Assembly: GCF_028714775.1 (NCBI RefSeq)
Contig: NZ_JAQTLS010000007.1
Location: 62,001 to 126,000 of the forward strand
DNA: 64,000 nucleotides
From: Thiothrix sp.
GTDB taxonomy: Bacteria; Pseudomonadota; Gammaproteobacteria; Thiotrichales; Thiotrichaceae
Direction: 5' to 3'
Below the pieces are notes generated by a model, which saw nothing but the letters and a program-made list of their open reading frames with translations, was not told the origin of the DNA and did not search any database. The stretch's first letter is position 1; each line of letters opens with the position of its first letter. Below, in pieces: positions 1-64,000 of this stretch. The position numbers and the translations under genes are program-made.

Positions 1-745
1 ACTTCCGGAGATAACTGAAATCTGCCGACGTCACAACTTACTGCTAATCGAAGATACCGCTTGGGGGTGTGGGGGGACTTTGCAAAATAAACCCTTGGGA
101 AGTTGGGGAGATATCGGTACCTTCAGTTTTGATTTTGCGAAGACCATGACCACGGGAGAAGGTGGCATGCTCGTTTTTCGGGATGAGGTCGTCTATCAGC
201 GTGCGGCTGCTTGGCATGATCATGGCCATGAAAACAACCCTGCTGTGCCGAGGTGGGAAGATACTCGTGCGTCCAGTGGCTTCAACTACCGCATGATGGA
301 ATTACAAGGCGCTATAGGCTTAGCGCAGCTCAAAAAACTACCGGCTGTCATTGCTTCCCAGCGCGAAAACAAGGCCGCACTTTGGCAAGCAATCGCTGAT
401 TTGCAAGGCATCGAAGCACGTGAGATGCCAGAGGGGTCTCTCGAAACCGCCGATGCCTTGGTTTTCCTAGTGCGAGATAGTACAACTGCACGTCGATGTC
501 GGGATGAACTACTCAAGGTAGGCTTAGCCACAAAAATTCTCCCCGAAGCGTATAGCTGGCACTTTGCCGGCACGTGGAATCATATGCCTGAGCTGGTTAA
601 TGCCCATGGCGGCGATCTGGCAACGGCATTTTCAACATCTCATGAAATTCTTTCGCGAGCTGTTTCGTTACCGGTTGGGGTGAAATTAGCAGAAAACGCT
701 CCAGAAAAAGCTCGAACCGCCTTGAACAAGGTACTCGCGGGCTGA
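1..745 (+). CDS. DegT/DnrJ/EryC1/StrS-family aminotransferase, 5'-truncated by window start
   Basis: The reading frame is open from the first bases, so the true start lies outside the window; about 247 codons of the C-terminal part are visible. The family transfers an amino group to a keto group on a nucleotide-linked sugar, using PLP. Visible signatures are IEDTAWGCG near the left edge (the PLP-pocket aspartate region) and [14 protein letters not shown], whose Lys (codon 140-142) is the expected Schiff-base lysine. It ends 5 bp before the next gene, a glycosyltransferase, and begins the glycan cluster seen here. The exact sugar substrate cannot be read from sequence. Confidence 0.85.
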
Positions 746-750
746 AAAAC

Positions 751-1440
751 ATGAAGCAAAACCCGACAAAACAGCCAAAAGTTTCGGTCATTGTAGCAGT
801 CTACAATCAAGAGCGATTCATTGGTCGCTGCCTACGTTCTCTGCTACACCAGACAATCCCACATACTGATTATGAGGTTATTGTAGTTGACGATGGCAGC
901 ACTGACCGGACAGCCTATGCTTTAAGTCTTTTTACAGATCGATTTGATGCGCCAATCAAAATCATAACAAACGAAAGCAACAAGGGCTTACCTGCATCGC
1001 TCAATCGAGGTATTCAGGCAGCGCAAGCTAAGTATGTCGTACGAGTCGATTCTGATGATTTTGTAAATGCGAATTTTATAAACTTTCTGCAGTTTTTTCT
1101 CAAGACCAATCAATATGTGGATGCGATTGCATGTGATTATTATTTAGTCGACGATGCCGAAAATATTCTGGAGCGAGCTAACTGCATAGAAAAACCTATT
1201 GCCTGTGGAATCATGTTTCGGAAAGAGCAGCTTTTTGAAGTGGGTCTATATGATGAAGCATTTCGCTGCCACGAAGAGCGCGAACTACGTATCCGTTTTG
1301 AGAAAAAATATCAAATTCATCGCCTTGAACTGCCTCTGTACCGCTACCGCCGCCATAATAACAATATCACCAACAACACAGCCCAGATGAATCAGCATTT
1401 AGAAAAGCTGGTTCGTAAACACATGATTGAAAGTAAGTAA
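751..1440 (+). CDS. Family 2 glycosyltransferase
   Basis: A 229-residue GT-A fold glycosyltransferase. The N-terminus has the family 2 opening [18 protein letters not shown], then [10 protein letters not shown] (nucleotide-binding aspartates) and RVDSDDF near residue 100, the DXD-like metal/nucleotide-sugar site. It lacks membrane segments and is shorter than many family 2 enzymes, with only a short C-terminal arm. It probably adds one sugar to a lipid-linked repeat unit at the inner face of the inner membrane. It sits 5 bp after an aminotransferase and just before neuB. Donor and acceptor are unknown. Confidence 0.85.
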
Positions 1441-1456
1441 ACTTAAGGGAATGACC

Positions 1457-2530
1457 ATGACTATTTCGATCCAGCTAGGCGCACGTGAAATTAGCCCCCG
1501 CAGCACCCCATATGTAATTGCTGAAATTGGTGTCAATCACGAGGGATCAATGGATCAAGCGAAACACCTAATAGAACTTGCGAAGGAGGGAGGTGCAGAT
1601 GCGGCCAAATTCCAAAGTTACAAAGCGGGGACCCTGGCATCCAAGCACTCCCCTTCATACTGGGATACTAGTAAAGAGGCAACCCGAAGTCAGTATGAGT
1701 TATTCAAGAAGTACGACGTCTTTGACCCTGACGAATACATCAAACTGGCCGAACATTGCCAGCAAGTCGGTATCGATTTCCTATCTACACCATTTGACGA
1801 TACGGCCATCGATTTTTTAGACCCGCTTATGCCATTTTTCAAAATCGCCTCAGCCGATTTGACCAATACCCCATTTCTGCGCAAGGTAGCAAAAAAAGGC
1901 AAGCCAATACTGCTATCCACAGGCGCATCTACGCTAGGTGAAATCGATATTGCAGTAGCAACATTAACTGAAGCAGGCTGTAACGATTTGGCATTGCTGC
2001 ATTGCATCCTGAACTACCCCACTGATAACGCTAATGCCCATTTAGGGATGATAAAAGGGTTGGCAAGAGCTTACCCAAACCACATCATCGGTTATTCTGA
2101 TCATACCTTGCCTGACGAGGCGATGACCCCCTTAATCACAGCACACCTACTGGGTGCGGTAATTCTGGAAAAGCACTTCACCCACGACAAGAAATTGCCA
2201 GGCAACGATCATTACCACGCAATGGATATGTCGGATCTCGCACGATTTGTTCAAATGTCGAAACGGGTTCATGAATTACTGGGCGATGACGATCATAAGA
2301 AGCCAATTGTGACTGAAGCCATTTCCAGAAAAAATGCCCGTCGCAGTATCGTCATCGTCAAAGATATTCCTGCCGGATATGCGCTCACGGAAAACGATAT
2401 TACCTATAAGCGGCCGGGTAGTGGCGTTAGCCCCCTTTACTGGGACGAGGTGATAGGTCGGGAAACCACCGAAGCTTTGGAGGCTGATCATGTACTGCAG
2501 TGGCACAATCTTGCAAGTCAGCCCCTATGA
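1457..2530 (+). CDS. neuB: NeuB-type nonulosonate (sialic acid family) synthase
   Basis: Condenses phosphoenolpyruvate with a 6-carbon amino sugar to give a 9-carbon nonulosonic acid. The product is 357 residues. The NeuB barrel is visible (VIAEIGVNHEGSMDQA, AAKFQSYK, DFLSTPFD, ILLSTGAS, LLHCILNYP, IGYSDHT, EKHFTHDK), followed by a C-terminal SAF/antifreeze-like domain from about residue 290 (ARRSIVIVKDIPAG). The ATG at 1457 is chosen over 1451 because AAGGGA lies at a proper distance before it. It overlaps the next gene by ATGA. The sugar could be sialic, legionaminic or a related acid; the sequence alone does not decide. Confidence 0.88.
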   Translation: MTISIQLGAREISPRSTPYVIAEIGVNHEGSMDQAKHLIELAKEGGADAAKFQSYKAGTLASKHSPSYWDTSKEATRSQYELFKKYDVFDPDEYIKLAEHCQQVGIDFLSTPFDDTAIDFLDPLMPFFKIASADLTNTPFLRKVAKKGKPILLSTGASTLGEIDIAVATLTEAGCNDLALLHCILNYPTDNANAHLGMIKGLARAYPNHIIGYSDHTLPDEAMTPLITAHLLGAVILEKHFTHDKKLPGNDHYHAMDMSDLARFVQMSKRVHELLGDDDHKKPIVTEAISRKNARRSIVIVKDIPAGYALTENDITYKRPGSGVSPLYWDEVIGRETTEALEADHVLQWHNLASQPL

Positions 2531-4998
2531 TGCGAGTCATTGCGCTGGTGCAAGCTCGTATGGGTTCAACCCGATTTCCGGGCAAGATGCTCGCGAATTT
2601 GGGGGGGCATCCCATTCTAGAGTGGGTACTACGTAGAACAAATCAAGCCTGCTTAATTGATCAAGTCGTCTTGGCTACAACCGATCTCAACCATGATGAT
2701 CCATTGGTTGTATTAGCCCATAAACTTGGATTTGAAATTTTCCGGGGAAGCGAGTCTGATGTTCTTGATCGATTCGCAACGGCGGCGTCTATGTACAAGG
2801 CTGATGCAGTAGTACGAATCTGTGCAGATAATCCGTTTATCGATGCAGATGAAATTGATCGGCTCGTAAGCCATTTCAAAAATAATCCTTGTGACTATGC
2901 TTGTAATCATCAGGATCGCCTTGGAAGTCGCTATGCGGATGGTTTTGGCGCAGAAATCTTTTCAAATTCACTATTGCAGCAGATTGCACAAGTTGCCGTT
3001 GAGCTTAAGCATCGAGAACACGCAACGCTTTATCTTTGGGATCACGCAAGTGAATTCTGCATTACTGCCATCCCCTCCCCTCCAGAGCTGGCATATCCTG
3101 AACTTCGCTTTGACATTGATCTTACTCAAGATCTAAGCAATCTCGAAGAGTTGGTAAGGCTTGGAGTGCACATAGACTCAACGGCATTCGAAATTGTCCC
3201 GTTAGCTCTGAACCGTAGTCATGCCACGCTAGTCACCACTGATGTCACGTACGCCCCTCCTAATAAAGGTGACACCTATTTCCTTGGATCTTGGTGTTTT
3301 TCGTCTCGAAAAGATGAGCGATCGGCAAAAGCTGCCGGACGAATTATTCCTTATCACTGGGATGATCGCGAAAAGTTAAAAAGTGATTTCGAGCTGCTTC
3401 AAGGAGTTAACGATGAACTCCTCAAGGAGTTGATTATGGTTCTTAATCAACTCCATCTCATAAATCAAGACGAAAGATTTTGGCGTCTCCTATTAGGTTA
3501 TTGGCTAAATATTTACACAACCGTAGTATTCGATCGTTGGGCATCGCTTAAGCAAGCAATAAAACAAAGAAAAAAATGGAAAACAGATGTTTTTCTTGTT
3601 GAAGAAAATAAGCTCGCCACTAACGATACTGAGGAATTTATTAAAAAAGCAACTGAGTCATCAAGTTGGAATCACTCATTGTTTTCCTTGATACTTAGGT
3701 ATATGCCAGAGATACGAATAGATCAAATAGAAGCAAACGCAAATGAGGCTGCAATCGCAGTTAACAATCCCAAGAAATATGCAACCAAACAGTTGCTAAA
3801 GAAAATCGTTAGAAATGGAGGTGGTAGAACAAAGCTTAGAGACCGATTTTTTCTTATAACCACATATCTTCCAATCAAATCGATGATCAGTTTGGAGTTA
3901 GCACTGAGTCAATTTCCCCTCCCAAACTTTCAATTTGAAGACAAGATTGAGTCAGAATTTGATGCAAAGATACGCCAATGGTCGCTTCCACCCGGTGCGG
4001 CTAAAGATGAGTTTAATCATATTGTTCGCGCGTTATTGCCCAAATTCATTCCAAAGATATTCATTGAGGGATTCCATGATTTAATGATGGTTGCGAATAA
4101 ACTTCCATGGGCAGAATCACCCAAAGTTATATTTACTAGCAACCGCCACTTCACTGATGACGTATTTAAAGCATGGTCAGCGATAAAAATATCTCGCGGC
4201 GCACGTATGTTGATTGGGGAACATGGTGGGCTCGGGGTTGGATTATTCAATGGTGCGCATGCGTATGAGGTATCAGTTGCAGATACATATCTGAGTGCAG
4301 GATGGTCTAACACTCGAAATGAAAAAATTCTACCTATTGGAAACCTTAGGATGGCTGGACGTACCATAAGGCCAAAACCAACAGGCAAAGCATTAATGGT
4401 TTGCGTAAATATGCCACGTTTTGCATTTGATATTCGCTCAATGACCCTATCAAGCCAGATACTTGATTATTTTGAAGATCAATATGTTTTTATTGAATCA
4501 TTACCGGCTAATTTACGAGATCAAATTTTGATTCGCCTATACCCATCTGACTACGGATGGGAACAAAAAGAAAGATGGTTAGATCGGCATCCAGAGATAA
4601 CTTTCGAAGAGAGTAAATTGCCGTTACTTAGAATCGAAGCAGAGTCCAGATTATTCATCGCGACTTATGCCGCAACAACATATATTGATACTCTAGCTGT
4701 GAACTTTCCTACAGTAATATTCTGGAATCCTAAACTTTGGGAAATTAAGAATGAAGCACAGCCTATATTTGTCTTGCTGAAAGAGGCTGGCATATTTCAT
4801 GAGACACCACAAAGTGCAGCTAACCATATTTCAAGGATTTGGAACAACATACCGGAATGGTGGGAAAGTGATGTTGTACAAAATGCCCGTCGATCGTTCT
4901 GTAATGAATATTCATCTATGCCTATCGATTTGATTGGTACTGTTAAGAAGGTACTGCTCGATGAGGCAGCTCGATCTGCCATCGGCGAATCACGGTAG
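2527..4998 (+). CDS. Fusion: SpsF-type cytidylyltransferase + LIC12162-family transferase-like domain
   Basis: An 823-residue two-part protein. Residues 1 to about 240 match the SpsF/NeuA-like nucleotidyltransferase fold (ALVQARMGSTRFPGKML, then ICADNPFID), which typically activates a nonulosonic acid or related sugar with CMP. From about residue 250 (DTYFLGSWCFSS) the sequence resembles the LIC12162 family of surface-carbohydrate transferases, a GT-B-like group, with GEHGGLG and ATYAATTYIDTLA in the C-terminal half. The start at 2527 gives an ATGA overlap with neuB, implying coupled translation. The C-terminal half is AT-richer than the N-terminal half, consistent with a gene-fusion origin. 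Domain identity is from memory of the families. Confidence 0.75.
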   Translation: MMRVIALVQARMGSTRFPGKMLANLGGHPILEWVLRRTNQACLIDQVVLATTDLNHDDPLVVLAHKLGFEIFRGSESDVLDRFATAASMYKADAVVRICADNPFIDADEIDRLVSHFKNNPCDYACNHQDRLGSRYADGFGAEIFSNSLLQQIAQVAVELKHREHATLYLWDHASEFCITAIPSPPELAYPELRFDIDLTQDLSNLEELVRLGVHIDSTAFEIVPLALNRSHATLVTTDVTYAPPNKGDTYFLGSWCFSSRKDERSAKAAGRIIPYHWDDREKLKSDFELLQGVNDELLKELIMVLNQLHLINQDERFWRLLLGYWLNIYTTVVFDRWASLKQAIKQRKKWKTDVFLVEENKLATNDTEEFIKKATESSSWNHSLFSLILRYMPEIRIDQIEANANEAAIAVNNPKKYATKQLLKKIVRNGGGRTKLRDRFFLITTYLPIKSMISLELALSQFPLPNFQFEDKIESEFDAKIRQWSLPPGAAKDEFNHIVRALLPKFIPKIFIEGFHDLMMVANKLPWAESPKVIFTSNRHFTDDVFKAWSAIKISRGARMLIGEHGGLGVGLFNGAHAYEVSVADTYLSAGWSNTRNEKILPIGNLRMAGRTIRPKPTGKALMVCVNMPRFAFDIRSMTLSSQILDYFEDQYVFIESLPANLRDQILIRLYPSDYGWEQKERWLDRHPEITFEESKLPLLRIEAESRLFIATYAATTYIDTLAVNFPTVIFWNPKLWEIKNEAQPIFVLLKEAGIFHETPQSAANHISRIWNNIPEWWESDVVQNARRSFCNEYSSMPIDLIGTVKKVLLDEAARSAIGESR

Positions 4999-5004
4999 GG
5001 CAAC

Positions 5005-6513
5005 TTGTCTGTCCGCGCCCGCTTCGGCTTCAGCCTCTTTGCCAATCTATTCAAGGCTGTCATCACTTTCGGCACTGGTATGTTGGTCGCCCGCAGCCTA
5101 GGACCGGAGCAATATGGCAAGATGATGTTTTTACTCGGCACTTTCACGGCAGTGCGTCAGTTATTCGATGTGGGTAGTTCAACAGCGTTCTTCACGTTTC
5201 TATCGCAACGCCAGCGCAGTCGCCGCTTTGTGGGCTGGTATTTCTCTTGGCTCGGGTTGCAGTTTTTGCTAACACTAACTGCGGTCAGTCTGTTGTTTCC
5301 CGCTTCTTGGATTCAACTGATCTGGAAAGGCGAGCAACGTAACTTAGTGATTCTCGCATTCTTTGCCGCCTATATGCAGTCGGTGCTGTGGTCGGTCATA
5401 CTACAAATGGGGGAATCGCAGCGACTAACAGGCTGGACTCAGGGGGTCGCGGTTACTGTTGCTCTGATGCATTTCCTGCTGATAGCTATTGCTTGGTGGG
5501 GTGGTTGGCTGGTCATCTGTACCGTTTTTGGGCTGATGATCATCGAATGGAGCATCGCAGTAGCTGTGATCGTGAAACAGTTGCACTTTCCGGTAATGCC
5601 AGAAGAACCCGACACACCCAAATCGGTTTTTACGGAGTTCTGGCGTTACTGCCAGCCCTTGGTTCTTTACTCTTGGCTAGGTTTTGCATATGAATTTGCC
5701 GATCGCTGGCTCTTGCAAACCTACGCCGGCAGTGAACAACAAGCTTATTATTCGGTGGCCTATCAGTTCGGTGCCATTGGCGCGATTGCCACCTCCTCGA
5801 TTCTCAACATTTTCTGGAAAGAAATTGCCGAAGCACACCACCAAAACAACCATGAACGTGTCACCATGCTCTATCTACGGGTGTCACGAGGCTTGTTTTT
5901 CGTCGCAGCAGTCGGTGCGGGCTTTCTTGCGCCATGGGTCGAGGATATCATGCGCATCATTCTCGGAGCGACCTACGTAGACGGTGCAAGCACGTTGATG
6001 ATCATGTTTTTCTATCCCCTGCACCAGTCGATGGGACAGATTGGCGGAACCATGGCTTATGCCACCGGAGCTGTGGCTACTTATGTCAAAATTACCATGA
6101 TGGTTATGGTATTGAGTACAGTGTTGACGTATTTCGTTTTGGCTGATGCCGCCGCCTCCTTGCCCGGCTTGGGACTAGGCTCTCTGGGACTTGCCAGTAA
6201 GATGGTGGTGATGCAAGCTTTCTCGGTGAATGCACTAGCTTTTTACCTGTCCCGTAGCTTGGATATAAAGTTCGATTGGCTGTTTCAACCCGTAGCGACG
6301 TTGGCGTGCGTGGCAGCCGGGCTACTTGCTTACACCGTTTCGCAAATCTTGATTGATGTCAGTAGCCAGATTTGGCTTGCCCTGATGGTAGCAGGATTAC
6401 TCTACGCTATATTGATGCTAGTCTTGATTGGGTTATCTCCCAGTCTAGTCGGCTTGCATCGAGCCGATTTGGCTGCTGTTATTGCCATGGGTCTTCGATT
6501 TGTGCATAAATGA
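5005..6513 (+). CDS. Wzx-type polysaccharide flippase (oligosaccharide unit exporter)
   Basis: A 502-residue protein with about 12-14 hydrophobic segments, beginning FGFSLFANLFKAVITFGTG and with the family-typical ARSLGPEQYGKM at about residue 30. This is the MOP/PST flippase pattern that moves undecaprenyl-linked repeat units across the inner membrane. The start is TTG at 5005, preceded by AGGG; no ATG fits the conserved N-terminus. It lies 6 bp downstream of the fusion gene. No gene follows for 219 bp (6514-6732), a stretch in which I see no convincing feature. Confidence 0.85.
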   Translation: MSVRARFGFSLFANLFKAVITFGTGMLVARSLGPEQYGKMMFLLGTFTAVRQLFDVGSSTAFFTFLSQRQRSRRFVGWYFSWLGLQFLLTLTAVSLLFPASWIQLIWKGEQRNLVILAFFAAYMQSVLWSVILQMGESQRLTGWTQGVAVTVALMHFLLIAIAWWGGWLVICTVFGLMIIEWSIAVAVIVKQLHFPVMPEEPDTPKSVFTEFWRYCQPLVLYSWLGFAYEFADRWLLQTYAGSEQQAYYSVAYQFGAIGAIATSSILNIFWKEIAEAHHQNNHERVTMLYLRVSRGLFFVAAVGAGFLAPWVEDIMRIILGATYVDGASTLMIMFFYPLHQSMGQIGGTMAYATGAVATYVKITMMVMVLSTVLTYFVLADAAASLPGLGLGSLGLASKMVVMQAFSVNALAFYLSRSLDIKFDWLFQPVATLACVAAGLLAYTVSQILIDVSSQIWLALMVAGLLYAILMLVLIGLSPSLVGLHRADLAAVIAMGLRFVHK

Positions 6514-6732
6514 TTAAACTCACATGTATTTCAGCGTCTTCATCCCCAACAGTAGTAAAAGTAAAGAATGCAGTACTGCTTTACCACGTTTTCCAGTGTT
6601 GTATCAATAGTCAAAGAACGCGAGGTAACACGGCAGCTTTTTTGTGAGATGCCGCGATGCGCTGCGTAGCCAACAAGCATAATAGTAATCAGAAATATCA
6701 TTCAAATTTAACTCTGAAGTATGGAAATATAA

Positions 6733-7443
6733 ATGAGTAAATCACGCATCTGGGCTGTTGTTGCTGCCCGATCTGGATCCAAAGGTTTCCCAGGAAAAAA
6801 TATCCGTTTATTGGCAGGCAAGCCTCTTATTGCACATGCGATAAATTTTTCCAATGAATCTGGTATTTTTGAAAAGGTATTACTTTCAACCGACTCTGAA
6901 GAATATGCAGATATTGGGAAAAGGTATGGTGCTTGGATTCCGTTTCTACGTGGAGCCAATGCTGCACAAGATAGCAGCATGGAAGAACATATCCTAGAAG
7001 ATATTGATATGAAGCTTAGACTTAATAACACTACCCCACCTGATATAATTGTTTGGTTAAGACCTACCTTCCCCTTCCGATCAATCGAGGACTTGAAATT
7101 GGGCTTGTCTAAATTGGAAGACTCTATTGACTCTGTTCGTCTTGTTACCGAAGGTGAGCCGCGTCTTTATGAAATTCGAAACGATTACCTTGTTCCACGA
7201 TTTGACGATCGTGGATGCTCAATGATCCGCCGTCAAGAGTTTCCAGCAACATACAAAGTATTTCATACCGACATATTCTGGTATCGCAATGTTGCAAAAG
7301 GTAAAAAGTTTCTTGGTGACAGAGTGCGTGCAGTGCCAATCCATAAGATTTGTGCTATGGACGTTGATGGCATCGAGGATTTCCAAATGATCGAGGCGTT
7401 AATGGCTTCAAACTATCCACTAATTCGCAAATATTCGCACTAA
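6733..7443 (+). CDS. neuA: NeuA-like acylneuraminate cytidylyltransferase
   Basis: A 236-residue CMP-sugar synthase. The opening AVVAARSGSKGFPGKNIRLL is the NeuA/KdsB-family CTP-binding motif, and WLRPTFPFRS corresponds to the later sugar-site region. It activates a nonulosonic acid as CMP-sugar for transfer. It follows a 219-bp gap and so may have its own promoter. Base composition is AT-richer than the flippase before it. With neuB at 1457 and the NeuB fusion at 8240 it indicates a nonulosonate pathway. The window therefore has two candidate CMP-activating proteins (this one and the N-terminus of the 2527 fusion). Confidence 0.85.
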   Translation: MSKSRIWAVVAARSGSKGFPGKNIRLLAGKPLIAHAINFSNESGIFEKVLLSTDSEEYADIGKRYGAWIPFLRGANAAQDSSMEEHILEDIDMKLRLNNTTPPDIIVWLRPTFPFRSIEDLKLGLSKLEDSIDSVRLVTEGEPRLYEIRNDYLVPRFDDRGCSMIRRQEFPATYKVFHTDIFWYRNVAKGKKFLGDRVRAVPIHKICAMDVDGIEDFQMIEALMASNYPLIRKYSH

Positions 7444-7530
7444 ATTTCGCCATCCTAACTTGTAAAAACATACAATTAACGTTCTGATTGTTAAACACAC
7501 AATACTTACAACTATTTTAATCTCCTTCAT

Positions 7531-8253
7531 ATGACATGGTCTTTAAATATGCAGACACTTGATTTATATAATCAAATTTCATCTTCGCTTCCCAGCATTT
7601 TAAATACTCGAAATCGTTTTCGAATGAAGGAGGATAATAGCTATGTCAGCGAAGGTGATCTATTGATACAGTCTATTGTTGAATCATGGGTCAAAAAAAA
7701 ATTCCCAAATCATCTATTAATTTCTGAAGAGATGGAACCTTTTGACGATGTTTGGGATTCTTTGGGCAGCTATGTGGTACTTGATCCTATTGATGGTACG
7801 GAAAACTTTGTTTCTGGACTCAAAGAGTGGGGTGTTGGTTTATCAATTTATACAAATGGTAGGCACGAAGAATCATGTATTTTTTTACCAGAATTAGATG
7901 AATATCAAACAACAGGCATGCCCATAAAACGGTATCGATCGAGAATCGTGGGGCTGTCGTCATCGTTAACTGCAGAAGATGTTGCCAATCTGAAATGGCA
8001 GCAAGGCGTTGAGTTCAGAATTATCGGTTGCGCCATGTACAACCTACTGATGGCAGCACGGGGGGCGTTTAAACTTTTTGAGAACATTAAAGGTGTGAAC
8101 TGTTGGGACATTCTTCCTGGGCTCAATCTTGCAAAAGAGGCAGGTTGTCGAACATGGGTCGATAACGAACCCTACTGCGGGCAGATACTTTTCCCAACGA
8201 AGAAGTATCGCGTTCGCATTGAGCAAGGGAGTTTTGAAAATGAAGATTCATGA
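7531..8253 (+). CDS. Inositol-monophosphatase-family phosphatase
   Basis: A 240-residue member of the Mg-dependent IMPase/FBPase/CysQ superfamily. The metal-binding DPIDGTENF motif lies near residue 88, preceded by ISEEME (the conserved glutamate), with CWDILPGL near residue 191 as the second-aspartate motif. Members remove phosphate from inositol phosphates, PAP or sugar phosphates. Its place between neuA and a NeuB fusion suggests a sugar-phosphate substrate, possibly a 9-phosphate nonulosonate intermediate, but that is inference. The ATG at 7549 is an alternative start. Its 3' end overlaps the next gene by 14 bp. Confidence 0.8.
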   Translation: MTWSLNMQTLDLYNQISSSLPSILNTRNRFRMKEDNSYVSEGDLLIQSIVESWVKKKFPNHLLISEEMEPFDDVWDSLGSYVVLDPIDGTENFVSGLKEWGVGLSIYTNGRHEESCIFLPELDEYQTTGMPIKRYRSRIVGLSSSLTAEDVANLKWQQGVEFRIIGCAMYNLLMAARGAFKLFENIKGVNCWDILPGLNLAKEAGCRTWVDNEPYCGQILFPTKKYRVRIEQGSFENEDS

Positions 8254-9772
8254 TATGTTGCGAGCGGCTACGCAAGGCAAGGAAGCCGCCGATATCGTGA
8301 TTATCGGCAAAGGAGCGAGTCTCGATGCAGTCCGCACCAACGCGCTCCGTGACAAGATCATCATCAACGTCAACGATTCAGAGTCGATTGTCCAAGGGGA
8401 CATCGGTGTCTTTCACCACGGCTGGGTATTGGATCGTTTTGACCATATCCCGCCCAGTTGTCGCTTGTATGTTACCGATCGTACTTTATCAGGTAGAGTT
8501 GAGGTTTTTCCAGCACGGTACGCCCGTTATGATGAGGAAAGTGAACTTTTCATTGAACGCTTCTTCGATGAAGAAACACTCTGGTTGGAGCACACCGCAA
8601 TAATCAGTTGCCTACGTGTGGCTAACGAAACAGCTAAGGCACTCGATTCAAGAAAACGGGTTTTTTTGCTCGGTTTCGATTTCTCACTGGAAAATGGTTT
8701 TTCAACACGCATCGAAAATGGCTTACATGGTATGGACGATGCGCATGTGGATCATTTAGTCCGCTTGCAAGAATCCTACCTTGAAAAACTCCTGAATGAA
8801 CGCGTGCGACTGAACATCGATATTGTTCACATCGGCACACGGCCTTATTCTCTGTTCACAGTGGAGGCATTCAACGCGTTACTTGAGACAGCACCCGCTA
8901 AAGTAAATTCTCTGGTCGTGGTATCACCACCTGCAAAAAAGGAACAGGACGTCCTAGTGGTGGCGGAAATCACGACGAACCACTTTGGAGACAGGGAAAG
9001 GCTTAAAGCAATGATCCGACTGACGAAAGAGGCTGGTGCAGACTACATTAAGCTCCAGAAGCGCAATGTAGAAAGTTTTTACAAAGCGGAGACGCTGTCA
9101 AAACCTTTTAAAAGTCCCTTCGGCACTACTTTCCGTGAATATCGGCACGGTCTTGAACTGACGAAGGAAGACTTCGAATGGGTAGACTCATTTTGCAAGA
9201 AAATTGGGATCGGTTGGTTCGCATCTATTCTTGACGAACCGTCATTTGAGTTTATAAAGCAGTTCAACCCTGCTTTGATCAAGCTCCCATCTACAATTTC
9301 AGAAAAGAAGATGTACTCGCAAAAGGTTGGCGCAGAATGGACTAATGGCTTGGTTATTTCTACGGGAATGACTGGACTTGAATATGAAGACTTCATTGCA
9401 GACTCCTTCAAGAAAGCAAAGGAAATTTATTTACTTCAATGCACCTCAGCTTATCCCACACCGGAAAACGATGTAGGAATTGGTGTTGTCCGTCATTACC
9501 GTGATTTGTCAGCCAAGGATTCGCGGATCATTCCAGGCTTTTCAAGTCACGACATTGGATCTCTGTGTTCGCAGATGGCTGTCGCTGCTGGTGCAAAGAT
9601 GATCGAAAAGCATGTAAAGCTGGGAGGTGTGCAGTGGGCTCATTTTGACGAAGTTGCACTGGATTTGTCTATGAATCAGTTTGCAACATTTGTGGCCGAT
9701 GTGCGGCGTGCGCAGCGAATTGTGGGTTCGGAGATAAAGAAGATTTTTGATTCTGAGCATCATAAGTATTAA
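8240..9772 (+). CDS. Fusion: sialyltransferase/MAF-like N-terminal domain + NeuB-type synthase
   Basis: A 510-residue two-domain protein. Residues about 15-215 contain IVIIGKGASLDAV and RVFLLGFDFS, a pattern reminiscent of GT42 sialyltransferases or the MAF/DUF115 group of nonulosonate transferases; this assignment is tentative. From about residue 230 a full NeuB-type barrel follows (VVAEITTNHFGD, YIKLQKR, FASILDEPSFEF, VISTGMTG, LQCTSAYPTP, GFSSHDIG, EKHVKLGG). The SAF domain of classical NeuB is absent. The ATG at 8240 has AGGGAG upstream and overlaps the phosphatase gene by 14 bp. It is the second NeuB-type enzyme in the cluster. Confidence 0.75.
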   Translation: MKIHDMLRAATQGKEAADIVIIGKGASLDAVRTNALRDKIIINVNDSESIVQGDIGVFHHGWVLDRFDHIPPSCRLYVTDRTLSGRVEVFPARYARYDEESELFIERFFDEETLWLEHTAIISCLRVANETAKALDSRKRVFLLGFDFSLENGFSTRIENGLHGMDDAHVDHLVRLQESYLEKLLNERVRLNIDIVHIGTRPYSLFTVEAFNALLETAPAKVNSLVVVSPPAKKEQDVLVVAEITTNHFGDRERLKAMIRLTKEAGADYIKLQKRNVESFYKAETLSKPFKSPFGTTFREYRHGLELTKEDFEWVDSFCKKIGIGWFASILDEPSFEFIKQFNPALIKLPSTISEKKMYSQKVGAEWTNGLVISTGMTGLEYEDFIADSFKKAKEIYLLQCTSAYPTPENDVGIGVVRHYRDLSAKDSRIIPGFSSHDIGSLCSQMAVAAGAKMIEKHVKLGGVQWAHFDEVALDLSMNQFATFVADVRRAQRIVGSEIKKIFDSEHHKY

Positions 9773-9864
9773 CTTACCTCTAGCAGCCATCTCCAAAATT
9801 GAGAAAGCGGATAATTGATAATCTAAGTGTTAATCTTTAACTCGACGGTGAAATCCGTGATTTT

Positions 9865-11769
9865 ATGGGTGCTTTAAACAATAACAGCATGAATAACCTT
9901 CTTATCTGGGACGCAGAAAGCACGCCCCCTGTCGATGACTGCACAACATTCCTTTGGCGTGGCTTTTCGACGAACGCATCGAGCAATGTCATATCGATTC
10001 CTCAGTTGATTGAGAACAACGATGATGCGCTCAGATCGCGTTATCTTGCTTGGGTCTATGAACTCGGAGAATTACGACTGCATGGCGATTGCCTAGTCGA
10101 TCATTTGCAATTGCGTCCAAGCCTCAGCTATTGGTGGATGACGTTGCTGGTAGAGAAATGCAACTTCAGCAAATCGCCGCAGATCGACGACGCAATTCGT
10201 TTGCTGGCATTTACCGATTGGACTACCGGACGTTCGCTTGAGCGTATCACGCTGGTCAGTGCCAATCAGCCCTTAGCAGAGTGCCTGCGCGGGTGGTGCG
10301 AGAAAAGGGGGGTGACCTTTGAATGGCAGTGCTTGCCCAAGCCATCGGTGACGATGTCCTGTATCCGCCGAGCTTACACCACCTTGCCTGCTGTCATGCA
10401 GGCATGGGCTTGGTTGCTTAAATATCTGCTTGATCGATGGTCATTGCGTGGTGTGGGTTTAAATGAGTGGCGACTATCATCGGGGCGAGTCACTTTTTTC
10501 AGTTACTCTGACAATTGTGTTCCTGAAGCCGTTCAAGAGGGGTACTATGCGAATCGTTATTGGACTCACTTGCCTGATGTACTTAAACGCGAATCGTGCC
10601 AAACCAATTGGTTACATCTTTATGTGAAAGACGGGCTTCTACCAACTGCAAGAGATGCCGCGACTGCACTGCGTGCTTTCAACAAGACAGCGCAGGGGCA
10701 GCAATGCCACGTGACTTTAGATACATTTATTAGCTGGTCTGTCATTATTAAGGCACTGAAAGACTGGTTTAGGTTAATTAAGCTAGGTGCTAGTTTGAGT
10801 GTTGAGCTTAATCAATCACATGGAGATTCTCTCAATCTTTGGCCACTTTTTCGAGAAGAGTGGCATACATCTATCTCCGGCATGAATGCCATAAGCAACC
10901 TGCTATTCTTTTGCCTGTTTGAGTCGGCTCTGAAAAATCTACCTAAGCAATCTCAAGGTGTATTCTTACAAGAAAACCAAGGATGGGAGTTTGGTCTCGT
11001 ATATGCTTGGAAAACCTCTGGACATGGTCAATTGATAGGAATGCCCCATACTACTGTTCGATATTGGGATTTACGGTATTTCTTTGATAAAAGGACTTAC
11101 TCATGCGGAGGAAAAAATACTCTACCCCTGCCAGATATTATAGCCTGTAACGGTCCCGTAACAAAAAAAAGTTACTTGCACGGCGGCTATCCGGTCAAAA
11201 ACTTGGTTGATGTTGAAGCACTTCGCTATCTTCACTTGGGAGAATCTGAATTGAAAAGTAGTTCAGTGCCGATCAAGATAAATGAACCGCCGCGCCTGTT
11301 GGTATTAGGTGACTACCTGCCAAATAACACCTCTTTACAGATGAAGCTGTTAGAGCAAGCTGTACCTTTAATAACACGACAGTTGGAAATTGTAGTCAAG
11401 CCACATCCGAATTGTCCAATTGAACCGACCAACTACCCTAGTCTTACTATACAGGTTACAATGGAGCCAGTTTCAAAATTGTTAAAAAATTGTGACGTTG
11501 CTTACACAAGTTCAGCTACTACATCGGCGGTTGACGCATTCTGTGCAGGTGTGCCAACTATTTCCGTATTGGATCCAAATACGCTCAATCTCAGTCCACT
11601 CCGAGGATGTTCTGGTGCTTTATTCGCAAGCACTCCTAAAGAATTGGCAACGGCTTTGAATGCGGCTACGGCTACGGCGAGCAGCATTCGGCAAAGTGAA
11701 AATAAACCTGCGTATTTCACGATCAACGCTAAGTTACCAAATTGGCGGAAATTGTTACTGAAATCATGA
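9865..11769 (+). CDS. Surface-carbohydrate biosynthesis protein (possibly TIGR04326-like transferase)
   Basis: A 634-residue protein without signal peptide or clear membrane segment. I see a GT-B-like C-terminal half: KPHPNCPIE near residue 512 and YTSSATTSAVDAFCAGVPT near residue 550, the pattern of capsule-type glycosyl/sialyltransferases binding a nucleotide sugar. The N-terminal half is unusual, rich in Trp and Leu, and fits my memory of a surface-carbohydrate family often found beside NeuB and LIC12162 genes. A start at 9889 is also possible. It overlaps the following aminotransferase gene by ATGA. It probably transfers the nonulosonate-type sugar made by its neighbours, but this is inferred. 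Confidence 0.6.
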   Translation: MGALNNNSMNNLLIWDAESTPPVDDCTTFLWRGFSTNASSNVISIPQLIENNDDALRSRYLAWVYELGELRLHGDCLVDHLQLRPSLSYWWMTLLVEKCNFSKSPQIDDAIRLLAFTDWTTGRSLERITLVSANQPLAECLRGWCEKRGVTFEWQCLPKPSVTMSCIRRAYTTLPAVMQAWAWLLKYLLDRWSLRGVGLNEWRLSSGRVTFFSYSDNCVPEAVQEGYYANRYWTHLPDVLKRESCQTNWLHLYVKDGLLPTARDAATALRAFNKTAQGQQCHVTLDTFISWSVIIKALKDWFRLIKLGASLSVELNQSHGDSLNLWPLFREEWHTSISGMNAISNLLFFCLFESALKNLPKQSQGVFLQENQGWEFGLVYAWKTSGHGQLIGMPHTTVRYWDLRYFFDKRTYSCGGKNTLPLPDIIACNGPVTKKSYLHGGYPVKNLVDVEALRYLHLGESELKSSSVPIKINEPPRLLVLGDYLPNNTSLQMKLLEQAVPLITRQLEIVVKPHPNCPIEPTNYPSLTIQVTMEPVSKLLKNCDVAYTSSATTSAVDAFCAGVPTISVLDPNTLNLSPLRGCSGALFASTPKELATALNAATATASSIRQSENKPAYFTINAKLPNWRKLLLKS

Positions 11770-13076
11770 ATTCAATTACTAATCTGATCCGCGAAGTGGT
11801 TAGCCGCGCCCGACAAGCTACCCAATCTCTGTATTTTGGTTTTTTTCAGGGACATACGTATCTGACACCCAACGAACTGCATCAGCTCAGTCAGCTTGTT
11901 GGCATTACGGACGATACAGTCGTTGCTGATTTTGAACGACAATTTGCACAATTAATCGGCACAGGTGAAGCTATCGCTTACGCCGCTGCCCGCATGGGCT
12001 TCTACGAAATCATGCGTTTGCAAGGGATCACAAAAGAGGACGAAGTTATTCTCCTAGGGGCAACTTGTGCCGTGATGGTCAATGCCGTAATGCGTACAGG
12101 GGCAACGCCAATCTATGCAGATATTGATCCGGATACATTCGGTTCCTCAAGTCAAGCTATAGCTGCTTGCATTACGCCAAGAACCCGAATAATTGTTGCG
12201 CAGCATTCTTTTGGTATCCCTTGTGACATTGAACCGATTGTTAGTCTGGCAAAAGAAAAAGAAATTTTCTTGATTGAAGATTGCGCATTAACGCTGGGTT
12301 CAAAAGCTAACGGTATCGCAGTTGGAAACTTCGGGGATGCGGCATTGTTCTCAACCGATCACAGCAAGCCGTTAAGTACCTTGACTGGTGGTTTAATATA
12401 CACAAAAAATACCGAGTTGGCAAATCGGCTGCGCTCAGCACAAGTCAACTGCCCACATCTTTCTATTAAACGTCAAAATAAATTATGGCAGCGTTTATTA
12501 CTCGAAGCGCGTTATTGTGTACCTGCACGCCTTGGTCGCCTAGGCTTGATTGATCTTTTTTTCTCAATCACTAAAAAGATAACTCACGCTGAGGGGGATT
12601 TTCTTGCCGATGATTTTGGTACTACAATTCAATCGACTTACCCTTACCCAGCTAAGCTTCCAGCTTTTTTGGCGGCAATCGGTCTCATTGAAGTAAAGCG
12701 CTGGACAAAAACATCATTGGAGCGAGCAAACACCCTCAAACGGCTTATTGAAATAATAAATCAAAGTTCATCTAGATGTTATTTGCCAGCGGCGTACAAG
12801 AATAAAAAACTGGAAATTATACCATTACGTTTCGCTTGGTCAGAACCCAAAGGTGCCGAAATTCGTCTAAGAATAAAAAGTTTTATTCATGTGTCTTGGA
12901 CTTTGTTTATGACACCCATCATCGCAACAAAATCGCCACTTCAAAATCTTGGCTATGAAAAAGGAAGCTGTCCAATTTCCGAAAGTATTGGACCAAGAAT
13001 GGTCAATATTCCTTGTATTTTTAATACGAGAGACTCTGACATACTTATCTCGAAATTAATACTATCAATTATCTAA
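11766..13076 (+). CDS. DegT/DnrJ-family aminotransferase, divergent
   Basis: A 436-residue PLP-dependent sugar aminotransferase-like protein. The fold markers are AAARMGFYEI (PLP-phosphate region), IEDCALTLGS (the aspartate that contacts PLP) and LFSTDHSKPLSTLTGG, with the Schiff-base Lys about residue 202. The GEGG motif common in the family is changed to LTGG, so specificity may differ. An N-terminal extension of about 40 residues precedes the fold. The start at 11766 gives an ATGA overlap with the upstream gene. The C-terminal third is AT-rich. Role: probably 3- or 4-amino sugar formation for the glycan, unproven. Confidence 0.75.
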   Translation: MNSITNLIREVVSRARQATQSLYFGFFQGHTYLTPNELHQLSQLVGITDDTVVADFERQFAQLIGTGEAIAYAAARMGFYEIMRLQGITKEDEVILLGATCAVMVNAVMRTGATPIYADIDPDTFGSSSQAIAACITPRTRIIVAQHSFGIPCDIEPIVSLAKEKEIFLIEDCALTLGSKANGIAVGNFGDAALFSTDHSKPLSTLTGGLIYTKNTELANRLRSAQVNCPHLSIKRQNKLWQRLLLEARYCVPARLGRLGLIDLFFSITKKITHAEGDFLADDFGTTIQSTYPYPAKLPAFLAAIGLIEVKRWTKTSLERANTLKRLIEIINQSSSRCYLPAAYKNKKLEIIPLRFAWSEPKGAEIRLRIKSFIHVSWTLFMTPIIATKSPLQNLGYEKGSCPISESIGPRMVNIPCIFNTRDSDILISKLILSII

Positions 13077-13082
13077 ATTATT

Positions 13083-14177
13083 ATGAAATTATCTTCTTTT
13101 AGCGGCACTCGCATATTGCTAACTGGTCATACCGGTTTTAAGGGGGCGTGGTTGACCCTATGGTTGACCCAGCTTGGTGCACAAGTTCACGGGGTTTCTC
13201 TTGGTGTACCATCAGAACCCTCACATTTTGCAGCGGCGAATCTGGCATCCCGGATAAAAGATCATCGTTTGGATATATGCAATGGTACGGCATTAAAAGT
13301 GCTGGTCGAGGAAATAAAACCGGACTTTGTTTTCCATTTGGCAGCACAGGCATTGGTGCGACGTTCATACACTGATCCCGTAGATACGTGGCAGACAAAT
13401 GCACTGGGGACGATCAATGTGCTAGAGGCTTTACGAACTCTCAAGCAACCATGTATTGCAGTGTTAATCACCAGCGACAAGTGTTATGACAATGTGGAGT
13501 GGGTATGGGGCTACCGCGAAACCGATGCCTTGGGCGGACCAGATCCCTATAGTGCATCAAAAGGAGCCGCAGAGTTGGCGATTCGCTCGTATGTGAGATC
13601 GTTCTTCCCATCTGATGGCGCGGTGCGGATTGGAGTTGGTCGTGCCGGTAATGTGATTGGCGGTGGCGACTGGGCAGAGGATCGTATTGTGCCGGACTGT
13701 ATGCGGGCTTGGTCGCAGAGAGAGACTGTCCCTTTGCGTAATCCGCTGGCTACCCGCCCATGGCAGCACGTTCTGGAACCGTTGAGCGGCTATTTGACCT
13801 TGGCGATGGCGTTGAAAACTAGTACCAATTTACATGGCGAACCTTTCAACTTCGGTCCGGCGGCGCAACAGAATCATTCCGTTGGCGAGCTGGTGTCAGC
13901 CATGACCGAACATTGGGATCGGGTGCGTTGGGAGGATGTCTCCGCTCAATATGGAGGACCTTATGAGTCCGGCCTTTTGAAGCTCAACTGCGATAAGGCT
14001 CTACACCACCTCGGTTGGCGAGCCATTTGGGATTTCAAGGCAACCGTGCGCGAAACAGCGCTTTGGTATCGTCAGTATTACGAACAACCTAGAAAATCCA
14101 TCACTGATTTTTCACTTGCACAAATCGCGGCCTATGTCCAAGCAGCAAAAACGCGGGGGGTTACATGGGCACAGTAA
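13083..14177 (+). CDS. rfbG: CDP-glucose 4,6-dehydratase
   Basis: A 364-residue short-chain dehydrogenase/reductase of the sugar-nucleotide type. TGHTGFKGAWL is the NAD-binding glycine motif, YSASKGAAE holds the catalytic Tyr and Lys, and ITSDKCYDN supplies the Thr/Ser position. WGYRETDALGG before YSASK is characteristic of CDP-glucose rather than dTDP-glucose dehydratases. It makes CDP-4-keto-6-deoxyglucose from the product of RfbF encoded 0.4 kb downstream. It overlaps the next gene by 13 bp, so the rfb set is co-translated. Confidence 0.92.
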   Translation: MKLSSFSGTRILLTGHTGFKGAWLTLWLTQLGAQVHGVSLGVPSEPSHFAAANLASRIKDHRLDICNGTALKVLVEEIKPDFVFHLAAQALVRRSYTDPVDTWQTNALGTINVLEALRTLKQPCIAVLITSDKCYDNVEWVWGYRETDALGGPDPYSASKGAAELAIRSYVRSFFPSDGAVRIGVGRAGNVIGGGDWAEDRIVPDCMRAWSQRETVPLRNPLATRPWQHVLEPLSGYLTLAMALKTSTNLHGEPFNFGPAAQQNHSVGELVSAMTEHWDRVRWEDVSAQYGGPYESGLLKLNCDKALHHLGWRAIWDFKATVRETALWYRQYYEQPRKSITDFSLAQIAAYVQAAKTRGVTWAQ

Positions 14178-14599
14178 GTGTGGCTCAAATCAAAGTGACG
14201 CCATTAAAGCGCATTTCGCTCGCCGGAGGGGATGTATTACACGGGATGAAACGCGACGAACCTGGCTTTGTTGATTTTGGTGAAGCCTATTTCTCCATGA
14301 TCGAAGTGGATGCCATCAAAGCATGGAAGAGGCATTTGCGGATGACGCTCAACTTTGTCGTTCCTATTGGAATGGTAAGGTTTGTTTTCATGGACGATCA
14401 GGGTGGGCTGCGCGAAGAAGTGACAGGAATGGATCGGTATGTTCGACTGACAGTGCCGCCAGGTATCTGGTTTGGTTTTAAGGGCTTGACTGCGCCCTAC
14501 AGTATGTTGATGAATATTGCGGATATTCCCCACGATCCGGTCGAGATTGAGCGTAAAAGTCTGGACGAAATCCACTTCAATTGGGAGCACATGAAATGA
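14165..14599 (+). CDS. RmlC-like sugar epimerase (dTDP-4-dehydrorhamnose 3,5-epimerase family)
   Basis: A 144-residue cupin-type protein, shorter than classical RmlC (about 180). DVLHGMKRDEPGF near the N-terminus, KAWKRH, and VPPGIWFGFKGL are the usual RmlC-like strands, with His/Lys positions suited to proton abstraction. Lying between rfbG and rfbF, it probably epimerises or isomerises the CDP-4-keto-6-deoxyhexose. The short length may mean it does a single epimerisation. It overlaps rfbG by 13 bp at one end and rfbF by 4 bp (ATGA) at the other. Confidence 0.75.
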   Translation: MGTVSVAQIKVTPLKRISLAGGDVLHGMKRDEPGFVDFGEAYFSMIEVDAIKAWKRHLRMTLNFVVPIGMVRFVFMDDQGGLREEVTGMDRYVRLTVPPGIWFGFKGLTAPYSMLMNIADIPHDPVEIERKSLDEIHFNWEHMK

Positions 14600-15360
14600 A
14601 AGTTGTTTTGTTGGCAGGGGGCTTTGGCACGCGGCTCTCTGAATACACCGAGACCATCCCCAAACCCATGGTCACAGTGGGCGGACGCCCGATTCTGTGG
14701 CACATCATGCGGATCTACGCCCATTTTGGTCATAAGAATTTTTATCTGGCTCTAGGCTACAAGGCCGAGTTGATCAAGGAGTATTTCCTCCATTACCATT
14801 CGCTCAACGCCGACTTTACGGTGGATCTGGCCACTGGTGCTGTTTCACCTCAACAAACCGATGGTGCAGATTGGCGGGTAACACTGGTGCATACTGGTTT
14901 GGAATCGATGACGGGCGGACGAGTTAAGCGTCTGCAATCCTTCATCGGTAATGAACCTTTCATGCTCACCTATGGCGATGGTCTTGCCGATATAGATCTG
15001 GATGCATTGCTCGCATTTCACCATAGTCACGGAAAGATGGTGACGGTAACCGCCGTCCGCCCGAGTGCTCGATTTGGCGAGTTGATGATTGAATCTGATC
15101 AAGTGAGAAGCTTTCGGGAAAAGCCACAGATGGGTCAAGGCTGGATCAACGGTGGCTATTTCGTCATCCAGCCCAAATTCTTCGATCTGATTGCCGGAGA
15201 TAGCACTATTTTGGAACGTGAACCGCTGGAGCAGGTGGCACGAATGGGTGAGTTGATGGCATATCGCCATAAGGGTTTCTGGCAGTGCATGGATACCAAG
15301 CGGGATCGCGATTCACTGGAAGAACTCTGGCAAAGCGGGGAAGCAGCGTGGAAAGTATGA
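14596..15360 (+). CDS. rfbF: Glucose-1-phosphate cytidylyltransferase
   Basis: A 254-residue nucleotidyltransferase that makes CDP-glucose from CTP and glucose-1-phosphate. LAGGFGTRLSEYTETIPKPM is the nucleotide-binding opening, with the RfbF-type SEYTETIPKPMV; TYGDGLADID carries the metal-binding Asp; EKPQMGQGWINGGYFV and GFWQCMDTKRD are typical RfbF motifs. It feeds RfbG. The start at 14596 gives an ATGA overlap with the upstream epimerase gene, and its 3' end overlaps the next aminotransferase by ATGA, a pattern of tight translational coupling across the set. Confidence 0.93.
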   Translation: MKVVLLAGGFGTRLSEYTETIPKPMVTVGGRPILWHIMRIYAHFGHKNFYLALGYKAELIKEYFLHYHSLNADFTVDLATGAVSPQQTDGADWRVTLVHTGLESMTGGRVKRLQSFIGNEPFMLTYGDGLADIDLDALLAFHHSHGKMVTVTAVRPSARFGELMIESDQVRSFREKPQMGQGWINGGYFVIQPKFFDLIAGDSTILEREPLEQVARMGELMAYRHKGFWQCMDTKRDRDSLEELWQSGEAAWKV

Positions 15361-16490
15361 ACCCCGAAAAAATGATTCGCTTATCCAAATCATGTATTGG
15401 CGAAGCCGAGAAGCGTGCTGTAATGGGGGTGCTGGATCGAGAATATCTGGGAATGGGTGTCGAGGTTAAGCAGTTTGAGGAGGATCTGACTACATTTTTT
15501 GGGCGTCCGGCCGTGTGCGTTGTAAATGGGACAGCCGCGTTGCATCTGGCACTGTATGCCTGCGGAATCGGGCAAGGGGATGAGGTATTGGTTCAATCCC
15601 TAACTTATGTCGCCAGTTTTCAGGCGATATCGGCGACCGGAGCAACCCCTGTTGCCTGCGATATTGATCCATCGACTCTTACACTTGACTGGCGCGATGC
15701 TGAAAAGCGCCTGACGTCTAGGACAAAAGCTGTAATGCCCGTGCATTACAGCGGTGGTGTAGGGGCATTGGACGAAATTTATGCCTTTGCTCGCCAACAT
15801 GGATTGCGCGTCATCGAAGACGCCGCACACGCTTTTGGAACTACCTATCAAGGTAAGCGTGTCGGCGGATTTGGTGATGTTGCCTGTTTCAGCTTCGATG
15901 GCATCAAGAACATCACCAGTGGCGAAGGTGGCTGTATTGTCACCGATGACCCTGACGTGCTACGGCGAGTTCAAGATGCACGCTTACTCGGTGTCGAAAA
16001 AGACACAGAAAAACGCTACGCAGACCAGCGGAGTTGGGAATTTGATGTGACTGCGCAAGGTTGGCGTTACCACATGAGTAACATAATGGCAGCGATTGGA
16101 ATTGAACAATTGAAGCACTTTACCGAACTGGCAGCCAAGAGGAAACAACTGGCATGGCGTTACGATAATTTATTAAGCAGCAATCCCAAATTGAAATTAC
16201 TGCAAAATGATTATCAGCAGGTCGTGCCACATATCTATGTGACTCAAATTCAGGGGGCTAATGACCGTGAATCCATTCGGACTCAACTAGCATCAAAGGG
16301 GATCCATACAGGTATTCACTATCAGCCCAACCATGTTCTGAATATGTATCGTCATGCGGCGCATAATACGTCGTTGATTCAAACGGAAATGGTGTTCCCA
16401 CATCTACTGTCCTTGCCGCTGCATCCCGATCTAACTGACCAAATGGTGGAGTTTATATGCACAGAATTAAAGGCTTTGCTTCGTGATTAA
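15357..16490 (+). CDS. DegT/DnrJ/EryC1/StrS sugar aminotransferase
   Basis: A 377-residue PLP enzyme. VNGTAALHLAL is the PLP-phosphate motif, VIEDAAHAFG gives the PLP-contacting Asp, and FSFDGIKNITSGEGG has the Schiff-base Lys near residue 184. Because that lysine is present (it is replaced by His in the 3-dehydratase RfbH), an aminotransferase acting on the CDP-4-keto sugar is more likely than a deoxygenase. The ATG at 15357 is chosen because it overlaps rfbF by ATGA and matches the family N-terminus; the frame stays open further upstream. It overlaps the next gene by 8 bp. Confidence 0.85.
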   Translation: MNPEKMIRLSKSCIGEAEKRAVMGVLDREYLGMGVEVKQFEEDLTTFFGRPAVCVVNGTAALHLALYACGIGQGDEVLVQSLTYVASFQAISATGATPVACDIDPSTLTLDWRDAEKRLTSRTKAVMPVHYSGGVGALDEIYAFARQHGLRVIEDAAHAFGTTYQGKRVGGFGDVACFSFDGIKNITSGEGGCIVTDDPDVLRRVQDARLLGVEKDTEKRYADQRSWEFDVTAQGWRYHMSNIMAAIGIEQLKHFTELAAKRKQLAWRYDNLLSSNPKLKLLQNDYQQVVPHIYVTQIQGANDRESIRTQLASKGIHTGIHYQPNHVLNMYRHAAHNTSLIQTEMVFPHLLSLPLHPDLTDQMVEFICTELKALLRD

Positions 16491-17436
16491 ATCAAACTCA
16501 TCAGATAGCGGGGAAATCTCTCAGCCACTGATCAGCGTTATCATGAATTGCTATAACAGTGAGAAATATCTCCAGGAAGCGATTGATAGCGTATTGGCTC
16601 AAACTTACCAGAATTTGGAGATAATTTTTTGGGATAACCAATCATCCGATAAAAGTCAAGAAATAGTGAAGTCAATCAAAGATGATAGAATTAAATACTT
16701 TCTTTCTCAGAGTCATACAACTTTGGGAGAGGCAAGGAATTTGGCCATGGAAAAAGCTAATGGCGAATACATCTCATTCCTAGACTGTGACGACGTTATC
16801 GCAAGCAGAAAAATCGAATTACAGGTCATAGAATTCCAGAAAGATAAAAGCCTGGGTTTGGTTTATTGCAATGGTGCCAGAATCGATCATAATGGATGCG
16901 TCAAAACTTCTTTTTATAAAAAAAGAAAACCAAGTGGAAACATATTCAGAAAAACCTTAAGCTCTTATGATTTATATATACCAGCAGTAATGTTTAGAAA
17001 AGATTGCATTATTAAAAAAGGCATAAAGTTTAATGAGCGTTTTCGATTTATCGAGGAGTACGATTTCTTTTTAAGAATTCTAAAAAGCTTTACAGCAAAA
17101 TATATAGATAGAAAATTAGCCTTCTGGCGAGTGCATGATAAAAGCAACACATGGAAACATTACAATGAATTCATTAATGAAAGAAATATTTTTCTGCAAA
17201 TTTTTTTTTCGAGCGATGAAAAAATTAAATTTCAAAAAGAAATTAATTCAATTAAAGATTTAAATACATTTCAATATTCCCTGGTTTCTTGGAAAGAAGG
17301 AGACAATCTAACATCTAGAAATGCAATAAAAAAAATCAAGACTCGAAAATTGAAGTATTTTATAACTTATTTGGCAATGTTTTTTGATTTCAAAGTACTA
17401 TATCCGCTTTTATGCCGAATAAAGTACATAAAATAA
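16483..17436 (+). CDS. Family 2 glycosyltransferase
   Basis: A 317-residue GT-A enzyme starting at a GTG that overlaps the upstream aminotransferase by 8 bp. LISVIMNCYNSEKYLQEAID and IIFWDNQSSD form the nucleotide-binding region and SFLDCDDVI the DXD-type motif near residue 100. The C-terminal part is very rich in Lys, Ile and Phe. Base composition turns strongly AT-rich from here to about 19.7 kb, unlike the rfb genes before it, indicating acquisition from a different donor. It probably adds a sugar to the repeat unit. Confidence 0.85.
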   Translation: MIKSNSSDSGEISQPLISVIMNCYNSEKYLQEAIDSVLAQTYQNLEIIFWDNQSSDKSQEIVKSIKDDRIKYFLSQSHTTLGEARNLAMEKANGEYISFLDCDDVIASRKIELQVIEFQKDKSLGLVYCNGARIDHNGCVKTSFYKKRKPSGNIFRKTLSSYDLYIPAVMFRKDCIIKKGIKFNERFRFIEEYDFFLRILKSFTAKYIDRKLAFWRVHDKSNTWKHYNEFINERNIFLQIFFSSDEKIKFQKEINSIKDLNTFQYSLVSWKEGDNLTSRNAIKKIKTRKLKYFITYLAMFFDFKVLYPLLCRIKYIK

Positions 17437-18600
17437 ATGAAGCAAATGAAAAAGACAATATTACTAGGAAATAACATTTTCCCCTTTACTCTGCTATTCA
17501 GTATTCCTTTGATGAATGCTATTTCAAATAGATTGCACATCATAGTAAATTTCTTGATTATTGTTTTGTTTTTTTCACTAATCCTAATATTTAACAAAAG
17601 ATATGCCTCGAATTCAAATAAGGCAAATGCATGGGTTTTAGTCATACCTATATTGACCTCATTACTAATGTCTTTATACTATAAATCTTTAATGTATGGC
17701 AACGTTGATTACTCACATGCAATAGCATTTGCATTCGGCTACCTGCTATTTCTCTTTTCTTATTTGTTGATAACAAACTATGAGTCATTTTTAATAAACT
17801 ATTTTCCGAGCTTTATTAACTATATAATCTGGATTTCTTTTTTATCAATATCTTGGGGTCATGTTGTTTTATATACAGACATTCCAGATAATTGGCAGTT
17901 AATATATAGAAATGAACTTGGGCATGACTACTCAAACAGACCATCTGGGCTCTTCGGTCAACCAAGCATTAATATTGCGATCTTGTTATATTGTTACGCA
18001 CTTAGGCTTTATTTGATAGACATAAATAAAATAAGATCAAATATACGTAGCAGCTTGCTTTATTTATCATTGATTGTTTTATCTGTTTACTTTCAGAAAA
18101 CGGGTACCGGTTATCTCGGCCTGATTTTATTTCCTTTGCTTCTAGTGGCGGGAAATATAATCATTGCGACAATGGCATCCATTGTTTTTTTTATAGCACT
18201 TTATATTTTTTATTCGACTTATTCTGATTTATTTGGTACATTCAGCAACAAGTTGAGTTATGAGTATTTTGCATCATCATTTGACTACTTCTTTCATTCA
18301 ATTCTCGGAACATATATTGATAATTTGACATTTTTCGACTTCATTTTCGGAATTGATGACCAAAGAAACATTGAAATCGATTTTGGACTCATTTACATTC
18401 TTGGTCACTTTGGGATTTTTTTTCTGATACTGCTTTTACTAATGATATCCTACATTAATAAAACAGCAGCAAACAAATATGTAACATTCTCTTTCTTCTT
18501 GCTTTTAATATTATCTATGCACTATCCAACAATAATCTATCCCACATCCACCATTATCTTTCTAATGCTGATGGTTTACATTAAACGATTGAAGGTATGA
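17437..18600 (+). CDS. Wzy-like polysaccharide polymerase candidate (multi-pass membrane protein)
   Basis: A 387-residue, very hydrophobic protein with roughly 10-12 membrane segments and a larger hydrophilic loop around residues 140-180 (RNELGHDYSNRPSGLFGQPS). Topology, composition and its place between two glycosyltransferase genes are what is expected of an O-antigen/capsule polymerase, which are too divergent to name by motif. An alternative is an acyl- or O-antigen-processing membrane enzyme. Strongly AT-rich like its neighbours. It starts right after the upstream stop codon; the ATG at 17446 is a possible alternative start. Confidence 0.6.
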   Translation: MKQMKKTILLGNNIFPFTLLFSIPLMNAISNRLHIIVNFLIIVLFFSLILIFNKRYASNSNKANAWVLVIPILTSLLMSLYYKSLMYGNVDYSHAIAFAFGYLLFLFSYLLITNYESFLINYFPSFINYIIWISFLSISWGHVVLYTDIPDNWQLIYRNELGHDYSNRPSGLFGQPSINIAILLYCYALRLYLIDINKIRSNIRSSLLYLSLIVLSVYFQKTGTGYLGLILFPLLLVAGNIIIATMASIVFFIALYIFYSTYSDLFGTFSNKLSYEYFASSFDYFFHSILGTYIDNLTFFDFIFGIDDQRNIEIDFGLIYILGHFGIFFLILLLLMISYINKTAANKYVTFSFFLLLILSMHYPTIIYPTSTIIFLMLMVYIKRLKV

Positions 18601-18603
18601 AGC

Positions 18604-19722
18604 ATGAATTTATTTGTTATCGGAGCTAGGTCATTTCCTGGAGTGCAGGGTGGAATTGAAAAACATTGTGAGGAGGTTTATCCATTACTCGCCAACAATA
18701 TAAATATTACCGTTTTGACAAGTAGACAACCAAAGTATAAAAAATGGAACAACATCAGATTCATTAAAATGCCCGCACTTAAAGGCATTAAATTTGAAAA
18801 AATAACCTATGCTATTTCCTCCTTAATTTATATATTTTTTTCGAGACCTGATGCAGTGCATATTCAAGGACTAAATTCAGCATTGATTATTCCACTAATA
18901 AGAATTTCTTCCATAAAAGTTATTTATACGCAGCACTCCATGGATTACCTTTATCCGAAATGGGGGCGAATAGCCAAAGCAGTTTTGCTCCTATCTGAAT
19001 ATTGTGGTTCAAAAGCCAATTTAATAACGGTTGTCTCACCATTGATTCAGAAAAGAATATTGATTAAATATAACAAAAATTCAATTATTTCATACAATGG
19101 CGTGAGCATGGCAGGCAATAAACGCGCTATAGCGAAAGAAAATCTATTTGATCATTTTCTCAAAAAGAAATTCTTACTCTTTGTTGGCAGGATAACTCCT
19201 GAAAAAGACCTATTAACACTAATAGATGCCTTCAAACATGTCAGTGCTATTGATGAGGATTTGCATCTAGTAATTGTTGGCAATATTAATGATGATAATG
19301 GGCCATATATTGAATTAATAAAAGTCTCCATCAAGAATTTACATGGAAAGGTTATCTTAAGTGGCGAAATTGACAATAGCTATTTACCTATCATTTACAG
19401 CAGCTCTAGACTTTTTATACTTCCGTCAAAATTTGAGGCTTTCGGCGTTGTTGTTCTCGAGGCAATTTATAATCAATGTCAAGTTTTGTTGAGCGATATC
19501 GATGCTTTACGGCAGTTTGATTTCTTACCCGATAAATGTTTCTTCAAGACGGGGACGGTTGACGATCTGGCTGAAAAAATTCTAAATTTAGTTAATCAGC
19601 CTTTATCAAGCGATAAATTGATTAATTTTAAACAAATTATAGAGAGTCGATATTCATGGAGTCAAACGGCATCTATCTATGATGGGATATATAAGGGTGA
19701 TCTACCTGTCAAGCCCCGATAG
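18604..19722 (+). CDS. Family 4 glycosyltransferase
   Basis: A 372-residue GT-B retaining glycosyltransferase. The N-terminal VIGARSFPGVQGGIEKHCEE is the acceptor-side glycine loop seen in rhamnosyl- and related transferases. The C-terminal domain has FVGRITPEKDLLTLIDAF and PSKFEAFGVVVLEA, the latter being the E-x7-E-type nucleotide-sugar site. It begins 4 bp after the membrane protein gene and is the last gene of the cluster; IS remnants begin within 50 bp of its stop codon. AT-rich like the two genes before it. Confidence 0.88.
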   Translation: MNLFVIGARSFPGVQGGIEKHCEEVYPLLANNINITVLTSRQPKYKKWNNIRFIKMPALKGIKFEKITYAISSLIYIFFSRPDAVHIQGLNSALIIPLIRISSIKVIYTQHSMDYLYPKWGRIAKAVLLLSEYCGSKANLITVVSPLIQKRILIKYNKNSIISYNGVSMAGNKRAIAKENLFDHFLKKKFLLFVGRITPEKDLLTLIDAFKHVSAIDEDLHLVIVGNINDDNGPYIELIKVSIKNLHGKVILSGEIDNSYLPIIYSSSRLFILPSKFEAFGVVVLEAIYNQCQVLLSDIDALRQFDFLPDKCFFKTGTVDDLAEKILNLVNQPLSSDKLINFKQIIESRYSWSQTASIYDGIYKGDLPVKPR

Positions 19723-19765
19723 ATCGCATACTTTCTTTTTAAACAAATCTGGTTTTTTTCCATGC

Positions 19766-19880
19766 CATTCCCCCCTATGTCAGGGTAGATGGCAAGGCAC
19801 ACCATGCGGCTGGCACGGTCGATGGCGACATACAAATACTGGTGTTCCTTTTCGTCGGGCATCTTTGGCAGGTATTTGAT
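19766..19880 (-). pseudogene. Fragment of an IS481-type DDE transposase
   Basis: On the minus strand a short in-frame stretch reads IKYLPKMPDEKEHQYLYVAI followed by DRASRM, the segment around the first catalytic Asp of IS481-like transposases. Both sides are cut. One edge (near 19770) coincides with the motif CCCCCTATGTCAGG; the other abuts an 88-bp sequence copied from the end of the neighbouring IS3-type element. Only about 35 codons remain, so it cannot be functional. Confidence 0.65.
19771..19784 (+). repeat. 14-bp direct repeat CCCCCTATGTCAGG, copy 1
   Basis: The same 14 bases recur at 19968-19981, exactly where the left edge of the IS3-type element begins. The two copies bracket the IS481 fragment plus the 88-bp inverted copy. 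They could be a terminal motif of an element or a duplicated target; I cannot tell which. Confidence 0.6.
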
Positions 19881-19968
19881 GCGGTGTTTTTCAAGGTAGT
19901 TGTCGCAAAAATCATGCTGCGTCCCTCAAGTTTTTCCGGTCTGGTTTGTCGGGGTTGAGGGTGACGGC
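19881..19968 (-). repeat. 88-bp inverted copy of an IS right end
   Basis: The reverse complement of this stretch equals 21559-21646 base for base by my reading. It includes the last codons of the IS3-type orfB, its stop and the terminal motif. It lies just outside the left end of the same element, in opposite orientation, so the element is preceded by an inverted piece of its own right end. Confidence 0.8.
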
Positions 19969-20021
19969 CCCCTATGTCAGGCTAGTTGTCGCCTTTTTTG
20001 ATTTTGACAATTGGGGACGGA

Positions 20022-20519
20022 ATGGACAAAAACATGCCGCGTTATGCTGCTGAACGCAAAGCCACTGTGCTGAACAAGCTATTGCCCCCGCACAACCGCC
20101 CAATACCAGAAATTGCCCAAGCCGAAGGCATCAGCGAAGCCACGTTGTACAATTGGCTGAAACAAGCCAGAGAGGAAGGACACGCCGTGCCGGGAAGTGG
20201 AAAAGCCAGCCCTGAAAGCTGGAGTGGTGAAGCCAAGTTTGCCGTCGTGCTGGAAACCGCCGGAATGAACGCCAGTGAAGTGGGCGAATATTGCCGCAGC
20301 AAGGGTTTATACCCTGAACAGGTAGCCCGCTGGAAACAAGCCTGTATTGCTGGTGCGGGTACTGGCGAGCAGACTGGAAGTGACTCCCTGAAGCACGCCC
20401 GCAAGCAAATCCGCCAACTGGAGAAAGACCTGCGGCGCAAGGAAAAAGCCTTGGCAGAAAGTGCTGCCTTGTTGATATTGCAAAAAAAGTTCAATGCGCT
20501 GTGGGAGGACGCGGAATGA
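20022..20519 (+). CDS. IS3-family transposase OrfA (element A)
   Basis: A 165-residue DNA-binding subunit. An HTH is visible in IPEIAQAEGISEATLYNWLK, and the C-terminus (QIRQLEKDLRRKEKALAESA) is a leucine-zipper-like coiled coil used for multimerisation. The ATG at 20022 has GGGGACGGA upstream. It ends in an ATGA overlap with orfB. By family knowledge it binds the element ends and acts with OrfB. Confidence 0.82.
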   Translation: MDKNMPRYAAERKATVLNKLLPPHNRPIPEIAQAEGISEATLYNWLKQAREEGHAVPGSGKASPESWSGEAKFAVVLETAGMNASEVGEYCRSKGLYPEQVARWKQACIAGAGTGEQTGSDSLKHARKQIRQLEKDLRRKEKALAESAALLILQKKFNALWEDAE

Positions 20520-21615
20520 TGACCACACCCCAACAGCGCGAAACCGTGGTCAATCTGGTGGATGAGGCCGTAGCTACTGGAGCAAGGCGCAGCCCCGCCT
20601 GCCAAGTGGTTGGGATCAATGTGCGCACCCTGCAACGTTGGCGTCCCCAAGGTGAAAATCAGGTGCGGGTTGACCAACGCCCACTTGCCAAACGTCCTGC
20701 CCCTCCCAACAAACTCAGTGAAACAGAACGTCAGGAACTGCTGGAGGTCTGCAACCAACCCGAATATGCTAGCCTGCCACCATCCCAAATCGTGCCGAAA
20801 CTGGCGGATGAAGGCCGCTATATTGCCAGCGAATCCACCTTCTACCGCACCTTGAAAGCCCACAGCCAACTGCACCACCGGGGTCATGCCAAAGCCCCGC
20901 AAGCCAAGCGTCAACCCGTCACCCACACCGCCACCGCCCCGAACCAAGTCTGGACATGGGATGTGACGTGGTTACCCAGCACCATCACCAGGCGTTTCTT
21001 TTACCTGTATCTGGTCGAAGACCTCTACAGCCGTTATGGCATCGTCTGGGAAGTCCACGAGCGCGAATCTGGCGAACTCGCCGCCGAACTGCTGGAACTG
21101 GCGAACTCGCCGCCGAACTGCTGGAAAAGGCAGTATGGCGTGAAAAGCTGCATGGCAAAGCCAAACCCGTCCTGCACAACGACAATGGCAGCATCATGAA
21201 AGCCCAGACTTTCCGCGCCAAGCTCGACGAATTGGGTTTGAACCAATCCTTCAGCCGCCCGCGCGTCAGTGACGACAACGCCTATGTAGAATCCTTCTTC
21301 CGCACCCTCAAATACGCACCCGCTTGGCCTGCCAAGGGCTTCGCCACACTCGAAGAAGCCCGCGACTGGGTACAACAGTTCATGCAGTGGTACAACCACG
21401 GACACCAGCACAGCAAAATCCGCTTTGTCACCCCAGCACAACGCCACCACGGGGAGGACAAGGCCATCCTTGCCAAGCGGGTGGAAGTCTATGCCGCTGC
21501 CAAAGCCAAACATCCTGAACGCTGGTCGGGCGATACCCGGAACTGGACCCCCATTGCTGCCGTCACCCTCAACCCCGACAAACCAGACCGGAAAAACTTG
21601 AGGGACGCAGCATGA
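20516..21615 (+). pseudogene. IS3-family transposase OrfB, frameshifted by a 29-bp tandem duplication
   Basis: An OrfB integrase of 356 residues would result if one 29-bp copy were removed. The frame from 20516 runs through WTWDVTWLPS (first catalytic Asp) to about 21097. There the segment starting CTGGCGAACTCGCC (21069) is repeated at 21098, shifting the frame; the shifted frame stops at 21199. The original frame resumes to 21615 with LHNDNGS (second Asp) and NAYVESFFRTLK (catalytic Glu). All catalytic residues survive, so the lesion is simple and recent. Confidence 0.85.
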
Positions 21616-21839
21616 TTTTTGCGACAACTACCTTGAAAAACACCGCAGGCGAAACCTCGGTGAAGCGCTGGAAAGAGCAATATCTGGCTGAAAAGGCAGG
21701 TACTGCACGCCCTGACAAACCGGCACTGACCGAGGAACATCGGGAAATTCAACAGTTAAAACAACGGATTAAACAATTGGAGACGGAGCGGGAAATCTTA
21801 AAAAAAGCCAGTGCCTTCTTTGCCAAGGAAATGTCATGA
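21612..21839 (+). pseudogene. IS3-family (IS51-like) OrfA remnant, 5'-truncated
   Basis: Only the C-terminal part of an OrfA survives: RWKEQYLAE and the coiled coil EIQQLKQRIKQLETEREI, with KKASAFFAKEMS at the end. The N-terminal HTH is missing, replaced by sequence of element A's end. The run AAAAAAAG at 21800-21807 is a classical minus-1 slippage site for making OrfAB in this family. It overlaps orfB by ATGA. Confidence 0.75.
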
Positions 21840-22696
21840 GCTACGGACTCATTGACACGCTAAAGAAGGCATACCCGGTTACTCAACTGTGCGACGTATT
21901 GGACGTGCATAAAAGCGGTTACTACTACTGGCAAGCTCACCGTGAACCGACGGCGGCGCGTATTCACCTGCAAGTACAGATCAAAGCCATCCATGCCGAG
22001 GTTGAGCAAACTTACGGTAGCCGCCGGATGTCGGATGCGCTGAAGGAAAAAGGGTTAGCCGTAGGACGTTATCAAGCCCAGCGTCTGATGCAAGAAGCCG
22101 GTGTGGTGGCGATCTACCCCAAGAAACGCCATCGCTACCCGGCAGGCGAGGTATCCCGTGTGGCAGACAACCACCTCAACCGTGAATTTGAAGCCAGCGC
22201 ACCCAACCAAAAGTGGGTGGGTGACATCACGTATTTGTGGACGGCGACCGGCTGGATGTATCTGGCAGTGGTGTTGGATTTATTCTCACGCAAAGTCGTG
22301 GGCTGGCATCTGTCTGGGTCACCCGACACCGCGTTGATACTCGCTGCACTGGATCAAGCGGTGATATTACGCCGGGTGGATGCCTCCACTGAGGTGCTAT
22401 TCCATTCCGATCAAGGTTGCCAGTATACCAGCCATGCTTACCAAGACCGGCTTACCGAACTTGGTATCAAAGCCAGCATGAGCCGACGCGGCAACTGCTG
22501 GGATAATGCCGTGATGGAACGGTTTTTCAGAAGCTTGAAAGTCGAAGCGATCAGCCGTGACCGTTATCAAACAGCGGACGAACTCACATGGGCGGTGAAA
22601 AAGTATATCCACTTTTACAACACTAAACGTATCCATTCCGCTGTCGGCGCAATGGCTCCTAACCAATATGAACAACGTTTTTTGAAACAGGCTTAA
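21836..22696 (+). CDS. IS3-family (IS51-like) transposase OrfB (element B)
   Basis: An intact 286-residue DDE integrase. Catalytic residues are visible in KWVGDITYLW (Asp), FHSDQGCQYTS (Asp) and GNCWDNAVMERFF (Glu). The N-terminal region (VLDVHKSGYYYW, RRMSDALKEKG) is the usual HTH_21 segment. Since orfA upstream has lost its DNA-binding end, the element is likely inactive alone. The right border is probably shortly after 22696, before about 22730. Confidence 0.88.
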   Translation: MSYGLIDTLKKAYPVTQLCDVLDVHKSGYYYWQAHREPTAARIHLQVQIKAIHAEVEQTYGSRRMSDALKEKGLAVGRYQAQRLMQEAGVVAIYPKKRHRYPAGEVSRVADNHLNREFEASAPNQKWVGDITYLWTATGWMYLAVVLDLFSRKVVGWHLSGSPDTALILAALDQAVILRRVDASTEVLFHSDQGCQYTSHAYQDRLTELGIKASMSRRGNCWDNAVMERFFRSLKVEAISRDRYQTADELTWAVKKYIHFYNTKRIHSAVGAMAPNQYEQRFLKQA

Positions 22697-23044
22697 AGCA
22701 TCGTCCTAATTTACTTGACCATTACATGCTGATAATGCTGGTGTGTAAGGCATCCTGTTGGTGGGCTGTTGTCTTCGTCATGTGTGTTTTTCCTCTGTGT
22801 TGCGGATGACGGTTTCTCTTCAAGGACAAGCATTGAACAGACCAAACTGCATTCGTATATCCGGCTTCTTTACGCGGGGCGCATTGCCCCTGAGCCATCA
22901 TGAAAACCGCGTAGCAAGTGCCTATCGCTCGATCGGGCTTGGTTTGCGCCACTCTCGTTACCGGCTTTTCCTGCTACTGGTTTAACCTGTCAAATCATGA
23001 ACGTACTATCGTCAACGCAAGGTCAGGGAGAGGAAAACGGGGTA
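22697..23044 (-). other. Non-coding end of IS110/IS1111-type element; possible bridge (seek) RNA region
   Basis: These 348 bases contain no credible gene. They lie directly downstream (minus strand) of an IS110-family recombinase gene. In the IS1111 subgroup a structured guide RNA (bridge RNA, seekRNA) is made from this side. I see at least one compact hairpin, GGGGC (22876-22880) with GCCCC (22886-22890). The first 30 bases probably belong to the right end of element B. RNA identity is inference from position only. Confidence 0.4.
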
Positions 23045-24076
23045 TCAGGCTGGGCAGTACCCCGCTTGGTAAGGTTTGCCGCTTTTCCAGCACGCCCACA
23101 CGATCCGCGCCAGTTTGTTGGCCAGCGCGACAGCGGTTTTGTTATGCCCGCTGCGCTGTTCCAGTTTCACTGCCCATTCCTGCAAGCGGGCAAGGGGTTT
23201 GCCGGATTTCGCCTGCCGTTTGGCAGCCACCAAAGCCGACCGCGCCCCGTGGATCAGCAAGGTGCGCAAGTAGGTGCTGCCTTGTTTGGTGATGCTACCG
23301 AGGAAACGGCGGTTGCCACTGCTGCTTTCGCGTGGGGTGATCCCCAGCCATGAGGCAAATTGCCGGGCGGACTGGAACTGTTCGGCTTTGCCGACCGCAG
23401 CGACCAGGGCAGTGCTGGTCAGCAACCCAATGCCGGGGATGGTTTGCAGGTTGGCAACCGTTTCATTCTGGCGGGTGGCGTGGATGATCTGCTGTTCCAG
23501 TTCTGCCATATGGGTTTCCAGCGTTTCCAGTTCCTGCATTAACGGACGCAGCATGTACAGCGAGAGCAAGGATAACTGTTCCACATGAAGGTTGGCTTCC
23601 CGCAAGGCTTCGCGGTCACTGGCAGGCAAAGGGATGCCCTGTTCGCGGAACACGCCGCGCAGGAAATTCATCCGTGCCACTTTGGTGCGTTTCCATTGTT
23701 CACGCAAACGGTGCATCTGTTGCAGTTCCTGCTGCTCCACGCTTTTGACCGCCACCGGCTTGATGCCTTCGCAACGGTATGCTTCCAGCAGGGCTTCGCA
23801 ATCGGTACGGTCGGTCTTGTTGCGGCGGCGGTAGGGGCGGACATATTGTGCGGGTAGCAACAGGACTTCATGTCCCCATTCACGGAATAACCTGCCCCAA
23901 TGGTGGGCACTGCCGCAAGCTTCCATCACCAGCAGCGCGGGGGCTTGTTCATGGATAAACTGACGGAAGGTGTCGCGGTCAAGCCGCCGCCGCTGGGTAA
24001 TGCGGTATTGTGGGGTAGCAATCGCCAACTCGAAAACAGAAGTGGCAAGGTCGATGGTGATAATGGTATTTTTCAT
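23045..24076 (-). CDS. IS110-family transposase (IS1111-like)
   Basis: A 343-residue DEDD recombinase. The N-terminal RuvC-like part shows TIDLATSVFELAI (first Asp), LVMEACGSAHHWGR (Glu) and NKTDRTDCEALLEA (Asp pair). The C-terminal Transposase_20 domain holds TIPGIGLLTSTALVAAVG and WLGITPRESSSGNRR plus the catalytic-Ser-type region GSTYLRTLLIHGARS. These enzymes are guided by an RNA encoded in the element's own ends. The gene looks intact. Confidence 0.93.
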   Translation of the reverse strand: MKNTIITIDLATSVFELAIATPQYRITQRRRLDRDTFRQFIHEQAPALLVMEACGSAHHWGRLFREWGHEVLLLPAQYVRPYRRRNKTDRTDCEALLEAYRCEGIKPVAVKSVEQQELQQMHRLREQWKRTKVARMNFLRGVFREQGIPLPASDREALREANLHVEQLSLLSLYMLRPLMQELETLETHMAELEQQIIHATRQNETVANLQTIPGIGLLTSTALVAAVGKAEQFQSARQFASWLGITPRESSSGNRRFLGSITKQGSTYLRTLLIHGARSALVAAKRQAKSGKPLARLQEWAVKLEQRSGHNKTAVALANKLARIVWACWKSGKPYQAGYCPA

Positions 24077-24149
24077 GCTTGGTCTCCATGGTTTTCAGCC
24101 GTTCAACACTGGCACCATGATGCCGCGCTGGGGCTGTGGAGACCATTCC
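24077..24149 (-). mobile_element. Upstream end of the IS110-type element with an inverted repeat
   Basis: Just upstream of the recombinase start, TGGTCTCCA and TGGAGACCA form an inverted pair about 50 bp apart, which may be a subterminal inverted repeat or an operator. The outer border is not defined; an IS5-type sequence follows. Confidence 0.4.
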
Positions 24150-24265
24150 ATCACTGGTGGAGGCAGAACGGGAAGCTGACGGACGCGAAAAAAACGACGC
24201 TGCTGATTGTGGATGCGCAAAGCGTGAAAAATACCGATACGGCAGGAGGGCACGTTGGGCAGACG
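24130..24265 (+). pseudogene. IS5-family transposase fragment
   Basis: A short stretch reads RQNGKLTDAKKTTLLIVDAQ and SVKNTDTA, matching the catalytic-Asp region of IS5-type transposases (IDSQSVK-like). Both flanks are missing, so only about 40 codons remain. It may be the target into which the IS110 element inserted. The remaining stretch to 24400 holds nothing I recognise. Confidence 0.6.
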
Positions 24266-24400
24266 ATTTCTTGGTAGCATGTCATCGGGCGATTATACGG
24301 TAGTTTTCAGGTCTGACCCACTACCCGTTTTTTAACAAAATACCGGTCAGCCAATGCGCACTGCTGCGATACGTCGATTTTTTAAAGGTTTCCTCAACAC

Positions 24401-25237
24401 ATGATAGATATCCACACCCACATCCTCCCCGCCCTTTGCGATGGCTCCCAAGACTTAGGAACCTCGCTAGAAATGGCGCGTATCGCCGTTGCCGATGGCA
24501 CAACCCATCTCGCTTGTACCCCGCACATCTACCCCCCACTCTACCAAAACCACAAAGCCGGGATTACTGCTACACGGGATGCCCTACAAACCGAACTGGA
24601 TAAGCAAAACATCCCCCTGCACCTGATCATCGGTGCGGACGTGCACATGATGCCCGAAGTCATGCAAGGACTAAAACGGGGTACGATCCCTACGCTCAAC
24701 GGTTCACGCTATTTCCTGCTAGAGCCGTCCCACCACGTGCCCGTGCTCGACTTCCTAGGTCAGATCGAGAACTTCCTGAATGCTGGGTATGTGCCTGTTA
24801 TCACCCACCCTGAACGCTTACATTGGTTTGGTGACAAATACGCAGAATTTATCGAAGCTGCCCGTATGGGCGCATGGCTGCAAATCACTGCCGGAGCAAT
24901 CACCGGAGTTTTTGGGCAGGTCGCCAAACAACATGCTGAACGTCTGTTACGCGAAGGTTATGTGCATATCATCGCCTCCGATGCGCACGGCATCCAACAA
25001 CGCCCACCAATACTATCAGCAGGCGTACAAGCGGCGGCAACCCTTTTAGGTGATAGCGAGGAAGCGATGCGCATGGTGACAGAGCGACCCCAAGCCATCC
25101 TCGATAATCTACCACCCGATAGTATCACGCCACCTGCGGCTTTACGGCAGATGGCTAATAACAACTTATCAGCAGAAGCTTTAACCCACATCAACAAACA
25201 GGGGAAAAAAAGCTGGCTGGGTCGCCTTTTTGGGTAA
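24401..25237 (+). CDS. CpsB/CapC-type tyrosine-protein phosphatase (PHP fold)
   Basis: A 278-residue Mn-dependent PHP-family phosphatase. Metal ligands are visible in MIDIHTHILPALCDGS, CTPHIYPP, ITHPER and IIASDAHGI. Such enzymes dephosphorylate the tyrosine kinase that controls polysaccharide export; that kinase is encoded 0.8 kb downstream at 26022. It is the first gene of the exopolysaccharide operon, about 120 bp after the IS debris. Typical family length is about 250, so it is complete. Confidence 0.88.
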   Translation: MIDIHTHILPALCDGSQDLGTSLEMARIAVADGTTHLACTPHIYPPLYQNHKAGITATRDALQTELDKQNIPLHLIIGADVHMMPEVMQGLKRGTIPTLNGSRYFLLEPSHHVPVLDFLGQIENFLNAGYVPVITHPERLHWFGDKYAEFIEAARMGAWLQITAGAITGVFGQVAKQHAERLLREGYVHIIASDAHGIQQRPPILSAGVQAAATLLGDSEEAMRMVTERPQAILDNLPPDSITPPAALRQMANNNLSAEALTHINKQGKKSWLGRLFG

Positions 25238-25283
25238 TCATCTCTCCCCGAGTATGCTACCCTCCCCTGCAAGAGCAACCTCA

Positions 25284-25991
25284 ATGGTCACAAACCCGAT
25301 GAACACCAATAGCCTATGCCTATTCGCCTTGTTATTTGCCCTATTCGCCAGTAGTGGGTGCAGCAATACCATAAGCACTAGTGATGGAAAAACAGTTGTT
25401 GGCCTACAGGGCTTAAATGCCACCAGTGGGGCGGAAGATTACCGTATCGGTGCATCTGATTTGATCGATATTAAAGTTTTTCAGGCTGACGAATTGTCGC
25501 GAGAAGTCCGCGTGGATGCACACGGCAACATTACCTTGCCGCTATTAGGTACAATTCCTGTTGCTGGATTAACCCAAAGCGGGGCAGAGCAAAAACTCGC
25601 GTCCATCATGCAACAGAACCTGCTGCAAAATCCGCAAGTCACCATCTTTATTAAGGAATACACCGCACAGCGCGTGACCGTAGAAGGTGAGGCAAAAAAA
25701 CCTGGTGTCTATCCCATTGCCGGACAAATGACCGTTTTGCAAGCCATTGCGATGGCAGAAGGCCCCAGTGATTTAGCAGCCACTGATCAAGTTGCCCTGT
25801 TCCGCCGCCAAGGCCAACAAAGCAAAGTATACATGATTGATTTGGATGCCATCCGCAAAGGGCAGGCTCAAGACCCTTACGTGCGCAATGACGACCGGAT
25901 TGTCATGCACCGTTCCGGTAGCCGTTTCTGGTTACGTGAAGCCGGAGCTTTATTGAGTCCTATGGCCTCAATGAAAACCCTTACGAACTAA
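25284..25991 (+). CDS. Wza-like polysaccharide export lipoprotein
   Basis: A 235-residue outer-membrane-side exporter. The N-terminus has a hydrophobic signal and the lipobox ASSGC, so the mature protein is lipid-anchored. The Poly_export domain begins with YRIGASDLIDIKVFQADELS, and an SLBB-type segment follows (VTVEGEAKKPGVYPIAGQMT). It is smaller than E. coli Wza (379) and lacks the C-terminal helix domain, as in many short OPX proteins. The ATG at 25284 is used; the next ATG at 25299 is also possible. It forms the export channel with the kinase encoded next. Confidence 0.87.
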   Translation: MVTNPMNTNSLCLFALLFALFASSGCSNTISTSDGKTVVGLQGLNATSGAEDYRIGASDLIDIKVFQADELSREVRVDAHGNITLPLLGTIPVAGLTQSGAEQKLASIMQQNLLQNPQVTIFIKEYTAQRVTVEGEAKKPGVYPIAGQMTVLQAIAMAEGPSDLAATDQVALFRRQGQQSKVYMIDLDAIRKGQAQDPYVRNDDRIVMHRSGSRFWLREAGALLSPMASMKTLTN

Positions 25992-26021
25992 ATATATTTT
26001 CTGAACGGAACCAATATTCGC

Positions 26022-28343
26022 ATGACTAATCCGCTCGACAACCGGAATATGGATAATATCCGCGACCCCATGCTGCATAGCAACGTAGTCCCATTGACGG
26101 GTGTGCAGCAGCCTCAGTCAGATGAACAAGACAATGACGAAATTGACCTGCGCGAGCTATGGGCGGTATTAAAGCGCCGCCAAGGTACAATTGCGCTGAT
26201 TGCCGCAGTTATTTTCATCGGCACATTAATTGCCACACTAATGATGACCCCGATCTATCGGGCGAATGTTACCCTGCAAATTAATACCGAAGAGCAAAAA
26301 GTGCTGAATTTCGGTGTAGAAGCAGGGAATACCCGCCCTGTCGATGCCAAAGATTTTTACCAGACCCAATATGAGCTACTGAAAAGCCGTACCTTGGCAC
26401 GCATGACCATTGACGATTTGTCGCTAGAATCTTCATTGAAAGGTGAGAAACTGGCAAAACCCTTTTTTAGTGAGGCACTGGATGGCATCAAAAAAAGCAT
26501 CTATGGCGAAGAAAACAAGGACGAAAATATCGCCGAACCCGGCAAGCTAGGCGAATATCCGGTAGAAGACAAGTTTCTGGGAAACCTAACTGTTGCTCCT
26601 GTCAAAAACTCCCAAATTGTCATGGTTAGCTATGACCATGAAGACCCTCAGATGGCTACGACCATTACTAATTCCCTAGCCGAGAACTTCATCAAAATGA
26701 ACCTTGGCAGGCGTAAAGATGCAGCGTCTTACGCGGAAAATTTCTTGAAAAACGAATTGGCAGATGCCAAGAGCAAGCTGGAAGAATCCGAAGCCAAACT
26801 GGTCAAATTTGCCAAAAAAGAAACCATTATCCGTATGGATGATGAGAAACAAGGTAGCCTCACCTCCCAAAAAATGGGTGATTTGAACACCGCCCTCACT
26901 GAAGCAGAAAAAGAGCGTATCACCGCAGAAAGCAAGTTCAAACAAGCCCAAACAGCCGGTGCATCCAAAACCTTGGACAACCCCACCATTCAGGAGTTAA
27001 AGAAAAATCTAGCTAAATTACAAGGCGACTACCAAGAAAAACTCCAGATATACAAGCCCGGCTACCCCATCATGGCGCAAATGCAAAACCAAATCACTGA
27101 ATTGCAGGCGCAGATTGACCAAGAAATAGGTAGGATTAACAGCACGATAACAGGCTCCCTACAAGGCGACTATCTAGCAGCCAAACAAAAAGAAGACGAG
27201 CTACGTGCTAAACTCGACAAACAACAAAACGAGTTGCTCACCCTACGCGACAAAAGTATCGGTTATAACACCTTGCAACGCGAAGTTGAAACCAACCGCA
27301 ACATGTACGAAGGCTTGTTACAACGGATCAAAGAAATCGGTGTCGCAGGCGGTATCGGCACTAACAATATCTCAGTGGTCGACCCTGCCCTTGTCCCTTA
27401 CAAAAAGCACAAACCCAATACCAAACTGAATCTAGCCTTAGGCTTGGTACTGGGCTTGTTCCTCGGCACTGTCGTTGCTTTCCTGATTGAATTTATTGAT
27501 GACCGCGTGAAAAGCAGTAGCGACCTTGAGCGTTTATTAGGGTTACCCTTGTTGGGCGTAACTCCAGCCCTGAAAGACAAGAACACCCATGTCATTGATT
27601 ACTCAATGGCTTCGTTTAAGCAGCCTACGTCAGCCATTGCAGAATCCTTCCGCTCGTTACGCACGAACCTGTTGTTTGCCACGCGGGATGGGTTGCCCCG
27701 CTCCTTGAACATTACCAGCTCCCTGCCTTCGGAGGCGAAATCCTCCACTTGCATCAATCTCGCGACGGTATTGGCACAGTCTGGCAAACGGGTATTGCTG
27801 GTGGATGCTGACTTACGTAAACCAACCGCACACCAACGTTTCAAATTGGACAACTCGGTTGGCCTTAGTAGCTACCTGACCCATCAGGCGGATGCAGCAG
27901 AAGTCATACAACCAACCCCTATTGGGGGCGTTAGCGTCATTACCGCTGGCCCATTGTCACCCAACCCGGTGGAGTTGTTATCCAGTGAACGTTTGCGGGA
28001 ACTGTTCGCCTTAGTTCCTGAACAGTTTGATATAGTCATTTTGGATTCGCCCCCAACCATCGGCTTGTCGGACGCGCTGCTGATCTCCAACCGGGTCAGT
28101 GCCACTATCTTGGTTGCCGCCTTTGCCCAATCCAAAAAGCGGGCATTGCTGGATTCCATCAAGCGTTTGCGTCACGCCCAAGCCAATGTCATTGGCATGA
28201 TCTTCACCAAGGTCAAAGGCAGTGATGGTAGTGGCTACGGTTATGACTACAATTATTACTACTCTTACGGTGCACACCGCTCACCCGATGGCTCACACGA
28301 TAAGTCTGGAAAACATGCAAAAAAGCCTTCTGTTAAAGCGTAG
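26022..28343 (+). CDS. Wzc-like polysaccharide co-polymerase / BY-kinase
   Basis: A 773-residue inner-membrane protein that controls chain length and export. Wzz domain with a first membrane segment at about residues 56-78, a long coiled coil at about 230-420, a second membrane segment near 468-490, then a CpsD-like kinase domain. Walker A' (LLVDADLRKP) and Walker B (IVILDSPPT) are standard, but the P-loop reads PSEAKSST where PGEGKSTT is usual. A tyrosine cluster, GYGYDYNYYYSYG, near residues 739-752 is the autophosphorylation tail. The 3' end overlaps the next gene by 29 bp. Confidence 0.9.
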   Translation: MTNPLDNRNMDNIRDPMLHSNVVPLTGVQQPQSDEQDNDEIDLRELWAVLKRRQGTIALIAAVIFIGTLIATLMMTPIYRANVTLQINTEEQKVLNFGVEAGNTRPVDAKDFYQTQYELLKSRTLARMTIDDLSLESSLKGEKLAKPFFSEALDGIKKSIYGEENKDENIAEPGKLGEYPVEDKFLGNLTVAPVKNSQIVMVSYDHEDPQMATTITNSLAENFIKMNLGRRKDAASYAENFLKNELADAKSKLEESEAKLVKFAKKETIIRMDDEKQGSLTSQKMGDLNTALTEAEKERITAESKFKQAQTAGASKTLDNPTIQELKKNLAKLQGDYQEKLQIYKPGYPIMAQMQNQITELQAQIDQEIGRINSTITGSLQGDYLAAKQKEDELRAKLDKQQNELLTLRDKSIGYNTLQREVETNRNMYEGLLQRIKEIGVAGGIGTNNISVVDPALVPYKKHKPNTKLNLALGLVLGLFLGTVVAFLIEFIDDRVKSSSDLERLLGLPLLGVTPALKDKNTHVIDYSMASFKQPTSAIAESFRSLRTNLLFATRDGLPRSLNITSSLPSEAKSSTCINLATVLAQSGKRVLLVDADLRKPTAHQRFKLDNSVGLSSYLTHQADAAEVIQPTPIGGVSVITAGPLSPNPVELLSSERLRELFALVPEQFDIVILDSPPTIGLSDALLISNRVSATILVAAFAQSKKRALLDSIKRLRHAQANVIGMIFTKVKGSDGSGYGYDYNYYYSYGAHRSPDGSHDKSGKHAKKPSVKA

Positions 28344-29589
28344 TTTGTTGATATGCCTGCTGTTCTTAGCGAGCTGGCAGGTATATAGCCATGGACAAGG
28401 CGGTATGCTGGGTGAACAGCTAAAGCAGCAGGAACCCTTGCCCTATGCCCCTGTTAGCGGCGTTTATCATCTGACTGCGGATGCCTTGACCAGCTTGGCG
28501 GAAAAAGCCAATGAAGCTGCTAAGTTTGAGGCGTCAGAACAGCTTGCCTTGCGGGCATTGGCGAATAACCCTACCAGCGGCAGACCCGCATCCCACCTGT
28601 TAAGCCTGTATGCCTCACAAAAACGCTCCAAGCAAGCCGCAGAAGCCGCTGACATTGCTGGTAAATTATGGCCTGCCCATACCTATACCCATAGCCGCCT
28701 CGCAGACTATTGGGCACATCAGCAGCGCATGGATAAATTGATCCCTGAATGGAATATCCTGCTAACCCGCAACTCAGTGTTACGCGCCCAACTCTTCCCT
28801 ACGCTGCTCCAACTGGCTAAACAAACCGACTATGCCCCCCTAATAAAACCGTACATTGAGCACCCCCCCCTTTGGTGGCAAGAATTCTTTAACTACCTGT
28901 GTCAAAATGCCGAGCCTGAACTGTTACAACAAATATACCAGCAACGGCTCAACTCCAAGGTTGCCATCGAAAAAACTGAACGCACTGCTTACGTCAACCG
29001 CTTGTTAAGTGACAAACAATGGCGCAATGCCTATGCAATATGGCGCACGGGAGTTATATCTAAGCTTAAACAAACCACTGGATTGGTTTTCGATGGCGGC
29101 TTTGAAGGCACAACGGCAAACACCGGGTTTGACTGGCAAATGGATCAATCTCGCGAAGTTAGTATTGCGCCTGATAGGACATACGGGATGCAAGGCCAGC
29201 AAGCTTTACATATCCGCTTGAAAAGGGATAACCCCGTCCAATTCCAACACCTTTCCCAACGCTTGCTGCTGCCAGCCGGGGAATATCAGCTATCCATGCG
29301 CTACCGTCTGGACTCCCTCAAAAATAGTAAAGGGTTACGCTGGCGTATCCGCTGCCTTGATGCCCCTGATACCATTTTGGCTGAAAGCCATCTCCTTAAT
29401 GGGCAAAAATCTTGGGATACGTTAACCGTAACATTCACCACACCACCCACAGCTTGCGAAGCCCAGTTATTGCGGCTGGAAGCAGACGGCCCCTACCTCC
29501 ACGACCATACATTTGCAGGCAATATCTGGTTTGACAATGTATCCATCGAAGCAGCCAGCACAGGAGAAAGCCATGCGGAATCTCCCTGA
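28315..29589 (+). CDS. Secreted TPR-containing exopolysaccharide protein with C-terminal beta domain
   Basis: A 424-residue protein with an N-terminal signal segment (LLLKRSLLICLLFLASW). Residues about 45-270 are helical and TPR-like (KANEAAKFEASEQLALRAL). From about 275 the sequence becomes beta-rich (FDGGFEGTTANTGFDWQM, then IWFDNVSIE at the end), the look of a carbohydrate-binding jelly roll. I do not recognise a named family with certainty; VpsP-type proteins have a similar layout. ATG at 28315 overlaps the kinase gene. It probably acts in the periplasm with the exporter. Confidence 0.6.
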   Translation: MQKSLLLKRSLLICLLFLASWQVYSHGQGGMLGEQLKQQEPLPYAPVSGVYHLTADALTSLAEKANEAAKFEASEQLALRALANNPTSGRPASHLLSLYASQKRSKQAAEAADIAGKLWPAHTYTHSRLADYWAHQQRMDKLIPEWNILLTRNSVLRAQLFPTLLQLAKQTDYAPLIKPYIEHPPLWWQEFFNYLCQNAEPELLQQIYQQRLNSKVAIEKTERTAYVNRLLSDKQWRNAYAIWRTGVISKLKQTTGLVFDGGFEGTTANTGFDWQMDQSREVSIAPDRTYGMQGQQALHIRLKRDNPVQFQHLSQRLLLPAGEYQLSMRYRLDSLKNSKGLRWRIRCLDAPDTILAESHLLNGQKSWDTLTVTFTTPPTACEAQLLRLEADGPYLHDHTFAGNIWFDNVSIEAASTGESHAESP

Positions 29590-30919
29590 AACACTCATCC
29601 TCATACTCAGTAGCATCCTGTTAATAGCCGCCCCCTTGCTTTACAGTGGTAAAACATCCTTGGCACTGATGTCGCTGGAGTTTTTGGGGATAGCTTTGCT
29701 TGCTTGTACCGTTTGGTTTATCCCGTTACGCCAACACTTCTATCGTCCGGTTCTACTATTTGTTGCGGTGGGGCTGGGTTTAACTGCCTTATACCTGCTA
29801 CCCATACCACAGGCACAATGGGAAATGCTCCCCGGAAGGGCTTTCTACCTTGACGTTGCCCACTGGCTACAGCAGCAACACATAGAACCCAACTTCAGCT
29901 TGTCCCTTATTCCTGACGAAAGCCTGGTCGCGTTCCTTTCACTTATCCCGCCATTAGCCCTATCCTTAGCCGTGGGTAGCCTTTCTGCCGAACGTACCAA
30001 ACAGTTGGTGATAGTATTCCTTGGCATTGCAGCATTGGAGGCAACAATCGGTCTGATCCAATACACCAGCAACAACCCTGCCTTTTTCTTTGGCATCCCC
30101 CCTAATGGGCAAAGCGCCCAAGGAACTTACCTTAACCGCGATCACTTTGCTGCTTTAATGGAAATGGCGCTACCGATTTCCATCGGCCTGACGCTCTACA
30201 CACTGGGCAACCATCAGCGCCACCGTGATGAAACCGGGGCTTCGTGGCTTACCTTACATCAAACCCTAATCTACGGTAGCCTGATGTTGTTGATCTTGTT
30301 AGGCGGCATATTTTCCCGTTCACGGGCAGGGGTTTTCCTGAGCATTGTTGCCGTATTGTTATCGAGCCTGACATTCGCCCGCCATATCGGGGGGAAACAA
30401 TCTGCGGGCATTACGGCGGTATTCGGCACAATTGCAGGCGGCATTGCTGTCAGTATTGGCCTAATCCCCATCCTTAACCGTTTCGTTGCCCAAGACCCAC
30501 TGGAAGATGGGCGCTGGGAAATATTCAAACATACTGTGGAAGGCATCAAAACCTTTTTCCCGCTAGGCAGTGGCCCTGGAACTTTCCCCGATGTCTACCG
30601 GGGATTTCAACCCATTGAACAAATGAGTTTTATTAATAATGCCCATAATGACTATCTGGAAGTGTTATTTGAAATGGGGGCTGCTGGAGCATTTATTATT
30701 TTCGCGTTTGTTTTACTTTATCTATACGGCTGGGTGAAGTTATGGGGAAAGCAATGGACTCAACTGCACTTTACCCAGAATGCCGCAGGCATTGGCATAT
30801 TCATTGTCCTACTGCATTCATTTACTGATTTCAATCTGCATACACCCGCCAATATGGTCGCTTTCGCGTTTTTATGTGGCTTATTCTTCCGCAGGCCTGA
30901 ACCTAATGGCAAAGGCTGA
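29573..30919 (+). CDS. O-antigen ligase / Wzy-like membrane protein
   Basis: A 448-residue protein with about 10-12 membrane segments. The periplasmic loop before the C-terminus contains NNAHNDYLEVLFEMG, the histidine-bearing Wzy_C signature, and SRSRAGVFL is typical for the same family. It either polymerises the exopolysaccharide repeat or ligates it. ATG at 29573 has AGGAGA upstream and overlaps the preceding gene by 17 bp. Its 3' end overlaps the convergent gene at 30903 by 17 bp. Confidence 0.85.
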   Translation: MRNLPETLILILSSILLIAAPLLYSGKTSLALMSLEFLGIALLACTVWFIPLRQHFYRPVLLFVAVGLGLTALYLLPIPQAQWEMLPGRAFYLDVAHWLQQQHIEPNFSLSLIPDESLVAFLSLIPPLALSLAVGSLSAERTKQLVIVFLGIAALEATIGLIQYTSNNPAFFFGIPPNGQSAQGTYLNRDHFAALMEMALPISIGLTLYTLGNHQRHRDETGASWLTLHQTLIYGSLMLLILLGGIFSRSRAGVFLSIVAVLLSSLTFARHIGGKQSAGITAVFGTIAGGIAVSIGLIPILNRFVAQDPLEDGRWEIFKHTVEGIKTFFPLGSGPGTFPDVYRGFQPIEQMSFINNAHNDYLEVLFEMGAAGAFIIFAFVLLYLYGWVKLWGKQWTQLHFTQNAAGIGIFIVLLHSFTDFNLHTPANMVAFAFLCGLFFRRPEPNGKG

Positions 30920-31886
30920 AATCAATACTGCACACTGAAATCACCCCACCGTCAAACTCACCTAAATACGACTTAGCAAGCTGCCTGACTTTCTGTAATA
31001 CCTCGGCAGCATTGTAATTTTTCTGTTTATCAAATGCATCAAAAGCCGCCTTACGAAATTGCTCAATAGGCGGTTGCAACCCTACATCCCCAACACCCCA
31101 AGCAAGCACATTACCTAACTTTTGATCGGGCGTAAAACGTTGGTATAGTTCAGCTTTTACAGCACGATCCACCTTTAACTCCGTCAATGTGTAATTTTCA
31201 CTGATTGTCCCTGCCCAGCGTTCCTGTTTAACTAGCTGATAAACAGGAAGTATCTGACGATCCTTAACTTTTAGCCAATCAAGCACCACACGCATTGATG
31301 TGTTAGGTTTAACGGGAACAGTGGCGTAAGGTATTTTACCGCCAGCCTCAAATGCAGCAGCCACAAACTCTGAACAATACAAACGCGAACGGTCAGTATA
31401 ATTAAAATAGGCGTCAAATGGCGTTTTGCTCGCTGTGTGCTGCTTTGCATAAGCCAAAACTTTTACTAAATCAACCCCGGTTGGGGATTCATAGACACTT
31501 GCTGTCCCTCCCATCTCGTGCAGAAAATCACCCAATGGCGTTCTGCGGACATAACCAGAAACGTTATCCGTTGGTGGAGCGGCTCCGGCGCTTAACTTAT
31601 AAGTACCACCAGCCTCATAAACGTAGGCATCCCCATGATCAACTTCAACAATACCCACATGCACAAATGGGGAAAATTCGGGATATAACAGCAAGTACAT
31701 CACATTAATTGGAACTGCCGACTCTGTAGCAACAATTTGCCCAGTTTTCAGCGGCACACCCCAAGCACTTGCCCCGTCAATAATCACCCCCTGAACTGCC
31801 GCCAGATTAGCGCGTGCCAGTAAAGAAGGGGAGCAAAGCACCGCAGCACTTACTAAACCCCAGCAAGCAATATCGACTAACTTCAT
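30903..31886 (-). CDS. Secreted permuted NlpC/P60-like (YiiX-type) cysteine hydrolase
   Basis: A 327-residue protein with a signal peptide (WGLVSAAVLCSPSLLARA). HVGIVEVD near residue 76 and RLYCSEFVAAAFE near residue 168 give the His-first, Cys-later order of circularly permuted papain-like enzymes. These usually cleave peptide or amide bonds in cell wall or lipids. The region after residue 200 has no motif that I know. It is coupled (ATGA) to a small lipoprotein gene upstream and converges with the O-antigen ligase gene. Confidence 0.7.
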   Translation of the reverse strand: MKLVDIACWGLVSAAVLCSPSLLARANLAAVQGVIIDGASAWGVPLKTGQIVATESAVPINVMYLLLYPEFSPFVHVGIVEVDHGDAYVYEAGGTYKLSAGAAPPTDNVSGYVRRTPLGDFLHEMGGTASVYESPTGVDLVKVLAYAKQHTASKTPFDAYFNYTDRSRLYCSEFVAAAFEAGGKIPYATVPVKPNTSMRVVLDWLKVKDRQILPVYQLVKQERWAGTISENYTLTELKVDRAVKAELYQRFTPDQKLGNVLAWGVGDVGLQPPIEQFRKAAFDAFDKQKNYNAAEVLQKVRQLAKSYLGEFDGGVISVCSIDFSLCH

Positions 31887-32083
31887 CGGGGTTCACCAGC
31901 AGACTGATAGTGGTAGTGGTTTACTGTTGCATCTTTGTCAGGTGTCATCTCATGCGCTACATTCGCAGGCAACGCCCCACACCCGCTAAACAGGAGTATA
32001 AATGCCAAGCACAAAGGGCGAAGAAAATTTCTTCGCCCCAGACCTAGACTATAACAATCAAGGACTTGCTGGTTTATTATCAT
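31883..32083 (-). CDS. Small putative lipoprotein
   Basis: A 66-residue product with a hydrophobic stretch ending in a lipobox, FILLFSGCG, and a short hydrophilic tail (MTPDKDATVNHYHYQS). The ATGA overlap with the hydrolase gene argues that it is translated. The start is uncertain: the ATG at 32083 gives a long n-region and overlaps the upstream gene by 26 bp. A strong hairpin at 32016-32038 sits inside its 5' part. Function unknown. Confidence 0.5.
   Translation of the reverse strand: MIINQQVLDCYSLGLGRRNFLRPLCLAFILLFSGCGALPANVAHEMTPDKDATVNHYHYQSAGEPR
32016..32038 (-). terminator. Strong hairpin after the FecR-like gene
   Basis: GGGCGAAGAA and TTCTTCGCCC form a 10-bp perfect stem with a 3-nt loop, followed on the minus strand by TTTGTGCTT. 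It lies 20 bp past the stop of the FecR-like gene, so it probably terminates or attenuates transcription before the lipoprotein and hydrolase genes. The weak T-run suggests partial read-through. Confidence 0.65.
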
Positions 32084-32480
32084 CGTTTGCTGCACTTACA
32101 GCGGCACCAACAATAACAACAGCGCCAATCACGCCCGCGATACCAAGCCCACCGAATGCGGCAAGGAATGCAGGGCCACCAGTACCGAATTCAGAGCCTT
32201 GTGCACAAGGTGCATTCACGCTCACATCCAGCATGGTGTTTTGCTTATGGCTGATTTTGCAATCGGCATAGGCCAATTCTACAGAGCTTTTGTCCAGAAC
32301 GGCAACTTTGTCACCTTCGAGCAAAGCCATGCCTTGTTTCAAAGGTATACTAGCGTCACCACGTGCAACCACAGCGGAACCTTGAAGGCCAGTAACTGAT
32401 GCTACCGGATCAATGTTCGCTGCCATTACCGCGTTCGACAGCAGCAAAGCTGATGCCAACGTAAATAATGCTTTTTTCAT
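32058..32480 (-). CDS. Secreted FecR-like small protein
   Basis: A 140-residue product with a clear signal peptide (KKALFTLASALLLSNAVMA). The middle (VASVTGLQGSAVVARGD, ALLEGDKVAV, SSVELAYADC) resembles a FecR-type beta domain that binds envelope ligands. Two cysteines near residues 75 and 92 could form a disulfide. The C-terminus is a Gly/Ala/Val-rich segment (GLGIAGVIGAVVIVGAAVSA), possibly a membrane anchor. Followed by a strong hairpin. I cannot name a function; envelope role is inferred. Confidence 0.6.
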   Translation of the reverse strand: MKKALFTLASALLLSNAVMAANIDPVASVTGLQGSAVVARGDASIPLKQGMALLEGDKVAVLDKSSVELAYADCKISHKQNTMLDVSVNAPCAQGSEFGTGGPAFLAAFGGLGIAGVIGAVVIVGAAVSAANDDNKPASP

Positions 32481-32512
32481 AAAATATCTCCAATTTGCTT
32501 AAGCTGTACAGC

Positions 32513-32533
32513 GCCTAGCTTTCCGAGCTAGGC
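32513..32533 (-). promoter_or_regulatory. 8-bp-stem hairpin in the 5' leader of the FecR-like gene
   Basis: GCCTAGCT and AGCTAGGC flank a 5-nt loop. It lies just downstream of a candidate -10 box and 32 bp before the start codon, so it would sit at the very 5' end of the mRNA. It might protect the transcript or terminate the upstream M23 gene; no T-run follows. Confidence 0.5.
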
Positions 32534-32539
32534 AGATTG

Positions 32540-32569
32540 ATTATAGCCCACACATGACTGAGACGCCAA
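32540..32569 (-). promoter_or_regulatory. Candidate sigma-70 promoter for the FecR-like gene
   Basis: On the minus strand TTGGCG (32564-32569), 18 bp, then a perfect TATAAT (32540-32545). It overlaps the end of nothing coding and points at the start codon at 32480. Confidence 0.55.
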
Positions 32570-32572
32570 AAA

Positions 32573-34425
<1,853 letters not shown>

Positions 34426-34442
34426 TCATAAAGGCGCTAATA

Positions 34443-34472
34443 TTAACGTTATTTGCGAAAATCGGATACACT
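34443..34472 (+). promoter_or_regulatory. Candidate promoter for glcD
   Basis: TTAACG (34443-34448), 18 bp, TACACT (34467-34472) in the divergent serS-glcD gap. Each box matches consensus at four of six positions. A good ribosome site (GAAGGA) precedes the glcD ATG. Confidence 0.35.
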
Positions 34473-34504
34473 AACCCACCCCTACAGCACATCGAAGGAC
34501 GCCG

Positions 34505-35974
34505 ATGGAATTTGACCCTGACCTAAAAGCCAAGTTGCTGTTCCAATTGAACGAGATTTTACCACAAAGCGCCATTCTGACGGCGGAAGAAGACTTGCGT
34601 CCCTACGAGTGTGACGCGCTCACCGCTTACCGGCGTTTACCGCTTGCGGTGGTATTACCCACTACCATTGAGCAAGTGCAAGCCATTACCCGCACCTGCG
34701 CCCGCATGAACATCCCTGTGGTTGCACGCGGCGCAGGCACTGGCCTTTCCGGTGGCGCATTGCCCGACGAAAATGGCATCGTGCTGGGCTTGTCGCGCTT
34801 CAACCAGATTTTGGGGATCGACGCTGAAAACCTCACCGCGCGGGTGCAACCCGGTGTACGCAACCTCGCGATCAGCCAAGCTGTCGAACCCTATGGGCTG
34901 TTCTACGCCCCTGACCCTTCGTCCCAAATTGCCTGTTCCATCGGCGGTAATGTGGCGGAAAATTCCGGCGGCGTGCATTGCCTGAAATACGGCCTGACCA
35001 TCCATAACATCCAGCAAATCAAAGTTGTCACCATTGATGGCGACCTGTTGACTATCGGTTCGGAAACGCTGGAAACCTCCGGTTATGACCTGTTGGCGCT
35101 GATGACCGGCTCCGAAGGCATGTTGGGCATTGTCGTCGAGGTCATGGTGAAACTCACGGTCAAGCCCCAAACCGTGCAAGTGCTGATGGCCTCATTCCCG
35201 CAAGTCACGCTGGCTGGCGATGCAGTCGCCGCCATTATCAGCGCTGGGATTGTCCCCGCTGGGCTGGAAATGATGGATAACCTTGCCATCCGTGCCGCTG
35301 AAGCCTTCGCCAAAGCAGGCTACCCAACTGAGGCGGCGGCGATTTTACTGTGTGAATTGGACGGCCTAGAAGCAGAAGTGGAAGAACAATCCACCCGCGT
35401 CAAAGCCATCCTGCAACAACACGGCGCTGGCAGCATCCACCTTGCCAAAACCAGCAGCGAACGCGCACGCTTATGGGCAGGGCGCAAATCTGCCTTCCCC
35501 GCCGTGGGGCGCATGTCCCCCGATTACTACTGCATGGATGGAACGATCCCACGCAAGCACCTCGCGCAAGTGCTGCAAGCCATTACCGACTTATCCGAGC
35601 ACTACGACTTACGGGTCGCCAATGTCTTCCACGCGGGTGATGGCAACTTGCACCCATTGATCCTATACGATGCCAACCGTCTTGGTGAGTTGGAAAAAGC
35701 CGAACGCTTTGGTGCGGACATCCTCGCGCTGTGTGTTAAAGTAGGCGGCTCCATTACCGGCGAACACGGCGTCGGGCATGAGAAACTGGATTCCATGTGT
35801 GTGCAATTCGGGGAAGCTGCACTGGAAACTTTCCATGCGGTCAAACAGGCATTTGACCCGCATGAATTGTTGAATCCGGGGAAAGCGATCCCGACCCTGC
35901 ACCGCTGTGCGGAACTGGGCGCGATGCACGTACATCACGGGCAACTTTCCCATCCCGAATTGCCACGATTTTAA
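34505..35974 (+). CDS. glcD: Glycolate oxidase subunit GlcD (FAD-linked)
   Basis: A 489-residue FAD enzyme subunit that oxidises glycolate to glyoxylate. FAD-binding_4 domain with VARGAGTGLSGGALP near residue 80 and GGNVAENSGGVHCLKYG near 150; C-terminal FAD-oxidase domain with NVFHAGDGNLHP and ITGEHGVGHEKL. Starts with a good RBS, followed by glcE and glcF in one operon. Glycolate use suits an autotroph recycling the Rubisco side product, which is inference. Confidence 0.95.
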   Translation: MEFDPDLKAKLLFQLNEILPQSAILTAEEDLRPYECDALTAYRRLPLAVVLPTTIEQVQAITRTCARMNIPVVARGAGTGLSGGALPDENGIVLGLSRFNQILGIDAENLTARVQPGVRNLAISQAVEPYGLFYAPDPSSQIACSIGGNVAENSGGVHCLKYGLTIHNIQQIKVVTIDGDLLTIGSETLETSGYDLLALMTGSEGMLGIVVEVMVKLTVKPQTVQVLMASFPQVTLAGDAVAAIISAGIVPAGLEMMDNLAIRAAEAFAKAGYPTEAAAILLCELDGLEAEVEEQSTRVKAILQQHGAGSIHLAKTSSERARLWAGRKSAFPAVGRMSPDYYCMDGTIPRKHLAQVLQAITDLSEHYDLRVANVFHAGDGNLHPLILYDANRLGELEKAERFGADILALCVKVGGSITGEHGVGHEKLDSMCVQFGEAALETFHAVKQAFDPHELLNPGKAIPTLHRCAELGAMHVHHGQLSHPELPRF

Positions 35975-35997
35975 GCATTTACAACTGACTCCTGAAG

Positions 35998-37071
35998 ATG
36001 ATCGCCAATAACGACATAACCCAAGACTTACATGAGCAGGTTCTCATCGCGCTAGACCGCCAGCAGCCCCTGACCTTGGTCGGCGGCAATAGCAAAGCTT
36101 TCTACGGCAATGAAACCAAAGCCGCAGCGCTGCACACCGCACAACATAGCGGCATCGTCGCCTATGAACCTTCCGAACTGGCAGTCACCGTCCGTGCCGG
36201 AACCCGTGTGCAAGCACTGGAGGCGCTGTTGGCAGCCAATGGGCAAATGCTGGCGTTTGAACCGCCCTGCCTGTCTGACGCATCCACCATCGGCGGTGCA
36301 GTGGCAGCGGGGCTATCCGGCCCGGCACGTCCGTGGTTGGGCGCAGTACGTGACCATGTGCTAGGTGCGCGGGTAGTGACAGGCCACGGCAAGATTGCCA
36401 GTTTCGGCGGGCAAGTGATGAAAAACGTTGCTGGATACGATGTTTCGCGCCTCATGGCAGGCTCGCTGGGCACACTGGCGCTGATCCTTGACGTTTCCCT
36501 GAAAACCGTCCCCAAACTGGCAGCCGAAATCACTTTGGCGTTGGAAATGCCAGAAGCCGATGCGCTGGAGCTGGGTGTGCGCTTACGCCAAGATGCCATG
36601 CCGTTGACAGCCAGTTGCTATTTCGAGGAATGCCTGTACTTGCGGCTCAGTGGTGCGTCTTCCACCGTGCGGTCTGCGACCCGCACCATCGGCGGGGAAA
36701 TACTGCCTAACCCGGAACAATTCTGGCGGGCATTACGCAACCAAACCCACGAATTTTTCCAACAGTTTGACCGCCCGCTGTGGCGATTGTCGTTCCCACC
36801 GGCAACCCAACAAATCAGCCGTTTGGAAGGCAATTCCCTGATTGAGTGGTCGGGCGCACAACGTTGGATTTACAGCAATATTCCGGTTAACCTGATCCGC
36901 AGCATTGCGGAAAAGCACAAGGGGCACGCCACCTTGTACCGGGGACGCTTGCCCGGTGTCAGCACCTTCCATCCGCAGCCGCACCCTTTGCTCAATATGC
37001 AGAAACGCTTGAAACAAGCACTTGACCCGCAAGGCATTTTCAACCCCGGCAGACTCAACAAGGACTGGTAA
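35998..37071 (+). CDS. glcE: Glycolate oxidase subunit GlcE
   Basis: A 357-residue second FAD-binding subunit of glycolate oxidase. AVTVRAGTRVQALEALLAAN and STIGGAVAAGLSGPARPW belong to the FAD domain; it lacks the long C-terminal oxidase domain of GlcD, as usual for GlcE. The C-terminus NPGRLNKDW is typical. It lies 23 bp after glcD and ends 1 bp before the glcF start codon. Confidence 0.93.
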   Translation: MIANNDITQDLHEQVLIALDRQQPLTLVGGNSKAFYGNETKAAALHTAQHSGIVAYEPSELAVTVRAGTRVQALEALLAANGQMLAFEPPCLSDASTIGGAVAAGLSGPARPWLGAVRDHVLGARVVTGHGKIASFGGQVMKNVAGYDVSRLMAGSLGTLALILDVSLKTVPKLAAEITLALEMPEADALELGVRLRQDAMPLTASCYFEECLYLRLSGASSTVRSATRTIGGEILPNPEQFWRALRNQTHEFFQQFDRPLWRLSFPPATQQISRLEGNSLIEWSGAQRWIYSNIPVNLIRSIAEKHKGHATLYRGRLPGVSTFHPQPHPLLNMQKRLKQALDPQGIFNPGRLNKDW

Positions 37072-37072
37072 C

Positions 37073-39416
<2,344 letters not shown>

Positions 39417-39491
39417 CCGCCTGACAGCTTGTAATCATTTTTTCATATTCGATATGCTACCATCCGCCAACCCAAACTACCCGGCTGAGTA

Positions 39492-40187
39492 ATGAAGAAA
39501 CAGATTCTGTGTGTTGAAGACGAAGCGGGTATCCGCAACATGATCCGTTTTTCCCTAGAGCGTGAAGGTTACTCAGTCATGGAAGCCGCTGATGCCAGCC
39601 ATGCACGCGCCCAAGTTGCCGAATCGCTGCCCGACCTGATGCTGATTGACTGGATGTTGCCAGACCTTTCTGGCCCGGAACTGGTCAAACGTTTCCGCCG
39701 CGATGAATTGACCCGCGACATCCCCATCATCATGCTCACCGCCAAAGCCGAAGAAGAAGACATGATCTACGGGCTGGATGCTGGGGCCGACGATTACCTC
39801 GCCAAGCCCGTTTCGCTGAAAAACCTCAATGCCCGCATCAAAGCCTTGCTGCGCCGTACCGAAGGCTTCGACGAACAGCATTCTATCAGTGCCGGACGCC
39901 TACACCTGAACCAAGATGCACACCAATTACGCATCGGCAATGAACCCGTACACCTCGGCACAACCGAATACCGCCTGCTGGAATTTTTCATGCAACATCC
40001 GGGCAAGGTGTATTCCCGCGCCCAACTGCTGGATTTTGTCTGGGGGCAAACCACCTATATTGAGGAACGCACCGTGGATGTACACGTGCTGCGCTTACGC
40101 AAAACCCTCAAGCAATACGACGCGGAACAAGCTATCCAAACAGTGCGTGGGGCTGGCTACCTGTTCAGCACGGAGAATGCCGCATGA
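39492..40187 (+). CDS. phoB: Phosphate regulon response regulator PhoB
   Basis: A 231-residue OmpR-type regulator. Receiver domain with phospho-acceptor Asp in MLIDWMLPDLSG (about residue 54) and the conserved Lys in DDYLAKPVS. C-terminal winged helix with TTEYRLLEFFMQHPGKVYSR and ERTVDVHVLRLRK. It overlaps phoR by ATGA. I looked for a Pho box upstream and found only a weak candidate. Confidence 0.92.
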   Translation: MKKQILCVEDEAGIRNMIRFSLEREGYSVMEAADASHARAQVAESLPDLMLIDWMLPDLSGPELVKRFRRDELTRDIPIIMLTAKAEEEDMIYGLDAGADDYLAKPVSLKNLNARIKALLRRTEGFDEQHSISAGRLHLNQDAHQLRIGNEPVHLGTTEYRLLEFFMQHPGKVYSRAQLLDFVWGQTTYIEERTVDVHVLRLRKTLKQYDAEQAIQTVRGAGYLFSTENAA

Positions 40188-41473
40188 CCGATTACTGGAA
40201 TCTTGAAATCCGCCGCGTCGTTTGGGTCATCGGTTCCGGCATTGTGCTGGGGCTGCTCAGTGGTCACTGGGCACTGGCATTGCTGGCGGTTTCCTTCGGC
40301 TATATCGGCTGGACGCTATTCAAGCTGCGCCAGTTACAACGCTGGCTGATCAATGGGCAAAACCCCGACGACATGCCCGACAGCGATGGCGCGTGGGAAC
40401 AGATTGCCTACCTCATCCACAAAGCCCAGCAAAAAAGCGCCAACCGCAAGCAAAAGCAACAGGAATTGCTGATGCGTTTCAACAACATCCTCTCGGTGTT
40501 GCCGGACGCTGCGATCTTGTTGGACGGGGACAACCACATCCAGTGGGCGAACAAATCCGCCGCCGCGCTGTTGGCAATCAATGAAAAAACCGACATCGGG
40601 CAACGCATCGACAATCTGGTGCGCAACCCGTGCCTGCACAATGCCTTGGTGGAAAACAGCGATAAGGAAATCCGCTTCACTGCCCCGCGTAACGACAACC
40701 TTACCCTGCAAGCACGTCTCCTGCCGGTACAAGGTGGCTTACGCTTGCTGAATGTGCGCGACATCAGCCAACGCATCCAATTACAGAAAACCCGTAAAGC
40801 CTTTATTGCCAACGCCTCGCACGAGCTGCGCACCCCGCTGACCGTGCTGATGGGCTATATGGAATTGTTTGAAAGCGACCCCGAATTGCCCATGCATTTG
40901 ATCCCACCGCTCCAGCAATCGCGTGAGCAAGCGGAACGGATGCAGCAAATCATCAACGATATGTTGGCGCTCTCGCGACTGGAAAACCAAGAAATGGCAC
41001 CGCTATCAGGCAAAAAAGTGGTGATGGACGAATTGCTGGAAAGTGCTGCCATGGCCATCCGCGATACGTTCGCCAGCGATACCCACACGCTCGAAACGCA
41101 GATTGAGCCGGGTATTAATATCAATGGCATAGAAAAAGACATCGCCAGCGTCGTCACCAACTTACTGGCAAACGCCGTCAGGCACACCCCGCCGGGTACG
41201 CATATCCGGCTAGTGTGGAAACGCAAAAAATCCGGTCACGCCTGCCTTTACATCGAAGACGACGGCCCCGGCATCCCCAAAGCGCATATCCCGCACCTGA
41301 CCGAACGTTTTTACCGCGTCGATAACGGGCGTGCGCGTGAAAGTGGCGGCACAGGGCTAGGGCTTGCCATCGTCAAACACGTCATGCAACACCATAACGG
41401 CTACCTGACCATCAAGAGCAAACCGGGGTTCACGTACTTCCAGGCTTGTTTCCCGCCGTTTCGGGTGTTGTAA
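40184..41473 (+). CDS. phoR: Phosphate regulon sensor kinase PhoR
   Basis: A 429-residue histidine kinase. Two membrane segments at residues about 10-45 without a large periplasmic loop, a PAS domain near 95-195, HisKA with FIANASHELRTPLTVLMGYM (phospho-acceptor His near 212), and HATPase with NLLANAVRHTPPG, EDDGPGIP and GGTGLGLAIVKHV. The layout is that of PhoR. Translationally coupled to phoB. A 32-nt hairpin follows 7 bp after its stop. Confidence 0.93.
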   Translation: MTDYWNLEIRRVVWVIGSGIVLGLLSGHWALALLAVSFGYIGWTLFKLRQLQRWLINGQNPDDMPDSDGAWEQIAYLIHKAQQKSANRKQKQQELLMRFNNILSVLPDAAILLDGDNHIQWANKSAAALLAINEKTDIGQRIDNLVRNPCLHNALVENSDKEIRFTAPRNDNLTLQARLLPVQGGLRLLNVRDISQRIQLQKTRKAFIANASHELRTPLTVLMGYMELFESDPELPMHLIPPLQQSREQAERMQQIINDMLALSRLENQEMAPLSGKKVVMDELLESAAMAIRDTFASDTHTLETQIEPGININGIEKDIASVVTNLLANAVRHTPPGTHIRLVWKRKKSGHACLYIEDDGPGIPKAHIPHLTERFYRVDNGRARESGGTGLGLAIVKHVMQHHNGYLTIKSKPGFTYFQACFPPFRVL

Positions 41474-41480
41474 ATCCCCA

Positions 41481-41512
41481 AAGCCCTTATAGGCCACAAT
41501 CTGTAAGGGCTT
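41481..41512 (+). terminator. 32-nt hairpin after phoR; inverted twin at 51910-51941
   Basis: AAGCCCTTA and TAAGGGCTT make a 9-bp stem. No T-run follows on the + strand, so it would be a weak intrinsic terminator. The reverse complement of 51910-51941 matches it at 30 of 32 positions, so the CRISPR-Cas locus is bracketed by inverted copies of one element. Confidence 0.6.
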
Positions 41513-41563
41513 CCCAATACATTGTGATAAAATCGGGCATCTACAGAATCTTGGAATTTGCTG

Positions 41564-44017
41564 ATGCTATCTGCCCTCTTGCAGCGTGATCCCTTTCCTT
41601 GGCAACAACGCCTGTTTGAACAATTTATTACAGGCAAAATCCCTTCAGCTTTGGACTTGCCGACGGGAACAGGCAAAACCTCCGTGATCACCATTTGGCT
41701 TGCGGCATTAGCAACACAAGCATTGCACGGCAAACCAACCCTGCCCCGCCGTCTGGTTTACATCGTTAACCGCCGCACCATCGTTGACCAAGCCACCCGC
41801 GAAACCGAACGCCTGTTAGCACGTTTGCAAGCCCCCGAACTGGCACAAGCACGGACTGCATTGCAAACACTTGCCGCCATTCCCGCCACTGACCCGGTTG
41901 CTGCCAGCACCTTGCGCGGTGAATTGGCGGATAACGGTGAATGGAAAACTGACCCAGCCCGCCCTGCCATTGTGTTAGGCACGGTAGACATGGTGTTGAG
42001 CAAACTGCTTTTCCGGGGTTATGGCGATGGCAAACGCAAACGGGTTATCCATGCGGGCTTGCTGGGGCATGACACCTTGCTGGTACACGATGAATCGCAC
42101 CTTGTTCCCGCTGCCTGTAACACCTTGCGGCATTTGGTTGGCCTAAACCGCAGCCTGCACCTGATCAACCTTTCCGCTACCCAACGGGGCGAATCCAGCG
42201 CACCGTTCCAACTGGATTTGGCAGATTTAGCCCACCCAGTCCTGATGCAACGCACCCAAGCGCATAAACGACTGAACGTATTACCACCTGCAAAAGACGA
42301 AAAATCACGCTTACAAACTGTCGTTGATTGCGCATTACAGCACCGCGATAAGGCTACAACGGTCGTGGTGTTCCTGTACGACATCCGCAGCGTCCAGCAA
42401 GTCTATGTGCAATTGGAAAAGCAGGTCGGCAAAGACAATATCCTGATTTTGGCAGGCAGGTTGCGCGGCTATGAGCGTGACCAATTGGTGAAAACGCCAC
42501 TGTGGCAACGTTTCTCGCCAGAAAGCCAACCTACCGAAACACCCGCACACACGGCTTACCTGATCACCACCTCTGCCGGGGAAGTCGGGGTTGATTTGGA
42601 TGCGGAACATGCCGTGGCGGACTTGGCGACATTGGATTCCATGATCCAGCGTTTCGGGCGGGTGAATCGGCGCGGCGAATCGAAAACCAGCCAAATTGAT
42701 GTGGTTTACAGCGAAAAACAGTTCGGCGACAAATACCGGGGAACGCAATTACAGGCAACCTTGGGCTATTTGAATGCGCTCAATCACGACGCTTCACCTG
42801 CACAACTGGCGCGTTTTGCCAAACCTGCCGAAGCTTTTCCGGCTGAACCTGCCAGCCCTGAACTGGATGCGTGGATAGTGGATGAACTCAGTGCCACATC
42901 CTTGCCTTGCCGTTACCCTGTGCGGGATTTCATCCACGGGTTGGGAGCCGAACAATCCACGATCAACTTGCTGTGGCGCAAAGACCTTGACCGGATGCAA
43001 AGCTGGCAAACGGGTGATTGGTTGGAAGATTACCTTGATCTGTTGCCCATCCATACAGCGGAACAAGTGCATTTGCCCTTGAGTGCTGCCAAAACATTGC
43101 TGGCTGGACTCTTGGAAAAATCCGACAAGCACACGTTGAACCTGTTGGCATTAGCTGATGAAACTCCTGATTGGCTACCCGTACAAGAAGTAACTGCGGC
43201 GCTGGAACATTACCACACCTTAATCTTGCCGTGCGTATTGGGTGGTTTGAACGTCAAAGGGATGCCAGATGAAACCCATAGCGCACCTGTCAGCGATGTG
43301 TTGGAGCAAGCTACCAACCTACGCCGCTACTGGTCAGATGCCAAACCGCCAACGGATGCCGATAATTTTCCACGCCGAGGCCGTATCACTCCGCCATTGG
43401 ATGAAAACAGCGAGACGGAACGGCCTTCGTTGATCATATTGAGCCGGGTTGATTTGAAACAAGATAACGACTTGAGCTACCTGTCGGTCACAATGGGCTT
43501 ACAGGAACATCTCAATCAGGCAGAAAACTTTGCTCGCCGGATTGTGCAGGCATTAGCGTTACCCGATGCGTTGGCAGAAGCCGTGATATTGGCGGCACGC
43601 TGGCATGACAAGGGCAAAGACCGGACTTGCTGGCAACAAGCCATCGGAAATAAAGACCTGCAAACACCATTGGCAAAAACCGGACATGGACGTTATGACC
43701 ATACCCGCGCCCAAGGCTATCGGCATGAATTCAGTTCGCTGCTGGATGCACTGGGCGATGAAACCATCCAACAACACCCTTTGCGTGAACTGATCCTGCA
43801 TTTGATCGTGTCGCATCACGGCTGGGGAAGGCCGCACGTCCCGGAACGCGGTTGGGACAGACCCAAAGGCTACCGCACCAACCAGCAAGCCGCGCTGGAC
43901 GTGATGAACCGCTTTGACCGCTGCCAACAAGATTACGGCTGGTGGCAACTGGCATGGCTGGAAGCTTTGCTGGGTGCTGCGGATGTATTGGCCTCCATTG
44001 GGGAGAAAAAGCCATGA
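41564..44017 (+). CDS. cas3: Cas3 helicase-nuclease, type I-G (I-U) form
   Basis: An 817-residue effector nuclease with helicase first and HD domain last, the order typical of type I-G. Walker A is DLPTGTGKTS (residues about 31-40), the DEAH-type box reads HDESHL, motif III LSATQ, and motif VI QRFGRVNRRG. The C-terminal HD nuclease begins at AARWHDKGKD near residue 678, with VSHHGWGR as a later metal-ligand candidate. It unwinds and degrades DNA marked by Cascade. The ATG at 41564 is the first reasonable start. It overlaps the next gene by ATGA. Confidence 0.93.
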   Translation: MLSALLQRDPFPWQQRLFEQFITGKIPSALDLPTGTGKTSVITIWLAALATQALHGKPTLPRRLVYIVNRRTIVDQATRETERLLARLQAPELAQARTALQTLAAIPATDPVAASTLRGELADNGEWKTDPARPAIVLGTVDMVLSKLLFRGYGDGKRKRVIHAGLLGHDTLLVHDESHLVPAACNTLRHLVGLNRSLHLINLSATQRGESSAPFQLDLADLAHPVLMQRTQAHKRLNVLPPAKDEKSRLQTVVDCALQHRDKATTVVVFLYDIRSVQQVYVQLEKQVGKDNILILAGRLRGYERDQLVKTPLWQRFSPESQPTETPAHTAYLITTSAGEVGVDLDAEHAVADLATLDSMIQRFGRVNRRGESKTSQIDVVYSEKQFGDKYRGTQLQATLGYLNALNHDASPAQLARFAKPAEAFPAEPASPELDAWIVDELSATSLPCRYPVRDFIHGLGAEQSTINLLWRKDLDRMQSWQTGDWLEDYLDLLPIHTAEQVHLPLSAAKTLLAGLLEKSDKHTLNLLALADETPDWLPVQEVTAALEHYHTLILPCVLGGLNVKGMPDETHSAPVSDVLEQATNLRRYWSDAKPPTDADNFPRRGRITPPLDENSETERPSLIILSRVDLKQDNDLSYLSVTMGLQEHLNQAENFARRIVQALALPDALAEAVILAARWHDKGKDRTCWQQAIGNKDLQTPLAKTGHGRYDHTRAQGYRHEFSSLLDALGDETIQQHPLRELILHLIVSHHGWGRPHVPERGWDRPKGYRTNQQAALDVMNRFDRCQQDYGWWQLAWLEALLGAADVLASIGEKKP

Positions 44018-44712
44018 TTACACTGGAAAACCTAACCCTGAGTAATCCCGGTGAAGTACTGGCAGTCTGCGGCCTATTCGTGCTGGCAACCCGCCAAGAC
44101 CGCGAGGCAACGCTGGCATGGACAGACAACGGCGCAGTGATCGCAACCGCCCAAACGTTGGAAACGCTATTGCAAACCGTTGTGGATGCCAGCCTCAAAT
44201 TTAACGACAACGGCGTGGGGCAAGAGCCAACCCACATCTCGCTCGGCACTTTCACCCTCGACTGGTGGACAAGCAAAGCGCCGCGCAGCAAGTTTTGGGC
44301 GGGGCGAGTTACCGCTGCAACCTTGATTCCCAAGCTGCATAAAGCCTGTCAGGAATTGGGCATCATCGACTGGCGGGCGTCAGTCGCTTGCGACCAAACC
44401 TACGGCATTGACCCATATGCAGTTTGGACTGCCATTGACCTTGGCTGGTCGCCCAATAACCAAGATGCCAATATTTCTGCACGCCCTTGGATAGAGTTGC
44501 TTGCCATCATCGGCGTGCAAGGTTTTTCCCCCATCATTGCCTCGCGCCAATTGCATTATCACCTGTGGCAAACCCCGCTCACGTTACTGCCCGCCCGTTT
44601 GGTTTTTCGCGGCGCAAGCAAACAGGGTGTGCCAATAGACAATCAGCACTGGCAAGCTACCGTCCTGAAAAAGGGCAAATTCAGTGTTACCCAATTCGCT
44701 AACAAGGAGTAA
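44014..44712 (+). CDS. Type I-G-specific CRISPR protein (Csx14/Csb3-like; GSU0052 position)
   Basis: A 232-residue protein between cas3 and cas7. It has no motif I can name; LTLSNPGEVLAVCGL at the N-terminus, DWWTSKAPRSKFWAG near residue 85 and PWIELLAIIGVQGF near 166 are its most distinctive stretches. In Geobacter-type I-G loci this slot holds a subtype-specific protein called Csx14, Csb3 or a Cas3-extension protein; the naming in memory is not clear-cut. It is far too small for the usual large subunit Csx17/Cas8, yet is the only candidate for that role here. ATGA-coupled to cas3. Confidence 0.6.
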   Translation: MITLENLTLSNPGEVLAVCGLFVLATRQDREATLAWTDNGAVIATAQTLETLLQTVVDASLKFNDNGVGQEPTHISLGTFTLDWWTSKAPRSKFWAGRVTAATLIPKLHKACQELGIIDWRASVACDQTYGIDPYAVWTAIDLGWSPNNQDANISARPWIELLAIIGVQGFSPIIASRQLHYHLWQTPLTLLPARLVFRGASKQGVPIDNQHWQATVLKKGKFSVTQFANKE

Positions 44713-44718
44713 TCCCGC

Positions 44719-45741
44719 ATGTCTTCATACGCTTCCAACCTTTCCCTGCTGCTTGATGGTTCTGTCGCTGCTTTGGTCGTGCAGGAAGGCTTGCGCCCAA
44801 TCAATGGCAATGTGATTTTTCCGCCGACGTATGCGGGTGAGAAATCCGGCGATAAGTCCCGTTACAATTTGAACCCAACCCGCAATGGCACGTTGACCAC
44901 GGTAGACAGCATCCCATCGCAGGCGAACCGGATTGAGCCGCTCTTCATGCAAGCGCCCTACGCCGCGCTCGTTCCGCAAGTCACGGTCAAAGCGGGTACG
45001 CATACCGCCAACTTGTTGGAAATGGGGCATCGCTTGGCAGATGCCGCCATCCGTTTCACCGCGCTTGGTGAAACCATCAACGGGGCGTTTGAACAATATC
45101 GCCTGCACGGCAATGCAATCCCACTGGCGAAACTGGGGCCGACTTCGCTGATTTTTGGTGTTTGGGATTCGCGCAATACCCACACCAAAGTGCCGCGCCT
45201 GTTGAACGCTGAAATCACCGCTACCGATGTTGAGCCGCTGCAAAAACTCAGTCAGTTCACCCCCACGTTTGAATACACCGACATTGGTATCGACGAAAAA
45301 GAGCAAAAGAAAGCCGCCGAAGTCGGGCTGGCGCATGTACCAAATGCCGGATTGGGTGGCGTGGTCGTGCATGGTGCTATCCAACGCACGGTTACGTTGA
45401 ATCTGGCGGGTTTGCGGGCATTCCGGGGTGAAACGGATGAGCAAACCCCAGCCCTGCAAAACTACCTGCTGGGCTTGGCATTGCTGGCAACTTACGCCCC
45501 CGTTGATTACAACCTGCGCCAAGGCTGCCATCTGGTACGCAATCCAGAACAAGCTTGCAACACCCGCCTGATCCGCCAAGACGGCACGGAAGAAACGCTG
45601 GCATTGAGCCTCGACAGTATTTTGGCGTTTGCCAGTCAAGCCGCCGCTGCCTTTGGTGTGGGTGAAAACCGCGAACTGGCATTTGATACCAAACAGGTTA
45701 AGGACGCGATCAAAAAGGCCAGCGGCAAAGGTAATGAGTGA
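44719..45741 (+). CDS. csb1: Cas7 (Csb1/GSU0053 family), Cascade backbone subunit
   Basis: A 340-residue RAMP protein that coats the crRNA as the repeating backbone of the type I-G complex. I recognise it by SLLLDGSVAALVVQEGLRP, the early NRIEPLFM, SLIFGVWDSR and RLRQGCHLV-type (NLRQGCHLV) stretches and by position. It starts 6 bp after the previous gene with AAGGAG upstream. It overlaps csb2 by TGATG. A full-length ORF on the opposite strand here is a shadow. Confidence 0.85.
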   Translation: MSSYASNLSLLLDGSVAALVVQEGLRPINGNVIFPPTYAGEKSGDKSRYNLNPTRNGTLTTVDSIPSQANRIEPLFMQAPYAALVPQVTVKAGTHTANLLEMGHRLADAAIRFTALGETINGAFEQYRLHGNAIPLAKLGPTSLIFGVWDSRNTHTKVPRLLNAEITATDVEPLQKLSQFTPTFEYTDIGIDEKEQKKAAEVGLAHVPNAGLGGVVVHGAIQRTVTLNLAGLRAFRGETDEQTPALQNYLLGLALLATYAPVDYNLRQGCHLVRNPEQACNTRLIRQDGTEETLALSLDSILAFASQAAAAFGVGENRELAFDTKQVKDAIKKASGKGNE

Positions 45742-47234
45742 TGGCATGGCTTAACCTGTATGTCCGTTACCCCGGCATGAGCTATCACGGGGCGGAATGG
45801 CCTCCGTCACCGTTCAAGCTGATGCAAGCATTGATTGCCGGGTTCAATCAGGGGCGCAACCGTTCACAACCCGCAGCGGATTTTGAATCCGCCGTCCGTT
45901 GGCTGGAACAACAAAATCCGCCGTGGATTGATGCGCCCGACAGTGAACAGGGTACAACGCTGACCGTTGCCGTTCCCAATAACGAAGACAATCTGACAAT
46001 GGCAGCATGGGCGGGTGGAAAGCCGGAATCCGCCAACACCAGAGCCAAACGCAATGCGCTGAAAGATGTGCCGCAACGGTTTTTGCAGACCGACAAGCCA
46101 CTCGCTTACCACTGGCAAATTGCCCCAGAAGATGAGGCCATCGCGCAACAAATAGCCACTTACGCCCAACGCATCACCAGTTTGGGGCGCGGCATTGATA
46201 TGGTGGTTGCGTGGGGTAATGTCAGCGCGGAAGACCCGGCGGTTTCCAGCCAGTGCTACTTGCCGCAACACGCGGGTGTCGCTTTGCGCGTCCCTGTTCC
46301 GGGTAGCTTTGACGCTTTGGAAGCGCGGTATCAGGCACAATTCAAGCCGCGTTCTGGCAATGTTTGGGTGGTTGGATTACCGCCGCTGTATTACGGCACT
46401 GCCCGCTACCAACGCGCTGACCAACCCACGGGCAAACCTTACATCGCGTTCCAGTTGCTTGAATTGCACGGCAAAGGTTTCTGGGTACGGGATGCCCGCC
46501 AAGCGGATGAAGTCACGGCGATGATGCGCCATTCACTCAACAAGGCGTTAGAGGGTGAGTTGCAAGACCCGGCAGCGGTCACGCAATGGATGGGGCATGG
46601 TGAAAAAGATGAGCGGCGTTTGCAGGTTTTGCCCTTACCGAGCATTGGGCATGAGCATGTGGATGGCTTGATCCGGCGCGTGATGGTGACAGGTTCGGAT
46701 GCGGGATTGCTGGAACGTTTGGCGTGGATGCTGGAAGGTAGCGAACTGCTCAAAGATGGTAAACCGATGGCGCGGCTGGTGCGGGTATTTGGCGATGATA
46801 CGGTGGTCGGGCTATACACGGGTGAATTTCATGCCCAGCGCAAACTGCCAACTTGCGAATGGGTCAGCGTTACCCCCGTTGTCATGCCGGGTTTTGACCA
46901 TCACGGCAAACGTACCGCCAAACTGATGCGCGAAGCCTTAAAGCAGGCGGGTTTGCCTGAACCGCTGGAAATGGAGGTATCCGCCGCACCTTATCAGCGC
47001 CACGGGTATCGGGCGGGCAGCTATGCAACACCGGATTACTTGCGGCAATATCCGCAGTACCATGTACGCATCCGTTGGGCAGAGCCGCAAAAAGGCGCAT
47101 TGGCAATCGGCGCGGGGCGCTTCCGAGGCATGGGGTTATTGTATCCGCCCATCATGGCGCGAACGTCAAGCGATAGGCACAATGAGGCAGGGTTCGCACC
47201 AAACAATAACCCATTGGTTAATTATGACTTTTAA
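45741..47234 (+). CDS. csb2: Cas5-Cas6 fusion (Csb2/GSU0054 family)
   Basis: A 497-residue protein defining the I-G (I-U) subtype. The N-terminal WLNLYVRYPGMSYHGAEWPP is the Cas5-like opening; the C-terminal third (GFDHHGKRTAKLMREAL, then GALAIGAGRFRGMGLLYP with a Gly-rich loop) is Cas6-like, expected to cut the precursor crRNA. It is the last cas gene; the leader and array follow after 112 bp. GTG at 45738 is an alternative start. Confidence 0.88.
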   Translation: MAWLNLYVRYPGMSYHGAEWPPSPFKLMQALIAGFNQGRNRSQPAADFESAVRWLEQQNPPWIDAPDSEQGTTLTVAVPNNEDNLTMAAWAGGKPESANTRAKRNALKDVPQRFLQTDKPLAYHWQIAPEDEAIAQQIATYAQRITSLGRGIDMVVAWGNVSAEDPAVSSQCYLPQHAGVALRVPVPGSFDALEARYQAQFKPRSGNVWVVGLPPLYYGTARYQRADQPTGKPYIAFQLLELHGKGFWVRDARQADEVTAMMRHSLNKALEGELQDPAAVTQWMGHGEKDERRLQVLPLPSIGHEHVDGLIRRVMVTGSDAGLLERLAWMLEGSELLKDGKPMARLVRVFGDDTVVGLYTGEFHAQRKLPTCEWVSVTPVVMPGFDHHGKRTAKLMREALKQAGLPEPLEMEVSAAPYQRHGYRAGSYATPDYLRQYPQYHVRIRWAEPQKGALAIGAGRFRGMGLLYPPIMARTSSDRHNEAGFAPNNNPLVNYDF

Positions 47235-47346
47235 GCAATCCGCAGATACACAGAAAACGATCAGGCAAATAATCGTTGCTGCAACAAAGTGGGTTCGCGC
47301 AAAATCAAGCTGTTCTTCTTTAAAAATAGAGTGCTGGAAAGTAGCT
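47235..47346 (+). promoter_or_regulatory. CRISPR leader
   Basis: The 112 bp between csb2 and the first repeat are AT-rich toward the array (CTTCTTTAAAAATAGAG). The degenerate repeats are at the other end of the array (51.4-51.5 kb), so this is the leader side and transcription runs on the + strand. No promoter box stands out. Confidence 0.65.
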
Positions 47347-47812
47347 GTAATCCCGGAGCGTTGAGTTCCGGTTCTGTTGAAGTCTGCCAAGGTGACGTTT
47401 ATCCGTGAGGTAGTTGCAGTAATCCCGGAGCGTTGAGTTCCGGTTCTGTTGAAGTCCGACGGTCAAGCACTGTCAGGTATTTAATCCCCGTAATCCCGGA
47501 GCGTTGAGTTCCGGTTCTGTTGAAGTAAGCCCATGGGGACAATCATGGATATTTGTTTTGGTAATCCCGGAGCGTTGAGTTCCGGTTCTGTTGAAGTAGT
47601 ATCCATTCCTGATTCCGGTCGATACCAGCGCAGTAATCCCGGAGCGTTGAGTTCCGGTTCTGTTGAAGTTATGACGAATGGGTGTGGGAGCAGCACGTCC
47701 ATCGGTAATCCCGGAGCGTTGAGTTCCGGTTCTGTTGAAGTATCATTTGCTTTTGTGAGCAGGGGGTTTTTCCGGGTAATCCCGGAGCGTTGAGTTCCGG
47801 TTCTGTTGAAGT

Positions 47813-49245
47813 ACCACGCAAGCGGCTGGCGAAATCATCAGCGGTGGTAATCCCGGAGCGTTGAGTTCCGGTTCTGTTGAAGTACCGGCATCGCGGTAGG
47901 GCTATGGCTATCAGCGCAAGTAATCCCGGAGCGTTGAGTTCCGGTTCTGTTGAAGTTTGAGCGCCTACATCGACGTGCGCCAAGGTCGTCGTAATCCCGG
48001 AGCGTTGAGTTCCGGTTCTGTTGAAGTAGGAGAATCATAATGTTACATCTAAACAAAGAAATGTAATCCCGGAGCGTTGAGTTCCGGTTCTGTTGAAGTA
48101 GCGAAGTAGCAGCCAACCCAGTAGGCCATGCTGGTAATCCCGGAGCGTTGAGTTCCGGTTCTGTTGAAGTTACCAAAAGGACATCTATCATGACTTACCA
48201 AGAAAGTAATCCCGGAGCGTTGAGTTCCGGTTCTGTTGAAGTCACACCGCCTCCCGCACCTCATCAAGCGTGGAAAGTAATCCCGGAGCGTTGAGTTCCG
48301 GTTCTGTTGAAGTCGCACCGAAACCACCCGCGCCCACGCCATCGCCTAGTAATCCCGGAGCGTTGAGTTCCGGTTCTGTTGAAGTCGCGCCCTTTGTCGA
48401 TATTCCACGGCAAATAACTTGTAATCCCGGAGCGTTGAGTTCCGGTTCTGTTGAAGTAAACCGCAAACGCGGGACGAAAGCCGACATCGCCGGGTAATCC
48501 CGGAGCGTTGAGTTCCGGTTCTGTTGAAGTAAACGCTGCGTTTCTATTGTATGCCGGTCGTTTGAGTAATCCCGGAGCGTTGAGTTCCGGTTCTGTTGAA
48601 GTAGGAACAATCTCCTTATCATCATCCACCGCAAACGGTAATCCCGGAGCGTTGAGTTCCGGTTCTGTTGAAGTAGCCTGCCAATGTCAATTCACCCGGG
48701 CGTGATTTGTAATCCCGGAGCGTTGAGTTCCGGTTCTGTTGAAGTCGCCGTTTAGTGTAAACGTCGGTGTTCCGCCATCGTAATCCCGGAGCGTTGAGTT
48801 CCGGTTCTGTTGAAGTATCTCCTGCGTGTGTAAAAACTCTTTGAAGGCGGGTAATCCCGGAGCGTTGAGTTCCGGTTCTGTTGAAGTTTGTCCAACCACG
48901 GCTTCCAGTACCCAATAACCCGTAATCCCGGAGCGTTGAGTTCCGGTTCTGTTGAAGTGCCCGTTGCGCCATCGACCGCACCCGCCCACGAGCGTAATCC
49001 CGGAGCGTTGAGTTCCGGTTCTGTTGAAGTTGTCGGGGGTGTGTAATGGCTGAACCAGTAAAGGGTAATCCCGGAGCGTTGAGTTCCGGTTCTGTTGAAG
49101 TGCCCGTTGCGCCATCGACCGCACCCGCCCACGAGCGTAATCCCGGAGCGTTGAGTTCCGGTTCTGTTGAAGTTAACATCTCTATACCTCTGGGATTACA
49201 TCCCCTAAGTAATCCCGGAGCGTTGAGTTCCGGTTCTGTTGAAGT
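47813..49245 (+). repeat. 1433-bp CRISPR block, copy 1 (spacers 7-26)
   Basis: Twenty spacer-repeat units. The same sequence follows immediately at 49246-50678. Every spacer I compared is identical between the copies, and the order is unchanged. Confidence 0.93.
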
Positions 49246-50678
49246 ACCACGCAAGCGGCTGGCGAAATCATCAGCGGTGGTAATCCCGGAGCGTTGAGTT
49301 CCGGTTCTGTTGAAGTACCGGCATCGCGGTAGGGCTATGGCTATCAGCGCAAGTAATCCCGGAGCGTTGAGTTCCGGTTCTGTTGAAGTTTGAGCGCCTA
49401 CATCGACGTGCGCCAAGGTCGTCGTAATCCCGGAGCGTTGAGTTCCGGTTCTGTTGAAGTAGGAGAATCATAATGTTACATCTAAACAAAGAAATGTAAT
49501 CCCGGAGCGTTGAGTTCCGGTTCTGTTGAAGTAGCGAAGTAGCAGCCAACCCAGTAGGCCATGCTGGTAATCCCGGAGCGTTGAGTTCCGGTTCTGTTGA
49601 AGTTACCAAAAGGACATCTATCATGACTTACCAAGAAAGTAATCCCGGAGCGTTGAGTTCCGGTTCTGTTGAAGTCACACCGCCTCCCGCACCTCATCAA
49701 GCGTGGAAAGTAATCCCGGAGCGTTGAGTTCCGGTTCTGTTGAAGTCGCACCGAAACCACCCGCGCCCACGCCATCGCCTAGTAATCCCGGAGCGTTGAG
49801 TTCCGGTTCTGTTGAAGTCGCGCCCTTTGTCGATATTCCACGGCAAATAACTTGTAATCCCGGAGCGTTGAGTTCCGGTTCTGTTGAAGTAAACCGCAAA
49901 CGCGGGACGAAAGCCGACATCGCCGGGTAATCCCGGAGCGTTGAGTTCCGGTTCTGTTGAAGTAAACGCTGCGTTTCTATTGTATGCCGGTCGTTTGAGT
50001 AATCCCGGAGCGTTGAGTTCCGGTTCTGTTGAAGTAGGAACAATCTCCTTATCATCATCCACCGCAAACGGTAATCCCGGAGCGTTGAGTTCCGGTTCTG
50101 TTGAAGTAGCCTGCCAATGTCAATTCACCCGGGCGTGATTTGTAATCCCGGAGCGTTGAGTTCCGGTTCTGTTGAAGTCGCCGTTTAGTGTAAACGTCGG
50201 TGTTCCGCCATCGTAATCCCGGAGCGTTGAGTTCCGGTTCTGTTGAAGTATCTCCTGCGTGTGTAAAAACTCTTTGAAGGCGGGTAATCCCGGAGCGTTG
50301 AGTTCCGGTTCTGTTGAAGTTTGTCCAACCACGGCTTCCAGTACCCAATAACCCGTAATCCCGGAGCGTTGAGTTCCGGTTCTGTTGAAGTGCCCGTTGC
50401 GCCATCGACCGCACCCGCCCACGAGCGTAATCCCGGAGCGTTGAGTTCCGGTTCTGTTGAAGTTGTCGGGGGTGTGTAATGGCTGAACCAGTAAAGGGTA
50501 ATCCCGGAGCGTTGAGTTCCGGTTCTGTTGAAGTGCCCGTTGCGCCATCGACCGCACCCGCCCACGAGCGTAATCCCGGAGCGTTGAGTTCCGGTTCTGT
50601 TGAAGTTAACATCTCTATACCTCTGGGATTACATCCCCTAAGTAATCCCGGAGCGTTGAGTTCCGGTTCTGTTGAAGT
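49246..50678 (+). repeat. 1433-bp CRISPR block, copy 2 (spacers 27-46)
   Basis: Exact tandem copy of 47813-49245, offset 1433 bp. After it the array continues with twelve further, unique spacers (47-58). Confidence 0.93.
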
Positions 50679-51535
50679 ACTTTCTTGGAATCCAGCGTGG
50701 ATGTTGATGACCACGTAATCCCGGAGCGTTGAGTTCCGGTTCTGTTGAAGTTGCCAATCTGCACGGGTAACTGTTTAAAATGTATCGTAATCCCGGAGCG
50801 TTGAGTTCCGGTTCTGTTGAAGTAGTCGCTCTCGTTGACGAGATTGCTGAGCGCGTCATGGTAATCCCGGAGCGTTGAGTTCCGGTTCTGTTGAAGTGCC
50901 AGTCTGATGCGCGTTTCGTGCATCCAGCATTGTAATCCCGGAGCGTTGAGTTCCGGTTCTGTTGAAGTCGCACCCATAACCCTTACTTACCCCAATAGTA
51001 ACCGTAATCCCGGAGCGTTGAGTTCCGGTTCTGTTGAAGTAGTGCAACCGCCGCCCGCTGTGCATCGCTCAAATGTAATCCCGGAGCGTTGAGTTCCGGT
51101 TCTGTTGAAGTCGGTTGGGACGGTGATCCAGTCGGCGGCGATTGCGTAATCCCGGAGCGTTGAGTTCCGGTTCTGTTGAAGTCGCAACGTCACCAAATAC
51201 GCCCGCGTCTCACTCGGTAATCCCGGAGCGTTGAGTTCCGGTTCTGTTGAAGTAGCGCATCCCAATCCTGCTTGCACGCTGCCTGCCAAGTAATCCCGGA
51301 GCGTTGAGTTCCGGTTCTGTTGAAGTGGCATAGCCGCCCACGCAGTCGCCACCGATCTAAGTAATCCCGGAGCGTTGAGTTCCGGTTCTGTTGAAGCACG
51401 CGGATCGCGTCGAAAACGGATGCAGATTGCAGTAATCCCGGAGCGTTGAGTTCCGGTTCTGTTGAAGCCAAGATGCAGACGTTGCCATTCGCCGCACCCA
51501 GTGTAATCCCGGAGCGGTGAGTTCCGGTTCTGTTG

Positions 51536-51802
51536 TTATGGCATGACCCTTTCGTTGGTGATTTCGGTTACAAAGTCACGCCATAGTTGTTCTGGATGCC
51601 TTCTTTCTTGGATTGTTTGCCCGTGGTGCTTTCTGGTATTGCCACACATCCAGCAGGAACATGGGGTTGGCGTATCAATGACTTTTCCGCTGCTGCGCTG
51701 TGATATTGACGCACCACCACGCCAGTAGCCGGATCGGTTCCGTTTCAGCCGGGATGCGTGATGCCTACGGATAGCGCGGTTCTCAGTGAGCATTCTTTTC
51801 AT
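51536..51802 (-). CDS. Small conserved CxxC protein of unknown function
   Basis: An 88-residue basic protein with SCWMCGN near residue 56 and many Arg/Lys/His. I recall short proteins with a CSC-x-MCGN-R motif as widespread but uncharacterised in proteobacteria. The frame is open 14 codons upstream; the ATG at 51802 gives the start MKRMLTENRA. Its stop codon lies inside the degenerate final CRISPR repeat, so array and gene meet tail to tail. A nucleic-acid or metal-binding role is only a guess. Confidence 0.6.
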   Translation of the reverse strand: MKRMLTENRAIRRHHASRLKRNRSGYWRGGASISQRSSGKVIDTPTPCSCWMCGNTRKHHGQTIQERRHPEQLWRDFVTEITNERVMP

Positions 51803-51909
51803 GGTAACGGTATCCCGCAAGATGGTCTGTATACATAACGCCAAAAATACCGTTTTTGGTGTCGGCTGTCACCGTTTTACCGTCCGTTGTGAGTAGCCCA
51901 AACGCGAAA

Positions 51910-51941
51910 AAGCCCTTACAGATTGCGGCCTGTAAGGGCTT
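51910..51941 (-). terminator. Intrinsic terminator of tRNA-Ser
   Basis: On the minus strand a 12-bp stem (AAGCCCTTACAG with CTGTAAGGGCTT, loop GCCGCAAT-like) is followed by a run of T (GGGCTTTTTCGC), 35 bp after the end of tRNA-Ser. The reverse complement matches the hairpin after phoR (41481-41512) at 30 of 32 positions. Confidence 0.75.
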
Positions 51942-51976
51942 CTCGGTGTTTCACGGAATGCCATGAAACAGAATAA

Positions 51977-52064
51977 TGGCGGAGAGCTAGGGATTCGAAC
52001 CCCAGGAGGTTTAACCCTCAACGGTTTTCAAGACCGCCGCTTTCGACCACTCAGCCAGCTCTCC
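51977..52064 (-). tRNA. serT: tRNA-Ser (UGA anticodon)
   Basis: 88 bases on the minus strand, starting GGAGAGCTGGCTGAG and ending GCTCTCC-G-CCA, with CCA encoded. The acceptor ends pair (GGAGAGC/GCTCTCC). The anticodon loop CTTGAAA gives TGA (52028-52030 on +). The long variable arm (GAGGGTTAAACCTC-type) and the T loop GGTTCGAATCC are those of a class II tRNA-Ser. Reads UCN codons, mainly UCA. Confidence 0.96.
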
Positions 52065-52157
52065 GAAGGAGACGCATATTACTCAAAGTGCCGGGATATT
52101 TCCAGTACTTTTTCAAGCTACAGACGCCTATCTTGTCTGTCAGCCGATCAGTGGCTA

Positions 52158-52166
52158 TGGTAGAAT
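52158..52166 (+). promoter_or_regulatory. Candidate extended -10 promoter for purM
   Basis: TGGTAGAAT fits TGn-TATAAT with one mismatch in the hexamer and lies 34 bp before the purM ATG. No good -35 box is present, as is common for extended -10 promoters. Confidence 0.4.
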
Positions 52167-52200
52167 CGCCGCTTTGCTGCCCCGGAAGAGACAGGCCGTA

Positions 52201-53244
52201 ATGGATTCAAATAAACCTTCACTGACTTATCGTGATGCTGGCGTAGACATTGACGCTGGTAACAATTTGGTTGAACGCATCAAACCTATCGCGCAACGCA
52301 CCAAACGCCCTGAGATGCTGGGTGGTATTGGTGGTTTTGGCGCTCTTATGTCGATCCCCTCGCACTACAAACAGCCAGTACTGGTTTCCGGTACGGATGG
52401 CGTCGGCACTAAGCTGAAACTCGCTATCGACACTGGCATTTTCGACACCATCGGGATTGACCTCGTAGCCATGTGCGTCAATGACATCGTGGTAAGCGGT
52501 GCTGAGCCACTGTTCTTCCTCGACTATTACGCGACTGGCAAGCTGGATGTGGATGCCGCCGAACAAGTGGTCAGCGGGATCGCCGAAGGCTGTATCCAAG
52601 CAGGTGCGGCACTAGCAGGCGGTGAAACGGCTGAAATGCCCGGCATGTACAATCCGGGTGATTTCGATCTGGCAGGCTTCTGCGTCGGCGTGGTGGAACG
52701 CGACAAGATTCTGGATCACTCCCGTGTACACCGTAACGATGTGCTGATCGGCTTGGGTTCAACTGGTCCGCATTCCAACGGCTATTCCCTCGTGCGCAAG
52801 ATTCTGGAAGTCAGCGGCGCATCACTGGACGAGCCTTTCGGTGACACCACCTTGGGACGCGCCCTGCTGGAGCCAACCCGCATTTACGTCAAACTGCTGT
52901 TAATGCTGCTCAGGCAGTATGACCTGCACGCCATTGCCCACATCACGGGCGGCGGATTGACTGAAAACCTCCCGCGTGTGTTGCCTGCCCGCAGTGTTGC
53001 CAAAATCAGCCTGAGCAGTTGGAAACGCCCTGACATTTTCAACTGGTTGCAGCAAAAAGGCGGCGTATCCGACGAGGAAATGCTCCGTACCTTCAACTGC
53101 GGTATCGGCATGGTATTGACGGTTCCAGCGGAACAAGCGGAAAACATCATCAACGCCTGCCTATTGGAAAATGTCCCCGCATGGCAAATCGGCCACATGG
53201 CTGCCTCCGACGCTGAAACGCCGTTTGTCCAGTATGTCGATTGA
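52201..53244 (+). CDS. purM: Phosphoribosylformylglycinamidine cyclo-ligase
   Basis: A 347-residue AIR synthase, fifth step of de novo purine synthesis. [13 protein letters not shown] is the ATP-binding motif, [19 protein letters not shown] and [11 protein letters not shown] are family signatures, and [13 protein letters not shown] lies in the C-terminal half. The frame is open upstream but [17 protein letters not shown] at 52201 is the conserved start. It overlaps purN by 11 bp. Confidence 0.97.
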
Positions 53245-53893
53245 TGAAAGTACAGCACTGCCGCGTTTGGTGGTGCTGATTTCTGGCAGTGGCAGCAATT
53301 TGCAGTCAATCATTGATGCCATCCGTGCCCAGCGGCTACAAGCGCAAATTGTAGCCGTCATCAGCAACAAAGCCGATGCTTACGGGCTGCAACGTGCATC
53401 CAATGCCGTTATTCCTGCCATCACCGTCGACCACAAAGGCTTCGCCAGCCGCGCAGAATTCGATCAGGCACTCCAGCAACAGATCGACAGTTACCAGCCA
53501 GACCTCGTGGTACTGGCGGGTTTCATGCGCATCCTCACGCCGGATTTCGTGCGCCATTACACCGGGCGGATGCTCAATATCCACCCCTCCCTGTTACCCT
53601 TGTACAAAGGCATCCATACCCACCAACGGGTGTTGGACGACAAAGCCAAGGAACACGGTGTCAGCATCCATTTTGTTACCCCGGAACTCGACGGTGGCCC
53701 AGTCATTATGCAGGCCAAAGTCCCGGTATTGCCCAGCGATACAGCGAAAAGCCTTGCCCAGCGCGTGCAAGCGCAGGAACACGTCATTTATCCGCGTGTG
53801 GTGAAATGGTTTGTGGAAGGCAGGCTTAAACTGGAAGGCAATCAGGTGATGCTGGACGGGAACGTCTTAAAACGCCCCGCCCTGCACCTGTAA
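53234..53893 (+). CDS. purN: Phosphoribosylglycinamide formyltransferase 1
   Basis: A 219-residue GAR transformylase using 10-formyl-THF. [14 protein letters not shown] binds the GAR phosphate, AGFMRIL and [12 protein letters not shown] carry the catalytic Asn/His pair, and [11 protein letters not shown] the catalytic Asp. The ATG at 53234 lies inside the purM end (11-bp overlap), the classic purMN coupling. Converges with ppnP, with 4 bp between. Confidence 0.96.
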
Positions 53894-53897
53894 ATCA

Positions 53898-54209
53898 TCA
53901 GCCGAAGTGGCAAACGTAATGCAGGTTTTCCAAGGTTTCGATGTCGAAGGATGAATTACCGACGACATTGAAAGATTCACCGCCTGCGTACTCTTGCCAC
54001 GCATCACTGCCCGCCATACGTACCCGGCAACGGCCTTGCAGCAATTCCATGATTTCTGGCGCACCCGTGTTGAATGTCAGCGTTGAAGGCAAAATTACCC
54101 CCACACTCTTGCGCGTACCATCCGCCAATACCACGGTATGGCTGACGCATTTGCCATCAAAGTAAACGTTCGCGGTTTTAACCACGCTGACATTATCAAA
54201 CTGACTCAT
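53898..54209 (-). CDS. ppnP: Pyrimidine/purine nucleoside phosphorylase PpnP (cupin)
   Basis: A 103-residue cupin of the former DUF1255/YaiE family, which splits nucleosides with phosphate. [20 protein letters not shown] and [20 protein letters not shown] are the family hallmarks, with [12 protein letters not shown] near the end. Full family length (about 95). It lies 10 bp after pmbA on the same strand and may be read with it. Confidence 0.92.
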
Positions 54210-54219
54210 AAAACTCCTT

Positions 54220-55563
54220 TCATTGACCTGCGATGGTCATCTTATCAATCAAAATGGAACCTGTGCGGATACTGCCCCGCTCGTCCACATCATCCCCGAT
54301 GCCGACGATGCCCTTGAACATATCCTTCAAGTTGCTGGCAATGGTCACTTCTTCCACCGGATGCACGATCATGCCGTTCTCGATCCAGTAGCCGACAGCG
54401 CCGCGCGAGTAATCGCCGGTAATGCTATTTACGCCGTTACCGATCAACTCCGTCACCATCAGGCCAGTGCCCATTTTTTGCAGCAAGTCGACGAAACTCA
54501 AGCCGGTATCCATCAGCAGCAGGTTGCTTGCCCCGCTAGCGCTGCCAGTGGTTTGCATCCCCAACTTACGGGCACTGTAACTGCCAAGGAAATACTCTTC
54601 GATGACACCATCGCGCACAATATCGCGCACACGGCTTGCCACACCTTCACTGTCGTAAGCACGGCTGCCCAAAGCTTGACGGATGAAAGGGTCTTCACGT
54701 AATTGGACGAAATCCGGGAATACTTGCTGCCCGAGGGAATTCAGCAAGAAACTGGCTTTGCGGTATTGCGAACTGCCACTGATTGCTCCAATCAAATGCC
54801 CAATCAAGCCACGCGCCACTTGCGGCACGAACAGCACGGGTGCTTCGCGGGTGGAAAGCGAATGCGCATTCAAACGGCGCACGGTACGTTGGGCAGCTTC
54901 CGCCCCCACAGTATCGGCAGAATCCAGCAAGCTAGGAACCCGCGATACGCTGTACCAGTAATCGCGCTGCATGGAATCGCCATCTTGCGCCACCACCGAA
55001 CAACTCAAGGAGTGGCGGGTACTGTGGCGGATGCCCATGAAGCCGTGGGTATTCGCATACAAAGCCATGCCTGCGTAGCTGTCAACGCCCGCACCTTCGC
55101 TATTCACGATGCGCTTGTCATGCTCACGGGCGACCGCTTCGGCTTGAAGCGCCATGTCAATCGCCTGATCAGCCCCCAATTCCCACGGGTGGTACAAATC
55201 CAATTTGGGGAATTCGCTCGCCATCTGATCGGCATCCGCCAACCCGTTGAATTCATCTTCGGAGGTGTAACGCGCAATCCGGCACGCCGCATCCAAGGTA
55301 TCAGCCAAGGCTTGCGGGGAAAAATCGCCCGTCGAGGCAAAGCCCTTGCGATGCCCGAAATACACCGTCAGGTTAATGCCTTGGTCACGGTGGTATTGCA
55401 GTTTATCCACCTGCCCCATACGCACTTCAACCGACAGGCCAGTACCCTTATCAATATCCAGTTCAGCAGCCGTTGCACCTTGGGCAAGCGCGGCATCCAA
55501 CAGGTGGTCTGCCATCGCTTGGAATTCGGTGGCGAGGTCAATACGGTTTTCCAGTTCAATCAT
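54220..55563 (-). CDS. pmbA: TldD/PmbA-family metalloprotease subunit PmbA (TldE)
   Basis: A 447-residue partner of TldD. N-terminal domain with [19 protein letters not shown] and C-terminal region with [13 protein letters not shown] and [21 protein letters not shown]-type strands. It lacks the HExxxH zinc site, as PmbA does. With TldD it cleaves unfolded peptides and processes some peptide natural products. It follows tldD by 10 bp; in many genomes the two genes are apart. Confidence 0.94.
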
Positions 55564-55573
55564 GATCTTATCC

Positions 55574-57022
55574 TTATGCTGCCGCAGTTCCGCCGACGGT
55601 CAAACCATCAACCCGCAAGGTAGGTTGGCCTACGCCAACGGGGACGCTTTGCCCATCCTTGCCGCATACGCCAATGCCAGTATCGAGTTGCAGGTCATTG
55701 CCGACCATGCTCACACGGGTCAGCACGTCCGGGCCATTGCCGATCAGGGTGGCATTTTTAATCGGTTTGCCGAGTTTGCCGTTTTCGATCACGTAGGCTT
55801 CCGAAGCGGAGAACACGAATTTACCGGAGGTAATATCGACTTGCCCGCCGGAGAAATTGACCGCGTAAATGCCTTTATCGACCGAAGCGATGATGTCTTC
55901 CGGCGCGTGGTTGCCCGCCCGCATGTAAGTATTGGTCATGCGCGGCATCGGCAGGTGCGCGTAGGATTGGCGGCGACCGTTACCCGTGGATTGCGTGCCC
56001 ATCAGCGCGGCGTTTTGGCGGTCAAACAGGTAGCCCTTCAGAATGCCATCTTCAATCAGAGTGGTGCATTGGGTTTGCGTGCCTTCGTCATCCACGCTCA
56101 AAGAACCACGGCGCTGGTCTAGCGTGCCGTCATCCACCACGGTGATGCCTTTGGCAGCAACTTGCTCACCGATGCGTCCGGCGAAAGCGGATGTGCCTTT
56201 GCGGTTGAAGTCACCTTCCAAACCGTGCCCGATGGCTTCGTGCAGCAAGACACCGGGCCAGCCGTTGCCCAGCACCACGGTCATATTACCCGCAGGCGCT
56301 GCTTCGGCATCGAGGTTGATCAGGGCTTTACGCACCGCTTCTTCGGCGTATTCCTGTGCTTTGTTGCCATTGAGGAAGAAATCGAGGTTGAAACGCCCGC
56401 CGCCGCCTGCGGTAGCACTTTCAGTTTGCCCATTGCGTTCGACAATGACGGAAACGTTGGTACGCACCAAGGGACGTACATCGGCAGTCATGCGCCCGCT
56501 TTCATCCACGATCAGGATGATTTCATGCACCGCGACCATGTTCGCCATCACTTGTTGTACGTGGGGGCTGGTAGCGCGGGCAAAACGGTCGATCTCGTGC
56601 AGGAAAGCGATCTTGTCGGTTTCAGACAGCGAGGCTAACGGGTCATCCGTGCCATACAAAGCACGGGATGGCGTAGCGACTGTCCAGGTTTGGACAGCAC
56701 CGGATCGGCCTGCGCGGGTAATGGCGCGGACAGCTTTGGCGGATTCCAGCAGGGCAGTCAGGCTGATTTCACCGCTGTAAGCAAAGCCAGTTTGCTCACC
56801 GCATACGGAGCGCACGCCGACGCCCTGTTCAATGCTGTAACTGCCGCTTTTGATGATGCCTTCTTCCAAGCCCCACGCTTCGTAACGGGCGGATTGGAAA
56901 TACAGGTCGGCAAGGGTTGTGTCTTTGGTCAGTAATTGGCTAAACACCTGTTCAAGGTGGTGTTCGCCAAGACCCGCCGGGGCTAAAAAAGTCTCGCGGG
57001 CGAAGTCGATGGCTTGTTTCAT
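55574..57022 (-). CDS. tldD: Metalloprotease TldD
   Basis: A 482-residue protease. The zinc motif HEAIGHGLEGD near residue 263 provides the catalytic Glu and two His ligands; the third ligand region GVCGKDGQSVPVGVGQP is near the end. The N-terminal domain (DLYFQSARYEAWGLEEGII) matches TldD. It is encoded between the nitrilase gene and pmbA in a minus-strand operon. Confidence 0.95.
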   Translation of the reverse strand: MKQAIDFARETFLAPAGLGEHHLEQVFSQLLTKDTTLADLYFQSARYEAWGLEEGIIKSGSYSIEQGVGVRSVCGEQTGFAYSGEISLTALLESAKAVRAITRAGRSGAVQTWTVATPSRALYGTDDPLASLSETDKIAFLHEIDRFARATSPHVQQVMANMVAVHEIILIVDESGRMTADVRPLVRTNVSVIVERNGQTESATAGGGGRFNLDFFLNGNKAQEYAEEAVRKALINLDAEAAPAGNMTVVLGNGWPGVLLHEAIGHGLEGDFNRKGTSAFAGRIGEQVAAKGITVVDDGTLDQRRGSLSVDDEGTQTQCTTLIEDGILKGYLFDRQNAALMGTQSTGNGRRQSYAHLPMPRMTNTYMRAGNHAPEDIIASVDKGIYAVNFSGGQVDITSGKFVFSASEAYVIENGKLGKPIKNATLIGNGPDVLTRVSMVGNDLQLDTGIGVCGKDGQSVPVGVGQPTLRVDGLTVGGTAAA

Positions 57023-57058
57023 GTTCTTCCTGATTCTCTATTTTCTCTAGTAGTCTTG

Positions 57059-57871
57059 TTATATCGGGCGACGGTGCGACAAGACCGGGAATGTTTTACG
57101 GGTTTGTTCCTGCGCATCAAGGTCAATGTCTGCCATCACCACGCCAGTGCCTTTTTCCAGCACTTCACGCACCCTGCCCCAATGGTCAACGATCATGCTG
57201 TGACCGTAGGTGGTACGTCCGCTGACATGGTAGCCGCCTTGCGCTGCCGCAACCACGTAGCACAGGTTTTCAATGGCACGCGCACGCAATAAAGGTTCCC
57301 AGTGCGCCCGCCCGGTGACTTCGGTAAAGGCGGATGGTACGAGCAGAATTTGCGCCCCCTGCTCCGACAGGCGACGGTACAACTCGGGGAAACGCAGGTC
57401 ATAGCATACCGACATCCCCAGCTTGCCAAACGGCGTGTCGATAACCACGGGCGTATGCCCCGCAATGGTGGTATCGCTTTCGGTGTAAACCTCTTGGTTT
57501 TCACTCAGCATGACATCGAACAGGTGCATCTTGTCGTAGCGGGCAGCAATATTGCCCTTGGCATCATACAGGATGGAGGTGGCATACGCGCGGGAAGGGT
57601 CAGCGGAACGGATAGGAATGGTTCCCGCCACGATCCAAACGCCATACTTTTTAGCTTGTTGGCTGATAAACGTTTGGATAGGGCCTTCGCCGAAAGTTTC
57701 TGCGATTTTCACCCGGTCTATTTCATGTGCACCCATCATGGCGAAGGTTTCCGGCAACACCACGAGGCTTGCGCCACGTTCTGCCGCTTCTTTGATTAAC
57801 CGTCCGGCTTCCATCAAGTTCGCCTGAACCTGTGGACCTGATGCCATTTGTAATGCTGCGATCAACGCCAT
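57059..57871 (-). CDS. Carbon-nitrogen hydrolase (Nit1-type; deaminated glutathione amidase candidate)
   Basis: A 270-residue nitrilase-superfamily enzyme. The catalytic triad is visible as Glu in VVLPETFAMMG, Lys in YDKMHLFDV and Cys in SVCYDLRFPELYR. The DLRFPELYR form points to the Nit1/NitFhit group that repairs deaminated glutathione; the family fits the genomic slot between yhdP and tldD seen in many gammaproteobacteria. Complete. Confidence 0.85.
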   Translation of the reverse strand: MALIAALQMASGPQVQANLMEAGRLIKEAAERGASLVVLPETFAMMGAHEIDRVKIAETFGEGPIQTFISQQAKKYGVWIVAGTIPIRSADPSRAYATSILYDAKGNIAARYDKMHLFDVMLSENQEVYTESDTTIAGHTPVVIDTPFGKLGMSVCYDLRFPELYRRLSEQGAQILLVPSAFTEVTGRAHWEPLLRARAIENLCYVVAAAQGGYHVSGRTTYGHSMIVDHWGRVREVLEKGTGVVMADIDLDAQEQTRKTFPVLSHRRPI

Positions 57872-57913
57872 GCTTTGTTCTCCCCGTGTTTTGTGCAGGG
57901 TGTCATTGTCTGT

Positions 57914-60900
57914 TCAATGCGGCAAAACATCAACATTCGCCTTGCCGTTTACTGCTTTTAATTCGGTCACTTGCGGTTTATCCCACGAACCTGTCACCCG
58001 ATAACGGAAGCCACCGGCGCTTTTCAGTTTTTCAGCCGCATCCTTTTCAGTCAGTGAGTTAAACAACAACATTGCTGCCCCGCCGCCTAAACCACCGACG
58101 GCTGCACCCACGACTGGCAGGGTAGAACGCAAGTTCGGCATAACCGTCACGTGCTGGTCATGGGTTTTACGTATCAGGTCGGAACTGCCCCGGATACCCG
58201 CGACCATCGCGGCGGCTTTGACGACCGTATCCTGCGTGGTCAATACCCCATTATTAAGCTGGAAATGCCCTGTGATTTCATCAAAAGTAATCCCTTTGCC
58301 AGTCATATCGCTGAAATCCAACGCCAAACGCTTCGATAGGTGTTGCATATCCAGTAACCCCAACAAACGCCCGATACCGGGATCGACCTCACTCAAACTG
58401 CCTTTCGCGAGAGTCACTTGGGCATCCCCGCTCAACTTGGCGAGAGAAACCGCAAATGGCGCACTATCCCAATTCAAGTGGGCAAGCGCATTCAATTCCC
58501 CACCTTTGAATCCTGTTTCATCACTTTGCGTTGTCAATAATTTACCCGGCTCAGCAATATGCACCTTAGCCTCCAGTTCGGTGCGCCCACTTCCATCTTC
58601 AGCTTCATACCAGCGCCCTTGCGTGGTAGTTAGTGTCAATTGTGGGTTGCGGATTTCCAGCGTTTTAATCTGCAAATCGCGCCGTGTTTTATTCATGTCC
58701 AAGGTTAATTGCTGGATGGGAAAATCCCCTTTTCTGCAATCCCGGCAGCTTAGGCGCATGGAGGGAAAATCCGCCGGAGATAAGCCTTTGCCACCCATTT
58801 CTGCTGCTTGCCCCGAAGCACTGTCCAGTTGGTCGAGGTCAATGTCATGCAAATCGACATTCACCCGACCTGATGCCGTATTCTTGAGTGGCAGGAACAG
58901 ATTCGCCTGCACTTTATCGGCTTGCAAATGCGCCTGCACAACATCGGTGCTAGTCGCGGTCAGTTTAGCATCACCAAAGGATTGCCCCCCCAAACGTAAA
59001 TCCGGCATCGTCGCATCAACAGTCACCGCCCCCTTGCGTGGCAACCGCGCCTGCACTGTCAACAGCTTTTCCATTTGCACCCGTGCCTGCCATGCCTGTG
59101 CGGAATCAAAAGGAATTTCCAGATCGACCTGCACATCGCGGCTTTGGCCTGAGGGTTTGCCCAGCGGGGCGGGCAGTTTGATTTCCACCCCTTGCAACTG
59201 GCTTTGGGCGTGGACTTTCAGGCTGGCACTGGATTTTCCTGCTGCAAAATTAAAGGCAGGCAATTCCAAGCGGGTCGCAATTGCCGCTTTACCGCGCAAA
59301 TTGCCAGCCAGCGCGTGCAAACTATCGGGCAGGAAGGTGGCTGGTTCATTGTGCTGCTGTAAATTCACCGTAATGCGGTTACTGGCTTTGTCGGTAGCCG
59401 CAGTAATCTGTAAGGGTTGTTGGCGGTATTCGCCGGAAGCAGCCTCGGCACTGACCCCAAATTGATCAAAATGGACATTGCCATTGAGCTTACTGAAGGT
59501 TTGGTCGTATTCGGGAATAGCAAAGGTATTACTGTGCAAACCGACCAAGCCATCCACAGTAACGCCCTTTTTCGCAAAAACCGGGGCATCCAGCGGCACA
59601 TCCAATTTCAAACGCAAATTCGAGCTACCGGAGAATTTTGCCACTTGCATGAAATCCCGCAAATTCCGGCCAATCGGAGCGCTTTGCAGGTAATTCATGT
59701 GCGCTTGCAAATCACCTTGGGTTTGCAAATCCAGCAGCAGGTGGGTTTCCCCCAGCATATCGGGAATATCGACCGTCCCGCCCGTTACTACCAAATCCAT
59801 GATCCGTGCAGTTTTCACTTTGGCTGCCATACCCGCGTTGTGGAAACGTAATTCGCCCTGCACCTCACGCGCTTCAGGCCATTCGGGCAGATAAGCCAAC
59901 ACGCCTTTTTCAATATCAAAACGGATGTCGAATACGCCCGGCTTGCCCTTAAACGGGAAATCTGCCGGATTGCCGCGCAGGATAAACTCGCCCTTAGGTA
60001 CATAGCCGGAAACAATCGCGGTTTTCAACCATTCTTCAGTGCTATCTAGGACAATGGCGGGGATGTAATCGCGCACATTATCGACCGTGCGGCGGGTATT
60101 AAAGGTCATGTTAAGGTCAATATCGGGCGCTTTGTCGGTCAGCATTTCCAGTTTGCCGCCACCTTGCAGCCATGCATCCGGGTTTTGTGCTTGCAAGCCG
60201 GTCATTTGCCAATGCCAACCATCGTCTTTTACCTGCCATTGCAGGGCTGCATCCATTTTGTCCAAACGTAAGGGGCGCTCAAACCATTGCGGGTAGGTGA
60301 ATACGCTGTCCTTGACTGCCACATTGACCTTGCCACCCGCATTGTCAGCTTTGAAAGTGGCGTTGATGTTATCCAGTGCTGGGACTTTCCCCGCACCGCG
60401 CAAACCAAGGTTTGTCACTTCACCTTCGCCGCTGATATGTAAAGGTTTGCCCGCTTGAGATTGGATATTGGCATCCAGCACCAGCCCCCCGGCACTGACG
60501 CCATACTTTTGCAATAAGGGGGAAGGCAAGGCGGCAAGGTTGAAAATCCGCGTGCGGGCGTGCAGCTTGCCATCCCATTCGGGGTTTCCATCCGTTCCCT
60601 TAACCTGTTTCAGCACCGCATCCAAGCCAAGCGTTTCACCAATGGCAGACGGGAACTTCGCTTCAGCTTGCAAGGTGATTTCATCAGATAAAAATTCGCC
60701 GGTAAATTTCAGGCCATCCAGCGCCAAGGTACGGTGGTTGGTAGCATCCATCCAATGGACAGAACCGCCATCAATGCTGATCCAAATCGGGGATTTGCGT
60801 TCAATGTTCAAGGCCGTATTACTTTGCCCCGGCAATGGGAAAGTCAAACCTTGGACTTCGGGCAAGTTATCGCCCTCTTGCCGCAGGATAAATTCCACGT

Positions 60901-61267
60901 CTTCCAAACGGATGTCGCCGGGCTGCAAGCGCAAGGTACGCAGGCTTTCGCGCCAATCCAAACTCAAAGCAAGCTGGCGGATGTGGATGGGTGCATAGCC
61001 GGATTTTTCCGTCAGTTGCAGGTTTTCCATGATCCAGCGCGGGTTTTCACTTTCACGGTCAACGCGAATTTTGCCAATGGTGATCTGGTTGCCGACGAAA
61101 CTGGAGAGTTCCTTTTCCAATACATCTTTGTAGTCGCCGACCATGGGCAACCAGAAATTCGCTAACCCCACCAATGCCACCAAGAAAATGGCAATATGGA
61201 AAAAAAGCGTTAGCAGCAGGTAGGTCAGGCGTAAAACAAAACCACCCTGCCCGCTATAGCAGAACAA
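57914..61267 (-). CDS. yhdP: YhdP-like AsmA-family envelope protein (phospholipid transport candidate)
   Basis: An 1117-residue protein with one N-terminal membrane segment (LLLTLFFHIAIFLVALVGLA) and a very long beta-rich periplasmic part. DUF3971 in the middle, AsmA-like C-terminus (ALDFSDMTGKGITFDEITGHF; AAMVAGIRGSSDLI). Known relatives form bridges that carry lipids between the membranes. The likely start is TTG at 61267, with AGGAG 10 bp upstream, overlapping rng by 14 bp; no ATG precedes the membrane segment except far inside rng. Confidence 0.85.
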   Translation of the reverse strand: MFCYSGQGGFVLRLTYLLLTLFFHIAIFLVALVGLANFWLPMVGDYKDVLEKELSSFVGNQITIGKIRVDRESENPRWIMENLQLTEKSGYAPIHIRQLALSLDWRESLRTLRLQPGDIRLEDVEFILRQEGDNLPEVQGLTFPLPGQSNTALNIERKSPIWISIDGGSVHWMDATNHRTLALDGLKFTGEFLSDEITLQAEAKFPSAIGETLGLDAVLKQVKGTDGNPEWDGKLHARTRIFNLAALPSPLLQKYGVSAGGLVLDANIQSQAGKPLHISGEGEVTNLGLRGAGKVPALDNINATFKADNAGGKVNVAVKDSVFTYPQWFERPLRLDKMDAALQWQVKDDGWHWQMTGLQAQNPDAWLQGGGKLEMLTDKAPDIDLNMTFNTRRTVDNVRDYIPAIVLDSTEEWLKTAIVSGYVPKGEFILRGNPADFPFKGKPGVFDIRFDIEKGVLAYLPEWPEAREVQGELRFHNAGMAAKVKTARIMDLVVTGGTVDIPDMLGETHLLLDLQTQGDLQAHMNYLQSAPIGRNLRDFMQVAKFSGSSNLRLKLDVPLDAPVFAKKGVTVDGLVGLHSNTFAIPEYDQTFSKLNGNVHFDQFGVSAEAASGEYRQQPLQITAATDKASNRITVNLQQHNEPATFLPDSLHALAGNLRGKAAIATRLELPAFNFAAGKSSASLKVHAQSQLQGVEIKLPAPLGKPSGQSRDVQVDLEIPFDSAQAWQARVQMEKLLTVQARLPRKGAVTVDATMPDLRLGGQSFGDAKLTATSTDVVQAHLQADKVQANLFLPLKNTASGRVNVDLHDIDLDQLDSASGQAAEMGGKGLSPADFPSMRLSCRDCRKGDFPIQQLTLDMNKTRRDLQIKTLEIRNPQLTLTTTQGRWYEAEDGSGRTELEAKVHIAEPGKLLTTQSDETGFKGGELNALAHLNWDSAPFAVSLAKLSGDAQVTLAKGSLSEVDPGIGRLLGLLDMQHLSKRLALDFSDMTGKGITFDEITGHFQLNNGVLTTQDTVVKAAAMVAGIRGSSDLIRKTHDQHVTVMPNLRSTLPVVGAAVGGLGGGAAMLLFNSLTEKDAAEKLKSAGGFRYRVTGSWDKPQVTELKAVNGKANVDVLPH

Positions 61268-62732
61268 CGTCGAAGTGCTCCTGCGTATAAAGTGACTCCA
61301 CTTGTAGCCGGATTGGGATGCCGACAAATTGTTGTAATTCCGCGAGGCTGTCCGACTCTTCGTCGAGCAATAAATCAACCGTTTCTTGCGATGCCAGCAC
61401 CAGCAGTTCTTTGGCATCAAACTGGCGCACTGCCCGCAATATTTCGCGGAAAATTTCGTAACACACGGTTTCAGCAGTTTTCACAAAACCATTGCCGCCA
61501 CATGCTGGGCAGGGTTGGCACAAGATATGTTCAAGGCTTTCGCGGGTGCGTTTACGGGTCATTTCCACCAGCCCCAGTGGCGACACATCGCAGACGTAGG
61601 TTTTGGCGTAATCGCGCTCCAAGGACTTTTCCAGCAACTTCAGCACCTGTTGGCGGTGGTCGTGTTGCAGCATGTCGATGAAGTCGATGATGATAATGCC
61701 GCCGAGATTGCGCAAGCGTAACTGGCGGGCGATGGTTTGCGCCGCTTCCAGATTGGTGCGGAAAATGGTTTCTTCCAGATTGCGGCTACCGACAAAACCG
61801 CCGGTATTCACGTCAATGGTGGTCATCGCTTCGGTCTGGTCGATGATGACGTAACCGCCGGATTTAAGCGGAACCTTGCGTTGCAGGGCTTTCTGGATTT
61901 CTTCCTCAACCCCATGCAGGTCGAAAATCGGGCGTTCACCGGGGTAATGGGAAATCACGTCGGCAAGGTCGGGGATATATTTCTGGCTGAATTCAATCAC
62001 CCGGCTGGCTGTTTCTCGGGAATCAATCTGTACCCGCCCGATTTTTTCCCCCACCATGTCACGCAATACCCGCAATACCAAGGGCAGGTCGGAATAAACC
62101 AGCGTCGGCGCAGGCGATTCCGCCGAAATTTTAGCGATGCCTTGCCATAATTTACGCAGGAACGACATATCCCGGCGCAACTCTTCTTCGCTGATGCCAT
62201 CAGCCGCAGTGCGCACAATATAGCCGTAATCATCGTTGAACTCGGTACGTAGCTGCTCGATCAGCACCCGCAGGCGTTCACGTTCTGCACCCTCTTCAAT
62301 CTTGCCGGAAACACCAATGTTGTTATTGTCGGGCATCAACACCAGAAAGCGCGAAGGGATAGTAACGTGCGTGGTCAGGCGTGCGCCTTTCGTCCCTAGC
62401 GGGTCTTTAATGACCTGCACCAGCAATTTTTTGCCTTCGTACAGCAATTCGCTGATTTGCACAGTGGGATGGGGGATGGTGTTACCGTTGAATTCTTCCA
62501 ACGAGGGGTGGGTCAGGTCAGAGGCGTGTAAAAAAGCAGATTTTTCCAAACCGATGTCGATGAACGCAGCCTCCATCCCCGGCAACACGCGGCAGACTTT
62601 ACCTTTGTAAATATTGCCGACAATGCCTTTACGGGAAGTGCGCTCAATAAGCACCTCCTGCAAAGAGCCATTCTCAAGCAATGCTACCCGTGACTCTTGC
62701 GGGGTAACATTGATTAATAATTCTGCGCTCAT
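61254..62732 (-). CDS. rng: Ribonuclease G
   Basis: A 492-residue endoribonuclease acting on 5' ends of 16S rRNA and on mRNA. S1 domain in GNIYKGKVCRVLPGMEAAFI, catalytic Mg site in GGIIIIDFIDM, and the zinc-link CPACGGNGFV. No RNase E-type C-terminal scaffold, so it is RNase G. Starts 20 bp after maf and overlaps the yhdP start. Confidence 0.96.
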   Translation of the reverse strand: MSAELLINVTPQESRVALLENGSLQEVLIERTSRKGIVGNIYKGKVCRVLPGMEAAFIDIGLEKSAFLHASDLTHPSLEEFNGNTIPHPTVQISELLYEGKKLLVQVIKDPLGTKGARLTTHVTIPSRFLVLMPDNNNIGVSGKIEEGAERERLRVLIEQLRTEFNDDYGYIVRTAADGISEEELRRDMSFLRKLWQGIAKISAESPAPTLVYSDLPLVLRVLRDMVGEKIGRVQIDSRETASRVIEFSQKYIPDLADVISHYPGERPIFDLHGVEEEIQKALQRKVPLKSGGYVIIDQTEAMTTIDVNTGGFVGSRNLEETIFRTNLEAAQTIARQLRLRNLGGIIIIDFIDMLQHDHRQQVLKLLEKSLERDYAKTYVCDVSPLGLVEMTRKRTRESLEHILCQPCPACGGNGFVKTAETVCYEIFREILRAVRQFDAKELLVLASQETVDLLLDEESDSLAELQQFVGIPIRLQVESLYTQEHFDVVLL

Positions 62733-62752
62733 GATCTGCCTTGGTGGTTTTT

Positions 62753-63346
62753 TTACAATGTTTTTATACTTGCCGTTGCCAGCAGTTGTGCTGTTTCAAA
62801 TAAGGGTAAGCCCATGACCCCAGAATAGGAACCTTCCAACCGTTCGATGAAGACTGCGCCGCGCCCTTGGATGGCATACGCGCCCGCTTTGTCTTGTGGC
62901 TCCCCAGTTTCCCAGTATGCCAAAATTTCCATATCGGTGACTGAACGGAATTTGACCTTGCTGCGGTTTACCCGCACTTGCGTACCGTTTGCCGTGGTTA
63001 AAGCAATAGCGGTGAAAATCTCGTGCCAGTTACCGGACATGCGGCGCAACATGCGCTGGGCATCGGCAAAACTGCTGGGTTTCACCAGCAATTCACCCTC
63101 AAATAGCCCCAAGGTATCCGCGCCGAGCACGGGTAAAATGGGTGTATGCAATACGCCCCTACGGGCATTCCATACGGCTTCCGCCTTGGATTTGGCTAGG
63201 CGTTCGACCAAGGCTTCGGCGGCTTCACCCGGCAACGGGGTTTCATCCACGTCAGCGGTTTGCACCTCAAAACGGATGCCAATTTGTTCCAGCAATTCGC
63301 GGCGGCGCGGGGAGGCGGACGCCAAAATAATCTGCGGCTGCCCCAT
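62753..63346 (-). CDS. maf: Maf-family nucleoside triphosphate pyrophosphatase (YhdE type)
   Basis: A 197-residue house-cleaning enzyme. LASASPRRRELLEQIGI is the substrate-binding opening, then DVDETPLPGE and GADTLGLFEG with the catalytic Asp in ADT. YhdE-type enzymes act on dTTP, UTP and modified forms. Its place between rlmH and rng is the standard one. Confidence 0.93.
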   Translation of the reverse strand: MGQPQIILASASPRRRELLEQIGIRFEVQTADVDETPLPGEAAEALVERLAKSKAEAVWNARRGVLHTPILPVLGADTLGLFEGELLVKPSSFADAQRMLRRMSGNWHEIFTAIALTTANGTQVRVNRSKVKFRSVTDMEILAYWETGEPQDKAGAYAIQGRGAVFIERLEGSYSGVMGLPLFETAQLLATASIKTL

Positions 63347-63351
63347 TTACG

Positions 63352-63825
63352 TTAGTCTCCGCGATGGTAGGGGTGGTTCGTGAGAATGCTCCAAGCGCGG
63401 AATAATTGTTCTGCCACCACAATACGCACTAACGGATGTGGGAACGTCAGCGGCGACAGCGACCAGCTTTGCTCAGCACGTTGCAAACAAGCGGGGGAAA
63501 GCCCTTCCGGGCCACCCACCAATAAACTCACATCGCGCCCTGACATCAACCACTGGTCAAGTTGCTGGGAAAGTTGCTCCGTTGACCACGGTTTGCCTTT
63601 CACATCCAAAGTAATGACAAGGCTGCCATCGGGAACCGCTGCCAGCAGCTTTTCACCTTCGGTCTGGCGGATGCGCTGCAAATCACTGTTTTTGGTGCGC
63701 TTCTCGGCAGCAATTTCGCGGATCAACAACTGACATTGCGGCGGCATCCTTCCGGCGTATTCATCCGTGCCGGTATTCACCCACGCAGGCATTTTCGTGC
63801 CAATTGCCAGCAGGTGGATGCGCAT
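63352..63825 (-). CDS. rlmH: 23S rRNA (pseudouridine-1915-N3) methyltransferase
   Basis: A 157-residue SPOUT methyltransferase. [11 protein letters not shown] forms part of the SAM knot and [20 protein letters not shown] plus YHRGD the C-terminal trefoil. Normal family length (155). Lies 2 bp after rsfS and 5 bp before maf. Confidence 0.96.
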
Positions 63826-64000
63826 TTAGGCAGTGCCTTCCCGGCTTTGCGGAATGCCCTGCCCCATTTCCCACAGCTTTTCGAGGTTGTAGAAATCGCG
63901 GGTGCTGGCGAGCATTACGTGCAAGATAATGTCGTTAAGGTCAACCAGCACCCATTCGGCATCCTGTTCGCCTTCGATACCCAACGGCGGCATCCCGGCT
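63826..64000 (-). CDS. rsfS: Ribosomal silencing factor RsfS, 5' part outside window
   Basis: The last 57 codons of a minus-strand gene. [20 protein letters not shown] and FYNLEKLW are the signature of the RsfS C-terminus, which binds ribosomal protein L14 and blocks subunit joining. The rest lies beyond position 64000. Directly followed by rlmH, as usual. Confidence 0.92.

Follow-up and report, generated by a model that had tools for sequence, protein, structure and literature searches.

An exact 20-spacer block, probably duplicated in tandem, in a type I-G CRISPR array of Thiothrix sp.

A type I-G CRISPR array in the genome of Thiothrix sp. carries the same block of 20 spacers twice in succession, without a single difference between the copies. 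The array lies in a stretch of 64,000 nucleotides (hereafter the window, to which all coordinates refer unless another locus is named) of contig NZ_JAQTLS010000007.1, positions 62,001–126,000, from assembly GCF_028714775.1. It is quite probable that 20 spacer-repeat units have genuinely been duplicated in tandem, by unequal exchange or replication misalignment.

Self-comparison of the window revealed a single exact direct repeat, 1472 bp long (47776–49247 versus 49209–50680), with a spacing of 1433 bp and no mismatches; the calculated probability of a chance match of this length is about 10^-877. Parsing of the array into repeats and spacers agreed with this result to the base: spacers 27–46 are spacers 7–26 in identical order, with zero differences. 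The exact match corresponds to the 1433 bp period plus 39 bp, namely the shared flanking 37 bp repeat and the first two bases common to spacers 27 and 47. Both ends of the block are in register with the CRISPR repeat, so that the same spacers are found in the same order between repeat-aligned ends, as characterizes a tandem duplication of a spacer block. The original prediction of an exact 1433 bp tandem duplication of 20 spacers without any difference, comprising one third of the array (20/58 spacers), is thus borne out, including its bounds (47813 is the first base of spacer 7, and 50678 the last base of repeat 47).

The array is built of 37 bp repeats, GTAATCCCGGAGCGTTGAGTTCCGGTTCTGTTGAAGT, and spacers of 34–37 nt (Table 1). 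Repeats 1–56 are all identical. Since the degenerate repeats are 57–59, the leader is assigned to the side adjoining csb2 and the trailer to the right. Parsing also revealed a smaller duplicate that had escaped the earlier analysis: spacer 23 is identical to spacer 25, and the same pair recurs as spacers 43 and 45 (designated Q-R-Q). The block contains 19 distinct spacers and the whole array 37 of 58. Being present in both copies, Q-R-Q predates the duplication of the block, barring its transfer from one copy to the other by a later exchange.

Table 1. Features of the type I-G locus and its CRISPR array (window coordinates).
Feature	Position	Strand	Description	Basis
cas3g helicase/nuclease, type I-G	41558..44017	+	helicase domains	TIGR02621 695 bits, cut-off 400
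csb3/cas8g2-like subunit (GSU0052 family, weak)	43942..44712	+	between cas3 and csb1 as in locus L181	TIGR04106 51.7 bits, cut-off 125
csb1/cas7g	44719..45741	+		TIGR02570 110 bits, cut-off 38
csb2 (cas5-cas6 type, GSU0054)	45738..47234	+		TIGR02165 234 bits, cut-off 45
Putative leader side, csb2 stop to repeat 1	47235..47346	+		degenerate repeats at opposite end
CRISPR array	47347..51539	+	59 repeats of 37 bp, 58 spacers, 37 distinct	array parsing
Block copy 1, repeats 7-26 and spacers 7-26	47776..49208	+	1433 bp	self-comparison, array parsing
Nested Q-R-Q, copy 1	48922..49173	+	spacer 23 = 25 around 24	array parsing
Novel junction	49174..49279	+	spacer 26 - repeat 27 - spacer 27 (= 7)	array parsing
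Block copy 2, repeats 27-46 and spacers 27-46	49209..50641	+	1433 bp, identical to copy 1	self-comparison, array parsing
Nested Q-R-Q, copy 2	50355..50606	+	spacers 43 = 45 around 44	array parsing
Trailer end	51361..51539	+	repeats 57 and 58 with 1 change each, repeat 59 with 4 changes	array parsing

Judging by profile matches, the effector operon upstream of the array is of type I-G: the curated cut-offs are exceeded by Cas3g, Csb1/Cas7g and Csb2, and a putative Cas8-type subunit (Csb3/Cas8g2), whose match lies below the cut-off, occupies the right position. An adaptation module (a Cas4-Cas1 fusion and Cas2) usually lies beside the I-G operon; assignment to the subtype is allowed without it. 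No cas1, cas2 or cas4 was found beside the I-G locus (41473–47346). In the whole genome only two Cas1 genes were revealed, both on other contigs and adjoining genes and arrays that on inspection resemble type I-C and type III systems. The window array may rely on Cas1 supplied in trans, or it may no longer acquire spacers. The type I-G locus L181 of genome G254 has the same gene order, cas3-csb3-csb1-csb2; unlike the window, it contains beside cas3 an open reading frame (orf) of 592 aa, the size of a Cas4-Cas1 fusion, and another of 88 aa, the size of Cas2, both judged by size and place only. A further orf, of 1003 aa in locus L088, holds a Cas1 match (G002:C1:3085011-3085826) and is possibly a Cas1 fusion.

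The locus is preceded by phoR, which is separated from cas3 by 84 bp; some 440 bp lie between the end of the array and a tRNA gene followed by purM. Between the array end and the tRNA gene there is a 102-aa orf with a CSCWMCGN motif on the minus strand (51536–51844). No relative of Csb2 was detected in 15 further genomes of the same genus or among the remainder of the 57 that were searched, which suggests horizontal gain of the system or its loss elsewhere. Similarity to the relatives starts at position 51972, at the tRNA gene before purM. To the left of this tRNA gene, genome G010 contains a different CRISPR system with 28 bp repeats and a weak Cas1 match at about 14634–15596 (L041, 8849–15596), and other relatives contain unrelated genes. 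The tRNA-purM site appears to be a hotspot where defence loci insert.

The duplication could have arisen as follows. In an earlier step, one spacer within the future block would have been doubled (Q-R-Q), either through a minor rearrangement or because one protospacer was captured on two occasions. Later, two sister arrays would have paired out of register. An exchange between the identical 37 bp sequences of repeats 7 and 27, or a switch of template by the replication fork from one to the other, would then have inserted a second copy of units 7–26, with a 20-unit deletion as the reciprocal product. A single exchange predicts a single differing junction, and the duplicated and single-copy forms do differ by exactly one, spacer 26 - repeat - spacer 7, the sole sequence that separates them. 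Scans of genome contigs for the repeat and for Csb2 found nothing, and no further array sharing the spacers or the repeat, nor a sister strain with a single-copy array, turned up in the searches, which counts against this scheme. The alternatives framed originally, recombination between repeats or an artefact of assembly, proved to be the right pair, and the size of the block is indeed unusual; the accompanying statement that the duplication must be recent cannot be derived from the identity of the copies. The absence of differences in 1433 bp bounds the divergence only to less than about 0.2%, which allows a long time, and the 56 non-terminal repeats are identical as well. A young age is better argued from the expectation that a 1.4 kb tandem copy is easily lost by recombination. 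The six spacers between the leader and the block give no date, since a duplication within the array can occur without involving the leader.

To place the block among other duplications, we used arrays parsed near Cas1 genes in the same genus (57 arrays with 2039 spacers, window included). Repeated spacers were found in 26 of the 57 arrays, mostly as single units (AA, A.A or A..A). Runs of two or three units are repeated as well (e.g., CBDCBD in L073), and larger blocks were revealed in genomes G003 (7 and 11 units) and G002 (ABCD.ABCD) as well as in the window (20 units). With the window array excluded, 65 of 1981 spacers are redundant (3.3%), and the same proportion (805/24,090, 3.3%) was obtained with SpacerPlacer (PMC11472070). 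Redundancy in a class-wide, mostly draft sample is 0.8%, a value that may reflect assembly. An apparent excess of arrays with duplicated spacers in the genus over the class (25/56 versus 4/35; Fisher p 0.0006, window included) was rejected, because the class sample consists mostly of drafts and the genus equals the published 3.3%. Block deletions fit a geometric law with a mean of 2.7 units (PMC11472070); under this law, fitted to deletions, a length of at least 20 units has a calculated probability of about 1.5e-4. The length of the block is thus an outlier, which counts against the duplication, and size is the unusual part of the case. As far as a law fitted to deletions can be applied, the size speaks for exchange over a distance and not for local slippage.

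Repeated blocks and duplicated "large segments" have been reported in CRISPR arrays, and the relevant passages of a review (PMC8047081) and of a study of Streptococcus agalactiae CRISPR1 (PMC4466440) attribute repeated blocks to recombination or replication misalignment between repeats. As in the window, those blocks are described as contiguous spacer-repeat units repeated in order. The window block differs in its type I-G context and the lack of a neighbouring adaptation module; its size is 20 units (1433 bp), and the passages on duplication in these papers give no block sizes. A closer parallel was found in G003, a relative assembled as a single contig, whose type I-E-like array (L109, 4291–8528) reads ABCDCDE / ABCDCDEFGHI / ABCDCDEFGHI / A. 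It likewise contains exact tandem blocks with a smaller duplicate (CDCD) nested in each copy, but belongs to another CRISPR type, has other spacers and smaller blocks, and implies several successive events. The four-spacer repeat of G002 also comes from a single contig. Thus, the window block is probably an unusually large example of an already known rearrangement of arrays, and duplicated blocks of more than one unit recur in the genus, a point that had escaped the earlier analysis. An adjacent duplicated spacer (18 = 19) was also observed in the I-C-like array of the same genome (L011, 7893–8034).

A somewhat unlikely alternative, which overlaps with the main explanation, is that the duplication is real while the copy number is other than two or mixed, the tract of units 7–26 varying between cells. 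The 1472 bp of perfect tandem homology would favour such variation, and for one engineered Legionella array the passage concerned in PMC8047081 cites spontaneous loss of units in about 1 of 1000–2000 cells. Besides, short-read assemblies cannot count past the junction, and no read or insert shorter than 1472 bp can fix the copy number. A third copy would leave no trace in the assembly; the number is presumably two.

It is unlikely that the chromosome contains a single copy and that the second was created in assembly, by passing through a loop two times or by joining overlapping ends that were left unmerged. The genome is indeed a draft (4.3 Mb in 70 contigs, the contig in question being 223 kb), 2692 positions of the region fall in repeated 127-mers, the repeat is resolved only by spans longer than 1472 bp, and the few duplicated spacers in the mostly draft class-wide sample suggest that drafts may treat such repeats poorly. 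However, exact repeats are normally collapsed by assemblers, not invented. A loop requires reads with the junction spacer 26 - repeat - spacer 7, which is absent from a single-copy array at k >= 55, and a blunt overlap error is not expected to finish in register with the 37 bp repeat. An assembler misled by 37 bp repeats could hardly have ordered the remaining array, and the same kind of structure is present in the single-contig relative G003. Other repeated sequences gave no verdict on the quality of the assembly: a 16S search returned no match, perhaps through masking, the two copies of tuf are distinguished by 51 differences, and a single transposase search yielded two dissimilar matches.

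Independent acquisition of the 20 spacers twice is extremely improbable: the same protospacer does seem to be recaptured occasionally in the genus, but 20 spacers share one order and identical trimming, and the locus has no cas1, cas2 or cas4 of its own. Recapture is suggested by pairs of spacers that share one end and differ in length, as expected from capturing one protospacer twice (spacers 46/47 of L073, 37 and 33 nt; spacers 46/47 of L090, 34 and 30 nt; also 26/31 of L079 and 25/31 of L073). Q-R-Q therefore need not have arisen by recombination and may reflect such recapture. In the window and in arrays L087, L090, L091, L094, L095, L104, L107, L108 and L112, single duplicates of the A.A form are about as common as adjacent AA, and intact isolated ABAB is hardly seen. 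A.A is not the product of a single unequal exchange and is a candidate for repeated capture of one protospacer.

Possible targets of the spacers were searched in several ways. The whole array, searched as one natural sequence, had no match in phages, the block had none in plasmids, and eight 22-mers had none in viral contigs; sequences of the same genus gave only weak matches at noise level. None of these searches found a protospacer for the doubled guides.

In the preferred reading, that of a true tandem duplication, the second copy would add no specificity and would provide two templates for the same guides, together with a perfect homology of 1472 bp that would allow the array to shrink or grow further. 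It is quite unlikely, though conceivable, that the array, its own adaptation genes gone, is now remodelled chiefly through recombination of large blocks, and that units 7–26 vary in copy number in the population. For the gain and loss of units by routes other than acquisition, replication misalignment and RecA-dependent exchange are the two candidate mechanisms. A block of 20 units in register, far beyond typical slippage, in a genus that also contains blocks of 7 and 11 units, offers a case on which they can be tested. The block further calls for caution, as spacer counts and chronologies can err by one third of an array.
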